Below, one piece after another: positions 1 through 64,000 of a DNA stretch of 64,000 nt (positions within the stretch are counted from its first letter, which is position 1; each line of letters opens with the position of its first letter). The stretch covers positions 1 through 64,000 of the forward strand of contig JAPHTP010000057.1 in assembly GCA_026196875.1 (NCBI GenBank). Direction: 5' to 3'. The DNA comes from Kangiellaceae bacterium (GTDB taxonomy: Bacteria > Pseudomonadota > Gammaproteobacteria > Enterobacterales > Kangiellaceae). The notes beneath the pieces were generated by a model. The model was not told the DNA's origin. It saw nothing but the letters and a program-made list of their open reading frames with translations, and made no database searches. The position numbers were made by a program, and so were the translations under genes.

Positions 1-1033
1 ATGACTCATCACGAGTTGCACTAGAAATAGATACCCTTTTGTTTGGAAACGCCCCTTCGAGCATTTTCATCATCTTTTCTGTAGCTTTATCGAAATAAAC
101 TGACTCAGGATATTCGTATATATAGCTTACACCAAGAAGTTTTTGTTGGTGTCTGGACATCATAAGTCCGCCAACATCAACAGTATCATGTCCATATAGC
201 ATTTCACCTAATTTATCTGTCTTAGGGTCATACTTATATATAGCTGCTTTATCGCGACCGACGTTTGAGGAAACAAACATAGTTTTATTATCGAAATCAA
301 AAGCTAAAGGTTGCATTCCTTCATCAAGAATATTGAATTCTCTTAAAACTCGGAATTTTTCTTCGCCTTTATCCTTATAGTGGAATTTGCCTTTTAAGCC
401 ATTAACCGAATAAGCACCTCGGACGTCACCATCATGGTCAACAATCCAGCCCTGCACGTCTCCAGGGTTTTTAGCGATGATCTGCATTTTTGTGTTTTTC
501 TTTCTTCTATCACTCCAACGGCTGTCCAAAGGGAGCTTATATAAATCAGGGGCTTTTACTCTTCTTTGGTTGAATTGAACGATTATATGGTCAGGATCGT
601 CTGGTAATCCGTGGACTATGCTTGCTGAACGAATGCCCGAAGAACCGGCAGACGCGCCTACAAGTTGAACTATTTTAGGCTGCTTAACAGAGCTATCTAC
701 CGTGAAAATACTGAAAGCCTCGTTACCGTCACTATCCATAGTGAAAACGATATCTTTATCGTTAGCCCAGAAGAAGCCACCGACATCCTGGTTTTTCAAA
801 CCGGTAATGGCTCGAGCATTGGTCAGATTTTCAGTCTCCATTATTACGATATTACGTCTGTCGTTTACCGGCGAAAGTAATGCGAGATACTTGCCGTTAG
901 GAGAGAGTTGTAGTGCTGTGTAGTCTGGATTTTTGAAAAATTCTTTTACTGGAATATCACTTGCTTTGGCCCAAATCTGGTGTGAACACACCACTAGCAG
1001 CAAAGCAATACTCGATCTTATCAATTTGCGCAT
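1..1033 (-). CDS. S9-family (prolyl oligopeptidase-like) peptidase, N-terminal part, cut by window edge
   Basis: The reading frame is open from an ATG at 1033 to the left edge, giving about 344 residues with no stop. It begins with a signal peptide (basic MRKLIR, hydrophobic core, then a likely cleavage near IWAKA). The mature part starts with FFKNPDYTALQLSPNGKYLA, followed by repeated short strands such as GFFWANDKDIVF and VFVSSNVGRDK-type blades. This is typical of the beta-propeller that precedes the serine hydrolase domain in secreted S9 peptidases related to acylaminoacyl-peptidase and dipeptidyl peptidase IV. The catalytic Ser-Asp-His domain would lie outside the window, so activity cannot be checked. 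The likely role is periplasmic digestion of small peptides. The family call rests on the propeller pattern only. Confidence 0.75.
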   Translation of the reverse strand, partial: MRKLIRSSIALLLVVCSHQIWAKASDIPVKEFFKNPDYTALQLSPNGKYLALLSPVNDRRNIVIMETENLTNARAITGLKNQDVGGFFWANDKDIVFTMDSDGNEAFSIFTVDSSVKQPKIVQLVGASAGSSGIRSASIVHGLPDDPDHIIVQFNQRRVKAPDLYKLPLDSRWSDRRKKNTKMQIIAKNPGDVQGWIVDHDGDVRGAYSVNGLKGKFHYKDKGEEKFRVLREFNILDEGMQPLAFDFDNKTMFVSSNVGRDKAAIYKYDPKTDKLGEMLYGHDTVDVGGLMMSRHQQKLLGVSYIYEYPESVYFDKATEKMMKMLEGAFPNKRVSISSATRDES

Positions 1034-1384
1034 GGTTTTATCCCTTTGTAGTTTTAATTTGACACTAAACATTACTTATTAGCCCTGCCATTATGAACTT
1101 TCTCAGTTATTACATACAACAGAGTTTGTTAGTAAATATTAATACTGCCTTAATTTGGCAATATTTACCGCATTAGTCGCGTTGTTTCGGCACTTATTAC
1201 ATAAAAATTTAAGGGCTCGCCATATATATTTAATGAGAGCGCGTTAAAAAATGTAGCGTTATCTAACCTCTAGTCTGGCAAAAAAGCAAATATAAGCTAA
1301 CTTTTAACTGGTGGCCTGTTTAAAAAAACTAAGTCAATTCAGAGAGATGTGCCGTCAAATCAAATAATAAAATGAGAGTGGTCT
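1034..1384. other. Divergent intergenic region, no gene seen
   Basis: This 351-bp AT-rich stretch separates the leftward S9 peptidase from the rightward hybrid kinase, so it should hold both promoters. I see short AT-rich dyads (an AAATATT/AATATTT pair near 1134-1165) but no promoter pair that I would defend and no convincing open reading frame. Confidence 0.4.
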
Positions 1385-4300
1385 GTGCTTCATCGTTCAG
1401 CAAGTAATCAATTGATTTTCAAAGTATTTCGTTCCGGAATTACCCGAAACTTGCTAGCCTGGTTTTTAGTTATAGCGTTGGTTCCCCTGATAATTGTGAG
1501 TCTCCTTAATTATCAGCAGAATAAGCTTAATCTGGAATCTAGCGCTGTGTCTTCCCTTAGCCAGAGAATTAGCCTTCAACACCAATATATAAAGCAGTGG
1601 TTTAACAATCGTTTTCACGATTTGAAGCTGCAGGCTGAAGACCCGCTAAATTCTCAGTTGCTTGCTAGCTTAAAAATAAGCCTGAAGGAGACAAAAGGAA
1701 GCGCATTTCAATTTGTCAAAAGTGAATCTTGGAATTCTGCTATTACACCTCACAAATCTCGTTTAGCCAATATTTTAAGAAATTATCCTTTTTTTACCGA
1801 TATTTATTTAATCGATGATAAAGGCAATATTTTGTTTAGTACACTAAAGCGACAAGATCTCGGCAAACAATTATTTAGCGCAGAGTTTTCCAATTCAAAA
1901 TTTTCTAGAGTGGTGAAGCAAACTTTAAACAATGGAAAGATCTTATTTTCAGACCTGGAAAAATATCGTTTTGCAAATCATAACGTCTCAGGATTTATGA
2001 CTGCCAGGTTACTTGGGGATAGCGGTAAGGTTGAAGGTGTACTAGCCGTCGCGATCAGCGTGAAGCAAATAAATAATCTATTGAGAGATGGCTCGAGCAG
2101 CTTTAATTCAGAAGTAAGTTATTTGATAGGGACTGATCTACTACTTAGAAGCGATATTTACAAACAAACAGATTCCGATGTGTTACTCCAAAAAATACAA
2201 ACACCGCAAACTAAGCTTTGGCGGGAAGAACACGTCAAAGACGCGATTTATAGCGATGATCAGATAGAGCAAGCATTTGTTTATCCCGGTATTTCTGGAG
2301 AACAGGTCTTAGGCATTCACCAATCAATAACTATCGGTAATGTGCTATGGGGGCTAATAGTTGAGGTAAACGAGTCGGAGGCAATGTTACCAATTGCGAA
2401 ACTCGCGAAGTTAACAGGGTGGCTGGTTGTATTCTTAATTTTAGCTGTTTTTGCACTAGCTATTTTCACTGCAAGCAGGCTTACTAGACCTTTAAGGAAG
2501 ATTGTATCAATCACGGAGCAAGCCGCGGTAGGTGAGTTAGACTTTCAAATTGAGTTAAAGGCAAACAATGAACTCGATCAACTAATAGAATCCCTGAATT
2601 TACTGTTTGCCACTAGGCGAATACACGAATCTGCATTAGAAGAATCAAATATAAAAACAAAAAGGGCGCTCGAAAGATTAGAGGAACAAAAGTTCGCACT
2701 TGATCAGCACGCTGTCGTTGACGTATGTGATACTTCAGGAAAAATAACTTTTGTAAATGAAAAGTTCTGCTCCTTGTTCGGGTTTTCTGAAGAAGAAATG
2801 CTCGGCAAGACTCATGCGATTCTAAACTCTGGTTATCACGGTGATGAGTTTTTCGAAGAACTCTTCGACACGATACAAAAAGGCGAAGTTTGGCGCGGAG
2901 AAATTAAAAATCGTAACAAGGACGGTGCGCACTTCTGGGTTGATACAACAATTGTACCTTTCATGTCAGTTGATGGAACTCCGGAAAGCTATATATCGAT
3001 CCGAACCGATATCACGGATAGGAAAAAAGCAGAACTTGAGTCGGCTAAAACTCTCTCGCTCGTCGAAGCGACATTGGATTCGACTGACAACGGAATATTG
3101 GCGACAGACATGGAAGGAGGTTTAATTAATTTTAATCAACGGTTTTCTGAGTTGTGGTGCATGAATAACCGAAGTACTGATGCCATTAGCTTGAGATATA
3201 TCCTCAAAAAAATGTTATCCCAACTAGCCCAGCCGCAAGCTCTAATCTGTCGTATCAAAGAAACAAAGGGGAACCTATTTGTAAATTGTCATGATGTTCT
3301 TCGGTGTAAAGATGGCCGAGTATTTGAGATGGTGACTTCGCCAATGTTAATGCAAGGAATACCTCAAGGAAGAGTTTGGAGTTTTCACGATATTACCCAC
3401 CAGAAAAAAACCGAAGGATTGCTAATTAAGGCTAAGAATGAAGCCGATGAAGCCAATAAGGTGAAAAGTGAATTTCTTGCAACCATGAGCCATGAAATAC
3501 GAACCCCGATGAATGGCGTACTAGGAATGTTGCAGCTGCTCGATAAAAATGAATTATCGGCAAATCAAAAACACTATCTAAACTTAGCCACCTCAAGTGC
3601 CAAATCCTTGCTAGCAGTTATAAATGATATTCTCGACTTTTCGAAAATTGAAGCAGGAAAACTCTCGATAGAATCAATTGTGTTTAATCCTACGCGTTTG
3701 ATAAGCGAAGTGGTACAAAGTAATTCGTTGCTTGCTCAGAAAAAAAATATCGAACTCATTACCGACTTATCCGGTATTAAAGTTAAAGAAGTTTCCGGCG
3801 ACCCTAATCGGATCCGCCAGATATTTATTAATCTTTTGAGTAATGCTATTAAGTTCACCGCTAAAGGTTCGGTATACATCGAGGCCGCGATAAAATGTGA
3901 TGAAGTCAATGACCAGGCTATTTTTTCAGGGACCGTACGGGATAGTGGTATCGGAATTAGCAAGGATAAATTGCCAGTTCTATTCCAGGCTTTTTCGCAG
4001 GCTGATAGTTCTACCACTCGTAGATTCGGAGGTAGTGGACTAGGGCTAACAATCTGCAAACAACTCTGCCGCCTGATGGGGGGAGATATTCAGGCCGAAA
4101 GCAAAGAAGATGAAGGTAGTGAATTCACCTTTTCGATAAAAGTAGCAATAGATACAAAAATTCCGAATAGCCCTGATGTATCGGCGGTAACCTCATTAGA
4201 TTTGATTTCGCCAAATAAAGCGCTGACAGATAATTTGCTTAATCAATTTGAAGCATGGTCTATTCCAAAGATCAGAATTTTCGCGACACTCGATGAATGG

Positions 4301-5482
4301 TTATTAGCAAGTCAGTCTACTACGGAGACTATTTCTCACGTAATTTTTGACCCGGAATTCGAGTCAGTACTCGAGCCTGATTCTTCGCAAGCAAAAGAAG
4401 CGGTTGAAGTTTTTTATGACACTTTTTCTCGTCTGCCGAAGGCTATACTTGGAATGATCAGTAACCTTGGAAAGGAGGAGCATCTCAAAAATTTCGATAT
4501 TAACAATCGGGGCGTTCTGCTGCAAAGGCCGATTACTCCAATAATACTGTCAGATTTTGTCGAAGGAAAATTATCAGCTTCATCCAAATCTGAGAATATA
4601 AAAGCTGATTTTTTAAGGCAGAAACAAGCAATAGAAGGTAACAACACCGCTATCTTACTCGTTGAAGATAATCTGGTTAATCAAGAAGTCGCGCTTGGTA
4701 TATTAGAAGAATTTGGATACCAGGTTATTATCGCGAACAACGGACAAGAAGCTTTAGATATATTACATAAAAGAAAATCCGTTAAGGTTGATTTAGTTTT
4801 GATGGATTGCCAAATGCCGGTGTTAGATGGTTATTCGACCACACAAAAGATCAGAGAAGGTGAAATTGGAAATGAATACAAGAACATTCCAATTATAGCA
4901 ATGACTGCCAATGTAATGGCTGGCGATAAACAAAGGTGTATGGCAGTTGGAATGGATGACTACATTGCTAAGCCAATAGATGGAGAGCTGCTTAAGTCTG
5001 TTGTGCGTCGTTGGGAAGGGAAAAAGGCAATCAATGAAGAGTTAGTACATCAAAAAAAACAAGAGTCTCCGCTCAATGAATTGCTCAATAAGTTAGATGA
5101 ATGTGTCGACTCGGACCAATATATAAACTCAATTGACCCAAGTGTTTGGGACTATCAGAGCCTTTTAAAAAGAGTCTTAGGCAAACAGAAATTAGTTGGT
5201 TCCTTAATAAAGTCATTCAAAGCAACCATGCCAGAGCAACTCGATCAGTTAAAGTGTGACGTTACAACCGGCGAAGCCCAAAATATTCAAGCAACAGCCC
5301 ATGCTATAAAAGGAGTAACCGGAAACCTAAGTGCGATCCAACTACAGAATATAGCTTCTCATATCGAGAACCTTGCTAAACAAAATGAGCTGGAAGCAGT
5401 CGATTCTTTTCTCGACAAATTTATTGAGGAATTCAACAAATTTTTGAATGTGATTAAAAAATTCGAAAAATTACATGGATAA
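1385..5482 (+). CDS. Hybrid sensor histidine kinase: periplasmic sensor-HAMP-PAS-PAS-HisKA-HATPase-pseudoREC-REC-Hpt
   Basis: A 1365-residue membrane kinase. TM segments lie at about 24-44 and 343-366 and flank a large periplasmic region that looks like a double-Cache sensor. A HAMP linker, two PAS domains (about 437-549 and 559-675), HisKA with [10 protein letters not shown] (His703) and an HATPase domain (about 805-925) follow. A degenerate receiver (about 935-1060) lacks the acidic pocket. A full receiver has VEDN and phospho-acceptor Asp1141 in LMDCQMP, and a C-terminal Hpt has AHAIKG (His1306). The domains allow a complete His-Asp-His relay out to a separate regulator, most simply the response regulator 88 bp downstream. 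The start is GTG with GAGAG just upstream; nearby ATGs are out of frame. The signal sensed is unknown. Confidence 0.9.
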   Translation: MLHRSASNQLIFKVFRSGITRNLLAWFLVIALVPLIIVSLLNYQQNKLNLESSAVSSLSQRISLQHQYIKQWFNNRFHDLKLQAEDPLNSQLLASLKISLKETKGSAFQFVKSESWNSAITPHKSRLANILRNYPFFTDIYLIDDKGNILFSTLKRQDLGKQLFSAEFSNSKFSRVVKQTLNNGKILFSDLEKYRFANHNVSGFMTARLLGDSGKVEGVLAVAISVKQINNLLRDGSSSFNSEVSYLIGTDLLLRSDIYKQTDSDVLLQKIQTPQTKLWREEHVKDAIYSDDQIEQAFVYPGISGEQVLGIHQSITIGNVLWGLIVEVNESEAMLPIAKLAKLTGWLVVFLILAVFALAIFTASRLTRPLRKIVSITEQAAVGELDFQIELKANNELDQLIESLNLLFATRRIHESALEESNIKTKRALERLEEQKFALDQHAVVDVCDTSGKITFVNEKFCSLFGFSEEEMLGKTHAILNSGYHGDEFFEELFDTIQKGEVWRGEIKNRNKDGAHFWVDTTIVPFMSVDGTPESYISIRTDITDRKKAELESAKTLSLVEATLDSTDNGILATDMEGGLINFNQRFSELWCMNNRSTDAISLRYILKKMLSQLAQPQALICRIKETKGNLFVNCHDVLRCKDGRVFEMVTSPMLMQGIPQGRVWSFHDITHQKKTEGLLIKAKNEADEANKVKSEFLATMSHEIRTPMNGVLGMLQLLDKNELSANQKHYLNLATSSAKSLLAVINDILDFSKIEAGKLSIESIVFNPTRLISEVVQSNSLLAQKKNIELITDLSGIKVKEVSGDPNRIRQIFINLLSNAIKFTAKGSVYIEAAIKCDEVNDQAIFSGTVRDSGIGISKDKLPVLFQAFSQADSSTTRRFGGSGLGLTICKQLCRLMGGDIQAESKEDEGSEFTFSIKVAIDTKIPNSPDVSAVTSLDLISPNKALTDNLLNQFEAWSIPKIRIFATLDEWLLASQSTTETISHVIFDPEFESVLEPDSSQAKEAVEVFYDTFSRLPKAILGMISNLGKEEHLKNFDINNRGVLLQRPITPIILSDFVEGKLSASSKSENIKADFLRQKQAIEGNNTAILLVEDNLVNQEVALGILEEFGYQVIIANNGQEALDILHKRKSVKVDLVLMDCQMPVLDGYSTTQKIREGEIGNEYKNIPIIAMTANVMAGDKQRCMAVGMDDYIAKPIDGELLKSVVRRWEGKKAINEELVHQKKQESPLNELLNKLDECVDSDQYINSIDPSVWDYQSLLKRVLGKQKLVGSLIKSFKATMPEQLDQLKCDVTTGEAQNIQATAHAIKGVTGNLSAIQLQNIASHIENLAKQNELEAVDSFLDKFIEEFNKFLNVIKKFEKLHG

Positions 5483-5570
5483 GGTCTTATCGGTCTATAT
5501 TTTATCTAGGGTAATAACAACGTCTTAACGAATGATAACTAATTAAAACCAAAATCAGGTAGGAATTAAT

Positions 5571-6701
5571 ATGTCCAATGAGCAATGCGTATTAGTCGTA
5601 GATGACACTGCTGATAATAGAACCTTACTGAAAATGCTGTTGGAGGACAAATATCAGGTTGTTGAGGCCAGTTCAGGCGCGGAGTGTCTGGAGAAAATAG
5701 AAACTAACACGCCCGATCTAGTTCTACTTGACGTAAACATGCCTGGAATGACAGGTTACGAGGTGTGCATTGAGATCCGTAAAAATAACCAAACCGAGGC
5801 GCTACCGGTAATCTTTGTGTCAGCTCTTGATAGTACCGAAGAGCGCCTGGCCGGTTTTGAGGCGGGGGCTGACGATTACATTACTAAACCCGTTGATGGC
5901 CAAGAGTTATTGCAAAAAGTTGAGTTTAGGCTTGCCCGAAGCCTCGAAATTGAAGAGGCTAAACAAGAAGCAAGTTCGGCAATGAATGTTGCAATGGAAG
6001 CGATGACTTCAAGCAGTGAGTTAGGAGAAATAATTCAGTTTGTCAAAAACGTTCAATCGATTGATTCTTTGGAAGGGGTGGGGCAGTCAATTATAGATAT
6101 AGCAAAGAACTTTGGCTTGAACTCTTGTGCGCTAATAACAGGGAGTTCGCCAATTTTTGTTGGCTGTACCGAGGAAAGCATCGAAGCTAAAGTTCTTGAT
6201 AAGTTCCAGCAGAGTCCTGAGCGGGTAACTAACTTGGGAATTCGAACAATCATACGCAGTGATAACCTTGTGCTATTGGTCAAGAATATGCCGCTCGATG
6301 AGGAAAGCCGTTATGGAAGACTTAAGGATCACTTAGTCGTTCTGGAAGATATTGCCTATGGTCGTCTTACTACTTTGCATGCACAGAATGCAATTGGTGA
6401 ACAGCGAAAAGACATTATCAATAAGCTAATCGAGCTTGCTGAAAATCAAATAAAATTGACCAGTGAGAAAATCCATGGACATAGCAAAACGATTACTAAT
6501 ACCATGAGCGATATGCTAAATGAACTGGAAAATATGTTATTTGGACTGGGGCTGGACGATGATCAAGAAAAGAAATTGATGCAATTAGCTGATCGGACAT
6601 CAATTAAACTGAATGAAAGTAGCGAAAGCACTAGTCAACTGGATAATGATTTGGGGGTTATTTTGGAAGCCCTCTATACATTGCTAGAAAAGGAAAATTA
6701 G
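5571..6701 (+). CDS. Response regulator with receiver domain and uncharacterised GAF-like/coiled-coil C-terminus
   Basis: 376 residues with a good Shine-Dalgarno (AGGTAGGA) before the ATG. Residues 5-122 are a canonical receiver: DD at 11-12, Asp54 in LLDVNMPG, and Lys106 in YITKP. No DNA-binding, GGDEF, EAL or HD-GYP output is visible. Residues about 125-165 are Ala/Glu/Met-rich helix (EEAKQEASSAMNVAMEAMT). About 170-270 has mixed alpha/beta character that could be a diverged GAF fold. About 275-376 is highly helical, probably coiled coil, with GLGLDDDQEKKL. It follows the hybrid kinase at 1385-5482 in the same direction and ends 27 bp from the convergent diguanylate cyclase gene. I infer that it receives phosphate from that kinase's Hpt. 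The output is unknown; a protein-interaction role is plausible. Confidence 0.85.
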   Translation: MSNEQCVLVVDDTADNRTLLKMLLEDKYQVVEASSGAECLEKIETNTPDLVLLDVNMPGMTGYEVCIEIRKNNQTEALPVIFVSALDSTEERLAGFEAGADDYITKPVDGQELLQKVEFRLARSLEIEEAKQEASSAMNVAMEAMTSSSELGEIIQFVKNVQSIDSLEGVGQSIIDIAKNFGLNSCALITGSSPIFVGCTEESIEAKVLDKFQQSPERVTNLGIRTIIRSDNLVLLVKNMPLDEESRYGRLKDHLVVLEDIAYGRLTTLHAQNAIGEQRKDIINKLIELAENQIKLTSEKIHGHSKTITNTMSDMLNELENMLFGLGLDDDQEKKLMQLADRTSIKLNESSESTSQLDNDLGVILEALYTLLEKEN

Positions 6702-6728
6702 TCCTGGTAACAAAAGAAGAAAATGAGT

Positions 6729-7610
6729 CTAACCCAAAACGACCTTATTTCTGCCGGTTTGTTTAGCTTCATATAAGGCGTCATCGGCGCGCTTGATTAA
6801 ATTGTCCAGTTCTTCTCCTGGTTTAAGTTGGGCAACGCCAAAGCTTGCAGTGACTTTTAGCGACTCGGGTTTTAGCTCCTCAACTTTTTTTCGGATGCTC
6901 TCTACTTTAGATTTAGCTGATTTTAGATCGCAATGATCTAACATCAGTACAAATTCTTCTCCACCAAAACGTGCAGCAATATCTTCCTTCCTGGTTGTAT
7001 GATTAAATAATTTGGCAACTTCTATTAGCACTTTATCTCCAATATCGTGGCCATTATTGTCGTTAATCGATTTAAAGTGATCGATGTCGACAACGACCAA
7101 AGAAATAGGATAATCATGCCTAAATGACTTAGCAATCTTTAAGTCTGCGGTTTCCATCAAATAGTGGCGGTTATAGATTCCTGTCAATTGATCATAAAGA
7201 GCCATTCGTTTTAATTGATCTTGCTGTTTCTTTATCGTTATTTGAGTTTTTACGCGCGCTATTACTATGGCAGGGCGGACAGGCTTCGTTATGTAATCAA
7301 CAGCTCCTAACTCCAGTCCAAACTCTTCATCATCGTCGTCATCTTTTGCGGTAATAAATATTATTGGAATTGATGCTGTTGATGTTTGGCTTTTTAATTT
7401 TTGACAGACTTCATAGCCATTCATTTCGGGCATTTCAATGTCTAATAAGATCAAATCTGGTTGAGGTATCGAGCCTGCAAGTTCAATACACCGCTTGCCG
7501 CTAGTTGCAACTTTTATTTCGTACATATCGCTGAGAAAACCTGCTAACAACTGGATGTTGGCTGGAACATCGTCAACTAAGAGTATCGCTGGTTTTTCAG
7601 ATGAGCTCAT
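6729..7610 (-). CDS. Response regulator diguanylate cyclase (REC-GGDEF)
   Basis: 293 residues. The receiver has DD at 13-14, Asp57 in LLDIEMP and Lys109 in YITKP. The GGDEF domain carries the active-site signature GGEEF (216-220), preceded exactly five residues upstream by RKED (207-210), so the RxxD inhibitory site for cyclic-di-GMP is intact. It should make cyclic-di-GMP from two GTP when the receiver is phosphorylated and be feedback inhibited. It lies 20 bp downstream of the very large hybrid kinase (7631-14167) on the same strand, so the two are almost certainly one operon. I infer that this protein is the terminal output of that kinase's phosphorelay. Confidence 0.93.
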   Translation of the reverse strand: MSSSEKPAILLVDDVPANIQLLAGFLSDMYEIKVATSGKRCIELAGSIPQPDLILLDIEMPEMNGYEVCQKLKSQTSTASIPIIFITAKDDDDDEEFGLELGAVDYITKPVRPAIVIARVKTQITIKKQQDQLKRMALYDQLTGIYNRHYLMETADLKIAKSFRHDYPISLVVVDIDHFKSINDNNGHDIGDKVLIEVAKLFNHTTRKEDIAARFGGEEFVLMLDHCDLKSAKSKVESIRKKVEELKPESLKVTASFGVAQLKPGEELDNLIKRADDALYEAKQTGRNKVVLG

Positions 7611-7630
7611 TTATAATAATATCCATTCTA

Positions 7631-10600
7631 CTAGCTATAGGCTTTTATAGATTTTTTAAGTTTATCTATTACTACAACTGCATTTTCAGAGTCGAATTGT
7701 AGTATCAACTCCTTTAGTCGCCGCGTGTCATCGCAATAAATTTCAGAATCCATTAAAGGAGATAAAACCTTCAGTTGCTGATCTGAGATGAAGTTGCCGG
7801 AGACAAGCTGTTTTCTTAATAGGTCTAACTCCGAGAGCAGCTCACTGCTTTTAAAGTCGCTACCTTTATCATTGGTATCTTGCTGCTTTTGTCTTTCATT
7901 TTTATATTTTTTTAACACTGTTTGTAACTTCTCAAACTCAATTCTTAACAATTTTCCTAAATAAGTTAAGTTTATAGTTTGCTGCTTTTTAGCATCCTTT
8001 TCAATTTGACCGGCCAGTTCATGTAGTTTGCTACCACCAATATTCCCAGCAACGCCTTTTATAGTATGGGATTTCAGGCGAACCGAATCAATGTCTTCCT
8101 GTTGGATCGCTTGCTCAAGCTGCTCAATATTCTGCGGTGTATCAGATAAGAAAAGGTTAATCAAATTGTCTAAAATAGCTTCTTTTCCTAAAACGCGGCT
8201 TAAGGCCGACTGGTGGTCCCAAACACTTGAATCAATAATATTGTCATCCATATTTTTTTCTTGAATACCTGGAATTCCTAACTTATCGACGGAGGGCAAA
8301 TTGGTAGGGGAAAACCAAGTCGAAATTTTCTCGATAATTTCCTGCGGGTTTACCGGCTTACTGATATATTCATTCATTCCTGCTTGCAAACACTTCTCTC
8401 GATCGCCTTTCATTGCGTTAGCCGTCATCGCAACAATTATAACGTCTTTATTCTGAGTGCCAGCTGCCCCTTTTCTTATTTGCTTACTTGCCTCATAACC
8501 ATCCATCTCAGGCATCTGACAATCCATTAAAACTAAGCTATAGGGAGACTCATCGGCATGGCTGATAAGTTGCTCAATCGCTTCAATTCCATTTCCCGCA
8601 ACATCGGCATTCAAGCCAAATTCTTCCAAGATCCCTTTGGCAACCTCTTGATTAACCTGGTTGTCTTCGACCAGTAATATTCTAAGTGATTTTGGCCATT
8701 CTATTTTCTGAGGCGCGTCTGATGCAGCTTTGAGTGTTTGCAAATAGTGATGGGTAACTAATGGCTGGGCATTTGCCAGCGCCTCTCCATCATCGACTAC
8801 TACTGATAGTGCATTAAATAAGTCTGAGGTGGTCGCAGGTTTTGGAAAATAGGCGCTAAACCCGAGATCTGCAAAAAACTTAGCGTCTCCCCTGTGGCTC
8901 ATTGAAGTCATCATTACAAGTTTGATATCAGAGGTCCTTTTATCTTGCTTCATTTTTGCGCCTAGCTGAGCGCCATCCATTTTCGGCATCTGCATATCTA
9001 AAAGCGCTACATCAAACTGTTTTTCTTGTTGATTGGCACGTTTTCTACATATTTTAAGCGCTTCAGACGCACTTTCAGCTTCTGTAACTTTTGCTCCCCA
9101 ATGCGTGAGTTGTCCGGTTAAGACTTCTCTGTTGGTAGCATTGTCGTCCACCACTAGTACGTCTAGTTTTTCTATATCGATTGACGGTAGAACTTTTTCT
9201 GATTGTTTGCTTGGTTCTAGAAATACGACGAATTGAAAACTACTGCCCTTACCGGGTGTGCTAACAACACTGACGTCTCCGCCCATAATTTCGCACAGTC
9301 GTTTTACGATGGTCAAGCCTAAGCCTGTACCTCCATATTTCCTGGTGGTTGATTTATCTGCTTGGCTAAACGCGTCGAATAAAGTTGTTTGTTTCTCCTT
9401 TTCTATACCTATTCCAGTATCACTTATTGAACACTCGAATTGTAATTTTCTATCCGCACCTTTGGTAACACTGGTACGGATAACGATTTCACCAAGCTCG
9501 GTAAATTTTATTGAGTTGCCTACAAGATTAGTAAGTATTTGGCGGATTCTACCTGGGTCGCCTTTGACCATAGAGTGTTCGACTTCGGTCATATCAACAA
9601 CAAATTCCAAGCCTTTTTCCTGGGCTTTAATTGCCATTGTCTCAGAGAACTCTCCTATCATTTGACGCAAGTCGAAATCAAGAATTTCCAGCTCTAATTT
9701 GCCTGCATCAACCTTCGAGAAATCAAGAATGTCATTGATTAGGACCAATAAAGACTCTGCGCTTGACTGCGCTAGCCGAGTTTTTCTTTCTTGGTCTTGG
9801 GTTAACTCTGAATTCAGTAACAGACTTAACATTCCAAGAACACCATTCATCGGCGTTCGTATTTCGTGGCTCATGCTGGCCAAAAACTCACTCTTTAACT
9901 GATTTGACTCTTCTGCTTGTCTGCGGGCTATTTCAAGTTGGTCGCTAACTTTCTGATTAAGGATAGATAATGCGAATATGTCAGCTATTTCTTGTAGTAA
10001 CAAAAGGCGACTCGCAGATTGATTCGGAGCTTTATCTGTCACTAAAAATAACACTCCCAAGGTTATATTTTCCGCTTCACTTCGGCTGACTAGAGGAACC
10101 ACATATAGTCCTGAGTTGCTTAACTCATTCCAGTCGACAGTTACTCTAGGATCATTGTCTACATCGTCAGAGATCAAAATCTCGCCGAGTTTAACCGATA
10201 GGCCACATATTCCCTGGTCTACCTCAAATGTTGATTCTTGTTGAATAAAATCGTTGCTTAAGCTTCCGGTAAACGTAAAAAGCTTAAAATTGTTTTCATC
10301 GCGGTCAAATAAATAAATACCACCCGTCTTAGCGATATCAGAAAGATCGAGCAAAGCATTAAGCGCCTTGTCTAATCGTTCTCCATAAAAACTACTGGAA
10401 TTTAAATACTCTGAGACTTTCAGTTTAATTTGGGCTGATTCAAGTAAGCTCTTTTGCTGACGGGAAGCTTGAACGCGTTGAGTTATATCTCTGAAACTCC
10501 AGACTCGGCAGTCTCCCTCTCCTTCAATAAACATTGGACTTGAGAGCCTTTCAAATATTCTCCCGTCACTAAACTCGACCGTATCAAAAGAATTTCCATC

Positions 10601-13600
10601 TTTATTTTGATTGATTTCTTCTACGTCAACTAAGAATTTTTCTGGATATTTGAGTTGAAACAGAACCTCGTTGAGGATTACTTTTTCATCTTTTAGTTGG
10701 ATCAATTCTTCCGGAATATGCCATAACTCAGCGAATCGGCTGTTGGTACGAAGAACTTTCCCACTGTTACTAGTGACCAAAATTCCGTTGTCGGTAGATT
10801 CTAGAGTCGCTTCAAGGAGCGTCATAGCTTCTTTGGTATTAATCTCTGCTTGTTTGGTTTCAGTAATATCTAAGTGAGTGCCTATCATTCTTTTAGGCGA
10901 ACCATCTTGATTCCATTCAACAACTTTTCCAGTATCGAGAACCCAAACCCAATGACCACTTTTGTGTTTCATTCTAGATTGACAAATGTAGCGCTCAGCC
11001 TCTCCTTTCCAGTGCTTTTCTAATTGTTTTTCCGATTCTTTCAAATCTTCCGGATGAGAAAACTTGAGCCATGTATCAATGTTGACAGGCTCAAGTTCTT
11101 TTAAACTATACCCAATGATTTCTGCCCACCGCTGGTTGAATAGTGTCTCCCCAGTATTAATATTCCAATCCCAGGTTCCGACGGCAGTGCTATCAATAAC
11201 TAATTCTAATCGCTTAGAGCTTTCACTTAGTGCGCTTTCAGCTTCTTTTTGCTTTGTGATGTCTCGCGCGATGCCTAAAAATCCAGTGATTTCACCCGAA
11301 TTATCTTTAAGAGCGGTGACAGAAAGTAGTACTGGAAATTTGCTACCGTCTTTTCTCACATATGCCCATTCTCTTTCGTCGGTTTTTCCTTGCTTGGCTT
11401 TGGCGACAAATACTTCAAAACCAGGTTCGATAGTTTTTTTAGAATCTTTTGATAGTTCTTTGGCGTATTCGACTACTTCATCAAGATCATGAATTACTGC
11501 GGGTGTTTGTTTACCAACCATTTCATCCGCGTCATACCCAAGCATTCCCTCGGCAGCTTTGTTGAATGTTTGAATAAGGCCTTCTCTATCAGTGGAAATA
11601 ATGCTCATTGCCGCCGCATCTAGAATGGCATTTACTACAGAGATAGACTCTATAAGTTGTTTTTCAGCTATTTTTTTGGTTGTGATATCTGTTCTAAGTG
11701 CAATATAGCTCTGCGGCTTTCCGTTTTCGTCTTTAAATGGAACTATCGTCGTATCTACCCAATAGTATTTTCCAGACTTAGAGATATTTTTAACTTCGCC
11801 TTTCCAAACCTTACCATTTGCAATCTTGTGATACATTTCTTTCCAAAAGGAAATAGGGTGGTGGCCTGAATTGACTATTCTATGATTTGTTCCTATGAGT
11901 TCGTCTACCGAATATTCACTGATTTCCGCGAACTTTTCATTTGCATAAGTAATCGTTCCTTTGGTATCCGTTACCGCAACAATAGAATGTTGGTCGAGTG
12001 CAAATTTTTGCTCTGTTAATTCATTATCCCGAGATTGTTTTAGGAGCATCATATTATGAAAGCTTCTAGCAAGTACTCCAACTTCATCTTTCGCATTGAT
12101 AGGAAGTTCTAGTAGTTGGTTATGCTTTTCATAGTAAGATATGGAGTTTATTGTTTTCTGTAGTGGAGAAGTGATTTTTCTCGATGCCAGCATAGCAACA
12201 GCTAATGCGATAACGGCCAAGCCAAGCCCTATAACTAAACTCTGATTTCGATAGTTGGATAGCTCACTGCTAATCACTTTAAAGTCATACAAAAGCAGGA
12301 GTTTTAACGGGTGCTCTATGTTAAACGATGCAAGTTCGATAGTCTTAAGAAAACCAAATATATTGGAGCTTTCCTCGGTGTTAACTAATCGAACAGAGTC
12401 TACTTTTTGTTTTATCGGTGCAGATAGCACAGGAAAGTCAGATTGGATCAGATGCCGAGTTCCTAAACTAAAGCCAAAAACTTTTGATTCCTCAGGATGG
12501 TAAAGGTAGTCTCCTTCCTCATTGGTTAAATAGAATTGAACATGTTTTAGTTTTGCGGATTTTAAGTTATCAACAAGAGAGTGAAAGTCTGTACTAATTA
12601 TTACTATGCCAAATAGTTCCGAGTTATCTGCGTCGTAGACCGGCGTTGCTATTCTCAACACTGGAACATGGGGGATAGCTATTTTTCCATCTTCCTTTGC
12701 TAGTTCAATTTTGGAAAAGTAAACGTCTCCCAACTGATTTGAGCGAGCTTTTTGAAAATACCCTCTTGCACATTTTTGTTGTAGCCGAGATTTAGGTGTT
12801 TTGTAAATTCCGCTGCGATTCTTCACAACGTTAACTATTTCTCTTCCGTTATCATCGACGCCTATCAATCTTATTTTTACGTATTGAGAACGAGTCTCTA
12901 AAATTCCGCTAAAAATCGTTTCTAATCGTTCACTCCATATCATTTTCTGTGCTTCATCATTCGACTGATATGCTAATGAAAGCCCCTTAATAGGCGGTGT
13001 TTTACTTAAAAACAGTACATCGTTGTACGATTGCCTGTAAAAAGCCGTAATTAAGGGTTCGACTAAAGTGGATTCAATTTCTAACTCATCTATTTTTCTT
13101 TCAGCGACTAATTTCTCGGTATCAATATAAAAACTAACTGCGACGACCCCGGAAATAATGAGCGAAATAATAAATGCCGCGGCAGGTATGGTAAATGACT
13201 GGGGGTACTTAGCATAACCAACTTCAAGTAATCCTTTTACTTTCTGTCTATTTTTTTCTTGTTCTGCGTGTCTCATTGCCATTTGGTAATCAGTCGATTG
13301 ACTAGATGTAGCAATGTCATAAGTTATACCGACGAAAATGCAACCATAAGCGACAATTTTTAGAGCATGCGCAATATTAAAGTGATTGTCGAATAATTGG
13401 CTAGAGCCAAAGCTCATGTGCATCTGGGTAAAAACTTCAGGGATTATGCTGAGCAAAAGTGCAAATTTAACTATCGAGCTTTTTCGTTGGTTCCAAATCC
13501 ATACCAAAATGCCTGCAAATAAAAACATTGCTAAAGGTAAAACGTCGTAAGGGCGAGTTATTGTGGCTTGAGGATAAGTTGTATGCGGAAGGTTTTCGCT

Positions 13601-14167
13601 TGATGCCGCAATACCAATAGAAAGGCCTGCGATTCCGATAAATGCAATTCCGATGAGAGATATATTACGCAGGGAGTTTTTCTCGTTGTATTTCCCAATT
13701 TCTTGCTGGCGAAGAATCCAAAGACTAGTGCTGATACCGATGATCAAAATCATGGCATTAAAAATTCGAGAAAAAGCCCAAGTAAATGGGATGAAGTCTG
13801 TATTTGGTGTATTCGCGGTTAAGATTCTTGTCGCGGCCAATGTATGAAATGCATCTATAATTCCCGCGCAGAGCAAGGCTAATCCGATTATCGGTACTGA
13901 TATGTCTTTCTTTTTGAAAAAATGAAGAAAAGCAACAAATACGGTAAGCAGGGCAATGCTAACTGCGCTCCATTCCAAAAATGCATGATGGATAGCACCC
14001 GAAAGCGCACTAAATTGTGCATCATTTGAAATTTGGCCTAACAGTTTATCGCTAGGTAGTGGAGTAGAACTAGAACCGAAATCAATGCCAAATATATTTG
14101 CGATAAAGGGGGTTACACTAATAAGGCTTACAAGGGTCAATGCTTTTATCTTGGAGGATAATGTCAT
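7631..14167 (-). CDS. Giant hybrid histidine kinase: MASE3-type membrane sensor, Cache, HAMP, four PAS, GAF, HisKA, HATPase, two REC, Hpt
   Basis: 2178 residues. The N-terminus has about eight TM helices, with a MASE3-like section (AFHTLAATRIL near 108-118). A second sensor module follows: one TM (about 325-345), a periplasmic Cache-like region (to about 645), another TM and a HAMP. Then come four PAS domains (starting with FALDQHSIVAV), a GAF domain, HisKA with [10 protein letters not shown] (His1434) and HATPase. Two intact receivers have Asp1724 in LLDMQMP and Asp1882 in LMDCQMP. An Hpt has SHTIKG (His2034). It is divergent from the kinase at 14608, with which it shares the first-receiver motif FPKPATT, so the two are likely paralogues. 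The downstream gene is a receiver-diguanylate cyclase, which suggests that the relay controls cyclic-di-GMP. The combination of two membrane sensors and five cytoplasmic sensor domains is unusually elaborate. Confidence 0.92.
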   Translation of the reverse strand: MTLSSKIKALTLVSLISVTPFIANIFGIDFGSSSTPLPSDKLLGQISNDAQFSALSGAIHHAFLEWSAVSIALLTVFVAFLHFFKKKDISVPIIGLALLCAGIIDAFHTLAATRILTANTPNTDFIPFTWAFSRIFNAMILIIGISTSLWILRQQEIGKYNEKNSLRNISLIGIAFIGIAGLSIGIAASSENLPHTTYPQATITRPYDVLPLAMFLFAGILVWIWNQRKSSIVKFALLLSIIPEVFTQMHMSFGSSQLFDNHFNIAHALKIVAYGCIFVGITYDIATSSQSTDYQMAMRHAEQEKNRQKVKGLLEVGYAKYPQSFTIPAAAFIISLIISGVVAVSFYIDTEKLVAERKIDELEIESTLVEPLITAFYRQSYNDVLFLSKTPPIKGLSLAYQSNDEAQKMIWSERLETIFSGILETRSQYVKIRLIGVDDNGREIVNVVKNRSGIYKTPKSRLQQKCARGYFQKARSNQLGDVYFSKIELAKEDGKIAIPHVPVLRIATPVYDADNSELFGIVIISTDFHSLVDNLKSAKLKHVQFYLTNEEGDYLYHPEESKVFGFSLGTRHLIQSDFPVLSAPIKQKVDSVRLVNTEESSNIFGFLKTIELASFNIEHPLKLLLLYDFKVISSELSNYRNQSLVIGLGLAVIALAVAMLASRKITSPLQKTINSISYYEKHNQLLELPINAKDEVGVLARSFHNMMLLKQSRDNELTEQKFALDQHSIVAVTDTKGTITYANEKFAEISEYSVDELIGTNHRIVNSGHHPISFWKEMYHKIANGKVWKGEVKNISKSGKYYWVDTTIVPFKDENGKPQSYIALRTDITTKKIAEKQLIESISVVNAILDAAAMSIISTDREGLIQTFNKAAEGMLGYDADEMVGKQTPAVIHDLDEVVEYAKELSKDSKKTIEPGFEVFVAKAKQGKTDEREWAYVRKDGSKFPVLLSVTALKDNSGEITGFLGIARDITKQKEAESALSESSKRLELVIDSTAVGTWDWNINTGETLFNQRWAEIIGYSLKELEPVNIDTWLKFSHPEDLKESEKQLEKHWKGEAERYICQSRMKHKSGHWVWVLDTGKVVEWNQDGSPKRMIGTHLDITETKQAEINTKEAMTLLEATLESTDNGILVTSNSGKVLRTNSRFAELWHIPEELIQLKDEKVILNEVLFQLKYPEKFLVDVEEINQNKDGNSFDTVEFSDGRIFERLSSPMFIEGEGDCRVWSFRDITQRVQASRQQKSLLESAQIKLKVSEYLNSSSFYGERLDKALNALLDLSDIAKTGGIYLFDRDENNFKLFTFTGSLSNDFIQQESTFEVDQGICGLSVKLGEILISDDVDNDPRVTVDWNELSNSGLYVVPLVSRSEAENITLGVLFLVTDKAPNQSASRLLLLQEIADIFALSILNQKVSDQLEIARRQAEESNQLKSEFLASMSHEIRTPMNGVLGMLSLLLNSELTQDQERKTRLAQSSAESLLVLINDILDFSKVDAGKLELEILDFDLRQMIGEFSETMAIKAQEKGLEFVVDMTEVEHSMVKGDPGRIRQILTNLVGNSIKFTELGEIVIRTSVTKGADRKLQFECSISDTGIGIEKEKQTTLFDAFSQADKSTTRKYGGTGLGLTIVKRLCEIMGGDVSVVSTPGKGSSFQFVVFLEPSKQSEKVLPSIDIEKLDVLVVDDNATNREVLTGQLTHWGAKVTEAESASEALKICRKRANQQEKQFDVALLDMQMPKMDGAQLGAKMKQDKRTSDIKLVMMTSMSHRGDAKFFADLGFSAYFPKPATTSDLFNALSVVVDDGEALANAQPLVTHHYLQTLKAASDAPQKIEWPKSLRILLVEDNQVNQEVAKGILEEFGLNADVAGNGIEAIEQLISHADESPYSLVLMDCQMPEMDGYEASKQIRKGAAGTQNKDVIIVAMTANAMKGDREKCLQAGMNEYISKPVNPQEIIEKISTWFSPTNLPSVDKLGIPGIQEKNMDDNIIDSSVWDHQSALSRVLGKEAILDNLINLFLSDTPQNIEQLEQAIQQEDIDSVRLKSHTIKGVAGNIGGSKLHELAGQIEKDAKKQQTINLTYLGKLLRIEFEKLQTVLKKYKNERQKQQDTNDKGSDFKSSELLSELDLLRKQLVSGNFISDQQLKVLSPLMDSEIYCDDTRRLKELILQFDSENAVVVIDKLKKSIKAYS

Positions 14168-14607
14168 TTACAGTTCCCAGCGAAATAGCGTTCCGTTAAA
14201 TCAGTCTCTATGCTCTGAAATGAAATTAAAAAAATGAATATTTTCAGGTAGATAGGGCAAACAATATAAACTATTAACATTAAGAATAGCCGCTTTCCCT
14301 ACAACCGCAAGTTCTAAGCCTGACTTTTGTACTCGGGTATTTTCGATCCGGCTTTTCGTTGTTGTCTTTAATTAAGTTCTCAACTCCCTTGTCTAAGTAA
14401 AATTGCCAATTATATGCAGAGCAACAGACTATAAATTCACACAAGAACGGGTAATCTCTGTGTGAGTTTTTTGTGGTGTATAGGTACAGCTATAGGGTTG
14501 GTAAAGAGGGGTAATAGTTCAGCGGGATAATGCTGCCCAACGGTTTTCTTTAAGTTTTTCTTATTCATCTATACTGTATCTATAACTCGTAGAATAAGCA
14601 TTAAATA
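14168..14607. other. Divergent promoter region between two hybrid kinase genes
   Basis: 440 bp with no convincing gene. It must contain the promoters for the leftward giant kinase and the rightward kinase. A weak sigma70-like pair occurs around 14390-14417 (TTGTCT, 16 bp, TATATG) on the plus strand, but it is too far from the start at 14608 to assign with confidence. No strong dyad was seen. Confidence 0.35.
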
Positions 14608-17283
14608 ATGCGTCAAGAAGATATGATTGCCGCGAGACGGCTGTCAGTAGTTAAACTCAAAAATGAACTTGTAAACTGGGTGCTCGTTGCTTTCAGTGTA
14701 ATTTCGATCCCTGCGTTGGTCACTTCGTTACTTAGAATTCGCGACCTTGGCATTATTCCTATTATGTACTTACATATTTTTGTTGTTTTCGCGATTCTAT
14801 CGATCACCCTAGTTCGCAAGGCAATTTCATTTATGTGGAAAGCGTGGATCATTATTTGTGCAAGTTTGTTGGTTGGGTTAGCTGGTATACTTAAGTTTGG
14901 ACTGGCAGGAAACGGTGCCCCTTTCATGATGTTGAGTATTGTTCTAGCTGCCATTTTATTTAATAGGAAAACAGCCATATATGTTTTTGCTGGTTGTGTT
15001 TTATATATTGTCGCTCTCTATGTTTTAGTTCAATTCCAGCTATATCAATTCGCAATAGACTTCAATCAATATTCCTATAACTGGACATCGTGGTTAACTT
15101 TTATTTTTTCGTTGGTTTGTATTGGTATTGTAATCACTTCTATTTTGGGAAGGTTCAATCAGTTTTTTTTCGATATGGTTGAGAATTTGGAAAAGCATGT
15201 TGCGGAGAGCACTAAAGAACTTGAAAAAGCTAATCAGGCAAAATCAGAGTTTCTTGCAAATATGTCACACGAAATTCGTACTCCGATGAATGGCGTGTTG
15301 GGGATGCTCCGACTTTTAGCAAAAACCAGTTTAGACCAAGAGCAAAACCATAAAATTAATCTCGCCCAAACTAGTGCAGAGTCATTATTAAATTTAATCA
15401 ATGATGTTCTCGACTTTTCGAAGATAGAAGCTGGTAAATTGGAACTCGAAAGTCGCGAGTTTAATTTAAGAAAATTACTAGGCGATATTTCTGAAGAACT
15501 AGCTCTGAAGGCCCAGAAAAAAGGGGTTGAGTTTATACTTGACCTAGCCGGCATTGAGCAGTCTCTAGTTAAAGGCGATCCTGGGAAAATCCGCCAGATT
15601 TTTGTTAATTTAATCGGTAATGCAATTAAGTTTACTGAAAAAGGTGAAATCAAGGTAAGTGCCGCACTGTGCCCAGCTGAAAACGGTTTGTTTAGATTTA
15701 AAGCTGCAGTGATAGATACTGGTATTGGTATACCGGAAAATAAAATTGAAGGGCTTTTCGATGTGTTTACTCAAGTTGATGCGTCGACTACGCGAGAATA
15801 TGGTGGAACGGGGCTAGGATTATCAATTTCACGCAAGTTAATTGAAATTATGCGTGGGACTATCAAAGTCAAAAGCCGCTTGGGGAAAGGAAGCCGATTC
15901 GAGCTGGAGTTTGAACTTCATGAATGTAAAAACTCTTATCCGATAATACCGCCGTTTAGTGTCAGCGAGCTTAAATTGCTGGTGATAGAAAGTAACTCGA
16001 CCAATGCTCAGGTGCTATTTAAACAACTATCGATATGGGGAGCAAAGGTTGAACTTGCTTCGAACGCGAGTGAAGCCATACAGATTATTGAGGCCCGTGG
16101 TCATGAAATTTCCGCTAGAGTGTTCGATGGGATATTTGTAGATCAAAAAACGATTGCTGAAAACCACCAAGGGTTTACCGAGTTGTTGGGTTTGGCTCAA
16201 GCAGAATCTAAGTCGAAGCTTATTTTAATGAACGATTTGATAGAAACAAGCCGGCAGGATGCAGAACAGGCAAAAGTGTTTAGCGGACTTTTTCCTAAAC
16301 CTGCCACCACAATAGATTTATTTAAATCTTTAGCCATTATTTCCTCATCAAGTGAAACGCCAGATTTGCAGCAAATCGATAATGTTTTATTTGAATCGGG
16401 TTTAGTATTTGAGGATGCGACGAACCAGCTTGATAAAGATAAGTTAAGTCAAATTCGGCAACAGAATGTCCGCGCGCTGGTGGTAGAAGATAACTTTGTG
16501 AATCAACAAGTAGTGTTGGGGATATTGGAAGAATTTGCTATCGAAGTGGAGTTTGCGTCAAATGGTGTTGAAGCAATCCAGATACTTAACCAAAGGGCTT
16601 CGCATTTCAATCTTATTTTAATGGATTGTCAAATGCCTGAAATGGATGGCTATGAAACGACCGCCAGAATCAGGCAAGGTAAAGCTGGCAAAGCAAATCA
16701 ATCAATAAAGATAATTGCAATGACCGCCAATGCGTTGGAAGGAGATAAGCAGCGCTGTTTGCAGGCAGGAATGGACGATTATCTTGCGAAGCCGGTTGAG
16801 CCAAAAGAGTTACTCAGCAAGTGTTTTGAATGGTTGCCTTCTGAGAAAAAAAACATCCAGGTTGACATGATCGAACACGGGAGAAGTAGACCAGTCAAAT
16901 CAGGCTCCTCGCCAATCAAGTCTATTAATAGCTGCCAGGTTTGGGATAAACAAGCTGCACTTAAACGTTTGCTAGGTAAAGAACAGTTGTTGCGTAAGCT
17001 AGTTGTTTCATTCCAGAAAGATTTCAGCACCAATTTAGAACTTTTACGACAGTCGTATGAAGGGGAAAGGTACCAGGAAGTCACGCGATTGGCCCACTCT
17101 ATTAAAGGTAGCGCGGGTAACGTAGCAGGAGTTAAGGTGCAGGAACTTGCTAGCCGGATCGAGCAACATGGCAAGACCGAAAAATCCGTAGTATCAGCTA
17201 GTTTAGTCGCGGATTTGGAGTTGGCCGGTGCGGAATTATCCGAAATATTGGAAGCATATTTAAGCGCGCCAAATGCCTTATAG
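14608..17283 (+). CDS. Hybrid histidine kinase: six-TM sensor, HisKA, HATPase, pseudoREC, REC, Hpt
   Basis: 891 residues. About six TM helices in residues 20-190 have no sizeable periplasmic loop, so the stimulus is probably membrane-borne or intramembrane. A short coiled linker leads to HisKA ([10 protein letters not shown], His221) and HATPase (about 325-440). A first receiver (about 450-575) has lost the acidic pair (VIESN instead of VxDDN) but keeps the FPKPATT motif. A second receiver is intact (VVEDN, Asp673 in LMDCQMP), and an Hpt has AHSIKG (His830). It has no PAS or GAF domains and no adjacent response regulator. The downstream gene block is ilvIH with its own control region, so this kinase is an orphan whose partner lies elsewhere or is shared with the neighbouring modules. 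The start ATG lacks a strong Shine-Dalgarno; ATG 14626 is an alternative. Confidence 0.9.
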
Positions 17284-17446
17284 CTTTTAGTTAGTTGACC
17301 TGAGTGGCTATCAAATAGACAATCAATCCAATTGTTAATATGAATGAAGGCCTTTATTCCGTAGCGTAAGTCGAGGTTTGCCTTGCTGAGCTACAATCAA
17401 CAGAGAATTGAGGGTTAATACTTTATTTATGAGTATGAATGTGTGA

Positions 17447-17536
17447 ATGGCAATGAAATATAACTGCTTTTTAGTCAACCTCCTTGTAGTCGTGGTGAGA
17501 GTCATTTCATCGCGGGGGACTTCATTGTTAACTTAA
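17447..17536 (+). CDS. ilv operon leader peptide (branched-chain attenuation)
   Basis: A 29-residue open frame, ATG 17447 to TAA 17534-17536. It encodes a short peptide containing FLVNLLVVVVRVI: three Leu, six Val and one Ile within 13 residues, including eight branched-chain codons in the run 17480-17506. It ends 17 bp before a U-tracted hairpin and about 115 bp before the ilvI start. This is the hallmark of leader peptides that sense Leu/Val/Ile-tRNA charging. The internal ATG 17453 could also be the start. There is no strong Shine-Dalgarno, as is common for such leaders. Confidence 0.85.
   Translation: MAMKYNCFLVNLLVVVVRVISSRGTSLLT
17473..17521 (+). promoter_or_regulatory. Pause (1:2) hairpin of the ilv attenuator
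   Basis: AGUC (17473-17476) can pair with GACU (17518-17521), and after a two-base bulge CCUC (17479-17482) can pair with GGGG (17514-17517) with one G-U pair. The 5' arm overlaps the Leu/Val codons of the leader peptide, so a stalled ribosome would melt it and free 17512-17518 for antitermination. Confidence 0.5.
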
Positions 17537-17561
17537 GTAAACAAAACACCAAGGCCTCCGC
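17512..17561 (+). promoter_or_regulatory. Antiterminator (2:3) pairing of the ilv attenuator
   Basis: GCGGGGG (17512-17518) is complementary over seven pairs, with one G-U, to CCUCCGC (17555-17561). The latter is the 5' arm of the terminator. The two structures therefore exclude each other, which is the logic of classical attenuation. Confidence 0.65.
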
Positions 17562-17587
17562 TTCGCAAGAACCGGGGGCTTTTTTTT
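17554..17587 (+). terminator. Attenuator terminator upstream of ilvI
   Basis: GCCTCCG (17554-17560) pairs with CGGGGGC (17573-17579) with one G-U pair across a 12-base loop, and eight T residues (17580-17587) follow directly. It sits between the leader peptide stop and ilvI, so it ends transcription before the structural genes when branched-chain aminoacyl-tRNAs are plentiful. Confidence 0.8.
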
Positions 17588-17651
17588 AATCGTGATTAAT
17601 TGGTGGAGCAGAATTGATTCACCTTAAATTTATTAATTGAGGATCAGGTCA

Positions 17652-19436
17652 ATGTTGACGAGTGAAACTACCCGCAAGAGTGACGCTTTAGTTGAGCAGC
17701 CGCCTTCGGCAAATAATTCCAACGCACTTTTTACCGGTGCTGAGTTAGTGGTCAAATCGCTCGTCGATCTAGGCGTCAAACATATTTTTGGCTATCCTGG
17801 TGGGTCGGTACTTGATATCTATGATGCGCTGTTGGCACAAGAAGATATTCAACACATTTTGGTGCGGCACGAGCAAGCGGCGACTCATATGGCAGATGGT
17901 TACAGTCGCTCTACTGACGAGGTCGGCGTTGTTTTAGTGACTTCAGGGCCTGGCGCGACCAATTGCGTAACCGGGATTGCGACCGCCTATATGGACTCTA
18001 TCCCGATGGTCGTTTTATCTGGACAAGTCGCGACCCATCTGATCGGTGACGATGCATTTCAAGAAACGGATATGCTGGGGTGTTCTCGGCCAATCGTGAA
18101 ACACAGTTATACCTGCCGCAATGCTGAAGAGATCCCGGCGACCATCGCCAAGGCATTTCATTTAGCCAAGTCTGGAAGGCCCGGGCCAGTGGTGGTTGAC
18201 TTACCTAAAGATAAACTGAGTCCTCCACACCGTTTCAAATATGAGATGCCTGAAAAGGTAAGGATCCGTTCTTACAATCCAACGATTAAAGGACACGCTA
18301 AGCAAATTAAAAAAGCAATTGAGGCGATTAAAAATGCTGAGCGGCCGGTAATCTACGCTGGTGGCGGAGTTATTCTGTCCGGCGCTTCGGAACTACTACT
18401 CGAATTTACAGAGACAATTAATGCCCCGGTCGCGAGTACTTTAATGGGCCTTGGATGTATTCCTGGTGAACACTCACACTTTGTTGGTATGCTAGGTTTG
18501 CATGGTACTTACGAGGCAAACAAAACGATGGCTAACGCCGATGTTATTGTTGCCTTAGGTGCGCGATTTGATGATCGAGTAACTAATAACACGAGTAAAT
18601 TTTGCCCGGACGCCACTATCATCCATGTGGATATTGATCCCACTTCTATTTCGAAAAACATCCACGCGCATATTCCTGTGGTAGGTTCTATTGAAGTCGT
18701 ACTGCGACAATTTCTTGATGCTTTGGCTGTAAAAGAAGATTTCAAAACGCCTTCGTATACGAGTTGGTGGCAAGACATCAAAGGCTGGCGTGAAAGACAA
18801 TGCTTGGGCTATCAAAAAGAGGGGAGTGGTATTAAGTCACAGCAAGTTATCGAGTCGATCTACCGTGCAACCAATGGGGATGCGTTAATTACCTCTGACG
18901 TTGGCCAACATCAGATGTTTGCCGCACTTTATTACCCATTTAAGCGACCCAAACAGTGGATAAACTCGGGAGGGCTCGGCACCATGGGTTTTGGTTTTCC
19001 GGCTGCGATGGGCGTAAAGCTTGCTAATCCAGAGAAGGAAGTGGTTTGTATTTCTGGAGACGGTTCTATCCAAATGAATATTCAGGAACTTTCAACCTGT
19101 TTGCAATATTCGATACCAGTCAAAATTGTGATTTTAAATAACAAAAATCTTGGCATGGTAAAGCAGCTTCAAGATATTAATTATGATGGTAGACACTCCA
19201 GCGTTTACATGGATTCGCTACCTGATTTTGTTAGATTAGCAGAAGCGTACGGACATATTGGGATGACTATTTCTGACCCACAAAAATTAGACGAGTCCTT
19301 AGCTCAAGCAATGGCGATGAAAGACAAAGTTGTATTAATCAACGTTGAAGTTGAAGAAAATGAACACGTATACCCAATGCAAAAAAAATTCGGTGCAATC
19401 GATGATATGTGGTTAGCTAAAGGAGTCGACCAATAA
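17652..19436 (+). CDS. ilvI: Acetolactate synthase large subunit
   Basis: 594 residues from ATG 17652, which has GAGG nine bases upstream; a TTG 15 bases earlier is less likely. The enzyme condenses two pyruvates, or pyruvate with 2-oxobutyrate, in valine/leucine and isoleucine synthesis. Visible signatures are [14 protein letters not shown], catalytic Glu74 in [16 protein letters not shown], the central FAD-binding-type domain, and the thiamine diphosphate/Mg motif [12 protein letters not shown] ending in NN. The length fits IlvI/IlvB (about 575) with an N-terminal extension of roughly 20 residues. Its stop overlaps the ilvH start (TAATG), so the subunits are translationally coupled. The leader peptide and attenuator upstream indicate control by branched-chain amino acid supply. 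The symbol ilvI rather than ilvB is by the ilvIH-type arrangement. Confidence 0.95.
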
Positions 19437-19936
19437 TGCAGCAAACTATCTTATCCATTTTGTTGGAAAATGAACCAGGAGCGCTTTCTCGAATTGTTGG
19501 CTTATTTTCTCAGCGTGCTTTCAATATAGAAAGTCTGACAGTGGCGCCAACTGATGACAAGTCTCTATCACGTATCACTATTGCTACAAGTGGAGATCAT
19601 AAAGTTATCGAACAGATCACCAAACAAGTCAATAAACTGGTCGACGTACTTAAAATTAAGGAGTTAACGAATATCTCTCATATCGAAAGAGAGCTAATGT
19701 TTGTAAAGCTCAACGCAAAAACACCGGATGCCAGGGACGAGATTAAACGCACCGCGGATATTTTTCGTGGTCAGATAGTTGATAGTACTAACCAGCTCTA
19801 TACTGTCCAGTTGACGGGTAAGAAGGATAAACTTAATGCCTTTATCCGCAGTATCCGCCGTCAAAGTGACATCATCGAAATCGTGCGCTCGGGTTGCGTG
19901 GCGATTGCAAGGGGGGAAAAAGCACTCACGGCTTAA
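19436..19936 (+). CDS. ilvH: Acetolactate synthase small (regulatory) subunit
   Basis: 166 residues, close to the usual 163 of IlvH. The N-terminal ACT domain shows LLENEPGALSRIVGLFSQRAFNIESLTV, the valine-binding regulatory fold. The C-terminal half (AKTPDARDEIKRTADIFRG onward) is the second ferredoxin-like domain that activates the large subunit. It starts within the ilvI stop (one-base overlap), giving coupled 1:1 synthesis. A long hairpin follows 75 bp downstream. No ilvC is next to it in this window. Confidence 0.95.
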   Translation: MQQTILSILLENEPGALSRIVGLFSQRAFNIESLTVAPTDDKSLSRITIATSGDHKVIEQITKQVNKLVDVLKIKELTNISHIERELMFVKLNAKTPDARDEIKRTADIFRGQIVDSTNQLYTVQLTGKKDKLNAFIRSIRRQSDIIEIVRSGCVAIARGEKALTA

Positions 19937-20010
19937 ATCAGGTCTTGAAGTACAGTAAAAGAAGAAGTGTTTTATTTCCTCCTCTAGTTCATTTTTATTC
20001 GTTATCCAGA

Positions 20011-20051
20011 TCAGGCTCGCGCGGTCTTTTAGACTAACCGCACGAGCCTGA
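20011..20051 (+). terminator. Probable ilvIH terminator hairpin
   Basis: TCAGGCTCG (20011-20019) and GCGGT (20021-20025) pair with ACCGC (20037-20041) and CGAGCCTGA (20043-20051), interrupted by one C/A mismatch. This makes a stem of about 14 pairs. A short T-rich stretch (TTTTAATT) follows. Confidence 0.6.
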
Positions 20052-20200
20052 GTTTTAATTGGGGTAGCCGACCGCCATGTAAAATCGAGTTCTTGCGCAA
20101 CAATCGGAGAGCTTATCTTAACCTCACCTTTCCCCTAAATACAAAAATAGCTATCAATGGATTAATTTAAAGTGATTTGGCGAGTTTAGCTTTCCTTTTT

Positions 20201-20224
20201 ACTAAATACCCGAGAGTATTTAGT
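20201..20224. promoter_or_regulatory. Perfect 9-bp inverted repeat upstream of DUF3667 gene
   Basis: ACTAAATAC (20201-20209) and GTATTTAGT (20216-20224) are exact reverse complements around a 6-base loop, 76 bp ahead of the start at 20300. No U-tract follows on the plus strand, so an operator is as likely as an RNA hairpin. Confidence 0.35.
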
Positions 20225-20299
20225 AATACTTAGCTGGATGATATGATGGTATCAAGAACGGTTAATATAAAATCAAAAATATAGAGGGAGCATAAGGCG

Positions 20300-21157
20300 T
20301 TGGATCATTGTGCAAATTGTCAATTTGAACTTAGCGGAAGTTTCTGCGCGAATTGTGGGCAATCAGTCAAGAGTCGGCGAGGCCCGATCTGGCAGGTTAT
20401 AGGTGAGTTTACCGAAGAGGTTTTTGCTCCTAATTCTAAGTTTTTTAGCAGCCTCGTTGACCTAGTGTTTAAGCCCGGTAAATTAAGTCGTAAATTTATC
20501 GATGGCAAACGCGTTTCGATTTTGCCTCCAGTGCGTATGTATTTGGTCATAAGTTTACTCTTCTTTATTGTTTTCGAAATTCCGACAGTCGATGTTAGCG
20601 AAAAAAATGTCTATATAGGAGATGCTCTTCTGGGGAAAGAAGAGCCCGCCAAGGGACAGGCTACGCTTTCTTTCTTTTCTACTGTAAACAGCGACGATCC
20701 CATTTCGCGATGGGTTAATGATTCGTTTGCCGACAAAAAAGAATTAATGTTAAAGCTGGAACCTCAGGTTACAGTCGATAGAATATTTTATAATCTTGAA
20801 AATGCCTTGCCTAATGCAGTTGTACTTTTTCTTCCTTTATTCGCTTTGCTGATGAAATTGATCTACTTCTTTAAGCGAGTACTCTACTTTGACCATTTAA
20901 TTTTTTCGTTGCACGTTCAATCCTGGTTAATGCTGATGGCGATGATTATTTATGGCCTCGCCCAGATAAATATCCAATGGGCCTGGTTGTCAGCATTGGT
21001 TCCAATTTATTTAGCCAAGGCGCAAAAGGAAGTGTACCGACAAACTTATTGGCTGGTTATTCCAAAAACGCTTGCGATTTTTTTCATCTATATTCTGTTA
21101 TTGACCTTGGTTGGCGTTGCCGCAATGCTAGCGGCGATAATGATGTTTGGAGATTAA
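20300..21157 (+). CDS. DUF3667 family membrane protein with N-terminal zinc ribbon
   Basis: 285 residues from a TTG start with AGGGAG and AAGG upstream; no ATG occurs before the zinc ribbon. The first 25 residues hold two CxxC pairs (CANC and CANCGQS), the typical zinc-ribbon opening of DUF3667 proteins. A conserved cytoplasmic segment (VIGEFTEEVFAPNSKFFSSL) follows, then a TM helix (about 80-95), a polar loop of about 75 residues, and three or four C-terminal TM helices. The function of the family is not known. The stop lies 4 bp before the threonine aldolase start, so both are probably cotranscribed. Confidence 0.85.
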   Translation: MDHCANCQFELSGSFCANCGQSVKSRRGPIWQVIGEFTEEVFAPNSKFFSSLVDLVFKPGKLSRKFIDGKRVSILPPVRMYLVISLLFFIVFEIPTVDVSEKNVYIGDALLGKEEPAKGQATLSFFSTVNSDDPISRWVNDSFADKKELMLKLEPQVTVDRIFYNLENALPNAVVLFLPLFALLMKLIYFFKRVLYFDHLIFSLHVQSWLMLMAMIIYGLAQINIQWAWLSALVPIYLAKAQKEVYRQTYWLVIPKTLAIFFIYILLLTLVGVAAMLAAIMMFGD

Positions 21158-21161
21158 ACCA

Positions 21162-22172
21162 ATGATCGATTTTAGGAGTGATACGGTTACCAGACCTTGT
21201 CATGCAATGCGAAAAGCTATGGCTAATGCTGAGGTTGGTGATGATGTATATGGTGACGACCCCACGGTCAATGGTGTTCAACAAAAAGTTGCAGACATGT
21301 TTGGTACAGAAGCTGCGTTACTGGTACCAAGCGGTACCCAGAGTAATTTGATTGCGTTATTGAGTCATTGCCAACGCGGCGATGAATATATAGTCGGACA
21401 GGAATATCATACTTACCTTTACGAAGCTGGTGGGGCTGCAACGCTTGGCGGCATTGTGCCTCAGCCATTGCCAGTCGAAGCTGATGGTAGTCTTTTTCTC
21501 GATAAAATCCAATCATCGATTAAACCTGACGATGTCCATTTTGCCAAAACACGTTTATTGAGCTTAGAAAATACCCACAACGGCAAGGTGGTTCCTCCTG
21601 AGTATATCAATTCTGCAATTCAATTAGCACGAGACAATCAGCTTTTATGTCATCTTGATGGGGCCCGTCTTTTCAATGCTGCGATAGCAAGTGGCCGTTC
21701 TGTTCCGTCTTTAGTTAAAGGTTTCGATTCTGTTTCAGTTTGTTTTTCCAAAGGACTCGGCGCACCAGTAGGTTCGATGCTTTGTGGTAATTACAATTTA
21801 ATTGAACAGGCAAAGCGCTGGCGGAAAATGCTGGGTGGCGGGATGCGCCAAGCGGGTATAGTTGCGGCGGCTATCGACTTTGCTTTGGAGAATAATATTC
21901 ATCGCTTAAAAGAGGATCATGAGAATGCACTATTGCTAGCAGAATTGCTCAGTGAAATAGGTAATATTAGAGTTAATCCTCCACAAACAAATATGGTATA
22001 TATCGAGTTTGATTCTGAAGTCGACACACAAAAAATAGCACGAAAACTAAGGCAAAAAAATATTTTGATTTCTGCATCACGCAGAACAAGGCTGGTCACT
22101 CATCTTAATATTTCAGAGCAAGATATTGAGAAATTCGTTTACGAACTCCGGCAGCTGATGAGAATAAATTAG
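21162..22172 (+). CDS. ltaE: Low-specificity L-threonine aldolase
   Basis: 336 residues from ATG 21162, which has GGAG nine bases upstream; an in-frame TTG at 21147 overlaps the previous gene and is unlikely. This PLP enzyme splits L-threonine and L-allo-threonine to glycine and acetaldehyde. It opens with the diagnostic MIDFRSDTVTRP. It has GDDVYGDDPTVN, the substrate-pocket segment LSLENTHNGKVV, Asp166 in HLDGARL and the Schiff-base Lys197 in CFSKGLGAPVGS. Length and motif order match the family throughout. It sits directly behind the DUF3667 gene in a two-gene unit; I see no functional link between the two. Confidence 0.93.
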   Translation: MIDFRSDTVTRPCHAMRKAMANAEVGDDVYGDDPTVNGVQQKVADMFGTEAALLVPSGTQSNLIALLSHCQRGDEYIVGQEYHTYLYEAGGAATLGGIVPQPLPVEADGSLFLDKIQSSIKPDDVHFAKTRLLSLENTHNGKVVPPEYINSAIQLARDNQLLCHLDGARLFNAAIASGRSVPSLVKGFDSVSVCFSKGLGAPVGSMLCGNYNLIEQAKRWRKMLGGGMRQAGIVAAAIDFALENNIHRLKEDHENALLLAELLSEIGNIRVNPPQTNMVYIEFDSEVDTQKIARKLRQKNILISASRRTRLVTHLNISEQDIEKFVYELRQLMRIN

Positions 22173-22239
22173 CATGGTTTAAGAATTTGGCCAAAGCCTA
22201 CTTGAGATTAAAATTTGTTCAGGCGATTAATTTTTTCGC

Positions 22240-22262
22240 CGGAGATAGTATCTCGACTTTTT
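22240..22262 (+). terminator. Weak terminator-like hairpin after ltaE
   Basis: A short GAGAT/ATCTC stem is followed by GACTTTTT, with an adjacent GGCGA/TCGCC dyad upstream. It is compatible with a weak terminator for the ltaE unit. Confidence 0.3.
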
Positions 22263-22415
22263 GGGTGATTCATTTCACGCTTTGGTTGCGGCCACATTAC
22301 AATGTCATCTCATACCCATAATTTCCTTGCAGCGTTAAGCGGCTAATATGCACAGTATTATTCAATTTGTAAGCCTAACGCGAATATCAAAATAAATAAC
22401 ACAAGGAAATTAGTA

Positions 22416-22895
22416 ATGAAGAATAAAATGAAAACTTTGATTGTTGCTTCAGCAGCTCTTTCATTAACGGGATTGGTACAGGCCGAAGATTTAACGGTAT
22501 CTAAGAAAACCAGTAAAAAAGATGACTATTCAATATCAGCAGCTGATTATAAAGCTACACCTGAGCTACTTGACCAAGCAAAAATTAGCATGGCCGCTAG
22601 CTCTTCTCCTAAAATGAAATGCTTGGTAGATACTCCTGCATGGGATCTCTGGGGCTCACCTTTTTGTTTCAGTGCTGGATTTGCGAGAAGTACTACCGCT
22701 TACTTCCAAATTGATAACATGCCTAGTAACTATACCGTAAATTGGTCTGATAGCCGCTGTAGTTCGACGTCTCGAACTTGTGCACTGCCGATTCGTACTT
22801 ATCAATCGATTAGTCTTTCTGCTACCGTGTTAAATCACGGTAACAATACCTTCACTCAAACTAGTTCAACAGCTGAATATGAAGGTATGAACTAA
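22416..22895 (+). CDS. Small secreted protein with four cysteines, function unknown
   Basis: 159 residues with AAGGA ahead of the ATG. A clear signal peptide (MKNKMK, hydrophobic core, LVQAED) predicts export and cleavage after VQA. The mature protein begins with a Lys-rich spacer (SKKTSKKDDYS). It then has a C-terminal domain rich in Ser/Thr and aromatic residues with four cysteines (KCLVDT, PFCFSAG, SRCSS and RTCAL) that could form two disulfides. The beta-rich pattern around YTVNWSDSRC suggests an Ig-like or small beta-sandwich fold, but I do not recognise a named family. It stands alone, with a hairpin 30 bp downstream. Confidence 0.75.
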   Translation: MKNKMKTLIVASAALSLTGLVQAEDLTVSKKTSKKDDYSISAADYKATPELLDQAKISMAASSSPKMKCLVDTPAWDLWGSPFCFSAGFARSTTAYFQIDNMPSNYTVNWSDSRCSSTSRTCALPIRTYQSISLSATVLNHGNNTFTQTSSTAEYEGMN

Positions 22896-22924
22896 TAGCT
22901 GAGATGAGGAATCGTTGAGGATTG

Positions 22925-22945
22925 CCGAACGGGCTCTCCGTTCGG
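22925..22945 (+). terminator. Strong stem-loop after the small secreted protein gene
   Basis: CCGAACGG (22925-22932) and CCGTTCGG (22938-22945) are exact complements around a GCTCT loop. An outer GATT/AATC pair extends the stem. There is no long T-run, so it may be an mRNA 3'-end stabiliser or a Rho-independent terminator of modest strength. Confidence 0.5.
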
Positions 22946-23074
22946 AATCTTCAGAACTAGATTCTATCGCTATGGAAAAGATATATTTTAGAGTTCTTGC
23001 AGGCCTTACGAGGGAATGCTGTTGGGTAATAGTATCTGGCTGCTATTTAAGCAATGAGCAGTTTCGTAGATAAA

Positions 23075-23866
23075 TCATTCAATATTCGAATCCCTTTGAG
23101 TTCTTTCTCTGCTAAGCGAGATCTGATCTTTAATAACTTCTGCTATCCACTCCGGATCGTCCTGGGGTAAATCGTGTCCACCCCAATGATGTATATCCGA
23201 TGTTGCGCTAAAATACTTAATCAATGCCTGACTGCATTTAGGACTTACTAGTCTATCTGCGCGTGAATAAACCACATGAACAGGAGGCATTTGGTCTTTA
23301 AACGGTAATTTAAAACGAGCCCCCGCTGCTATTTGGCGAATTTGGTTTTTTAAGCTAACCGGATGCTCTCTTTGAATGCCAATCCAACGAGCGATCACTT
23401 GTTGGTCAACCGGTCTGGAGTTGCAAGTGAGCTTATATATAGATGTTTCCTGTTCGCGCAATGATAAACCTATAATTGTCCGTGGGTGTAGACTCGCATT
23501 GAGTAAATTAAGTCTCTGATAAAAGGGATTGAGTCTCGAGCTAGAATTGATTAAGACAAGGCGAGAGAATTTATTGGGGAAACGCGATGCCCACTCTAGC
23601 GCTATCATCCCTCCGAGAGAAAGGCCGATCAGCAGTGTCGGTAAATCGGATTGGCAAAGCTGTTTTTCCATCGATGAGATGTACTGACCAAGCTTTAATG
23701 GTGACTCAGACTGATAGAGCTTTCCTGCTCCGGGTAAATCGGGGGTTTCTATTTTCGTTTGCGGACATAAGAAATTCAACTTTTTCACCAAAGGTTTCCA
23801 GTGTTTTTGATCGCGCCCTAGCCCTCTGAGAAGAATAACTCTGTTTTCATATGGTTTTATGTTCAT
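23075..23866 (-). CDS. Alpha/beta hydrolase
   Basis: 263 residues from ATG 23866. That ATG overlaps the upstream gene's stop as ATGA; a longer frame back to 23938 exists, but the coupled start is far better. The fold is evident: RGLGRDQKHWKPL after the first strand, nucleophile Ser83 in GLSLGG, acid Asp in YSRADRLVSP and His in WGGHDLPQDDPEW. There is no signal peptide, so it is cytoplasmic. The substrate is unknown; esterase, lactonase or peptide hydrolase are all possible. Tight coupling to a zinc carboxypeptidase-like gene suggests that the two act on the same molecule. Confidence 0.85.
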   Translation of the reverse strand: MNIKPYENRVILLRGLGRDQKHWKPLVKKLNFLCPQTKIETPDLPGAGKLYQSESPLKLGQYISSMEKQLCQSDLPTLLIGLSLGGMIALEWASRFPNKFSRLVLINSSSRLNPFYQRLNLLNASLHPRTIIGLSLREQETSIYKLTCNSRPVDQQVIARWIGIQREHPVSLKNQIRQIAAGARFKLPFKDQMPPVHVVYSRADRLVSPKCSQALIKYFSATSDIHHWGGHDLPQDDPEWIAEVIKDQISLSRERTQRDSNIE

Positions 23867-24927
23867 CAGTCTTCTCGATACCAAAGTGAGTCCGCCATCT
23901 GCCTTAGTTGAGCAAATTGTTCCTGAGTTGGAAACCAATTTTTGTAGCTATAAATCGCATGACGAAAGAAATCAAATAAAGGTAAGTGTCGCCTTAGCGT
24001 ACGTTGTTGTCTATGAGCCACCATCGGGTTAAACATACCTTCCACAGAGAACAGTTGAGAAGGTTTCTTTTTAACCCAATTCCATGAACCCATCTCCAGG
24101 GTAAGCGGAATAAAATTATGGTTTTCAGGTGGCCTGTTAAACGACTTATAACTATAGTCCCAAAAGTCGCCGTGGGTCATATAGTGATTCGACTGGGGTT
24201 CAAAAACATAGTGATGATTAGGGTAAGAGTTATCCCACAATAGTTTTAACGCCATAATAGGGGCAATACCCTTTAGTGGTCGGCGGCGATAAGCATAAGG
24301 AAACCAGATCCGATCTCTAAATCCAAAGCCTGAGTGGCAATCCAATGAGATAACCAGGGGGGAGTTTGCGCATAGAGATTCCACTTGTTCAAATAAAATT
24401 TCGTTTTCGTCTTCCATCTTATCAGCATCACCACGATACCAGGATAATCGGTTTGTGATGCGATGGCCTCCAAGTAGAAATGGGACTTTTTCATCTGCCT
24501 CGATTGGTGCATTGCGCATCAGATCAACACCATTGCCATTAGCTCTAGTGTTTTTAAGCATACCTATCGGATTCACAATTGGCAGAAAAGTGATACTCAT
24601 ATGTTGAAGCGAATCCAGTAAACTTTTCTCCCAGGTTAATCGATTAAACCATGTGCCCAGAAGAGCAATCGCAACTCGGCTCCCAATTTTCTCCACGCCA
24701 TGTACGCCGCCGATGACGATCAACCTTGGCAATCCCGGTGAGAGATTGCCAATGTCGACTCTATAGATGGGTAATTCGAAACCCTGGTACTCTAATTTCT
24801 GTAGCACCTTAATTTGAGTGGTATCTGGAGCTTGTCTTAGTATTCGTTCGAGCTCAATTAACTCAGGAAATCTCTTTTTCAATTCCCGAGTGTTTTCAGT
24901 TGATTCCGATTTCGTTTTATCGAGCAT
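23866..24927 (-). CDS. M14-family zinc carboxypeptidase-like protein
   Basis: 353 residues. The zinc ligands of M14 metallopeptidases are visible: His76 and Glu79 in GGVHGVEK, and His198 in SLDCHSGFG. The likely general base is Glu278 in LTLEMGSWNW. Arg/Asn-type substrate residues occur in NGVDLMRNAP. No signal peptide is seen, which points to cytoplasmic processing of peptides or an N-acyl amino acid rather than secretion. It is the first gene of a two-gene leftward unit; its stop overlaps the hydrolase start by four bases. It is divergent from the hybrid kinase at 25166. The exact substrate is not deducible from sequence. Confidence 0.85.
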   Translation of the reverse strand: MLDKTKSESTENTRELKKRFPELIELERILRQAPDTTQIKVLQKLEYQGFELPIYRVDIGNLSPGLPRLIVIGGVHGVEKIGSRVAIALLGTWFNRLTWEKSLLDSLQHMSITFLPIVNPIGMLKNTRANGNGVDLMRNAPIEADEKVPFLLGGHRITNRLSWYRGDADKMEDENEILFEQVESLCANSPLVISLDCHSGFGFRDRIWFPYAYRRRPLKGIAPIMALKLLWDNSYPNHHYVFEPQSNHYMTHGDFWDYSYKSFNRPPENHNFIPLTLEMGSWNWVKKKPSQLFSVEGMFNPMVAHRQQRTLRRHLPLFDFFRHAIYSYKNWFPTQEQFAQLRQMADSLWYRED

Positions 24928-25080
24928 GTTATTGGATAACTTATCTGCGCTATCTTCACCTTCAAACCTACGAGTTTAGGTGAGTTAAATAACAAATTTA
25001 TGAATAGTCATTTTAATAAAATTCAATTAACGGTTTGTTATAGAGAATAGACTTAATTTGCTCGGCCAACTGCATTATTT

Positions 25081-25108
25081 TTGACTATCCTTATAAGACC
25101 GGTATCTT
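25081..25108 (+). promoter_or_regulatory. Candidate sigma70 promoter for the solute-binding hybrid kinase
   Basis: TTGACT (25081-25086) and TATCTT (25103-25108) are separated by 16 bp and lie about 60 bp ahead of the ATG at 25166. The fit to consensus is fair. No experimental start site is implied. Confidence 0.4.
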
Positions 25109-25165
25109 TTTACTAGCTATGTACAAATAACAATAAGAAACCTTTACTAGCGAGAATAATCCCAT

Positions 25166-28100
25166 ATGGTGAAATTGTATCCTTCTGTTTTTAAAGGAAA
25201 AAATATAGAGGGCTTACATTTGATATTGTTGGCCAGCGTGGTCACTTTATGCTTATTTCTATTTACTTCTGCTAGTTTTGCGGCGTCAAGTCAATCGTCA
25301 GAATCCCAAGATGTTCTCGACAAAGTAACCATCCAATTAAAATGGCGTCATCAATTCCAATTTGCCGGTTATTACGCGGCCATCCAGCAGGGGTATTATG
25401 AATTAGAGGGAATTGAGGTTGAACTCGTTGAAAGGCAATTAGGCAAGGATACTCATCAAGCTGTGGTAGATGGAGATGCTGAATACGGAGTGTCTGATGC
25501 GGGCTTAATTTTGGCTCGCCTAAAAGCCAAACCTTTGGTGTTGGTATCGCAAATATACCAGCACTCTCCTCTGGTCATCATGGCACACAAACATGATGGA
25601 ATAACGACACCATACGATTTAAAAAACAGACGCTTGATGATTGACAGGGGCGGACAAAGTCATTTAGCTATCGAAGCAATGATTACCGATACGCTTGGTT
25701 CGATGAATGAAGTTGAAGTAGTCGAACTGAATTTTGACCTAACCGATTTTGCCTCGAAAAATGTTGATGCGATGGCGGGGTATATTACTGCGCAGCCGTT
25801 TGACCTAAATCAACGGGGTGTAGAACTTGCTTTTATTGATCCGCGATTCTATGGGTTCGATTTTTACGGAGACAACCTGTTTACATCTGAACAAGAGTAT
25901 TTTCAAAATCCTGAAAGAGTCAACAAAATTCGCCGTGCCACAATTAAAGGGTGGCAATATGCGCTTAGCAATCCCGATGAAATCATCGATCTGATTCAAA
26001 AAAAATACAACGCGAAGCTCTCGAAAGAAAGGTTAACTTATGAGTCAAAGCTTATTTCTCGAATGATAAATGCCGATCAGATCCCGCTGGGTACAATTTC
26101 GGAAAAGCGGATCAAAGACATTGTTGCGACCTTTAAAAAAAATGTGAAGCTTCCGAACACTGCGTCTTGGCACGGTTTAATTCTCTCAGAAAAAAACTTC
26201 GGCAAATCTTTATTACCTACAGGCTCTTTTCTCAAGCTAACGCAGGAGGAGCAAGCCTGGTTGCAACAGCATCAAGTTATTAGGGTAATGAATGAACCTG
26301 ATTATGCGCCGTACGATTTCGTTATCAATGGAAAACCCGTCGGTTATTCCATTGATTATGTCAAATTGATTGAAGGCCGCCTTGGAGTTCGTTTCGAGTT
26401 TGTCCAAGATAACTTCTCTGAGTTAATGGAAAAAGCGAAGAAGAAGGAAGTCGATCTATTACACAGCCTATTTAAATACCCAGTGGAAAGAGAAGAGTTT
26501 TTGAATTTCACGCGCCCTTATAAAAGCTCAGTTAATTCAATTGTTACTCGTAAAGGTGAAGAAGTTAAAAACGGTTTACTCGATTTAAAAGGGCTCAGAG
26601 TTGCCGCTGTTCCGGGGGATGCAGCGAGTGGATTGTTGACAACAAACCACCCCGAAATCAAACTAGTTAATGTAAATGATTACGAGGAAGCGTTAATTGC
26701 CGTTGCTTTAGGGAGAGCCGACGCAACCATTTTGGAGCTACCGACAGCTAACTATCTAATTAAGAAACATTTGATTAATAACTTGAGTGTTTCTTCTGAG
26801 CTCAAAGAAAAAAGTGTAGATTATCGATATCGACTCGCGGTGAGAAAAGACTGGCAGGAATTTATTCCAATATTAGAAAAGGCAATGGACAGCTTGAGTT
26901 TGGAGGAACTTGACGCGTTAGATGAAAAATGGATGAGGTCCGCCGACGAAAGCGAAAGTAGCGATCTACCGGAGGGTTTTTTGGGGCTTAACTATATCGC
27001 AACCTTAATCGGTATTTTGGTATTTATAGTCATTATCCTACTGGTACTCTACCGTATCCTTGATAGCTCAAAACAGGATCCAATTAAATTTCAGTTTTCT
27101 TCTAGTTCTGGGAATAAGGTGGCGATAACCTTCAATTCCTTGCTTATCAGTATTGCATTTGTTCTCGGCGTTTGGGCTCTCGATAACATTAAAACCAAAG
27201 TTAAGCAAAATATGCAACAGTCGCTGCAAACCGTTATGCAGACCACTATGGAAGCTTTGCAGATTTGGATGGAAGATCAATTCAAGACACTAAACTATAT
27301 AGCCCAGGATCCTGAACTGCTTTCATTAACGCTCCCTCAGTTAACAAAAAGCCAACGAGGTGAGTTGTTACTAGGAACAAAAGAGCTTGAGGAACTTCGA
27401 AATTATTTTCAGCAAATGCGAGATAGGGGAGGGCAGCACGGATTTTTTATTATTGATAAAGAAGGGGTGAGTATTGCATCGCAAAGAGACGCAAATGTCG
27501 GAACCGTTAACTTGATTAAGCGATACCAGCCAGATCTGTTTCAGAAAGCGCTTAATGGCTCCAATGTGTTTGTTCCTCCGATGCCATCGGATGTTGAAAT
27601 TGATGGAATAGAGAATATTAAAGGCATGCAGGTTCCACCAACAATGTTTTTTTTAGTACCGTTAAAAGATCAGGATGGAACCGTAATCGCGCTGTTATCC
27701 AAGAGATATAATCCATATGAGCAATATACGCGTATTAATCAACTGGGTCGATTGGGCGAGTCAGGCGAAACCTACATGTTCGGTAAAAATGGTGAGTTGT
27801 TCACAGAAAGCCGTTTCCAAAAACAACTGGTTGATACAGGGCTAGTCGAATCCTCTGGGCAGAGCATTTTATCTTTATCAATAAAAGATCCGGGCGAAGA
27901 TTTAACGACACAAAAAAAGGCAATAATTGATCAATCTAACCTACCTTTAACCTTCATGGCTGCAAGTGCAACTAGGGGCGAGTCGAATGTTAATGTTGAG
28001 GGATATCGAGACTATCGCGGCGTATCTGTCATTGGGGCTTGGAGCTGGGACCACGAACACGAAGTCGGTATTGCTACTGAAGTCGATTTGGATGAATCGT

Positions 28101-30955
28101 TGAGTGCCTACTACAGCGCAAGGAACGTGGTGATTACCACGTTGGGGATCACTGTTTTTGTATCAACTGCGCTTACTTTATTGGCAATGATTTTGAGCCG
28201 TCGCGCAAATCGAGCTCTTTTGGCTGCGCATAACACCTTGGAAGACAGGGTAGAGCAAAGAACCAATGAACTCCGTAAGAGCGAAGAACGATTTGAATTA
28301 GCAATGCGTGGTGCCAACGATGGTTTATGGGATTGGAACTTTAAAACCGGTGAAGTGTTCTATTCCAAACGCTGGATGGCAATGCTGGGATATAAGCCAG
28401 GAGAGTTACCGAGTACCTTAGAAACTTGGACAAACTTATGCCATCCAGAAGATGCAAACATAACATTATTACAAGTAGAGGAGTGCGAAAAAGGAAAAAA
28501 AGACAGTTTTAATGTTGAATTTAGAATGGCCCATAAGGAGGGGCGTTGGGTTTCCATTTTATCTCGTGCATACGCATGCAGAGATCCGGAAACACACGAA
28601 GTCACTCGGTTTGTTGGAACTCATATCGACCTTTCTGAAAGAAAAGAAATGGAAGCCGAATTACGCTCAGCTAAAGAAATCGCAGAGTCTGCCAATAAGG
28701 CCAAAAGCGAGTTCTTAGCCAGCATGAGTCATGAAATTCGTACTCCGATGAATGGCGTTATTGGTATGTTAGGGTTAATGCTCAACAATGAGCTGAGTCA
28801 AGCGCAAATCCAGAGGGCGAAAGTTGCCCAGAGTAGCGCTCAGTCTTTGCTTTCTTTAATCAACGATATATTAGACTTTTCCAAGGTTGAAGCTGGCAAG
28901 ATAGAGCTTGAGTTTCTTGACTTTAATTTGCGCGATACCTTAAACGAAATCGCTAAATCAATGATGTTTAAGGCGAGTGAAAATGATGTGGAAATATTGC
29001 TGGACGTAAATGAAGTTACTCATTCATTAGTCAATGGTGACCCTGGAAGAATCAGGCAAATAATCGTGAATCTAATTGGCAACGCCATTAAGTTTAGTGC
29101 TCACGGTGAGGTTTTGCTAAAAGCGAGCTTAACCGAAATAGAGAAAGGTAAGGTTAATTTTGTTTGTAAAGTAATCGATTCCGGAATCGGTATACCTGAG
29201 CACAAAATCGATGATCTATTTTCTTCCTTTACCCAGGCTGATAGTTCAACTACGCGCAAATACGGTGGAACAGGATTAGGGCTGGCTATATGTAAAAAGT
29301 TAGTCGAGCTTATGCAAGGTAAAATTTCGGTGAGCAGTAAGGAAGGAGAGGGGAGTTGCTTTGAGTTTAATCTGATCTTAAATACTAGCGAGAAGTCTAT
29401 CCCGGTTTTACCAAGAGTAGACGTTAGTCAATTAAATGTTCTAATAATTGATGATAGCGAAACTAATCGGGAAATATTTAAAAGTCAACTAAACCAGTGG
29501 GGCGCCAGAGTTACCCTCGCGCAGGACTCGCTTACCGCCTTGTCCATTTGTACTCGATCAGAAGTGCGACCATTTGACATTATTTTGCTGGATATGAATA
29601 TGCCCGATACAAGCGGCATAAATCTAGCTAAAAAGCTTAAAGCTCTACCAAATTTGGAGTCAATGAGAATTATTTTGATGACCTCAACTCCGGACCTGGT
29701 TTCAATGCAAGAGTTACGGCGGGTGGGCATATCAGCCTGTTTTGTCAAGCCAGTGTCAGACGGCGAACTATTTGAGGCGCTAAGAGTGGTTGGAGCGAGT
29801 TCAGCGGCTGAATTAGAGTCTTCTCCAATGGTTACCAAGTCTTATCTATCAACGTTACCGGCTGAACCTCTGGTAAAAGAAGAAAAGGTAGCTGAGGTTA
29901 AGTGGCCCGTTAACTCAAGAGTTTTGCTGGTTGAAGATAATCATGTTAATCAGCTGGTTGCTGAGGGTATTCTTGAAGAAGTTGGCTTGAAATGTGACGT
30001 TGCCTGCAACGGTATCGAAGCTATCGATAAATTGAATAGACTTGCTCCTGCAGAGAACTATAGTTTGATTTTAATGGATTGTGAAATGCCTGAACTCGAT
30101 GGTTATGAGACAACCATAAGGATCAGAAATGGAACGGTTGGCGAAAAGTTCACCGCGATACCTATCATTGCGATGACTGCTCACGCAATGCAAGGCGCGC
30201 GTGAAAAGTGTCTATCCTGTGGAATGAATGACTATATTGCTAAGCCAATTGAAGCAGAAGAATTATATACCTTGTGTAAGAAGTGGTTATTGGCCGGTGC
30301 AGAGACAAATTTGACCACCACGGATGAAAAAAGTACCAACACTCGAACTCCACAAAAATTGAATGGCTTAATTTTTCCTGATGAGACTCAACTTTTTGAT
30401 TTCAAGGATAAAAAACCAAGCATTCTAGCCTATCCAGAAATCTATTTGAAAGCTATTCAAGCATTTGCAAAACAATACCGAAACTTTAATAGTCAGCTAA
30501 ACGCGGCGCTAAAAAGCGAAAACAAACAAGTCGTTAAGCAGCTCGTTCATGCGGTTAAGGGATCTGCTGGGAATCTGGGGATCCGTAAGCTCTTTTCCCT
30601 TTGTACTTCAATTGAACAAGATATCGTTGATAATCAAGACGTAGGCAGAAATCAATTAAAGGAATTGCAGGGAGTGATGGAATTAGCTATCGATGAGATC
30701 GAATCTATTCGACAGCTGAACCAGCAGGAAATACAAGCCAGCGATCCTTCAGAACCTTCTGAATCTTTCGAGAGCCTTCGCTCAAAAATTTATCAGTTGT
30801 TGGAACATAGCCAGTATATTCCACAAGATTTATTAAGTGACTTTATTGAAAGCACAAAAAATACAAATAGACTAGACTTAGGTCACAAAATAGTCGAGGC
30901 GCTTGACTCTTTTGAGTATGAAAAGGCAATTGAGATATTAGATCAATATAGGTGA
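25166..30955 (+). CDS. Hybrid histidine kinase with NMT1/THI5-like and SBP_bac_3-like sensors, Cache, PAS, HisKA, HATPase, two REC, Hpt
   Basis: 1929 residues. After a signal/anchor (about 15-38) comes a THI5/NMT1-like solute-binding domain (about 50-335, QLKWRHQFQFAGYYAA). It is followed by a type-3 solute-binding domain (about 370-600, IRVMNEPDYAPYDFVING). TM helices at about 610-632 and 650-672 precede a second extracytoplasmic Cache-like region. After another TM (about 990-1012) and a PAS domain come HisKA ([10 protein letters not shown], His1189) and HATPase. Two intact receivers have Asp1476 in LLDMNMP and Asp1638 in LMDCEMP. An Hpt has VHAVKGSAGN (His1795), with a helical tail. The binding domains suggest sensing of small amino-acid- or pyrimidine-like ligands. 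The next gene (4 bp away) is a receiver-GGDEF-EAL protein, its likely target. Confidence 0.92.
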   Translation: MVKLYPSVFKGKNIEGLHLILLASVVTLCLFLFTSASFAASSQSSESQDVLDKVTIQLKWRHQFQFAGYYAAIQQGYYELEGIEVELVERQLGKDTHQAVVDGDAEYGVSDAGLILARLKAKPLVLVSQIYQHSPLVIMAHKHDGITTPYDLKNRRLMIDRGGQSHLAIEAMITDTLGSMNEVEVVELNFDLTDFASKNVDAMAGYITAQPFDLNQRGVELAFIDPRFYGFDFYGDNLFTSEQEYFQNPERVNKIRRATIKGWQYALSNPDEIIDLIQKKYNAKLSKERLTYESKLISRMINADQIPLGTISEKRIKDIVATFKKNVKLPNTASWHGLILSEKNFGKSLLPTGSFLKLTQEEQAWLQQHQVIRVMNEPDYAPYDFVINGKPVGYSIDYVKLIEGRLGVRFEFVQDNFSELMEKAKKKEVDLLHSLFKYPVEREEFLNFTRPYKSSVNSIVTRKGEEVKNGLLDLKGLRVAAVPGDAASGLLTTNHPEIKLVNVNDYEEALIAVALGRADATILELPTANYLIKKHLINNLSVSSELKEKSVDYRYRLAVRKDWQEFIPILEKAMDSLSLEELDALDEKWMRSADESESSDLPEGFLGLNYIATLIGILVFIVIILLVLYRILDSSKQDPIKFQFSSSSGNKVAITFNSLLISIAFVLGVWALDNIKTKVKQNMQQSLQTVMQTTMEALQIWMEDQFKTLNYIAQDPELLSLTLPQLTKSQRGELLLGTKELEELRNYFQQMRDRGGQHGFFIIDKEGVSIASQRDANVGTVNLIKRYQPDLFQKALNGSNVFVPPMPSDVEIDGIENIKGMQVPPTMFFLVPLKDQDGTVIALLSKRYNPYEQYTRINQLGRLGESGETYMFGKNGELFTESRFQKQLVDTGLVESSGQSILSLSIKDPGEDLTTQKKAIIDQSNLPLTFMAASATRGESNVNVEGYRDYRGVSVIGAWSWDHEHEVGIATEVDLDESLSAYYSARNVVITTLGITVFVSTALTLLAMILSRRANRALLAAHNTLEDRVEQRTNELRKSEERFELAMRGANDGLWDWNFKTGEVFYSKRWMAMLGYKPGELPSTLETWTNLCHPEDANITLLQVEECEKGKKDSFNVEFRMAHKEGRWVSILSRAYACRDPETHEVTRFVGTHIDLSERKEMEAELRSAKEIAESANKAKSEFLASMSHEIRTPMNGVIGMLGLMLNNELSQAQIQRAKVAQSSAQSLLSLINDILDFSKVEAGKIELEFLDFNLRDTLNEIAKSMMFKASENDVEILLDVNEVTHSLVNGDPGRIRQIIVNLIGNAIKFSAHGEVLLKASLTEIEKGKVNFVCKVIDSGIGIPEHKIDDLFSSFTQADSSTTRKYGGTGLGLAICKKLVELMQGKISVSSKEGEGSCFEFNLILNTSEKSIPVLPRVDVSQLNVLIIDDSETNREIFKSQLNQWGARVTLAQDSLTALSICTRSEVRPFDIILLDMNMPDTSGINLAKKLKALPNLESMRIILMTSTPDLVSMQELRRVGISACFVKPVSDGELFEALRVVGASSAAELESSPMVTKSYLSTLPAEPLVKEEKVAEVKWPVNSRVLLVEDNHVNQLVAEGILEEVGLKCDVACNGIEAIDKLNRLAPAENYSLILMDCEMPELDGYETTIRIRNGTVGEKFTAIPIIAMTAHAMQGAREKCLSCGMNDYIAKPIEAEELYTLCKKWLLAGAETNLTTTDEKSTNTRTPQKLNGLIFPDETQLFDFKDKKPSILAYPEIYLKAIQAFAKQYRNFNSQLNAALKSENKQVVKQLVHAVKGSAGNLGIRKLFSLCTSIEQDIVDNQDVGRNQLKELQGVMELAIDEIESIRQLNQQEIQASDPSEPSESFESLRSKIYQLLEHSQYIPQDLLSDFIESTKNTNRLDLGHKIVEALDSFEYEKAIEILDQYR

Positions 30956-30959
30956 CACT

Positions 30960-32783
30960 TTGGAACTGGAAGCTAAGGAACTGGAAGCTAAAAGACACCC
31001 TTCAACTATTTTGTTGGTGGATGATGACCCCATTAGTTTAACGACAATCTCCAAAATTCTTAGCGAGTTTGGACACCAAATATTAGTCGCTAAAAATGGT
31101 AGTAAAGCCATTCAGCTGGTTGAAGATGAAAGGCCCCATTTGATTCTTCTTGATATTTATATGCCCGGCATAAATGGCATTCAAGTTTGTAAAGAAGTTA
31201 AGTCAAAAAAGAAAAACAAGCGGATCCCTATTCTCTTTCTCACAGGCAGTGAAGATGAAGCCGAAGCCGCATTTGATGCCGGTGGGTTAGACTATATTTT
31301 AAAGCCATTCCGAATTAAGGAATTAATTGCAAGGGTTAATACCCATTTGGAATTGGCGTACTTAATGGGGTCGTTGGAAAATGCGAATATGGCGTTGGAA
31401 ACGATTAATGATTCGCTTGAAGAAAAAGTTCATGAGAGAACAAAAGAGCTTGTAACTACTAACGCTAGTCTTCGTAAAGAGATTAATGAGCGGAGAGCAT
31501 TACAAGACAGGTTGGATTATATTTCTCGATATGATTTTGTCACGCGAATGTTCAATCGTAATTCAATGGAAGAACAATTGGAACAGAGGCTAATTGAAAT
31601 CCATGGAGTAAGTGTTAACCACTACTATTTTTTATATATCGATTTAGATCAGTTTCGAATCATCAACGACACTTGTGGGCATCTTGCAGGAGATGAGTTA
31701 TTAAGAGAGCTTAGTGAGCTACTCAAAGGGTTAATAGCAAGAGACGATATTATCGCCAGAATGGGGGGCGATGAATTTGCAATCATATATGGATTACACA
31801 ATACACAACTAGGAATAAAGAAAGCGCAAACATTGAAAAGTGCCATCGAAAATTTCGTGTTTAACTGGGAAGGAGAGACATTTCGTATTGATGCTAGCAT
31901 GGGGTTAATCGAAATAGATGATAGTTTCGATAACGTTAATCACTTGATAAGCATTGCTGAGAGAACCTGCTACGAGTCAAAGGTTAAGGGTGGCGGAGAG
32001 ATATCCATTTATAATATGAGTAAAGTACATATTGATCGAAGTAAGCGCCAAATGCGTTGGGTACCCATTATTCAAAGCGCGGTTGATCATGATGATTTTT
32101 ACCTGGCCGGTCAATATATCAAAAATATTAAGGATGATACTCAGGATAAAATGGAACTATTGATCAGATTAGAAACTTCAGATAATAAGACTCTGCCGCC
32201 GGGACATTTCATTCCAATAGCGGAACGCTACCATTTGATTACGAGTGTTGACAAATGGGTGTTAGATAAAGCATTGAAGCAAAAAAGAGCCTTAGGCTTT
32301 AGTGAGCAGCTATCAATAAATCTGTCAGGAGAGTCGATAAAGAAGGAGAGTTTTTTGCAATATGCAGAAGAGACGATTGTTGCTTCAGGGGTTAAGGGAG
32401 AAGAACTCTGTTTTGAAATTACTGAAACATCTGCTTTTACTGATATATCTGCAACAAACACATTCATCGAGCGGTTCAGAAAGCTGGGGTGCCAATTTTC
32501 GTTAGATGACTTTGGCACCGGCACCTCGTCATACGGATATTTGAAAGAGCTACCTATAGATTATATAAAGATTGATGGTATTTTTATTAGAGACTTGGAA
32601 AAAGAAAAAGTGAATCGATTAATGGTTGATTCCATCACTTCAATTTCCAAAGAAATTGGAATCAAAGTTATTGCCGAGTGTGTTGAAACGGAAGATGCCT
32701 ACGAAGTGTTAAAAGATTTAGGCGTTGACTATGCGCAAGGATTTTTCTTGCATAAACCAACGCCGTTGAAAGATCTAAACTAA
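30960..32783 (+). CDS. Response regulator with GGDEF and EAL domains (cyclic-di-GMP turnover)
   Basis: 607 residues from a TTG that follows the kinase stop by 4 bp; AGGTGA, overlapping that stop, is a good Shine-Dalgarno. The receiver has DDD at 21-23 and Asp65 in LLDIYMP. A coiled linker (EEKVHERTKEL) leads to a GGDEF domain with an intact GGDEF signature (near residue 270) but without the Arg of the RxxD inhibitory site (ARDD at that position). The EAL domain reads ELLIRLE instead of EALLRWE, but other catalytic residues are present: INLSG, FEITE, LDDFGTG, YIKIDG, IAECVE and YAQGFFLHKP. Either activity or both are possible. Operon position ties it to the upstream hybrid kinase's Hpt. Confidence 0.92.
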   Translation: MELEAKELEAKRHPSTILLVDDDPISLTTISKILSEFGHQILVAKNGSKAIQLVEDERPHLILLDIYMPGINGIQVCKEVKSKKKNKRIPILFLTGSEDEAEAAFDAGGLDYILKPFRIKELIARVNTHLELAYLMGSLENANMALETINDSLEEKVHERTKELVTTNASLRKEINERRALQDRLDYISRYDFVTRMFNRNSMEEQLEQRLIEIHGVSVNHYYFLYIDLDQFRIINDTCGHLAGDELLRELSELLKGLIARDDIIARMGGDEFAIIYGLHNTQLGIKKAQTLKSAIENFVFNWEGETFRIDASMGLIEIDDSFDNVNHLISIAERTCYESKVKGGGEISIYNMSKVHIDRSKRQMRWVPIIQSAVDHDDFYLAGQYIKNIKDDTQDKMELLIRLETSDNKTLPPGHFIPIAERYHLITSVDKWVLDKALKQKRALGFSEQLSINLSGESIKKESFLQYAEETIVASGVKGEELCFEITETSAFTDISATNTFIERFRKLGCQFSLDDFGTGTSSYGYLKELPIDYIKIDGIFIRDLEKEKVNRLMVDSITSISKEIGIKVIAECVETEDAYEVLKDLGVDYAQGFFLHKPTPLKDLN

Positions 32784-32808
32784 GGATAAGAAATAATAGT
32801 TGCTCTTT

Positions 32809-34653
32809 CTACTTTTGAACTTGTGTATTAATGTATTCATCTATTGCCTGCTCCAAAATATTGAGCGGCATAGACCCATTGCCAATGACCACATCATGGA
32901 AATCTTTGATATCGTAGCTCGCACCTAATTCTGTTTCAGCGCGCTGACGTAATTCCAATATCTTTAGCATACCGGTCATATAAGCGGTGGCCTGGCCAGG
33001 CCAAACACTGTAGCGAGCAATAGAATCCGGGTTGCCTATATTCGCTTGCGAAAAAGCTTCAGCTTGTTGGTAAGTCCAACCTTTACTATGAATTCCGGTA
33101 TCTACTACTAAGCGATTGGCCCGCATTGCTTCAAATTGAAGTCTCCCGATATCACCATAAATGTCATTCTGATACCAGTCTAAATCACTGGCTAGCCGCT
33201 CAGCGTACAACCCCCACCCCTCGATAAAAGAGGTAAAACGCATCTCTTTTCTAAAGCGAGGCATATCAAGTTCTTGTGCAAGCGCTATTTGTAAATGATG
33301 TCCGGGAACTGCTTCGTGATAAGCCAGGGTAGGCATTGTGAAATAGGAAAGGTTACTACTGGTGTTCGCATAAAATGCTCCAGGTCTGGTTCCGTCTTCA
33401 GAGCCCGCGATGTAGTAACCTCCGGTACTTCCGCCGACAACAATGACTTCTTGCTGTGGTAGTGTAGAAAATGCCTCGGGAAGTTTTGTATAAGCTTCTT
33501 CTATTAGTGCCTCAAAAAAGGAAACCGCTTGACTGCCTGCTATGGTTCCGCCATCTGAAGCCGCACGCGCGAGTTTTTGTGAAATCGATTCATTTGCAGG
33601 ATAACCAAGCTGATCAAATAAAACATTCATTTCAGCGTGAATTCGAGCCAATTCATCAATTCCTTGTTGATGGATTTCATCCGGGGTTGCATTGCTCGAC
33701 GTAAAAAATGAAAGGGCATATTGATAATATTCGTCGCCGCCAGTGAATTGGCCAAATCCGATATTACTTGGAGCGACAGTAGTTAGGTTCGCCATTTGCT
33801 GGGCGAGTGCTTGATAAGCAGGAATTACACGTTGTTCAACGATTGCCTGGAGGGTATCTCGCATGGTTTGTTTATCGGCGGCATTTATTTCTGAAATCGA
33901 ATTTAAAGCCGAGTCAAACACTTGATAGTAACTAATCGCCGTGACTGAGCTGCTGCCAATAGCCGCAACGTTACTGCGAGAAAAATCTAAAGTGATAAAT
34001 GGCTCAACTATTCCTGCATTTTGCCTGGCCGTTGCAATTTCACTAATTTGTTCGAAACGGCGACCTATCTGGTTAAGCAGGGTTAAATAGTTTTCCGCTT
34101 CCTGGCGATTAGTCAGCGGTAAAACTTGAGTAAAAAATGTTTCGGTTGACCCCGGCCAGCCAAAGAATCCATAAGTCACAGGATATTCGAAGTTTTTATA
34201 GTCAGCAAAGCCTATTTCAAAATCCAGGTAAGTTTTATAAACGTCGAAATGTAACTTGTCCGATTGGCTAAGAGACTCTCTATCAAAGGTGAGCAATAGC
34301 TCTCTAATTAAAGTTTTAACAGCAACAGTCTGAAAGTAAAAATCATCTGAAATATTGGTGAGCTCTACCGAAATATTTGGAAATTCGCTAATACGGCCAC
34401 TCCCAAATACGCCTTCAGGATCTCGTTCTTCAATTATGGCAAAAGATTGAGTGAAAAATTCACTTAGGGAAAGACTCGTTAATTGATTTCTGTAGGTATC
34501 AATTAGAGTGTCTGAATTAACTAATTGATAATCCGGGACCGGATCTAATTGAACTGACGAAGGAGGAGGTGCAGTCGTGCCGCTATCAGAAGATCCACCA
34601 CAGCTAAGAATTAACACTAAGCTGACTGCCGCAAACAGACTGTGTTTGAACAT
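32809..34653 (-). CDS. DUF885-family lipoprotein, putative metalloenzyme
   Basis: 614 residues from ATG 34653, chosen because GGTGA lies five bases upstream; an ATG 12 bases earlier is also in frame. A lipoprotein signal ends at LILSC, with Cys18 for lipidation, followed by GGSSDSG. The body matches the DUF885 family, whose hallmark HEAVPGHH is present (about residues 435-450) and resembles a zinc-binding HExxH-like motif. A conserved C-terminal block EQAIDEYINTQ is also seen. Members are thought to be M2/M3-like peptidases, though the biochemical role is not settled. It is convergent with the GGDEF-EAL gene (26 bp gap) and divergent from mscS. Confidence 0.85.
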   Translation of the reverse strand: MFKHSLFAAVSLVLILSCGGSSDSGTTAPPPSSVQLDPVPDYQLVNSDTLIDTYRNQLTSLSLSEFFTQSFAIIEERDPEGVFGSGRISEFPNISVELTNISDDFYFQTVAVKTLIRELLLTFDRESLSQSDKLHFDVYKTYLDFEIGFADYKNFEYPVTYGFFGWPGSTETFFTQVLPLTNRQEAENYLTLLNQIGRRFEQISEIATARQNAGIVEPFITLDFSRSNVAAIGSSSVTAISYYQVFDSALNSISEINAADKQTMRDTLQAIVEQRVIPAYQALAQQMANLTTVAPSNIGFGQFTGGDEYYQYALSFFTSSNATPDEIHQQGIDELARIHAEMNVLFDQLGYPANESISQKLARAASDGGTIAGSQAVSFFEALIEEAYTKLPEAFSTLPQQEVIVVGGSTGGYYIAGSEDGTRPGAFYANTSSNLSYFTMPTLAYHEAVPGHHLQIALAQELDMPRFRKEMRFTSFIEGWGLYAERLASDLDWYQNDIYGDIGRLQFEAMRANRLVVDTGIHSKGWTYQQAEAFSQANIGNPDSIARYSVWPGQATAYMTGMLKILELRQRAETELGASYDIKDFHDVVIGNGSMPLNILEQAIDEYINTQVQK

Positions 34654-34776
34654 ATTATTCACCATTGAGGCCAGTTAGATTAACTAAAGTATAACCTGAA
34701 TTCTATCAATAGTGCGAATTTGCAATCTGTCGGGTATGATAGCGCAAAGAACCTTTTAGCTTAGATGGAGTGTTTT

Positions 34777-35607
34777 ATGGAACATGAACTCAAACAGGAG
34801 TTTGCCCAACTGCAGGTCGTTTACGACACAATAATTAACTTTTTTGTAAACTACAGTTTTCAGCTTATCGGCGCATTAATTATATTCCTGATCGGCATGT
34901 TGATCGCCAGGAAAGTTTCTAAACTGGTCAATAAGTTTTGTAAGAAAAAAGAGCTCGATGTCACACTTTCCCGATTTATTGCTAATGTAGTAAGAATGAT
35001 AATTATCGTGATGGTGGCGGTAATTTGTTTGAATAAATTAGGGATTAGTATCACACCTCTGATTGCGGCAATTGGTGCAATTTCTTTGGGTGCTGGGTTG
35101 GCTGTTCAAGGACTGCTTTCCAATTATGGTGCCGGATTAAATATCGTGCTAACTCGACCATTTATAGTTGGCGATACCATTTCTGTGCAGGGTGTCAGCG
35201 GACAGGTTAAAGATATTCTACTCGCTTATACAATCATTATGACAGAAGATGATGTGGAGATAACAATTCCAAACAGGCATATCATTGGAGAAATTATTCA
35301 CAATTCGCAGGAAAAGTCGTTAGTTGAAATTGAAGTAGGTGTTTCCTATGCGAGCGATATGGATTCGGTTGCAGCAATTTTAGAAACTGCTATAAAAGGT
35401 AATCCATACTTTGACGGTAAAAAAGAGCCACAAGTTGGCATTCAATCATTTGGTGATAGTAGTGTTAATTTTGAAGCAAGGGTTTGGGTGGACTCCAACA
35501 AACTAAATGCTGCGAGATTTTCACTTAATAAATCCGTGTGGGACGAACTAAAATCAAAAGAGATTGATATTCCGTTTCCACAACGCGAAGTTAGAATGCT
35601 TAGTTAG
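34777..35607 (+). CDS. mscS: Small-conductance mechanosensitive channel
   Basis: 276 residues from ATG 34777, which has GGAG six bases upstream; the ATG at 34765 contains that Shine-Dalgarno and is less likely. The channel releases solutes on hypo-osmotic shock. It has three TM helices: FQLIGALIIFLIGMLIA, MIIIVMVAVICLNKLGI, and the pore helix with AAIGAISLGAGLAVQGLLSN, which carries the Gly/Ala packing pattern. These are followed by the NYGAGLNIVLTRPF kink, a beta domain (VGDTISVQGVSGQV) and an alpha/beta C-terminal cage ending in PFPQREVRML. Length and motifs match E. coli MscS (286). It is a monocistronic gene as far as can be seen. Confidence 0.94.
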   Translation: MEHELKQEFAQLQVVYDTIINFFVNYSFQLIGALIIFLIGMLIARKVSKLVNKFCKKKELDVTLSRFIANVVRMIIIVMVAVICLNKLGISITPLIAAIGAISLGAGLAVQGLLSNYGAGLNIVLTRPFIVGDTISVQGVSGQVKDILLAYTIIMTEDDVEITIPNRHIIGEIIHNSQEKSLVEIEVGVSYASDMDSVAAILETAIKGNPYFDGKKEPQVGIQSFGDSSVNFEARVWVDSNKLNAARFSLNKSVWDELKSKEIDIPFPQREVRMLS

Positions 35608-35729
35608 GTGGTAGAGGGTGCTTAAAATCTCTAGCATAAATTGCTGCAGTTTGTAAGTCGAACCCTATGACCAGTCTTGGCCAAATAAGTTGCCAGCAAG
35701 GTTAGCGTTGTTGTTTACCTTAAATTACA

Positions 35730-35806
35730 GGCTTCTATTGCACAATAACCTATAGAAAGACATTATCTATATGACTGTATTTCTAAAATTGTTGTGCACA
35801 GAAGCC
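35730..35806. repeat. Long imperfect inverted repeat between mscS and the exported-protein pair
   Basis: GGCTTCT followed by a TTGCACAA-type core (35730-35746) is mirrored by TTGTTGTGCA then AGAAGCC (35788-35806). The arms are about 18 bases with a few mismatches and a central region of about 40 bases, which contains a further TATAGA/TCTATA dyad. It could be a shared terminator for two convergent genes or a small miniature-transposon remnant. Confidence 0.45.
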
Positions 35807-35822
35807 ATAAAGTCACTAAGCT

Positions 35823-36188
35823 TTATTCGTGATACATTGAACCTGTTGATGAATAAATGTAATCGCATTTACCGCTACTGTCCCAACGAAAATAGAGATA
35901 AGACTCGTTACTTAATCCGCGGATCTGCTCTACATGATGAGCTTGGGTTGTTGTGCATGACTTAGTAGTACCACTTGAGTTTCTAGCACTACAAATACCA
36001 TAAGGGTTAGAAGAAAATCCGACATAGGAACACACTATGTATTGTGTATTGTCGGCACTATTGCGTGCGCCAACCAATGAACCATAAGCCGTTGTACTGC
36101 CGACATTTACTTGGTAATGATTAGTGAATCCAGCTAGAGCTGCAGTACTGAACAAAGCTGCTACTAAGGTTAATAGTTTAAGTTTCAT
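35823..36188 (-). CDS. Small secreted protein with conserved cysteines, function unknown
   Basis: 121 residues with a strong GGAGG six bases before the ATG. The signal peptide (MKLKLLTLVAALFSTAALA) predicts export. The mature domain has the pattern of a widespread small secreted family without known function: GSLVGARNSADNTQYIVC, then CSARN, then KSC, then YLYFRWDSSGKCDYI. Four cysteines could pair into two disulfides. It lies 40 bp downstream of the 166-residue membrane protein on the same strand and shares its GGAGGATAA ribosome site, so the two are likely cotranscribed. Confidence 0.78.
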   Translation of the reverse strand: MKLKLLTLVAALFSTAALAGFTNHYQVNVGSTTAYGSLVGARNSADNTQYIVCSYVGFSSNPYGICSARNSSGTTKSCTTTQAHHVEQIRGLSNESYLYFRWDSSGKCDYIYSSTGSMYHE

Positions 36189-36228
36189 GTTTATCCTCCA
36201 TGTGTTACATGTTTAAGTTAGAAACGAA

Positions 36229-36729
36229 TTACAGTATCGTTCCTGGTTGTAGAACTAAGTCGCCGTTGTTAATAGCAATAATTAACTTTTGCAATGCTTT
36301 GTGATGTTCTTCTGAAGACATATCTGCCATGACTTGCCGAAGGTTGTGAACGCCTTCTTGATCCAGTGAACCTCCTAACAAGGTTTGTTCAACACTCTCC
36401 ATTCCAACCCGATTGGCATTTTCAACAATGCTGCGTGTTTTTTGAGAATCTACAGGTGAACTTTCTGCTGGAGTGGATTTTTCTTTGTCTGTTAAAAGCT
36501 TTTCGATTTTTTTGACTTCGGAATTAAGTCTGCCAAGCTGCTCGAGAAGCTCCAACTGCTTGATGTCAAATGCGGAGTAGTTAGAACTCATCTTTTCATC
36601 ATACGGTTGAACACGAGGTGCTTCTGAAACAATGGTAGGTGTAGTGTTATTACCTTTCGTAAGTAAGATTAAGGTAACGCTATTGATGACTACGGAAATT
36701 ATCAGGAGTATGCCAATCCATCGGTTCAT
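36229..36729 (-). CDS. Single-TM protein with coiled coil, function unknown
   Basis: 166 residues. GGAGG lies five bases before the ATG, a strong start. Residues 5-24 (IGILLIISVVINSVTLILLT) form an uncleaved TM anchor, so most of the protein is probably periplasmic. A Thr/Pro-rich spacer, then LEQLGRLNSEVKKIEKLLTDKE (about 55-82) is predicted coiled coil. The C-terminal half (TLLGGSLDQEGVHNLRQVMADMSSEEHHKALQKLIIAINNGDL) is helical. I do not recognise a family. Operon context with the small secreted protein suggests a joint envelope role, which is inference. Confidence 0.7.
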   Translation of the reverse strand: MNRWIGILLIISVVINSVTLILLTKGNNTTPTIVSEAPRVQPYDEKMSSNYSAFDIKQLELLEQLGRLNSEVKKIEKLLTDKEKSTPAESSPVDSQKTRSIVENANRVGMESVEQTLLGGSLDQEGVHNLRQVMADMSSEEHHKALQKLIIAINNGDLVLQPGTIL

Positions 36730-37061
36730 CTTATCCTCCCTGGATATTTAACGATTTTTGGAATGACGTAAAATTAGCAAACACTTGGAATTTAAACGAT
36801 AGCAATTGTCGCTAAACAGTGTGAGTAATTATCCATATAAGTTGTAATTATCTCTGCAGGCAGTCAAGATATTCACTTTTTAGTTATAATATCTCAAATT
36901 TCAATGCGCTAAGCTTTTTTATTTTCCGTTTTAATTCTCTTGATATAGTTGAATGTTTTTTGTCGTTCGTTCTCCTTTTTCGGGAAATCACTGTATTAAT
37001 TTTCGAGATTTCTTATTAGAACTAAGCTAACAAGAAATCTCGATTGATTTTATCTAATAAT
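36730..37061. other. AT-rich intergenic region between czcA and the two-gene exported unit
   Basis: 332 bp with no gene that I can support. It contains the perfect inverted repeat 37004-37042 near the czcA stop. The remainder should include the promoter of the leftward gene starting at 36729, but no clear -35/-10 pair was identified. Confidence 0.4.
37004..37042. terminator. Perfect 11-bp inverted repeat downstream of czcA
   Basis: CGAGATTTCTT (37004-37014) and AAGAAATCTCG (37032-37042) are exact complements with a 17-base loop, 20 bp past the czcA stop. No uridine tract follows in the czcA direction, so it may protect the mRNA 3' end rather than terminate by itself. Confidence 0.5.
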
Positions 37062-40000
37062 CTAAACTGATTTCCGATAAACAAGTTTGTACAAGGCAGG
37101 CAAGACTACCAAGGTCAGTAAAGTGGAAGAAATAATCCCGCCGATCACAACAGTCGCAAGTGGTCTCTGGACCTCTGCACCAGCGCCAGTGTTAAACGCC
37201 ATTGGAACGAATCCTAAACTGGCGACTAACGCGGTCATCATAATTGGTCGTAAGCGATGGCTAGCGCCATCTAAAATTGCATCAATTACTCCAGCACCTT
37301 GCTCTCTTAGTTGACGTATAAATGAGAGCATTACTACGCCATTTAGAACCGACACTCCGGAAAGCGCAATAAAGCCTACCGCAGCTGAAATCGATAACGG
37401 CATCTCTCTTATCGTTAAAGCGATTATCCCTCCGGTTAACGCAAGCGGGATCCCTGTAAATATAATTGCACTATCTCTCCAAGATTTAAATGCTCCATAT
37501 AGCAGACCAAAAATCAGTAGTAAGGTTAGTGGCACGACAATAGCGAGTCGCTGACTGGCTGATTGAAGTTGCTTAAATGTGCCACCATACTCAAGCCAGT
37601 AACCGCTCGGCAAGTTTAGTTTTTCACTCATCAGTTGCTGAGTGTCTGCGATAAACGAACCAAGATCTCTGTCGACAACATTGGCTGTAACAACTATATT
37701 GCGTTTGCCATTTTGTCGATTAATCTGGTTGGGACCGCTAATTTCACGAATAGTCGCAACTTCGCCTAGTGGTACATAGCTGATCTCAGGGTTGGCCTGA
37801 GCGGAAAGTGCGATGGGGATTTGGGCGATTGTGGTAGGGTCCCGTCGAACACTTTCATCCATTCTTAGCATTAATTTAAACCGCCGATCGCCTTCAAAAA
37901 TCAAACCTGTTTGTAGGCCGCCGACTGCGGCGCGAATTGCAAATTGCAAGTCGCTTATCGAGAGTCCTAATAAGGCCATATGATCGCGCTGCGGTTCAAT
38001 TGATAACATGGGTAAACCGGTAGTTTGTTCTACCCGCACGTCGGTACCACCTGCCACCTGCGCGAGTAAGCCTGTGGCTTTTTCACCGTATTCGGCAAGG
38101 ATCGCCATATCATCACCATAAATGCGCACGGCGACATCCGAACGAACCCCTGCGATCAATTCATTAAACCGCATTTCTATCGGCTGAGTGAACTCGTACT
38201 TGTTTCCGGGGATTGCCTCTACAACTTTTCTGAGCTCTTGTAAAAACTGAGCTTTAGTTTTCTTTTTATCTGGCCATTGAGCTCGAGGCTTGAGAATGAC
38301 AAAAGTATCAGCAACGCTCGGCGGCATCGGATCGGTAGCGATTTCCGGCATACCGATTTTTGCAAAAACGCGCTCTACTTCAGGTAACTGTTTTATTTCC
38401 TCACCCAAAAGCATTTGCATATCAATTGCTTGTTCCAATCCGGTGCCGGGGATCCTTAAAGCGTGTAGCGCAACATCATGTTCGTCGAGTTGAGGTAAAA
38501 ACTCTGTTCCCAAGTTGCGCGCTTGCCAAATACAAGCAGAGACAATAATCAGGGCAAAAGATACGATAAGTAACGTGTGCGATAGCGCAAATTTTAATGC
38601 TGGCTGATACAGGCGATGTAAACGAAGCATCATCCAGTTTTCTTTGTCATTGACTTTTCCTTTAACAAAGATAGCTACTGCGGCAGGAACAAAGGTAATC
38701 GCAAAGATTAAGGCACCAAGCAAAGCCGCAATTACAGTGAACGCCATCGGCTGGAACATTTTTCCTTCTACTCCGGTAAGCACCATAATTGGCGCGTACA
38801 CCAACATAATAATTAGAACACCGAAAACTGCCGGCCTGAAAACCTCCAGGCTACTGCCTTTTACTTCATCAAGGCGCTCTTGCAAAGTAAGCTCTCTGCC
38901 TAATCTTTGCTGTGCTAGAGATAAGCGTCTCAACGCGTTTTCGACCACGATAACGGCACCGTCTACTATCAATCCAAAGTCAATCGCCCCCAAACTCATT
39001 AAGTTACCGGAAACTCTATTGGCAGCCATACCGGTAATAGCAAACAACATGCTCAACGGGATCACTAGTGCGGTAATTAATGCCGCTCGAATATTTCCAA
39101 GTAACAAAAACAGAATCGCAATTACTAAAGCTGCGCCTTCGAGCAAATTTGTTTTTACCGTTTCGATGGTTTTTTCAACCAAAGTGGTTCGGTTATAAAC
39201 TGCTTCTGCGACTACTCCTGATGGTAAGCTCTGATTAACAATTTCTAGTTTGTCAAAAACGGCTTTTGCTACCGTGCGGCTATTTTCTCCCAGCAGCATA
39301 AAGGCTGTGCCCAATACGGTTTCTTTTCCATTTTGGGTGGCGGCACCGGTGCGCAGTTGTTTACCAATTTTTACTTCCGCGAGATCTTTTATTCTGACCG
39401 GCGCGTCGTCTCTTTTGGTTACGACAAGATCGGCAATATCTTGCATTGACTGAAGTTGGCCGGGGGAACGGACTAACCATTGTTCACCATTCCTTTCAAT
39501 ATATCCGGCTCCCGCATTTTGATTGTTTGCCTCTAACGCGTTCACTAAATCTTTAATAGTGACTTTATAGGCTAGCAATTTTCCAGGAAATGGTGTGACT
39601 TGATATTCCCTTTCATAACCGCCGATGCTATTAATTTCGGTTACACCTTTTACCGTCATTAATTGTGGCCGAATGATCCAATCTTGAATTGTCCTTAAGT
39701 CTTCTGCGGTATATCGAGAACCATCCGGCTTAACTGCATCATCCTTAGCGCTTAGGGAGTAAATAAAAATTTCACCAAGCCCGGAAGCTATTGGTCCTGG
39801 GATTGGCTTTACACCTGGCGGGAGTTCATCGCTGACGCTGCTGATCCGTTCGTTGACTTGTTGGCGAGCCCAATAGATATCGGTGCCTTCTTCAAAGATT
39901 ACGGTTACCTGAGACAACCCATAACGCGATAGCGAGCGGGTGTAATCCAGGTTAGGAATTCCCGACATGGCATTTTCTACAATGTAGGTAATTCTTTGCT

Positions 40001-40184
40001 CAACTTCTAGTGGTGAATAACCATCCGCCTCAGTGTTAATTTGTACTTGGATATTGGTGATATCCGGAACCGCGTCAATTGGCAGTTTGGTGGCGTTGTA
40101 GACACCAAGTAAGGCGATCAAGAGAGTGGCAATTACGACAAACCATCGCCGCTCCACGGCGAAGGAGATTATCTGATTCATCAT
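37062..40184 (-). CDS. czcA: Heavy-metal efflux RND pump, CzcA type
   Basis: 1040 residues with AGGAG eight bases before the ATG. It is an inner-membrane proton-driven trimer that moves divalent metal ions from the periplasm or cytoplasm to the outer-membrane channel. It has the RND layout of 12 TM helices and two large periplasmic loops. The TM4 signature GAIDFGLIVDGAVIVVEN (about residue 400) is of the Zn/Co/Cd (CzcA, HME1) type rather than the Cu/Ag CusA type. The opening FAVERRWFVVIATLLIALLG and DAVPDITNIQVQI are also family-typical. It is last in the leftward unit czcI-like, czcC, czcB, czcA. Substrate assignment is by motif only. Confidence 0.92.
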   Translation of the reverse strand: MMNQIISFAVERRWFVVIATLLIALLGVYNATKLPIDAVPDITNIQVQINTEADGYSPLEVEQRITYIVENAMSGIPNLDYTRSLSRYGLSQVTVIFEEGTDIYWARQQVNERISSVSDELPPGVKPIPGPIASGLGEIFIYSLSAKDDAVKPDGSRYTAEDLRTIQDWIIRPQLMTVKGVTEINSIGGYEREYQVTPFPGKLLAYKVTIKDLVNALEANNQNAGAGYIERNGEQWLVRSPGQLQSMQDIADLVVTKRDDAPVRIKDLAEVKIGKQLRTGAATQNGKETVLGTAFMLLGENSRTVAKAVFDKLEIVNQSLPSGVVAEAVYNRTTLVEKTIETVKTNLLEGAALVIAILFLLLGNIRAALITALVIPLSMLFAITGMAANRVSGNLMSLGAIDFGLIVDGAVIVVENALRRLSLAQQRLGRELTLQERLDEVKGSSLEVFRPAVFGVLIIMLVYAPIMVLTGVEGKMFQPMAFTVIAALLGALIFAITFVPAAVAIFVKGKVNDKENWMMLRLHRLYQPALKFALSHTLLIVSFALIIVSACIWQARNLGTEFLPQLDEHDVALHALRIPGTGLEQAIDMQMLLGEEIKQLPEVERVFAKIGMPEIATDPMPPSVADTFVILKPRAQWPDKKKTKAQFLQELRKVVEAIPGNKYEFTQPIEMRFNELIAGVRSDVAVRIYGDDMAILAEYGEKATGLLAQVAGGTDVRVEQTTGLPMLSIEPQRDHMALLGLSISDLQFAIRAAVGGLQTGLIFEGDRRFKLMLRMDESVRRDPTTIAQIPIALSAQANPEISYVPLGEVATIREISGPNQINRQNGKRNIVVTANVVDRDLGSFIADTQQLMSEKLNLPSGYWLEYGGTFKQLQSASQRLAIVVPLTLLLIFGLLYGAFKSWRDSAIIFTGIPLALTGGIIALTIREMPLSISAAVGFIALSGVSVLNGVVMLSFIRQLREQGAGVIDAILDGASHRLRPIMMTALVASLGFVPMAFNTGAGAEVQRPLATVVIGGIISSTLLTLVVLPALYKLVYRKSV

Positions 40185-40195
40185 TTTATCATCTC

Positions 40196-41446
40196 CTAGT
40201 GGTCGTGGCTGGCGCCATCTTTTAGCACCTCAGCTTTAAGCAAAAAACTATTATTTGTGACGTATTCTGTTCCGGGGATAATGCCGCCAAGAACTTCAAT
40301 ATAGTCGCCCGCTTGTTCACCTAACTTGACCATACGCACTTCAAAAGTGTTGCCGAACTTAGCAAACACGACCGGCATATCTCGAAAATTTTGTATTGCG
40401 CTAGATTTAACCGCCAATGAAACGAGTTTGGTTTTCGTTTCAATATCTGCCTTAACATGCATACCTGGACGCCAATGTCCGTCAAGGTTTTTAATGATAG
40501 TTCTTGCTCTGGCGATATGGCCACCGGTCATTTTCGGGGCGATATAGCTGATCTCTGAAGTTTGTAACTCGTGGTGATGTAAATCGTAAACCGTTACCTT
40601 TTGTCCTAAGGCGAGTTTTTCGACATTTTCTGGAAATGCAGAGAGGTTGACCCATACTTCAGATAAATCAACAATTTCGAGAATCGCTGTTTCATTGACA
40701 TTATCACCGGTATTCAAGTTTATCTGCGTAACTTCGCCGCTAGCAGGACTAACTAACGGGTATTCTGTTAACGTTTTAGAATTAAATAAAATCGCAACTT
40801 GTTGTCCCTTGGACACCTTATCGCCAGGTTTCACCAATATCGATTTAACTAAGCCTGCATAAGGCGCGTGCAATTGATATTGTTTATCCTGAGGCACTTC
40901 AACTACGCCAAATAAAGTCTCATTAAAAGTCAGATTTTGTGGTCCAACTTTCTCAATTCGAACGTCAGACTTTTTTAGCAAGCGATCAGATATTTCTGCT
41001 CTACCTTCATGACTGGCAAAATGCCAGTGATAGCTCTTGTTTTGATAATACGCCATAACGGTAACATCAAAAGAATGCGGCTCGACAACTTCCTGATCGC
41101 CAACTAAGTAATCTTTCTCAGGTTCAAAGCTAATTGGATCTTGAATACCGCCCAGGCGATCCAAAGTCACTTGTACCATCATTTCTTGCGGTTTTATCAA
41201 TTCGCCTTTCCAGTAGCTATAAATTCGCATTTCCGGTGGAACCCCTGCTTCAAAAATTTTCATCTCGATTGAGAGTTCGCCATCTGATAGTAAACGACCG
41301 CCATTAGGACCTTTCTCTTCTTCCTCTGCTGCGTGATCATGACCTCCGCCATGGTTACCTGAGGCCATAACTTGAATCGGCATGAATAGTGTTGTTAAAC
41401 ATAGAAGTAGTATTTTTATCGAATAAATACGTTTAATTAATTTCAT
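40196..41446 (-). CDS. czcB: RND efflux periplasmic adaptor (membrane-fusion protein), CzcB-like
   Basis: 416 residues from ATG 41446, chosen because AGGA precedes it and the protein then opens with a proper signal peptide (KLIKRIYSIKILLLCLTTLF). A GTG at 41476 overlapping the czcC stop is the alternative. The mature N-terminus is His/Glu-rich (GNHGGGHDHAAEEEEKGPNGG), likely metal-binding, and the C-terminus ends ASHDH. Between them lie the lipoyl/barrel-sandwich halves (YAGLVKSILVKPGDKVSKGQ and SPASGEVTQINLNTGDNV) and a beta-barrel. It joins CzcA to the outer-membrane channel. The gap to czcA is 11 bp. The symbol follows the operon and motif context. Confidence 0.88.
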   Translation of the reverse strand: MKLIKRIYSIKILLLCLTTLFMPIQVMASGNHGGGHDHAAEEEEKGPNGGRLLSDGELSIEMKIFEAGVPPEMRIYSYWKGELIKPQEMMVQVTLDRLGGIQDPISFEPEKDYLVGDQEVVEPHSFDVTVMAYYQNKSYHWHFASHEGRAEISDRLLKKSDVRIEKVGPQNLTFNETLFGVVEVPQDKQYQLHAPYAGLVKSILVKPGDKVSKGQQVAILFNSKTLTEYPLVSPASGEVTQINLNTGDNVNETAILEIVDLSEVWVNLSAFPENVEKLALGQKVTVYDLHHHELQTSEISYIAPKMTGGHIARARTIIKNLDGHWRPGMHVKADIETKTKLVSLAVKSSAIQNFRDMPVVFAKFGNTFEVRMVKLGEQAGDYIEVLGGIIPGTEYVTNNSFLLKAEVLKDGASHDH

Positions 41447-41472
41447 TTTTAAAATTCCTGATTTGAAGCTGA

Positions 41473-42798
41473 TCACCGGGTCAACGGATCCTGATTTGCT
41501 GATGGTTGAGAACCTCTGGTTGAGACTATTTTGATGGACTGACCCAGAAGGCGTTCAAGCTCCAGTACGGTTAAATGAATTTGATGTTGCAAACTTAATT
41601 GTGATTCTTGCTGTTGATAATACTCGAGACTCGCGTCTACCCACTGTAAAACAGAAAATTGGCCTTTATCAAAACCCTGTTTTACCTGCTTCAACAGTTT
41701 TCTTGCTAAGGGAGCAAGTTGCTTTTGATGATGCGTTAAAGTCTGAGTCTGATTGACTAGCTGCTCTCGATACTTAGCAAAGTTAAGTTCAAGTTGATGT
41801 TTGAGCATCTGATTATCAATTGTCGCTTGCTCTAGTGCGGCTTGAGCCGAATTAATTTTTCCTTGGTTAGGATTTCGAGTAGACAAAGGCATACTAAAAC
41901 CAAAGTTCAATGACTGGTCGCTAGTCAGTTGATGGTGGCGCAAGCCAACAGAGAAGTTCATATCGCTCTCGCTTTGGTTTTTTTCCATTGCCAGTTTTTT
42001 ATTGGCTAGTGCAATCGAAGTTTGTTGCGTAACATAGATGGGAATATCTTTTAAATTGGCATTAAAAAATGCCATTTGAGGGATACTGAAAGTAGATTGA
42101 AATTGACCCACGACCTTTTCGAAGTCGGTTTGGCCTTGCCACATTGATGCTAGTTGGTATTTCGCGTTTTGACGCTGAGTTATAAGACGCAGCTGAGAAG
42201 ACTGCGCCTGGGCAAGTAGCAACTCTACCCGAGTTACATCAGCCAATGCGGCTGCACCGGCCTTGGCTCTTCGTTTAATTGCTGATAACGCTGTCTGATA
42301 ATCTTTAATCTGTTTTAATTTTAATGTTCCCGACTGCTGTAAATACAAGAGTTGGTAATATCTTCGACTGGTTTCCGCAAGCAATTGCAATTTAGCCTGA
42401 ACAAATTCGGCTCTTAATTTTTTGGTTTTTGCGGAGGCATATTGGAATCGGCTTGAAACTTTGTCTTCATCCTCAAAAACTTGGCTAAAAGCAATATTGA
42501 GCTCTGCAGAATCTGTTCCGCTAAAATTCTCGCTTCCAAGAAGATTTTCAATACCTGCCTCAATTTTTGGTAGTGGCGTAATTCTGGATTGCTGTTCAAG
42601 TCCTTCTGCACTTTTTATCACAAAAGGAAATCGTTGTAGTTCGGGGTGGTGTGCAAGGGTGAGCTTTAAGGCTGTACGCAGATTGATATCCGGTGACTTG
42701 GGTATTGGCTTTTCGTTTGCATATGCAGAGAGCCCTCCCAATAAAAGAATCGTGCATATAAAACCTGACATTTTAAATGCACTAATAATAATATTCAT
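41473..42798 (-). CDS. czcC: TolC-family outer-membrane efflux protein, CzcC-like
   Basis: 441 residues from ATG 42798, which has GGAG six bases upstream; an in-frame start 45 bases earlier lacks this. A signal peptide (SGFICTILLLGGLSAYA) is followed by INLRTALKLTLAHHPELQ, the standard first helix of this family. Two OEP repeats follow, with long coiled helices (e.g. TIDNQMLKHQLELNFAKYREQL and FSVLQWVDASLEYYQQQ). It forms the trimeric exit duct of the efflux complex. It is second in the operon after the His-rich small gene (about 70 bp gap). Confidence 0.87.
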   Translation of the reverse strand: MNIIISAFKMSGFICTILLLGGLSAYANEKPIPKSPDINLRTALKLTLAHHPELQRFPFVIKSAEGLEQQSRITPLPKIEAGIENLLGSENFSGTDSAELNIAFSQVFEDEDKVSSRFQYASAKTKKLRAEFVQAKLQLLAETSRRYYQLLYLQQSGTLKLKQIKDYQTALSAIKRRAKAGAAALADVTRVELLLAQAQSSQLRLITQRQNAKYQLASMWQGQTDFEKVVGQFQSTFSIPQMAFFNANLKDIPIYVTQQTSIALANKKLAMEKNQSESDMNFSVGLRHHQLTSDQSLNFGFSMPLSTRNPNQGKINSAQAALEQATIDNQMLKHQLELNFAKYREQLVNQTQTLTHHQKQLAPLARKLLKQVKQGFDKGQFSVLQWVDASLEYYQQQESQLSLQHQIHLTVLELERLLGQSIKIVSTRGSQPSANQDPLTR

Positions 42799-42869
42799 TT
42801 CTAACTCCTGGAGTAAGAGTGAGCAAGCAGGACTGTATCTCAACTTGACTCGTTGTTTACAAGTTATGA

Positions 42870-43319
42870 TTAATTTAAGGACTTGTACTTTGTGTCAGGA
42901 GGAGGTACTGGAGGAGTGTGTGTGAGACTTCTAAAAGTCTTTTCTAGTGAAACAGGCAAATGCTGTCTGCTAGCACTAACGCTTGGGGTACAGTTATTAA
43001 CTAGATAATCATGTAGATGAACATGGAAATGAGCTTCGCTGTCATGCTCTGTATTTAAAGATAAGTCGTGTGATGATACTTCTTCTATGCCAAGCCAATT
43101 CGATTGAAGAATCTCTTGTGCACTTCCTAAATTTTCCGTATTGGCGTGATGTTCATGTTGATCGACATGCAAATGAGGAATTGTATGGCTTTGGTGGTCA
43201 TTTTGGGCCAAATGCACTGTAGCCCACACACTGTTCAAAAATAGTAAATTTAACAGAAAAAGTGAGAAAATTCGTTTAATCAAATTGTTAGAGCGATTGA
43301 GTTTTTTCACCGCTAACAA
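42870..43319 (-). CDS. His-rich exported CzcI-like protein
   Basis: 149 residues if TTG 43319 is the start; GTG 43310 is nearly as good, and neither has a clear Shine-Dalgarno. A signal peptide (RIFSLFLLNLLFLNSVWA) is followed by a His/Asp-rich mature region (NDHQSHTIPHLHVDQHEHHA, later HDSEAHFHVHLHD). The tail THTPPVPPPDTK has the Pro-rich ending typical of CzcI-type proteins placed first in czc operons. It is likely a periplasmic zinc/cobalt/cadmium-binding accessory or regulatory protein. As first gene of the leftward efflux unit it sits next to the promoter. The family match is by composition and position, so the symbol is left blank. Confidence 0.7.
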   Translation of the reverse strand: MLAVKKLNRSNNLIKRIFSLFLLNLLFLNSVWATVHLAQNDHQSHTIPHLHVDQHEHHANTENLGSAQEILQSNWLGIEEVSSHDLSLNTEHDSEAHFHVHLHDYLVNNCTPSVSASRQHLPVSLEKTFRSLTHTPPVPPPDTKYKSLN

Positions 43320-43634
43320 ACATTATCTATTGGGCTATGAAATTATGGCTTATGCTACCAGATGAACCCTCTAAGGCAAAGCGATTCATGTCTATCTCAT
43401 AATACTTACATTAGAAAAAACTAATGAAATTGGTAACAATTTATTACTTGGTCGCCAGGGATTTTTTATAAGGCATTGAAAATTAAAGGGAAAAGTAAAA
43501 AGCTGACACCAACATAAGTTTCTAAATGTGCAAAAGTCACTTTGATCTCTATTGCTGAAGCTAGGGTAACTCTTTATTATCGCTCGCAGGCAACTATCGA
43601 CCTGTTATTAAAAAGTAAATATAAAGAGCTAAAT
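43320..43634. other. Divergent region between the metal-efflux operon and the S46 peptidase
   Basis: 315 bp. It should carry promoters for both directions. I looked for a MerR-type long-spacer dyad and for a Zur-like palindrome and found neither convincingly. An in-frame extension of the peptidase reading frame reaches back to 43542 but has no signal-peptide logic. Confidence 0.4.
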
Positions 43635-45794
43635 ATGAAAAAACTAATTATTCTCGCTGCCGCGCTTTGTACGGGTAGTGTTTTTGCGGATGAGGGGATG
43701 TGGCAACCCCATCAATTGCCAACAATCGCTAAGGACTTAAAAAAAGCTGGATTAAAGCTTTCCCCTGAAAAGTTAACCAATCTGACAGATTTTCCTATGG
43801 GAGCAATCGTTAGTCTAGGCGGCTGTACTGCGTCTTTTGTCTCCGATAAGGGGTTGGTAGTTACCAACCATCATTGTGCTTACGGCTCCATTCAATACAA
43901 TTCAACGGAAGAAAATAACCTTTTAGAAAATGGTTTTTTAGCAAAGAAATTGGGCGAGGAACTGCAAGCGGCGGCAGGTTCCCGAATTTATGTGACCGAA
44001 AATATAGTTAACGTCAGCAATCAAATCAAGAAGGGCTTAACCGGCTCTATGTCAGGAAGCGACCGCTACGCGCATATCGACAATATGTCGAAAAAATTGG
44101 TAGCCGAGTGTGAGTCAGATAAAGCTTATCGCTGTTCGGTGGTTAACTTTCATGGTGGGCTAGAGTATTACTTATTTAAGCAGTTAATGATCCGCGACGT
44201 ACGCTTGGTTCATGCTCCTGCAAACAGTGTTGGTAAGTATGGCGGTGATATCGACAATTGGATGTGGCCAAGACACACGGGTGACTACGCATTTTATCGT
44301 GCTTATGTTGGCAAAGATGGTAAGCCGGCTGACTTCAGCGAAGACAATGTTCCATTTAAACCAAAACATCACCTAAAAGTTAATGCCAAAGGCGTTGACG
44401 ACGGCGACTATATTATGGTTTTAGGTTACCCTGGACGCACCAATAGATACCGTACCGCTGACGAAGTGAAAAATACCTTTACGGAAAACTATCCTTTAAC
44501 AAAGGAGTTAATGGGATCATTAGTTGAGACGATTAAAGGTAATTCGGAAGAAGGTAGCGATGAGCGCCTTAAATATGCAAGCTTGATTGCCGGTTTGGCA
44601 AACTATGAAAAAAACCGTGGCAGCATGATGGAAAGTTACCACAAAGGAACTACTCAGCAGCGTAAAGATCAGTTAAATAAAGAGCTTAGAAAATGGGTTA
44701 ATAAAAAGTCTTCACGCAAAAAACAATTTGGTGGAGCTATTGGAGAATTGGACAATCTAGTTGCTACATCACATGCGACATATAAGCGCGACACTATTTT
44801 TGGATATGCTTCAATTTCAAGTATGATGAGTTCCGCGTCACGCTTATACCGTCTTGCACTCGAAAAACAAAAAACGGATATGGAGCGCGAGTCTGGCTAT
44901 CAAGAGCGCGATCTGAATCGCATTTCACAAAGTATGAAGCGTATTAGTCGTCGCTATGAAGCAAAAGTTGATCAGGCTATTTTGATGAATTTACTTACTC
45001 GTTACGCTCAGCTTCCTGCAAAAGAGCGAATTCAAGACGTTGACCGCTTTTTTAGCATTGATGACGGCTTTAGCGAAGCTCGCTTGGCGAAAAAACTCGA
45101 CAAAATGTACGCTAAAACAAAATTAGGCGACGAAGCAGTACGCCTTGCCTGGATGGAAAAAAGTGTCGCAGACTTTGAAAAGAGTGAAGACCCGTTTATT
45201 CAATATGCAGTTAAGACTTATAAAGCGCGCAAAGCTTTGGAAGACAAGTCAAAAGACCTTTCTGGAAAACTAAATGCGGTAAGACCTAAGTACATGGAAG
45301 CGATCATCGCGTATAACAAATCTAAAGGTCTGCCTATTTACGCTGATGCAAATAGCACGTTGCGAGTAACTTACGGTAATGTAAAAGGCTATAGCCCAAA
45401 AGACGGAATGTATGCGGTTCCTTTCACGACTTTAGATGGTTTGTTGCAAAAGGAAATAGGCGAAGAGCCATTTAATTCTCCTAAAAAACTACTCGATGTG
45501 ATCAACAAAAAAGACTACGGTTCTTACTACAAAAAGGATATCGATTCAGTACCGGTTAATTACTTGGGAACTTTAGATATTACCGGAGGGAATTCGGGCT
45601 CGCCGACGCTTAATGATAAGGCTGAGCTAGTCGGTTTGGTGTTTGACGGCGTTTACGAGAGTATCATTGGTGACTGGGATTATGATCCAAGTTTAAATCG
45701 TTCTATCCATGTTGACTCGCGTTATATGCTTTGGGTAATGGAAAAAGTTGACGGAGCACACAACTTAATTAAGGAAATGGATATCGTTCGATAG
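43635..45794 (+). CDS. S46-family dipeptidyl peptidase (DPP7/DPP11 family)
   Basis: 719 residues from ATG 43635, the start that gives the signal peptide MKKLIILAAALCTGSVFADE; the frame upstream of it is not signal-like. It is a periplasmic serine exopeptidase releasing N-terminal dipeptides. Signatures are MWQPHQLP near the mature N-terminus, catalytic His in VVTNHHCAYGSIQ (about 75-85), VGKYGGDIDNWMWPRHTGDY and catalytic Ser in GGNSGSPTL (about 650). Eighteen residues after that Ser is Gly in VFDGVY. In this family Gly there goes with DPP7-like hydrophobic P1 preference and Arg with DPP11 Asp/Glu preference, so I infer DPP7-like specificity. A clean terminator follows the gene. Confidence 0.92.
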   Translation: MKKLIILAAALCTGSVFADEGMWQPHQLPTIAKDLKKAGLKLSPEKLTNLTDFPMGAIVSLGGCTASFVSDKGLVVTNHHCAYGSIQYNSTEENNLLENGFLAKKLGEELQAAAGSRIYVTENIVNVSNQIKKGLTGSMSGSDRYAHIDNMSKKLVAECESDKAYRCSVVNFHGGLEYYLFKQLMIRDVRLVHAPANSVGKYGGDIDNWMWPRHTGDYAFYRAYVGKDGKPADFSEDNVPFKPKHHLKVNAKGVDDGDYIMVLGYPGRTNRYRTADEVKNTFTENYPLTKELMGSLVETIKGNSEEGSDERLKYASLIAGLANYEKNRGSMMESYHKGTTQQRKDQLNKELRKWVNKKSSRKKQFGGAIGELDNLVATSHATYKRDTIFGYASISSMMSSASRLYRLALEKQKTDMERESGYQERDLNRISQSMKRISRRYEAKVDQAILMNLLTRYAQLPAKERIQDVDRFFSIDDGFSEARLAKKLDKMYAKTKLGDEAVRLAWMEKSVADFEKSEDPFIQYAVKTYKARKALEDKSKDLSGKLNAVRPKYMEAIIAYNKSKGLPIYADANSTLRVTYGNVKGYSPKDGMYAVPFTTLDGLLQKEIGEEPFNSPKKLLDVINKKDYGSYYKKDIDSVPVNYLGTLDITGGNSGSPTLNDKAELVGLVFDGVYESIIGDWDYDPSLNRSIHVDSRYMLWVMEKVDGAHNLIKEMDIVR

Positions 45795-45820
45795 CTTGTG
45801 TAACCTGAAAATCAAATATG

Positions 45821-45849
45821 AAAGGCTCCTTATAAAGGAGCCTTTTTTT
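45821..45849 (+). terminator. Intrinsic terminator of the S46 peptidase gene
   Basis: AAAGGCTCC (45821-45829) pairs perfectly with GGAGCCTTT (45837-45845) over a 7-base loop and runs into seven Ts. On the minus strand the same stem lies just past the small membrane-peptide gene, so it may serve both. Confidence 0.9.
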
Positions 45850-45867
45850 GTTTTTGTCTGTTAAGGT

Positions 45868-45981
45868 TTAAGCGATATTATTCGCTATTATAATTAATCC
45901 AATAGTTACTACTACAATCACCAAACCAGTGATACCTAAATTTTTTACGATGATTCTATCGTCATTGGAATTGTTACTCAT
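45868..45981 (-). CDS. 37-residue single-TM membrane peptide
   Basis: A short frame from ATG 45981 to TAA 45868-45870, with an excellent Shine-Dalgarno (GGAGG five bases before the ATG). The peptide has a polar, charged N-terminus (MSNNSNDDR) and a hydrophobic stretch of about 20 residues (LGITGLVIVVVTIGLIIIAN) that would span the membrane. An upstream in-frame ATG would give 45 residues. It sits alone between the S46 peptidase and the DUF418 gene. No family is recognised; the ribosome site and TM pattern are the evidence that it is real. Confidence 0.65.
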   Translation of the reverse strand: MSNNSNDDRIIVKNLGITGLVIVVVTIGLIIIANNIA

Positions 45982-46166
45982 TTTGGCCTCCATTTGTTTA
46001 TTCATTTTTATTGAGCTTCCTGTTTACCAAATCATTAAGCCTATTCACCATGATCTAAATCAATAAACCGAAGTTTGAGTCCGTTCAATTAAATATATGC
46101 TGGTAAATATAATGTCTGAAGAAAACTTCACCTAATCTTCACTTTTGTTATTCCTTACTTGTTACG

Positions 46167-46225
46167 ACTATCGGTCATTATTGTTTTCAACAAGGTGATA
46201 ATTAGGAAAAATAATGACCGATAGT
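46167..46225. promoter_or_regulatory. 16-bp perfect inverted repeat enclosing the DUF418 gene start codon
   Basis: ACTATCGGTCATTATT (46167-46182) and AATAATGACCGATAGT (46210-46225) are exact reverse complements. The ATG at 46214-46216 lies inside the right arm, and the ribosome-binding sequence (AGGTGA and AGGA) lies in the 27-base loop. In mRNA this would close the start codon in a stem. As DNA it could be a paired operator. Confidence 0.75.
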
Positions 46226-47401
46226 TCTAGAATCGCGAGTATTGATTTAACCCGTGGTGTAGTAATACTCGTGATTTTAATCATCAATATAAACTATATT
46301 TCGACTCCCACGATTCTCCGGTACAACCCCCTGGCATTTGGCGATTTTAGTCGGTTAGATGAGTGGATATGGTTCTTTGAATACACATTTATAAAACAGC
46401 GGTTTATGCCGTTGCTAGCACTGCTTTATGGAGTGGGGATTGCGCTATTTTGTCAACGGTTGGAAATGCAAGGTAAAAGAGCTTTTTGGCCTTTTCTAAG
46501 GCGTAGCCTGGCATTAATTGGGATCGGAATGCTGCATGCTTATTTAATTTGGGATGGCGACGTACTCGTAGCATATGCCCTATGCGGATTAGTGGTTTTC
46601 GCTGCAAGAAACTGGTCGCCGAAGTTGCTGTTTAGCATTGGAATAGTGTTAGTTATCACGCCAATCGTTCCGGAAGTTAGCAATATAATGATGAGTTGGG
46701 GGCAGCTAATTGAAACGCCGAGTTTTTGGGTGCCTGATGAGTCGAAAATTATACAAATAACTTCAGCGTTTGATGCATCTTGGTGGCAACTAACACCGGC
46801 GCGTATTGAAACGGCTTTAGGCCGCCAAACAAGTGATTTTGTTTATTTTAATTTGTGGCGCTGTAGTGGACTAATGATGCTTGGTATCGCTATGTATCGA
46901 ATAGGGCTATTTGAAAATAAGTTTAATTTAAAATTCATTGCAATTTATTGTCTGATCATTGGTGTTGTTGTAAGCGTAATCGGTAGTACCCAGTACATTA
47001 ATAGTGGGTATAGTTTTGCGGTCTTTCGTACTAGTCTGAGTTTGAGTTTCTACCTTGGCACGTTAGTACTGGCATTGGCTTATTTGATTTTGTGTTTGAT
47101 TTGGAGCCAATCGCAGTTTGCCGAGAAATTACAAACAGTTTTGCAAAATATGGGGCGCGCGGCGTTAAGTGTTTATATCAGCCAGAATTTTATCGCGGCA
47201 TTTATTTTTTATGGATGGGGACTTGGGTTGTATGCCTCGCTCGGACGAGCCGAAATAATGTTGGTTACCCTACTAATTCTCGCATTGCAAGTAGCGTTCT
47301 TTAATTGGTGGATAAATCAATTTGGAATAGGTCCCTTAGAGTCGATTTGGCGCTCAATTTACCAGGAACGTAAAGTCACAAAGGTATTCGTTAGAGATTA
47401 A
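46214..47401 (+). CDS. DUF418 family multi-pass membrane protein
   Basis: 395 residues. It begins RIASIDLTRGVVILVILIININY, the conserved N-terminal of DUF418/YeiB-like proteins, and has about eight to nine TM helices. The C-terminal DUF418 block contains MGRAALSVYISQNFIAAFIF and ends with GPLESIWRSIYQERK, the conserved GPxExxWR-type motif. Family function is not established; transport or acyl-transfer roles have been suggested by fold. The start codon is inside a long inverted repeat. The stop is only 3 bp from the convergent thioredoxin-fold gene, with no terminator between. Confidence 0.9.
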   Translation: MTDSSRIASIDLTRGVVILVILIININYISTPTILRYNPLAFGDFSRLDEWIWFFEYTFIKQRFMPLLALLYGVGIALFCQRLEMQGKRAFWPFLRRSLALIGIGMLHAYLIWDGDVLVAYALCGLVVFAARNWSPKLLFSIGIVLVITPIVPEVSNIMMSWGQLIETPSFWVPDESKIIQITSAFDASWWQLTPARIETALGRQTSDFVYFNLWRCSGLMMLGIAMYRIGLFENKFNLKFIAIYCLIIGVVVSVIGSTQYINSGYSFAVFRTSLSLSFYLGTLVLALAYLILCLIWSQSQFAEKLQTVLQNMGRAALSVYISQNFIAAFIFYGWGLGLYASLGRAEIMLVTLLILALQVAFFNWWINQFGIGPLESIWRSIYQERKVTKVFVRD

Positions 47402-47404
47402 ATA

Positions 47405-47905
47405 CTAACTATGAAACTCTTCTGCCAAGGCTTTTATTCTCTGACCTAATCTCGCCCAATCGTTAATTGGGCCTCCCGCCTTTTGATCGCGGATTAATCC
47501 ATTTTTATCGATTAAGACTGTAGAGGGAAAAGTACCTACTTCGTAAAACTCTTGAGTATATCCTTCTTGATCCCAAAGCATTGTAATACCAGTCATATTG
47601 GCATTTTCAAAACTTGGCGCCGGTCGAAACATATCACAGTTAATCGCTACAACGTTGAAGTTAGCAATACGACTATCACGGTACCATTTGTCCAAATGAT
47701 AAACCGCACTGTCTGAAAGAGGGCTCTTACTAGCCCAAAAGCACAGTAAGGTTACTCTACCTTTATTGTTCACCAGTTCAAACTGTTGGCCACCGTAAAT
47801 CCTCGGCAAGGAGAAGTTGTATGCCTTAACTGCTGGCTCAAGATAAGTGATGTTTGGTTGGTTGACATTTATTGTTGAATTTATTTCTCTAAATAGTTTA
47901 CGCAT
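47405..47905 (-). CDS. Thioredoxin-fold (TlpA/AhpC-like) protein lacking the CxxC cysteines
   Basis: 166 residues. The core strand and active-site loop read TLLCFWASKSPLSDSAVYHLDKWY. This aligns with the TlpA-type VxFWATWCPPCR, but both cysteines are serine (SPLS). The following parts of the fold are kept: VVAINCDMF, ITMLWDQEGYTQEFYEVGTFPSTVLIDKNGLI with the cis-proline (FPS), and a C-terminal helix. There is no signal peptide, so it is probably cytoplasmic. Loss of both cysteines argues against disulfide chemistry and for a chaperone or binding role. It is convergent with the DUF418 gene. Confidence 0.75.
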   Translation of the reverse strand: MRKLFREINSTINVNQPNITYLEPAVKAYNFSLPRIYGGQQFELVNNKGRVTLLCFWASKSPLSDSAVYHLDKWYRDSRIANFNVVAINCDMFRPAPSFENANMTGITMLWDQEGYTQEFYEVGTFPSTVLIDKNGLIRDQKAGGPINDWARLGQRIKALAEEFHS

Positions 47906-48203
47906 TTTTAAGCTGAGCCTGCCTGCAAGTCTTACTTATTTAAGTAGAAGATTTTATTCAATGAATATTTTCCAGGTAGGACAAATATGTTCAATCCTAT
48001 GGCAATTTGATTCAGCGCTAAAGATATGAGTCATAGTTCACAGGTATAGTGAGTGACTGATAACACTTTCATGCATTTCATTGCAGCGCGACTTGTTTGA
48101 CGTTAGAGTTCGAGTGCAATAATCGACCTTCGGGAAGGATGAAATGAGAAAATAGAGAGTTCGCAATTATCGGCTATAATTACTAAGCTTCTTTCTGGGG
48201 AAT

Positions 48204-50468
48204 ATGTCTATTTTGAAATACCGCTCACTAACTGCCTTAACCTTGTATCTGGCTAGTACGACAGCCTTTGGAGAAGAGAATAAAATTCTTCAAATGAGTT
48301 TAGAGGAGTTATTAAATATAAAAGTAGTGGTTGCAACTCGTAACGAAATTAGCCTGTCTGATTCTCCTGCAACTGTAACTGTTATCACTGAGGAAGAAAT
48401 CAGGCAGCGTGGTTATCATAATTTGTACGAAATCCTGCGCGACCAACCGGGATTTGACTCGGTTAGAACCTGGGCAACAGCGCACCTTAATTCCTATATG
48501 CGCGGATACCGGTCTAATAATCCAGACAGATATCAGGTTTATTACAATGATTTTTTAGAAAATAGTACTTGGAAGCAAAGTATCTGGTTTTCACGTCAAA
48601 TTCCTACCCAAAATATTAAACAGATTGAAATACTATACGGTCCAGCCTCAGCGCTCTACGGGACCAATGCATTTTCAGGGATAGTAAACATTATAACCAA
48701 ACGCGGCGCCGAACTTGGTTCGTTAGAGTTGACGGCGGCGGCGGGGGACCTTGACCGACAATTCTTTGAGTTTTCTTATGGTGGCCAAACTAGTTCTGGA
48801 AAAGTTGAATATGATATTGCCGGTCGCTACTTTTACCAGGGCGAGTTACCCAAAGAGGACTTCGATCAGCTTAGTTTTCCCCAGAGTTTTTCCTCAGAGT
48901 ATTTAGCCGAACTTTCTCAAGCTCAGTATATCTACGGCAATCAGGAAGTACGACTCGACCCTCTCACTCAAGAAGATAGTGGTTATTCGTGGGGAATTAC
49001 AGCTAACTTGATTTTGCATACGGAAGATAGTGGTGAGTTTACTATTTCTTACCAGGACTGGACCAAAAGGGAAGATGAAGGTTTTCGCTATTTGCCGATA
49101 AAAAGGCGATCCCCATATTCAGAATGGTTCAACCGTCAAAATCAGTTAAGAATTGCACACCAACTTGAAGGGGAAAACTTTACTAATGATATTGCTTTAA
49201 CGGTTAAGCACTTTCAAGTGTTACCAAGTGACAGTATTAGCCAGCAATATTTAACTGAACCAAACGGGTTAAATCCCGATATTATTACCGGCGATCCTTC
49301 AACTTGGCTGTTTGATATTCAAACCGTATTGGATGCAAATGGCAATCAGCTGCAAGGGTATGGTCAAACTGAAAGGTATTACATGCGCAACTGGGAATAT
49401 CGTCTGGAAGATAGGGTTACTTTTCAGTTGGATGAAAAAAATACACTTGTTACCGGTATTCAATTAATCAATGTTGACGTGCAGGGAGACTATTATGTCA
49501 CTGATTTAATGGACAATAGTGTGCTTTATCAGATGTATCGCGATAACGTTGATAGACACAAAAGAGACTCGATAGGACTATACGGTCAATTGACCTGGCA
49601 TTTCAATGATGAAGTGATCGGTTATTTGGGTGGGCGCTCGGAAAGGTCACGAGACGAAGATGATAATGGTTATGATGTTTTCGTGCCAAGAGTCGCGCTT
49701 GTTTGGAAGCCAACCAATCAAAGTGTGTATCGGTTTCAATACTCTGAGGCGTTTCAAGAAGCTTCAGACTGGACTCGTTTTTCGACAGATTCAGATTTGC
49801 GTCCCTTTGCTTCACCCAATCTAAACCCCGAAAAAATGGAAGCGTTTGAATTTGGCGTATCTTACCAAGCTGGTGAATCAACTTATTTGAACGGGGCGGT
49901 TTATCTTAATCAAGTAACTGATTTAATTACTGCTGTATCAAATAATGACCCGGCATTACCCGGCGCAATACATTTTGAGAATATCGGTAAACTTCGAATT
50001 AAAGGATATCAGTTGGAGGCCAAATCCAAATGGAATGAGAACTTGAGCTCCTTTGTGCATATATCCGGAGCCGACAATGAATTAATGAATGATTCGGGTA
50101 ACTATCTCAATCAAGGAGATATTGCTCCTTACCAAATCGGGGGCGGAATTACCTACCAGCCTGCTAGCGGAAAATGGTCTTTACATTTGCACAGTGAATA
50201 TGTGCCGGAAATTAAAACCGTAAATTGGACGAATACTGACGACGGACCGCATAAGACCCAAATTGAGTCTTATTGGAATACAGGGGTTACCTTGAATTAT
50301 TTGCTATCAGACGGCAAATATAAGGCAGAGCTGGTATTAAAAGGCGACAATGTTTTCAACCAGGAAATTAATCATCCCGGCATTCGAGATGCATCGGGGT
50401 TTAGCCTAAAATCACAACTAGAACAGCCTGGCGCTAATTATTTGGTTATGTTGAGAGTCAGTCTTTAG
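48204..50468 (+). CDS. TonB-dependent outer-membrane receptor
   Basis: 754 residues with GGGGA ahead of the ATG. A signal peptide ends near TTAFGEEN. A plug domain follows: MSLEELLNIKVVVATRNEISLSDSPATVTVITEEEIRQRG, then ILYGPASALYGTNAFSGIVNIITKRG. The TonB-box-like stretch near the N-terminus is not sharp. The rest is a beta-barrel, closing with NYLVMLRVSL. The plug resembles receptors of the vitamin B12/colicin I or generic Cir/FepA-like type, but the substrate cannot be read from sequence. It is preceded by a 298-bp region with no recognisable Fur or riboswitch signature. The neighbouring gene is the cysteine-less thioredoxin-fold protein in the opposite direction. Confidence 0.92.
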   Translation: MSILKYRSLTALTLYLASTTAFGEENKILQMSLEELLNIKVVVATRNEISLSDSPATVTVITEEEIRQRGYHNLYEILRDQPGFDSVRTWATAHLNSYMRGYRSNNPDRYQVYYNDFLENSTWKQSIWFSRQIPTQNIKQIEILYGPASALYGTNAFSGIVNIITKRGAELGSLELTAAAGDLDRQFFEFSYGGQTSSGKVEYDIAGRYFYQGELPKEDFDQLSFPQSFSSEYLAELSQAQYIYGNQEVRLDPLTQEDSGYSWGITANLILHTEDSGEFTISYQDWTKREDEGFRYLPIKRRSPYSEWFNRQNQLRIAHQLEGENFTNDIALTVKHFQVLPSDSISQQYLTEPNGLNPDIITGDPSTWLFDIQTVLDANGNQLQGYGQTERYYMRNWEYRLEDRVTFQLDEKNTLVTGIQLINVDVQGDYYVTDLMDNSVLYQMYRDNVDRHKRDSIGLYGQLTWHFNDEVIGYLGGRSERSRDEDDNGYDVFVPRVALVWKPTNQSVYRFQYSEAFQEASDWTRFSTDSDLRPFASPNLNPEKMEAFEFGVSYQAGESTYLNGAVYLNQVTDLITAVSNNDPALPGAIHFENIGKLRIKGYQLEAKSKWNENLSSFVHISGADNELMNDSGNYLNQGDIAPYQIGGGITYQPASGKWSLHLHSEYVPEIKTVNWTNTDDGPHKTQIESYWNTGVTLNYLLSDGKYKAELVLKGDNVFNQEINHPGIRDASGFSLKSQLEQPGANYLVMLRVSL

Positions 50469-50502
50469 GCACTACTTCTCTTTCTTATTCAATTGTTCCT
50501 AA

Positions 50503-50925
50503 TTACTTGTCTCGTGTAACCAAAGTTAAAATAGGGAATTTGCTGTTGCCAAACGGCACAGTGATTGATCGTATTTCCTTGCGCTCAAATATTTCATCTT
50601 CCATTCGTGGAAAAACTCTTTTGCCGTCGGCAAACAAAGCGAGCAAGTGGTCTGATTCTAAAATTCTACGACCGCCGGCTTTATTTTGAAATGTTATGGT
50701 AGCCCAACGTTCACCCTGTTCATTGCTCATAGTTAACGCATGAATGATTTCAAATTGACTTTTTTCAGGATAGACTTTGTCGTCATTGCGAAACTGAATA
50801 ATCTGAGAATTTACTATGGTTTGATCGACCATTAAGTTCTCTGAAAGTTGGTCGTTTGCTGACGCCGAACTTGTTTGGATTACACTCAGTACAAATGTGA
50901 TTATAAATACGTGTTTTAACAGCAT
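50503..50925 (-). CDS. Small exported protein of unknown function downstream of the two-component pair
   Basis: 140 residues. AGAGGA precedes the ATG. A signal peptide (MLLKHVFIITFVLSVIQTSSASA) predicts periplasmic location. The mature protein is beta-rich (IIHALTMSNEQGERWATITFQNKAGGRRILESDHLLALFADGKRVFP). No cysteines or known motifs are seen. It lies 122 bp downstream of the histidine kinase on the same strand, behind a region with three heptamer repeats, so it is a candidate target of that two-component system. Confidence 0.7.
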   Translation of the reverse strand: MLLKHVFIITFVLSVIQTSSASANDQLSENLMVDQTIVNSQIIQFRNDDKVYPEKSQFEIIHALTMSNEQGERWATITFQNKAGGRRILESDHLLALFADGKRVFPRMEDEIFERKEIRSITVPFGNSKFPILTLVTRDK

Positions 50926-50956
50926 CGAGTCCTCTGCAAAGTGATGAGGGGTAAGC

Positions 50957-50996
50957 TTAGATTCAGATTAAAATAATAAGCTTAATCTGAACCTAA
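50957..50996 (-). terminator. Stem-loop downstream of the histidine kinase gene
   Basis: TTAGATTCAGATTAA (50957-50971) pairs with TTAATCTGAACCTAA (50982-50996) with a single mismatch over a 10-base loop. It lies between the kinase stop and the next leftward gene. It may end the two-component transcript or act as part of a regulator site. Confidence 0.45.
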
Positions 50997-51010
50997 CCTG
51001 AATTAACCTG
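50983..51010. promoter_or_regulatory. Three 10-11-bp-spaced heptamer repeats ahead of the small exported protein gene
   Basis: TAATCTG (50983-50989), TAACCTG (50994-51000) and TAACCTG (51004-51010) recur at 11- and 10-bp steps, one helical turn apart, as OmpR-type regulators prefer. They partly overlap the stem-loop at 50957-50996 and lie 58 bp or more upstream of the start at 50925. Confidence 0.4.
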
Positions 51011-51047
51011 CGGCTTGTCTTCTTGAAGTCTTGAATTTTTAAATGCC

Positions 51048-52400
51048 TTAAGAACTGAAATCAATGACTGTTCGAAACATTCCATCCAACTTTTCGGTAA
51101 AAAACTTCCATTGCATTCGCTCGCAAATAGTTTCTACCACAAAAAGGCCTACACCATAACCATATTCTGTAAAGTTTGGTTCCGTAAAGTTTGATTCTGT
51201 AAAGCCCGGCTCCTTATCTGCTAGTGTATACGAGTTGTCATTGGATAAAGGGTTAATTATTGTAAATTGGCCATTCTCGAAGCGTACTTCAATCTCACCT
51301 TCGCTTGAATATTGGAACGCGTTTTTTAACACATTATCAATGACTATTTGAGCAAATTCATTGGGAACCATAAGTGGTTCTTGCGCGATTTCGAATTTTG
51401 TCGTTATTGATTTGTCACCAATTAGATGTTGGTATTTTTTTATACTTTTAGAGAGTAAATCATTAAGGTCGACCTCGCAAGCTTCAAATAGTTTGGAGGA
51501 GCCTGACCATATATGTAATAGTGATTCGCTTGTATCACACATATTTTGATTGGCTGTCTGTATTTTGATGAGTTTATTTTTTACATTACCTGGTAGATCC
51601 TTAGCCTTTTTTTCAATGAGTTCAAGACTCGCTTTTATAATTGCCAGCGGCGTTCTTAGCTCATGGCTTAAGCTCTTTAGAAAGTTTTTTTCTCTTTCAG
51701 TCTTTTGCCTGATTGAATCAAGTGCAACTTGAAATTTAGCGGCAACTTCTTGGATTTCTGTGAAGCGAGCTTTAGGGATATGCTCCGGCGAGTTTTGGGG
51801 CCTGTTAATTTCCAGTTTGCGAACCCAATCAGCAAGTAACTTAATTTGAGTAGTTAGTTTTTTTGCTATACGAAGGTAGAATAAAAAGCCAAATATAAAG
51901 GTAAAAAGACCTAGTAATCCGGTTAGTTGTGGGATGGATATTCCGGGGTCGTATTCATCTTCTGAATATAGGTAGGTATGTTCAACAAATGAAAGCTCAT
52001 TGTTTCCTAGTTCGACTCTTTCATTTTGGAATGGCAAAATATAGCTAAAGTTTTCTTCAGTTTCGTGGACCAGCATTACCCCAGCTTGAATATTTTCTTT
52101 AGGATAGTCAGCTTTAAACTCAGAAGGGAGATCGTGATAGCTTAGGTAAATATTAAAGCTTTCTTCATCTATGTTGCCCATAGATTGATTATTTCCAGCG
52201 TTGTAGTTCTCTGCATGTAAAGAAAGAAAGTAGTGGAAAGAATCGTCGTTTCCCCAAGTATAAGTAATATGAACAGAATAGGAATAAAAAGCGAGTATTA
52301 AGACAAGCAGAAGCGAAAAGTTAATAAATACGTATTGAGAAACAGAAGAGCCAGATTGCCCAGATTCATTTTTATTAGTGGATGAAATAGCGTAGTTCAT
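51048..52400 (-). CDS. Sensor histidine kinase of an OmpR-type two-component system
   Basis: 450 residues from ATG 52400, 13 bp after the regulator stop; a TTG at 52421 that overlaps the regulator gene is the alternative. It has two TM helices (about 26-46 and 165-185) around a periplasmic domain of about 120 residues rich in acidic residues. A juxtamembrane linker and HisKA with SLSHELRTPLAII (His246) follow. The ATPase domain keeps the N-box (NVLKNAFQYS) and G2 (GYGVGLFVVE) but has INPL where DxGxG is usual. The ATP lid contains a threefold FTE-type repeat encoded by 15-bp tandem repeats. It pairs with the regulator at 52414-53073. The stimulus is unknown. Confidence 0.88.
   Translation of the reverse strand: MNYAISSTNKNESGQSGSSVSQYVFINFSLLLVLILAFYSYSVHITYTWGNDDSFHYFLSLHAENYNAGNNQSMGNIDEESFNIYLSYHDLPSEFKADYPKENIQAGVMLVHETEENFSYILPFQNERVELGNNELSFVEHTYLYSEDEYDPGISIPQLTGLLGLFTFIFGFLFYLRIAKKLTTQIKLLADWVRKLEINRPQNSPEHIPKARFTEIQEVAAKFQVALDSIRQKTEREKNFLKSLSHELRTPLAIIKASLELIEKKAKDLPGNVKNKLIKIQTANQNMCDTSESLLHIWSGSSKLFEACEVDLNDLLSKSIKKYQHLIGDKSITTKFEIAQEPLMVPNEFAQIVIDNVLKNAFQYSSEGEIEVRFENGQFTIINPLSNDNSYTLADKEPGFTESNFTEPNFTEYGYGVGLFVVETICERMQWKFFTEKLDGMFRTVIDFSS
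51166..51210. repeat. Three tandem 15-bp repeats inside the kinase ATP-lid coding region
   Basis: Units 51166-51180, 51181-51195 and 51196-51210 share the TCTGTAAAG core with few changes. In the protein they encode repeated PGFTE, SNFTE and PNFTE-like units next to the G2 box. The multiple of three keeps the frame. Confidence 0.75.
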
Positions 52401-52413
52401 TTTTATTTCCGAC

Positions 52414-53073
52414 TTAACCAATTGAAATTCCCTGGCCGCGAACTGTGTTCAACAAGGACTGCTCAAATTCTGAATCTATTGACTTTCTTAATCGATAGAT
52501 CAGCATTTTGTAGGCGTCTTTGGATGGTGGTTCATCGTGCCAAATTAAGTTCTCGATTTTTGCTTTTGAAATTACTTGAGGAGAGTTACGCATTAGGTAT
52601 TCAAGCAACTTCCACTCGGTAGCGCTTAGTGATAGTGTTCTATTTTGCCGAGAAACAATTTTAGTTTGAGTATTGAGGCTGAGATCTCGCACAGTTAATA
52701 GAAACTGCTTTCCTGATTGTCTAGATTCGAGTGCTCTTATACGGGCTACCAGCTCGGCTAGCTCAAACGGTTTAACTAGATAGTCATCGGCACCGACAGA
52801 AAAGCCTTCAAGCTTGTCTTGAAGTTGATCTTTAGCGGTCAGCATGATCAAGGGAGTAGAAATTCCCTTTTCTCTAAGCGTTTTAACAAGTGAAAAACCA
52901 TCTAGAATTGGCATCATCACATCACTGACGATGATATCATAATGATTCTGCTCAATAAGATTGAGCGCCATCTGACCATGAAAAGCCATATCACATTGAA
53001 TCGACTCCGATTCCAAATATTCGAATACAAGTTCTGCCAAGTCAGGGTCATCTTCAACAAGAAGTACAAGCAT
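52414..53073 (-). CDS. OmpR/PhoB-type response regulator
   Basis: 219 residues. The receiver has EDD at 7-9, Asp51 in IIVSDVMMP and Lys in DYLVKPF. The C-terminal winged helix shows LSLSATEWKLLEYLMRNSPQVISKAKIENLIW, then AYKMLIYRLRKSID and TVRGQGISIG, the usual RGxGY position being RGQGI. It is encoded just upstream of its kinase and divergent from an amidohydrolase lipoprotein gene. The 192-bp divergent region carries two pairs of an 11-bp-spaced heptamer in opposite orientation. I infer that these are its binding sites and that it controls itself and the amidohydrolase. Confidence 0.93.
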   Translation of the reverse strand: MLVLLVEDDPDLAELVFEYLESESIQCDMAFHGQMALNLIEQNHYDIIVSDVMMPILDGFSLVKTLREKGISTPLIMLTAKDQLQDKLEGFSVGADDYLVKPFELAELVARIRALESRQSGKQFLLTVRDLSLNTQTKIVSRQNRTLSLSATEWKLLEYLMRNSPQVISKAKIENLIWHDEPPSKDAYKMLIYRLRKSIDSEFEQSLLNTVRGQGISIG

Positions 53074-53130
53074 TTAAGTTATTCCGTCATTTATTTAGAC
53101 CAATTATAGGTCTAAATTCTATGCTAGGAC

Positions 53131-53148
53131 AGGTAACAAGTAGGTAAC
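53131..53148 (-). promoter_or_regulatory. Direct-repeat operator facing the response regulator gene
   Basis: AGGTAAC at 53131-53137 and 53142-53148, exactly 11 bp apart. Read on the minus strand they are GTTACCT-N4-GTTACCT, and a TAGCAT -10-like hexamer follows four bases after. The geometry suits activation of the two-component operon by its own regulator. Confidence 0.65.
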
Positions 53149-53200
53149 GGCAACTTATTTGGTTTGTTTAACATTATGATTTTAAATAATATTATTTCTG

Positions 53201-53218
53201 GTTACCTGTTTGTTACCT
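53201..53218 (+). promoter_or_regulatory. Direct-repeat operator facing the amidohydrolase gene
   Basis: GTTACCT at 53201-53207 and 53212-53218, exactly 11 bp apart and mirror-symmetric to the pair at 53131-53148. A TAATCT-like -10 lies about 10 bp downstream, with no good -35, as expected for an activator site that replaces it. Confidence 0.65.
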
Positions 53219-53265
53219 TGCACTGGTTAATCTTGTACTCACTACAGCAAGATTAGGAGAAAGAG

Positions 53266-54957
53266 ATGAATTACCTAGTATCAATTTTAATACTATTCAC
53301 CATGATTGGATGTTCTTCCAACACTAGAGAGCCGGAATCCGACAATAATGTTGTATCGCAGACTGTTGCAGATAGGGTGATTACTAATGCAAAAGTTTAT
53401 CTGGGAAAAGACAATTACGCGGCGGCGATCGCTATCAAAGATGGCAAGATTTTGTTCCTCGGAACTGAGCAAGCAGCTCAAGCTTACATTGCGACGGTTA
53501 CAAACGTTATAGACGCAGGCGGCCAATTGGTTTTACCCGGGTTTATCGATAATCACAACCATCTGGGAGAGGGTGGTGAAGTCACCTGCACACCTAGCGC
53601 CGAGTATACCCTGAGCCAACAGGCTCAGTTACTATCGCAATGTGCGCAAAATGTTGAACCGGGCAAATGGATTATTGGTTACGGCAGTGATTATTTGTCG
53701 GAAATGGACGAACAACAAACAACGCCAATTTCAGTGTTAGACGATCTTTTTCCGCAAAATCCTGTGATAATTATGGACTTCACTTCACACGCTCAGTTTG
53801 TTAATTCACTGGCACTGGAAATTGCCGAAATTGATAAATCATCACCAAATCCTATTGGTGGCATTTACATGAAGGATAGTCAGGGGGAGCTAAATGGGAT
53901 CTTACTAGACAATGCAGGTGACCTGGTCATGGAGATGGCGGTTAATAGTATAGAAGGCAAGTTCGATATTTTTGTCGAAGGAATTTTATTTGGTCTAAAA
54001 GAGGCGCGTGAAAACGGAATTACTTCCGTTGGAGACGGGCGAACCTACTGGCGAAGAGGGATGTACGAAGCCTGGAAGCAAGTTGAAAATGATGATTTAT
54101 TGACTGCACGAATTTCCCTTCGGCCCTGGATTTATCCAGACGTTGACAAGCAAGAACAGCTTAATTTTCTGCAGCAGGCATTTCAGAATGACATCAACCA
54201 ACTACTGATAGTCAATCAGGTCAAAATGTATAGTGACGGAGTGCCTGCATACGGAACAGGAAGAGTAATTGAACCTTATGAGTTTACTTGGACTCCCGAG
54301 TTACCAAACGGATTAAATTACATTAGTCAGGTTGCAATGAGTGATTGGTTAACGACTCTTTACGGCATCGGTTATGGAGCGCATATTCATGCCATCGGTG
54401 ACTTAGGCGTTAGGGAATCATTAAATGCAATTGAGCAAGTTCGAAATGGTGGTTCTGTCTTAAAGTACAATATGACCCATTTAGAAATGGTAGATCCGCA
54501 AGATTTGGAAAGATTTCGCGAGCTTAATGTCGACGCCGATTTGCAGTTATCTTTCGCAGCACATAGTCACGCCGAAAGAGCGGAGCATATTGCGCCATTT
54601 ATTGGTACTCAAAGAGCCAATGAAGTTTTATTGACACCGGTAAAAGAACTACAGGAGTCAGGCGCAAATGTTGTGCTGAGTAGCGATTGGACAGTTAATT
54701 CGATTTCGCCGTTAAGTGCTATTTCAATTGCGGTAGAAGAAGGCTCTCTGACAATCGGTGAGGCAATTAATGCTTATACGATTAATCCTGCTAAAGCACT
54801 GGGATTAGAGTCGATTACGGGTTCTATCGAAGTTGGTAAATCTGCAGACATAGTCATACTAGGTACCGACATCACTGAAGCAACACCAGCCAAGGTCAAA
54901 CAAGCGGCCATCAAACTAACAATGTTGCAAGGCGAAATAGTATTTTCGGCTAACTAA
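53266..54957 (+). CDS. Amidohydrolase-family lipoprotein (YtcJ-like)
   Basis: 563 residues with AGGAGA upstream. A lipoprotein signal (YLVSILILFTMIGC) places Cys16 for lipidation. The metal-dependent amidohydrolase fold is seen from GGQLVLPGFIDNHNHLGEGGE (HNH metal ligands), via YGAHIHAIGDLGV and MTHLEMVDPQDLERF, to VVLSSDWTVNSISPL. The end of the composite domain is KALGLESITGSIEVGKSADIVIL. This is the amidohydrolase-3/YtcJ group, which is usually cytosolic; an envelope lipoprotein form is known. The substrate is unknown. It is divergent from the OmpR-type regulator, with a matching operator in its promoter, so it is the best candidate target of that system. Confidence 0.87.
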   Translation: MNYLVSILILFTMIGCSSNTREPESDNNVVSQTVADRVITNAKVYLGKDNYAAAIAIKDGKILFLGTEQAAQAYIATVTNVIDAGGQLVLPGFIDNHNHLGEGGEVTCTPSAEYTLSQQAQLLSQCAQNVEPGKWIIGYGSDYLSEMDEQQTTPISVLDDLFPQNPVIIMDFTSHAQFVNSLALEIAEIDKSSPNPIGGIYMKDSQGELNGILLDNAGDLVMEMAVNSIEGKFDIFVEGILFGLKEARENGITSVGDGRTYWRRGMYEAWKQVENDDLLTARISLRPWIYPDVDKQEQLNFLQQAFQNDINQLLIVNQVKMYSDGVPAYGTGRVIEPYEFTWTPELPNGLNYISQVAMSDWLTTLYGIGYGAHIHAIGDLGVRESLNAIEQVRNGGSVLKYNMTHLEMVDPQDLERFRELNVDADLQLSFAAHSHAERAEHIAPFIGTQRANEVLLTPVKELQESGANVVLSSDWTVNSISPLSAISIAVEEGSLTIGEAINAYTINPAKALGLESITGSIEVGKSADIVILGTDITEATPAKVKQAAIKLTMLQGEIVFSAN

Positions 54958-54974
54958 AGTTTTAAAATATGAAA

Positions 54975-55007
54975 GCTTAGGGCTACAAAGCTGCTGTAGC
55001 CCTAAGC
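54975..55007 (+). terminator. Terminator-like hairpin after the amidohydrolase gene
   Basis: GCTTAGGGCTACA (54975-54987) is the exact reverse complement of TGTAGCCCTAAGC (54995-55007) across a 7-base loop, a 13-bp perfect stem 18 bp past the stop. Heptamer repeats rather than a T-run follow. Confidence 0.6.
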
Positions 55008-55023
55008 CCTAAGCCCTAAGCCC
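55000..55023. repeat. Tandem CCCTAAG heptamer repeat
   Basis: CCCTAAG occurs three times in a row (55000-55006, 55007-55013 and 55014-55020), followed by a partial CCC. It overlaps the 3' arm of the preceding hairpin, so each copy can in principle pair with the TTAGGG of the 5' arm. Confidence 0.8.
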
Positions 55024-55127
55024 AAAACCTATTTGCCCTATTAATACTAAGTGTTAAAATATTCCTAACTCATCAGAAACTTGCTAAACGAAATAAAAGC
55101 AATAATAACATAAGCCCCAAAACTCAA

Positions 55128-55376
55128 ATGTCTAAATTAATCTCTTGTGATATCCACGATTATTTCGAAATTGCTTGCATGCGAAGAGAAAAAGTTCAAA
55201 TTGAAAGCGATGAACTCGAAGAAAAACTGGAAGGTCTAGCTATCGATATTGTTGTAAAGGATCGCCAGGAGTTTATCGTTTTAGACAGTAAAGATGAACG
55301 TCTATTTATCAATTTAAATAGTATTAAGTCTCTTACTTTTTGCTCATCAGGTGAAACGATTCAGATTGCTAAGTAA
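55128..55376 (+). CDS. rof: Rho-binding antiterminator, Rof family
   Basis: 82 residues, near the usual 80-90. The sequence ISCDIHDYFEIACMRREKVQIE matches the conserved opening (INCDDYDxLELAC...) of Rof, the small Sm-like protein that binds Rho and blocks termination. The middle strand block (GLAIDIVVKDRQEFIVLDSKDERLFINLNSIKSLTF) fits as well. There is no strong Shine-Dalgarno ahead of the ATG. Its stop codon lies inside the first of three degenerate 16-bp tandem repeats. It stands alone, and I see no local regulatory site. Confidence 0.8.
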   Translation: MSKLISCDIHDYFEIACMRREKVQIESDELEEKLEGLAIDIVVKDRQEFIVLDSKDERLFINLNSIKSLTFCSSGETIQIAK

Positions 55377-55411
55377 TCAAATTACTAAATAGTCAGATTT
55401 CTAAATAGGGA
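55364..55411. repeat. Three degenerate 16-bp tandem repeats at the rof 3' end
   Basis: Units GATTGCTAAGTAATCA (55364-55379), AATTACTAAATAGTCA (55380-55395) and GATTTCTAAATAGGGA (55396-55411). The common core is ATT-n-CTAA-n-TA. The rof stop is in unit one, and units two and three each carry a stop in the same frame. Confidence 0.6.
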
Positions 55412-55542
55412 CTTTCCTTAATAATGCGTGTTTGCGTATTGAGATTGGATTGGTAAAGTCTTTGTAAACTATTTCGCTTAAGTCTTGTAAATTACTTTTA
55501 GCCGTTTATGATGCAAACTAACCAGTTTGAAGGAGCCCTCAA

Positions 55543-56238
55543 ATGAAAATAAGATTGTTCTGTATTACTTTGTTGATAGTATTAAGCTTCAGCGCATCAG
55601 CTACTTCTCTACAAGTTCCGCATATATCGGTACAAGGAGAAGCAAGCCAGGATGTAACACCAGATGAATTGTATTGGCGCCTATCTGTTCGAAACGAAGC
55701 AAAAGAAACTCAAGATGTTGCCAAACAACATGCCAAGACTGTTGCAAGCGTTATTCGGTATTTACGAAAGCAGGGAATAAAGGAAAAAGACATTCAAACA
55801 ACTAATATGCAATTGTCAGAAAATACCCGTTATCAAAATAACAAAACAGTTAAACTTGGATATTTTGCCAGTAGCCAAATTAGTTTTAAATTAACTGAAC
55901 TGGACAAGTATGTGAAATTTTGGAATGGTCTGGCCCAGTTTAGCCAAGTCAGTATGAACGGGTTTAGTTACTCGCATTCTAAAGCAAAAGAGTTCAAACG
56001 AGATCTACGTATGCGGGCCTTACTCAACGCAAAGGAAAAAGCACGGGAGATGGCAACGGTTTTAGGTGTTAAAGCGGGTTCTCCAATCGCAATTGAAGAA
56101 TATTCAGCGGGCCCGGCTCCTTATCGAATGGAAATGAAACGTGGCGCAATGAGCGCGATGGCTGATACTCAGACTTTATCGGCAGGAACCATTAAGCTTT
56201 CGATGAGCGTGAATGTTGTGTTTCAGCTAAAGGAATAA
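55543..56238 (+). CDS. SIMPL-domain (DUF541) periplasmic protein
   Basis: 231 residues with AAGGAG eight bases before the ATG. A signal peptide (FCITLLIVLSFSASATS) is followed by HISVQGEASQDVTPDELYWRLSVRNEAKETQDV, the first strand and helix of the SIMPL/DUF541 fold. Further family blocks are YLRKQGIKEKDIQTTNMQLSE, the repeated RMRALLNAKEKAREMATVLG, and a terminal strand TIKLSMSVNVVFQL. Such proteins (YggE-like) are periplasmic or membrane-anchored and of unclear function, sometimes linked to oxidative stress. A repeated element lies between it and ppc. Confidence 0.87.
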   Translation: MKIRLFCITLLIVLSFSASATSLQVPHISVQGEASQDVTPDELYWRLSVRNEAKETQDVAKQHAKTVASVIRYLRKQGIKEKDIQTTNMQLSENTRYQNNKTVKLGYFASSQISFKLTELDKYVKFWNGLAQFSQVSMNGFSYSHSKAKEFKRDLRMRALLNAKEKAREMATVLGVKAGSPIAIEEYSAGPAPYRMEMKRGAMSAMADTQTLSAGTIKLSMSVNVVFQLKE

Positions 56239-56270
56239 GTTCGCCCGTTAAACAAATTGCTGGATCTTTT

Positions 56271-56303
56271 TCCCTCTCCCTTTGGGACAAGCTAGGGTGA
56301 GGG
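56271..56303. repeat. REP-like intergenic palindromic element
   Basis: CCCTCTCCCTTTGGGA followed by a GCTAGGGTGAGGG tail. The CCCTCTCCC...GGGTGAGGG consensus is a common dispersed intergenic element in many proteobacterial genomes. The central arm here is decayed (GGGACAAG where GGGAGAGG would be expected). It lies between convergent SIMPL and ppc genes, where it may aid transcript ends. Confidence 0.55.
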
Positions 56304-56375
56304 CAAAAGTAAGCTGCGGAACAAAGATGAAAGTGCTCCGCCAAAATCCTCTGACGCTCATTACCTCGTTAACAA

Positions 56376-59009
56376 CTATCCAGTATTACGCATTCCCGCG
56401 GCAATTCCGGCAATTGTCATCATTAATGCCATTTGTAACTCCTTATCATCCGGATTGGCGCGGGTCCGTTTAAGCAGTTCAATTTGAACAAGATGCAAAG
56501 GCATTAAATAGGGCTCGCGCATCTTAATACTATTTTTATTCCATGGATCTTGTTGCATCAGTTCCTGCGCCTGGTTTAATGACAAAAGCGTTTGTTTATC
56601 TTCTGCTAGTTTATCGCGCAGTGACTCGCCGAATTCTCGTTTGGATTCATCGACAAGTTTTAGATCATACTCTTGTGACAGAACGGGATCCGACTTAACA
56701 AAAACCATTTCTAGCATTGCCAACCGACTCTTAAAAAAGGGCCACTCTTGACGCATTTGTTCAAGTGCTGAACGTGAATCAGTGTTAAGTGCAAAGCGGA
56801 TTGACTCCATTGCTCCCAACCAGGAAGGTAATACCAATCGATTTTGCGACCAGGCAAAAATCCACGGAATAGCGCGTAAACTTTCAACGCCTCCACCCGG
56901 TTTACGTTTTGCGGGGCGGCTGCCAAGAGGTAGATTGCTTAGCTCTTGCTCCGGTGTGGCTTGTCGGAAATAGGGGACAAATTCTGAATTGTGTCTTACT
57001 ACTCCACGATAAATTTCCGTTGCCTGCTTACTTAGTTGTTGCATTAGCTCACGCCATTCAGGTTTTGGTTGCGGTGGCGGCGTTATCAGTGCTTCTAACA
57101 CTGCACTGGCGTAAAGATTTAAGCTACGTACTGCGAGTTTCGGCATGCCGAATTTGTAGCGAATGGTTTCGCCTTGTTCGGTTACCCGCAAGCCTCCTTC
57201 CACGCTTCCCGGTGGTTGGGATAAGATCGCATCATGCGCCGGACCGCCGCCGCGCCCGATGGTGCCGCCTCGTCCGTGGAAGAGTGTCAGGGTAATATCA
57301 AACTCCGCGGCTAGTTCAACCAATCCTTCTTGCGCACTATATTGAGCCCATGCCGCGGACAAAACGCCTGCATCTTTAGCACTGTCAGAATAGCCAATCA
57401 TTATATATTGACGACCTTCAATATAGTTGCGGTACCAATCAAGGGATAATAGTTGCTTAGTTGCGGTATGCGCATTGTTAAGATCATCAAGCGTCTCGAA
57501 TAAAGGCGCCACCGGCATTGCCCAACTGACGCCGCTTTCCTTTAATAATAATTGCACGGCTAATACATCTGAGGCTGAACGAGCCATGGATATAATGTAA
57601 ATGCCAAAGCTGTTTTGATCGTTTTCGGCGATCACATTAATTGAGTCGAGCACTTCCTTAACTTCTTCGCTTGGGCACCAGTTGCGAGGAAATAGCGGTC
57701 TTTTCTCATTAAGTTCTTTTTGCAAAAAAGCAATCTTGTCAGTTTCGTTCCATTGTGCATAGTCTCCAAGCCCCAGATGGCGAGTGAGTTCGCTGATAAC
57801 ATCTTGATGGCGTTCACTATCTTGCCTAATATCTAATTTGAGCAGGCTGGTGCCAAAACAATAGGCACGCAGCAAGGTATCTTTTAGCGCACCATCGGCG
57901 ATAATTTGTAAGCCGCTGAGTTGCAAACTCTGATAGCAAGCTAACAGTGGCTCAAGTAATTGCTGGTTGGAAAAACTGAGTTTTGCGGGGTGAATATTTT
58001 CACCTGACAGTTTGCGCCCAATCCTGGCTCGTAGCTCAATTAATTGGTCGCGTAGCTGGCGTAAGACAATACGGTAAGGTTGTTGCCGGTTTCCACCGGA
58101 TAAAGCGATTAACTCCTCTGTGGCGGGAGAAACTGAAATCTCATCGATTAGCTTTTCCACATCATGGATAAACAGGTCGGCTGCTCGCCAGCGTGACATC
58201 AACAGAACTTCGGCGGTAACTTTGGCCGTCACTCGCGGGTTACCATCACGATCTCCCCCCATCCATGAGGCAATCTTAATTGGGTTTGCATCCAGTGGTA
58301 GATTGATTTGATAATTATCTTGAAGCGAACGGTCGAGTTCTTTTACAAACTGCGGAACGGCTTCCCATAAACTATGTTCAATAACGGCAAAACCCCAGCG
58401 AGCTTCGTCGATTGGGGTTGGCCGTTCATCTCTTATTTTATGGGTATGCCAAGCCTGAGCGATCAATTCCGCAATACGATGTTCCACCCGCTTAGCATCC
58501 TTACCTAGCGCTCGGTTTATATCTAATTGCTCAAGTTGTTCGGCCAGTTCGCGATACTTGTTAATTAAGGTGCGGCGCGTTACTTCGGTTGGATGTGCCG
58601 TGAGTACAAGTTCAATACTTAATTGGTTAACTTTTTCTTTCAGTAGCGACTTATCTACGCCTTCTTCTTTCAGTTGTCGTAAATAGTCGTCGATTGGGTT
58701 GCCTTGATGACAGGCGACGGTATATTGTTCTTCGGTGATATTGGCCAAGTTAAGAAACTGCGAAAACGCACTCGCCACGCGACTTAATTCGTCACCACTC
58801 ATTTGCACAAATTGTGACGCTAACTGTTGTTGGATTTCTTGTTGAGCATCTTGATTCGAGTCTTGAGAAGTAGACTTTCCTAAACGCCGGATTTGCTCAA
58901 TGGTATTCAACCATTCTTCACCCAGATCAGACTTTAAGGTTTCACCCAGCATATCTCCTAGCAGGCGAACACGATCACGTAGACCATCGTACGATAATTC
59001 TTGGCTCAT
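56376..59009 (-). CDS. ppc: Phosphoenolpyruvate carboxylase
   Basis: 877 residues (E. coli 883) from ATG 59009, with GAGAG upstream; a TTG 27 bases earlier is less likely. It adds bicarbonate to phosphoenolpyruvate to form oxaloacetate, replenishing the TCA cycle. Signatures are the catalytic-His site VLTAHPTEVTRRTLINKY, GGDRDGNPRVT, the Arg/Gly loop FHGRGGTIGRGGGPAH and the C-terminal MMTIAGIAAGMRNTG. Domain order is full-length without gaps. It stands alone between the SIMPL gene and the beta-propeller kinase. The 386 bp upstream shows no recognisable operator. Confidence 0.96.
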   Translation of the reverse strand: MSQELSYDGLRDRVRLLGDMLGETLKSDLGEEWLNTIEQIRRLGKSTSQDSNQDAQQEIQQQLASQFVQMSGDELSRVASAFSQFLNLANITEEQYTVACHQGNPIDDYLRQLKEEGVDKSLLKEKVNQLSIELVLTAHPTEVTRRTLINKYRELAEQLEQLDINRALGKDAKRVEHRIAELIAQAWHTHKIRDERPTPIDEARWGFAVIEHSLWEAVPQFVKELDRSLQDNYQINLPLDANPIKIASWMGGDRDGNPRVTAKVTAEVLLMSRWRAADLFIHDVEKLIDEISVSPATEELIALSGGNRQQPYRIVLRQLRDQLIELRARIGRKLSGENIHPAKLSFSNQQLLEPLLACYQSLQLSGLQIIADGALKDTLLRAYCFGTSLLKLDIRQDSERHQDVISELTRHLGLGDYAQWNETDKIAFLQKELNEKRPLFPRNWCPSEEVKEVLDSINVIAENDQNSFGIYIISMARSASDVLAVQLLLKESGVSWAMPVAPLFETLDDLNNAHTATKQLLSLDWYRNYIEGRQYIMIGYSDSAKDAGVLSAAWAQYSAQEGLVELAAEFDITLTLFHGRGGTIGRGGGPAHDAILSQPPGSVEGGLRVTEQGETIRYKFGMPKLAVRSLNLYASAVLEALITPPPQPKPEWRELMQQLSKQATEIYRGVVRHNSEFVPYFRQATPEQELSNLPLGSRPAKRKPGGGVESLRAIPWIFAWSQNRLVLPSWLGAMESIRFALNTDSRSALEQMRQEWPFFKSRLAMLEMVFVKSDPVLSQEYDLKLVDESKREFGESLRDKLAEDKQTLLSLNQAQELMQQDPWNKNSIKMREPYLMPLHLVQIELLKRTRANPDDKELQMALMMTIAGIAAGMRNTG

Positions 59010-59036
59010 TTTGTTACTCTCTATTGTTAGTACCAA

Positions 59037-59395
59037 TTGCTAAAAAGTCGTCGTGTCGCACTGTCGTTTTGATGTCGAGCCTGTGGTTTTTTTGTAGTGG
59101 CTCTTTTTGAAGTCGAAAATCTAAATCGATGTTTAATTGACTGTTAGATTTCCTGGGTACTGGCAAGAATCTAAGTTAATTTGTGGCTAGAGGCAAATAC
59201 TGAATTATTATTAGTGGCACTAGAATTGGAATTGTAATTGCTTAATTGATTAGAATCTCCAGTGATTTTGCTCTTGATAAAGTCAGCGTAAGCTCCCGAT
59301 TTTATTGAGAATTATCTTCCGCCAATCTAATTCACTTAGTGAAGATGCATTTGAAGCTTTATTCTGAAGTTCAGCTTAATCAAAAATGATTTCTA
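59037..59395. other. Intergenic region between ppc and the propeller kinase
   Basis: 359 bp, AT-rich, upstream of ppc and downstream of the kinase. It holds a 13-base perfect palindrome TTCACTTAGTGAA (59331-59343). No U-tracted terminator for the kinase and no convincing ppc promoter pair were found, and no open frame is credible. Confidence 0.45.
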
Positions 59396-62300
59396 CTAGG
59401 TCGAGCAAGTATCAAAGCAACGGCGTAACCAAGGTTTTAAAGCGGATGAGGTTAAATTCTTTTTGAGAACGCCTTGAATAATATCGGCTTCTAAATCTTT
59501 CAGAAAAATAGTTTCATCTTCAGCTGAGCAAATAAGTATTTGTACTTCAGTGTTCTTAGAATTATGTCTAAGTAACCTGCTGGCTTCCAACCCATCCATT
59601 CCGGGCATATACATATCTGCGATCAATATGTCATAACGTTTAGCCGTAAATGCAGTTAATACCTCGTATCCGTTTGAGACAATATCAGGCTCGTAACCCA
59701 GATTCCTAAAAGTGTGCAGAAGAATTTTTTGATTGACTGCATTATCTTCAGCAAGCAATATTTCCATTGGATAAGATACTGCAAAGTCTCGATTGTTTTT
59801 CTTTGGTTGAGGTTGAACTTCGGTTTCCGTCGACATGCCCTGGAGCTTTTTAACGAGGCTTTTAAGTTTTAATGGTTTGAGCAAATAGCCGTCGAAAAGG
59901 CGTTCAATTGCATCCAGGTGACGGTGTGCAGTCTGTGGCGTAGTGAAGAGTAACCAATGAGCGTGACTATCGTTTAGGCTTTCTCGAATACTCTCAATTT
60001 CATTCAGTGAATTAGGATGTAGATCACTGTCATCGATGATAATAAAATCGATTGGCTCCTTACTCAAGCTACTCAGCTCTACTATTGACGTTAAATAACG
60101 AGCTTCAATATCAAAGTTTCGTTCTAATGTTGAAATTAATGCTTTTTGGTTATTGCTTAGACCGATAAAAGCAATTTGTTTTTTATGCAGGTGCGGTCCA
60201 CAAGCGAGATGATTAATTGAAACAAACTCACCGGCCTCTTGCAGCCAAATAGTAAAAAAGAATTCTGTGCCTTGCCCCGGAGTACTGTTGACATCAATAG
60301 TTCCTCCTAGCTTTGAAGCAAGATGTTGCGATATTGAAAGTCCCAAGCCCGTACCGCCGTGTGTTCTACCAATTGAGTTGTCGGCTTGCTTAAAGGCTTC
60401 AAAGACCTGCTTTTGCTTCTCAAGCGGGATCCCTTCTCCTGTATCCCTGACCCTAAAGGTTACCTGATGAGAATGTTCGTGTTCGCCGCAGTGCTCCAGG
60501 ATCACCGAGACTTCACCTTGCTGAGTAAACTTAATTGCGTTTCCAACCAGGTTAACAATTATTTGTCGCAAGCGGGTAGAGTCAGACAAAATTTCCATAG
60601 GAATGTCATCATCGGCAATAAATATGAGTTCGATCGACTTTTTATCTATTTCACTAGAAAAAACGTCGAGCGCATATTCTATGCAGGTTCTTAGGTTGAA
60701 GTGATGATTTTCAAGAGCTAATTCTCCAGCTTCTATTTTGGCGAGGTCAAGAATATCGTTAACTATGTAAAGTAAATTTTCACCGCTCACTTTTATTGCT
60801 TTGGCGTAGCTCCTTTGTTCCTCATTCAACTGACTTTCGGAAAGTAAGGCAACCGAGCCTATTACGCCGTTGATTGGCGTTCGAATTTCATGACTCATCG
60901 TTGCGAGAAAGTTTGATTTTGCCTCGTTAGCCGCCTCAGCCAGTTTTTTTTGCTGATTGGCCAGCGCAACTTTATGGCGTTGCCAAGTAAACCCTCCAAT
61001 GGTTAAAAACAACACGATTGTGTAAATAGAGTATGCCCACCAAGTATGCCATGGGGCTGGCAATATCGTTATACTCAGCTTTGATATACGTTCACTCCAA
61101 AATCCAAATTTATTGGCAAACTTTACTTCAAATTGATAATCGCCCGCAGGTAGTCCGGTGTAAATCGCGAGTCTTCTTTTAGGCGTGGTAATCACCCATT
61201 GATCACTAAACCCTCGCATACGATAGGCAAACTGATTGTTATCTGGATTTAAGTAGTCGAGAGAGGAAAATTCAAGCGAAAACATATTTTGCAGATGATT
61301 CAGTTGAATGTGATCGCCATCTTGAATATTTTTTTGTACTACGGTTTGGTTTTCTCCACCCTCTAGGGAATTGTCATAGATCTGTATGTTAGAAAGCAGC
61401 GCGCGCGAGGGATTAGTTTTTACTTTTACTTCGGCCGGATTAAAGTAATTGACTCCCATCATTCCATAAAAAAGAATAGTGCCGTCTGTTGTCAGGTGGC
61501 TTGCACCGGAGAGAAAGTCGCCCGGCATGGCTCCATCATATTTATCGTAGACAAATGATTGTTTGCTTTTCGGAGAAAAGGAAACAATTTTTCCTGATAT
61601 GGTTAGCCAAAGATTATCCTTGTGATCGATTTCTATTGAGTCAATATTATTGCCAGGCAGATTTTTGGGAGCATTAAAATGTGTAAACTCAAAGCCATTT
61701 TCGCTTTCTGAAACTTGAGTTAAGCCTCCTCCATAGGTGGTCACCCAAATATTCCCTTTTGAGTCTGTCGCGACGCCGGTGGTACCGTTGTACTTTAAGC
61801 TCTGATGGGCATCATCCTTTACAAACCGGTTTACCTTTCCGGTATCAGGGGCGAGCCGATTTAGTCCTTCATGGGTCCCAATCCATAGATAACCTTTTTT
61901 ATCAAATGCAAGAGAGTTAGTCGAAATATTGTTGGAGGTTAGCGTTTGTAAGTCAGATTGTTTTGAGTGATAACTTTTAACATTTCCGTCTCTAATATTA
62001 AGGCAATACACGCCTAAGCCACGAATTCCTATCCACAGTTTACCTTTTGGATCTTCGAGTAAGGCGCTGATGTCTCCCGATGGGATTTGAGGCAAATGTT
62101 CGAGCTTTTGTGATTGAGTATGGTAACGGAATAGCCCTTTATTTGCAGTGCCAATCCAGAGAATCTCTGCCTCATCAAATAAGGTTGAAGTAATTGAAGC
62201 GTCATCCCATTCCGGCAATGAGGTTTGGTCTCTTAAAAATCTCGTGAATTGGTTGTTTTCTCGCTGCCATTTGATAAGTCCCTGGGTTTCGGCTCCCAGC

Positions 62301-63493
62301 CAAATATCTCCATTCGGTGCGCTAGCTGCCGCGCGAATATTCAAGTTGAGTTTCCAGTCCTCGCCATGCGGCTGAACCCAATGAAATGCACGACTGGAAA
62401 TTAAGTGTTTTTGTAATCCTTCCCACCAGGTTCCCACCCATAAATTGTCTTTATCTAAAAGCAGCTTTGTAACATTAATATTTGCCAGGCTAAAAGGGTT
62501 ATCAGAAGAACTTTCCAGTAAAACGATTTGCTCTGACTTTTCATTGAGCGAGTATAGACCGCCTGTAAGTGAGCCAATCCATAAATGCTCATCATCGGCG
62601 CGTAAAATATCGAAAACAATATTGAGTTTATTTTCTGGATAGGTCGAATAAGTGGCCGGAAATCTTTTAACCGTATTGTTTTTTCTGTCGATTCTATTTA
62701 ACCCTGAAGTGTAAGTTCCCACCCAAACAGCATCCTCTTCGATAAGCAAGGAATAGATACGGTTGGAAGCAATTGAGTTAGTGTCATTCGGGTTATGAGT
62801 ATATTTTTTGACAACGCCCTTTTGGGGATCCAGCTGAGTGATCCCGCCAAATTCTTTTTGTCTTGAGAACATGTAACCATGACCGAGCCACAGGTTGCCC
62901 TGTTTATCTTCTTCAATCGTCGCAATATAATCGCTGGCAATTGATGTGTCATCATCGGCATTATGTCGGTAGGATTTAAATTTTAGCTCGTCTCTGTTAA
63001 ACAAATAGAGACCCGCACCGGCGGTACCAATCCATACTCGATTTTGCCGATCAACAAAAACAGCAGTTACATTGTCAGTGCCGATACTTTCAGAATTTTC
63101 TGGGTCGTGTTTAAAATGAGCGAATGAACGGGTGACAGGATCGTATCGGTTTAAACCTCCGGTTTTAGTGCCAATCCAGATCATTCCAAACTGATCCTCT
63201 GCAATACTCCAGATAAAATTTCCTGACAGTGAATTAGGCGAATCCATATCGGCTTTAATGCTATGGAATTGGTACCCATCAAACCAAGCTAAACCATTCT
63301 GTGTACCGACCCAGATTTTTCCTTTTGAATCTTTGATCAACGCCAATATGGTTTCTTGAGGGAGGTTATGGTCAGTGCTGAGTTGCCGAAACATTAGTTT
63401 AGGATCGATTTCCTCTGCAAGACTTTTATGCCCGCCGAGAATGGCGAGAAATGCATAGCAAATAAGACAAATGACTTGAAATCGACTTCGCAT
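59396..63493 (-). CDS. Beta-propeller hybrid histidine kinase: signal peptide, Reg_prop repeats, Y_Y_Y, TM, HisKA, HATPase, pseudoREC, REC
   Basis: 1365 residues from ATG 63493, which gives a clean signal peptide ([20 protein letters not shown]); a TTG 42 bases earlier is possible. The periplasmic part (about 30-790) has many IWVGT/LWIGT-type blades (e.g. [14 protein letters not shown] and [15 protein letters not shown]). They should fold as two seven-bladed propellers and are followed by a Y_Y_Y beta-sandwich. One TM (about 800-820) leads to HisKA ([10 protein letters not shown], His868) and HATPase. A first receiver has lost its acidic pair (IGLSN), and an intact receiver has Asp1293 in IADMYMP. 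There is no Hpt and no DNA-binding domain. Related propeller kinases sense polysaccharide fragments. No partner is adjacent. Confidence 0.9.
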
Positions 63494-63695
63494 CAGTAAT
63501 ACAGCGTGGTACTTCGAATATTGATAGTTATTCAAGTATAGTTCATTGAGGGATGGTCGTTAGATGGGTCGTCGGAAGGCACAAACTCTTTTTCGGAATG
63601 AAAAACGAACCTGGGAGAATTTCTAATTTTTTCAATTAGTTAGCTTTTTTTATACTGGTTTTTAGCCCGTGTGGGTCAACCGAAATACAGTCTAA

Positions 63696-64000
63696 TTAGA
63701 ATAAATCTAATTGAGGCTGATTTGCTTGCCAATCGAAGCGCCGCATATCGACTTGGTAGTCTGCGATAAATTCAACACCTTCTTCTAGCAGCAAATCTTG
63801 CTGGCGCTCTCTTAAGTCTTGTCTTGTGGGCATTGCAATTTTGCCAGAAGCGGAAACAACGCGATGCCAGGGAATCCCCTTGCCTTCTGATTGGCTTAAG
63901 GCTTGGCCAACTAATCTTGCGTCTCTGGAGTGGTCGGCTATTTGGGCTATTTGGCCGTAACTCGCGACTTTGCCGGTTGGTATGGTTCGAATAATTTCGT
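63696..64000 (-). CDS. Alkyltransferase-like (ATL/MGMT-family) DNA-binding protein, C-terminal part, cut by window edge
   Basis: About 101 residues are visible to the stop at 63696-63698; the 5' end is outside the window. The sequence IIRTIPTGKVASYGQIAQIA followed by RLVGQALSQS is the winged-helix core of O6-alkylguanine-DNA alkyltransferases. The active-site motif PCHRV is PWHRVV here, so the alkyl-accepting cysteine is Trp. That defines the alkyltransferase-like proteins, which bind O6-alkylguanine and hand it to nucleotide excision repair. The C-terminal tail QANQPQLDLF is family-like. It is divergent from nothing in view and ends 160 bp upstream of the propeller kinase gene. Confidence 0.88.
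   Translation of the reverse strand, partial: EIIRTIPTGKVASYGQIAQIADHSRDARLVGQALSQSEGKGIPWHRVVSASGKIAMPTRQDLRERQQDLLLEEGVEFIADYQVDMRRFDWQANQPQLDLF

Follow-up and report, generated by a model that had tools for sequence, protein, structure and literature searches.

Predicted GTTACCT operators facing a little-studied OmpR/PhoB-type two-component operon and an exported amidohydrolase gene in a Kangiellaceae bacterium

The 192-bp spacer between a response regulator gene and a divergent amidohydrolase gene of a Kangiellaceae bacterium (assembly GCA_026196875.1, contig JAPHTP010000057.1; the window analyzed here is the whole stretch of positions 1–64,000) contains the direct repeat GTTACCT-N4-GTTACCT twice, on opposite strands, and raises the question of which protein reads these repeats and to what effect. 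An earlier note on this DNA had reported the two pairs, which are exact in sequence, place, strand and 11-bp phase. They lie 52 bp apart, each reading toward its own gene, and the features of the region are as follows:

50503–50925, minus strand: protein of 140 aa with no family match, located 122 bases past the kinase gene.
51048–52421, minus strand: histidine kinase, 457 aa (HisKA, 3.2e-08; HATPase_c, 1.6e-06), with an 8-base overlap with the regulator gene.
52414–53073, minus strand: response regulator of the OmpR/PhoB type, 219 aa (Response_reg, PF00072, 7.3e-29; Trans_reg_C, PF00486, 1e-15), with Arg194.
53116–53121, minus strand: −10-like hexamer TAGAAT of the putative regulator promoter, 9 bp past operator 1 and 42 bases before the ATG.
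53131–53148, minus strand: predicted operator 1, GTTACCT-N4-GTTACCT (exact match GTTACCTACTTGTTACCT; PWM score 31.3), facing the regulator-kinase operon.
53201–53218, plus strand: predicted operator 2, GTTACCT-N4-GTTACCT (exact match GTTACCTGTTTGTTACCT; PWM score 38.9), facing the amidohydrolase.
53228–53233, plus strand: −10-like hexamer TAATCT of the putative amidohydrolase promoter, 9 bp past operator 2 and 32 bases before the ATG.
53266–54957, plus strand: Amidohydro_3 protein, 563 aa (PF07969, 8.2e-81), the predicted target.

The regulator consists of a receiver followed by a winged-helix Trans_reg_C domain, both with Pfam scores above the cut-off, which places it in the OmpR/PhoB type. 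It does not reach the cut-off of any named NCBIfam subfamily among the best 25 of its 96 matches, nor does the kinase, which has a periplasmic sensor region of ca. 110 residues, among the best 25 of its 44 matches. The 140-aa protein is a possible third member of the regulator-kinase operon. The amidohydrolase scores 273.3 bits with Amidohydro_3 (Pfam gathering cut-off, 29.7) and has a lipoprotein-like start, with a lipobox-like MIGC at residue 16; a simple pattern detects a lipobox-like motif in 13 of the 17 amidohydrolases compared. The Pfam domains and this start agree with the previous description of one pair facing a regulator-kinase operon and the other an amidohydrolase lipoprotein.

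A repeat of this type could be a chance or unselected palindrome-like feature of an AT-rich spacer, and single 7-mer repeats in 11-bp phase are not rare: in first-order shuffles of the 192-bp spacer, done to test the post-hoc choice of the word, some 7-mer was repeated at 11 bp in 461 out of 20,000. However, the same word in 11-bp phase on both strands appeared in 0/20,000 of these shuffles, and the pattern is conserved in other genera, a result that already refutes chance, which we regard as an extremely improbable origin. With up to two mismatches, the heptamer pair had three matches in the window vs. a shuffle mean of 0.29, and 0/100 shuffles reached three. The complete genome (6,276,235 bases in 188 contigs) contained 37 matches at this stringency, of which two were exact, two had one mismatch and 33 had two; since the reversed pattern gave 65 matches in the same genome, the inexact ones are considered background. 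The genome-wide scan for GTTACCT at 11-bp spacing, which had been proposed as a check, therefore yielded just the two exact pairs in 6.28 Mb, operators 1 and 2. These two were also the only matches to a pattern comprising the operator and the −10 (21 fixed bases, up to three mismatches; 0 in the control). The idea of a searchable regulon motif stands insofar as the motif finds sites in other genera, but not as to a wide regulon in this genome, where only two sites are found with the −10 required and up to three mismatches. The two one-mismatch pairs, C90:18412–18429 (inside a long reading frame of L089) and C134:5922–5939, were discarded as regulon members, because neither matches at up to three mismatches when the −10 is required. 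The C134 pair (L088, G000) lies between reading frames and adjoins the palindromic GGTAACTATTAGTTACCT, both within 5922–5968.

Both operators precede a −10-like hexamer without a good −35, as also noted earlier: TAGAAT and TAATCT are accompanied by at most 2/6 matches to TTGACA at a spacing of 16–18 bp. A scan with the operator alone produced 26 sites in 21 loci (three with the reversed control), some of which had first been retrieved by a pattern or matrix that included the −10, and in 22 of these 26 a TAnnnT starts exactly 9 bp past the last GTTACCT column, every other offset having at most four. Among the heptamer-only rows, which are free of this circularity, TAnnnT occurs at offset 9 in 8 out of 11; the three rows lacking it are a stray site (L087:1148) and, within the fourfold array of L082, the two inner copies. 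The architecture of two 7-bp direct repeats with a 4-bp gap is exact at both window sites, and its columns are conserved over 22 sites. At 16–18 bp, 20 of 22 sites showed no more than 2/6 matches to TTGACA, one site showed three and another one four, and three or more matches appeared in 46% of the shuffled sites. The sites hence have a fixed short distance to the −10 and no −35 of their own, as in pho-box-like class II promoters; therefore, the operator occupies the place of the −35.

The regulator might also bind there and repress. Directly upstream of operator 2 there is a sigma70-like sequence that the earlier note did not mention (TTAACA-16-TATTAT, 53168–53195, plus strand), with 10/12 matches, a score reached in 15 of 500 shuffles, and operator 2 would cover the start region of this promoter, blocking it. 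However, such a promoter accompanies only one of the 20 operators tested, the other 19 scoring 6–8 of 12, like the shuffles (the strings of the minus-strand L204, L224, and L225 were shifted two bases in this test, with no material effect), and promoter-like sites are not overrepresented in the region as a whole (11 vs. 14.6 expected). Moreover, the constant 9-bp distance to a −10 and the absence of a −35 are what an activator requires, and we deem repression quite unlikely.

Conservation of the putative operators was examined in four ways: through the neighbors of related regulators, with a DNA-only scan, with a 35-column matrix, and in a scan of 63 genomes. The earlier note had pointed to orthologous operons as the place where the motif could be missing, and it is present before such operons in other genera. 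In a genome of the same genus (G005), whose regulator was found by protein similarity, related pairs precede the regulator and an amidohydrolase gene behind the kinase, and in Pleionea (G011) a pair precedes a run of amidohydrolase, PAD_porph, regulator, and kinase genes. Aliikangiella coralliicola (G002) has four copies in 11-bp phase before the regulator and, on another scaffold, one pair before an operon containing a Na+/H+-antiporter-family gene and an amidohydrolase gene. Sites in this species are found before the regulator on one scaffold and before amidohydrolase operons on two others; therefore, the link between site and regulator holds in trans.

The DNA-only scan, which searched the GTDB collection of species genomes for GTTACCT-N3-TGTTACCT-N9-TAnnnT, retrieved 23 matches. 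Seven of them directly precede an amidohydrolase gene of the same family as the window protein, or the first gene of its operon: two in Aliikangiella coralliicola and one each in Pleionea sp. CnH1-48, Hahella ganghwensis, Vibrio sp. Of7-15, Algicola sagamiensis and an Alteromonadaceae MAG; the other 16 have no such gene alongside, and some may be due to chance and some to another regulator. The matrix was built from 14 sites, six of which came from the −10-containing pattern (L092, L202, L222, L239, L240, and one of L085). Applied to 48 regions (679,696 bases), it found 20 sites scoring ≥22, comprising 12 training sites and eight new ones (L203–L207, L223–L225) that were thus first found with a partly −10-derived matrix, and none between 16 and 22, while the reversed matrix gave none at ≥16 and two at ≥14. 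An amidohydrolase gene adjoins the regulator-kinase pair in 11 loci, including the window and three that derive from the motif scan (L202, L222, L239), and is preceded by a site in 11/11; the same is true for 7/7 of those picked on regulator similarity alone and with the amidohydrolase adjacent (L081, L083, L203–L207). In the Vibrionaceae loci L223–L225, the site lies before an operon with a PAD-like gene, the regulator, and the kinase (Pfam confirmed for L223).

The set of 63 genomes comprised nine chosen on the regulator, four known from the DNA-only scan and 50 further genomes. Allowing one mismatch, 19 of these genomes had 22 matches in all, of which 16 were at modules of this kind and six elsewhere, with five in the reversed control. 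A module site was present in 9/9 of the genomes chosen on the regulator alone, and all exact matches (9/9, four of them known beforehand) were at modules. Six of the 50 further genomes had a match, and in three of these (G443, G448, G659) it belongs to this module, whose regulator there, at 39% identity, had escaped the protein search with its cut at 1e-60. A set of 17 genomes searched at up to three mismatches contained 15 matches, of which 11 were module sites, two lay at the paralogue locus of G056 and two elsewhere, and the control had 10; no operator match was seen at this stringency in eight of the 17, all with a best regulator match of ≤47% identity. A regulator match with E ≤ 1e-50 occurred in 41 out of 369 genomes sampled from the class, all with ≤48% identity apart from the window, a figure that refers to regulator matches alone and not to sites. 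The regulator loci considered were from 20 of 22 matched genomes (all but G592 and G701) and from 18 of 25 places (all but G907:C3, G869, G925, G734, G893, G928, and G959); L086 was outside the site scan and L087–L089 were scanned with heptamers alone. At the cut used, and for the loci examined, the Algicola family has a regulator of the operator-linked clade in at least 8 out of 295 genomes and the Vibrio family in at least 4 out of 247 and, judging from these sequences, the distribution of the module is patchy. Two amidohydrolases among the closest, both with 48% identity (G002 C5:486483 and G056 C3:171091), have no site.

The mirror arrangement of the window, with one site per transcript, is not the rule. 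Sites of the regulator's own were found only in the three genomes of the genus Aliikangiella that carry the system (the window, L081, L082), and in six other divergent loci (L203–L207, L239) there is an amidohydrolase-facing site, and no regulator-facing one scores ≥14 with the PWM. Since these loci manage without the latter, operator 2 might be the only functional one in the window, with operator 1 being a decoy or weak duplicate and the regulator being expressed constitutively or from a TATAAT present in its leader. Against this, operator 1 has the exact word and the same −10 offset, and the regulator genes of L081 and L082 are preceded by its counterparts; we consider such an arrangement unlikely. 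The TATAAT lies on the minus strand inside a near-perfect palindrome with 12-bp arms (53093–53117), ATTTAGACCAAT-A-ATAGGTCTAAAT, which might be a second control site or supply an alternative −10.

An ensuing question is whether the adjacent regulator, and not another one from the cell, reads the sites. A paralogous regulator, L085, has similar sites and some DNA-only matches are in unrelated lineages without the module; therefore, other proteins can read the word. In a tree of 45 regulators, however, the operator-linked ones formed a group of 17 rows, split from the other 28 with a support of 100/100, and only L085 among these 28 has sites (two). Within the clade, L214 and L215 lack a site at their own locus and have one before an amidohydrolase gene on another contig. 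Position 194 of the recognition helix, in the aligned column, is Arg in 20/20 operator-linked regulators (the 17 clade rows plus L251, L252, and L262) and in 0/28 of the others, while position 191 is His in 25/28 of the others and in 0/20 operator-linked regulators. The site, the amidohydrolase, and the clade of the adjacent regulator travel together across genera, Arg194 tracks the sites and, in this genome, sites are found only beside the adjacent regulator, all of which makes a different reader very unlikely.

The operators of L085, a Vibrionaceae-type paralogue with 42% identity, are at 7240–7274 and 10836–10870, and one of them precedes an operon that includes a member of the fatty-acid hydroxylase family (similar to OlsE, but under its cut-off). 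Matches to the DNA pattern in L093, L108 (Desulfobulbaceae by title), L096, and L105 are from MAGs without the module; L093 and L108 are near similar reading frames, as are L096 and L105, and perhaps another regulator uses the same word in these cases.

The operator and its −10 spacing thus recur in other genera, tied to one regulator clade and to Arg194. The proposal of the earlier note, that these are paired operators through which the local regulator activates both divergent transcripts, is the one best supported by the comparison, with binding as a prediction. We consider it likely, from the comparative evidence, that the heptamer pairs are operators of the adjacent regulator, which would activate its own operon and the exported amidohydrolase gene. 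The sites are a real, conserved pair, very probably operators of a little-studied OmpR/PhoB-family system with predicted control over both; the architecture is ordinary for the family, and what is newly recognized, from sequence comparison, is the predicted link among regulator, operator, and amidohydrolase. We found no account of the regulator, the operator, or the link to the target in the literature searched, which mostly excludes subscription papers, so that prior work is possible; likewise, the papers retrieved there with GTTACCT and response regulator were unrelated, as judged by their titles.

The word of the pho box is CTGTCAT; the window differs from it in its word, GTTACCT, and in its target, an exported amidohydrolase. 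The PhoB/pho box system of Enterobacteria and Pseudomonas is nonetheless similar in having two 7-bp direct repeats in 11-bp phase and a regulator of the OmpR/PhoB type, although the window regulator only reaches 161.9 bits with the PhoB model TIGR02154 (equivalog cut-off, 296.2). According to one study, PhoB binds as a dimer to two 7-bp direct repeats that in E. coli are near the −10, replacing the −35 (PMC4971064), and from the equivalent place of the operator here, activation by contact with the polymerase is a natural inference. By analogy, the kinase would sense something outside the cytoplasmic membrane and phosphorylate the regulator, which, presumably in this phosphorylated form, would bind head-to-tail, with one monomer per GTTACCT and on one face of the helix, given the 11-bp phase. 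The bound dimer, at the −35 place, would hold the RNA polymerase on the −10 located 9 bp downstream, in a class II, pho-box-like manner. Operator 1 would then drive the regulator-kinase operon, resulting in positive autoregulation, and operator 2 would drive the exported amidohydrolase gene. The best NCBIfam match of the regulator, over its full length, is with the heavy-metal regulators CusR/CopR (TIGR01387), but its 183 bits are below the subfamily cut-off of 279.2, there are no metal genes beside it and, unlike for CusR/CopR, the repeats here are direct. In the same way, the kinase has its best matches with the sensor kinases PorY and ArsS (105.1 and 78.7 bits), yet far under their cut-offs (350 and 250).

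As to the signal, the sensor regions of related kinases are 16–33% identical to that of the window. The model of this region (pLDDT 79.1) had no Foldseek match at E ≤ 0.001 and its best VIA match, with Z 9.3 and an rmsd of 3.5 for 117 residues, was the choline receptor PctD (Z 5–8 for the field), a no more than weak resemblance to PAS/Cache domains; comparisons of the kinase with solved structures gave matches to the catalytic core only. Imidazolonepropionase, the best solved structure for the amidohydrolase (4.1e-15), was discarded as a guide to its substrate, and none is assigned, because the match is limited to residues 452–532. Proteins of the PAD_porph/agmatine deiminase family, absent from the window locus, are encoded behind the operator in operons of Pleionea (L083, 8000–9124) and Vibrionaceae (L223, 910–1995), with 270.2 and 153.2 bits that are under the agmatine-deiminase equivalog cut-off of 381.8. 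Their presence in these operons suggests a shared extracytoplasmic function related to nitrogen, and it is a fair guess that the kinase is a sensor of nitrogen compounds. More tentatively, and with our doubts outweighing our confidence, this could be a small and portable module of marine Gammaproteobacteria that uses one to three hard-wired sites in each genome to turn on exported C–N hydrolases (the Amidohydro_3 lipoprotein, joined in some lineages by an agmatine-deiminase-family protein or a Na+/H+-antiporter-family transporter) when its kinase reports extracellular nitrogen of the amide or guanidino type. If true, this would be an undescribed route for scavenging extracellular nitrogen, with its own sensor. 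An anonymous two-component system now has a defined candidate operator, a defined geometry of its putative promoters, and a few candidate targets, with enough conservation to allow tests in a number of culturable marine bacteria. The substrate of a large amidohydrolase family also becomes more approachable, because the inducer of the kinase would be the first candidate for substrate or product of the enzyme.

In Shewanella, a gene with the annotation agmatine deiminase is reportedly needed for best growth on gelatin (PMC3219624). Additionally, a succinylarginine dihydrolase gene (AstB; L240, 9125–10465) is found on the opposite strand beyond the operator-linked amidohydrolase gene of G428, a proximity that is probably a coincidence.
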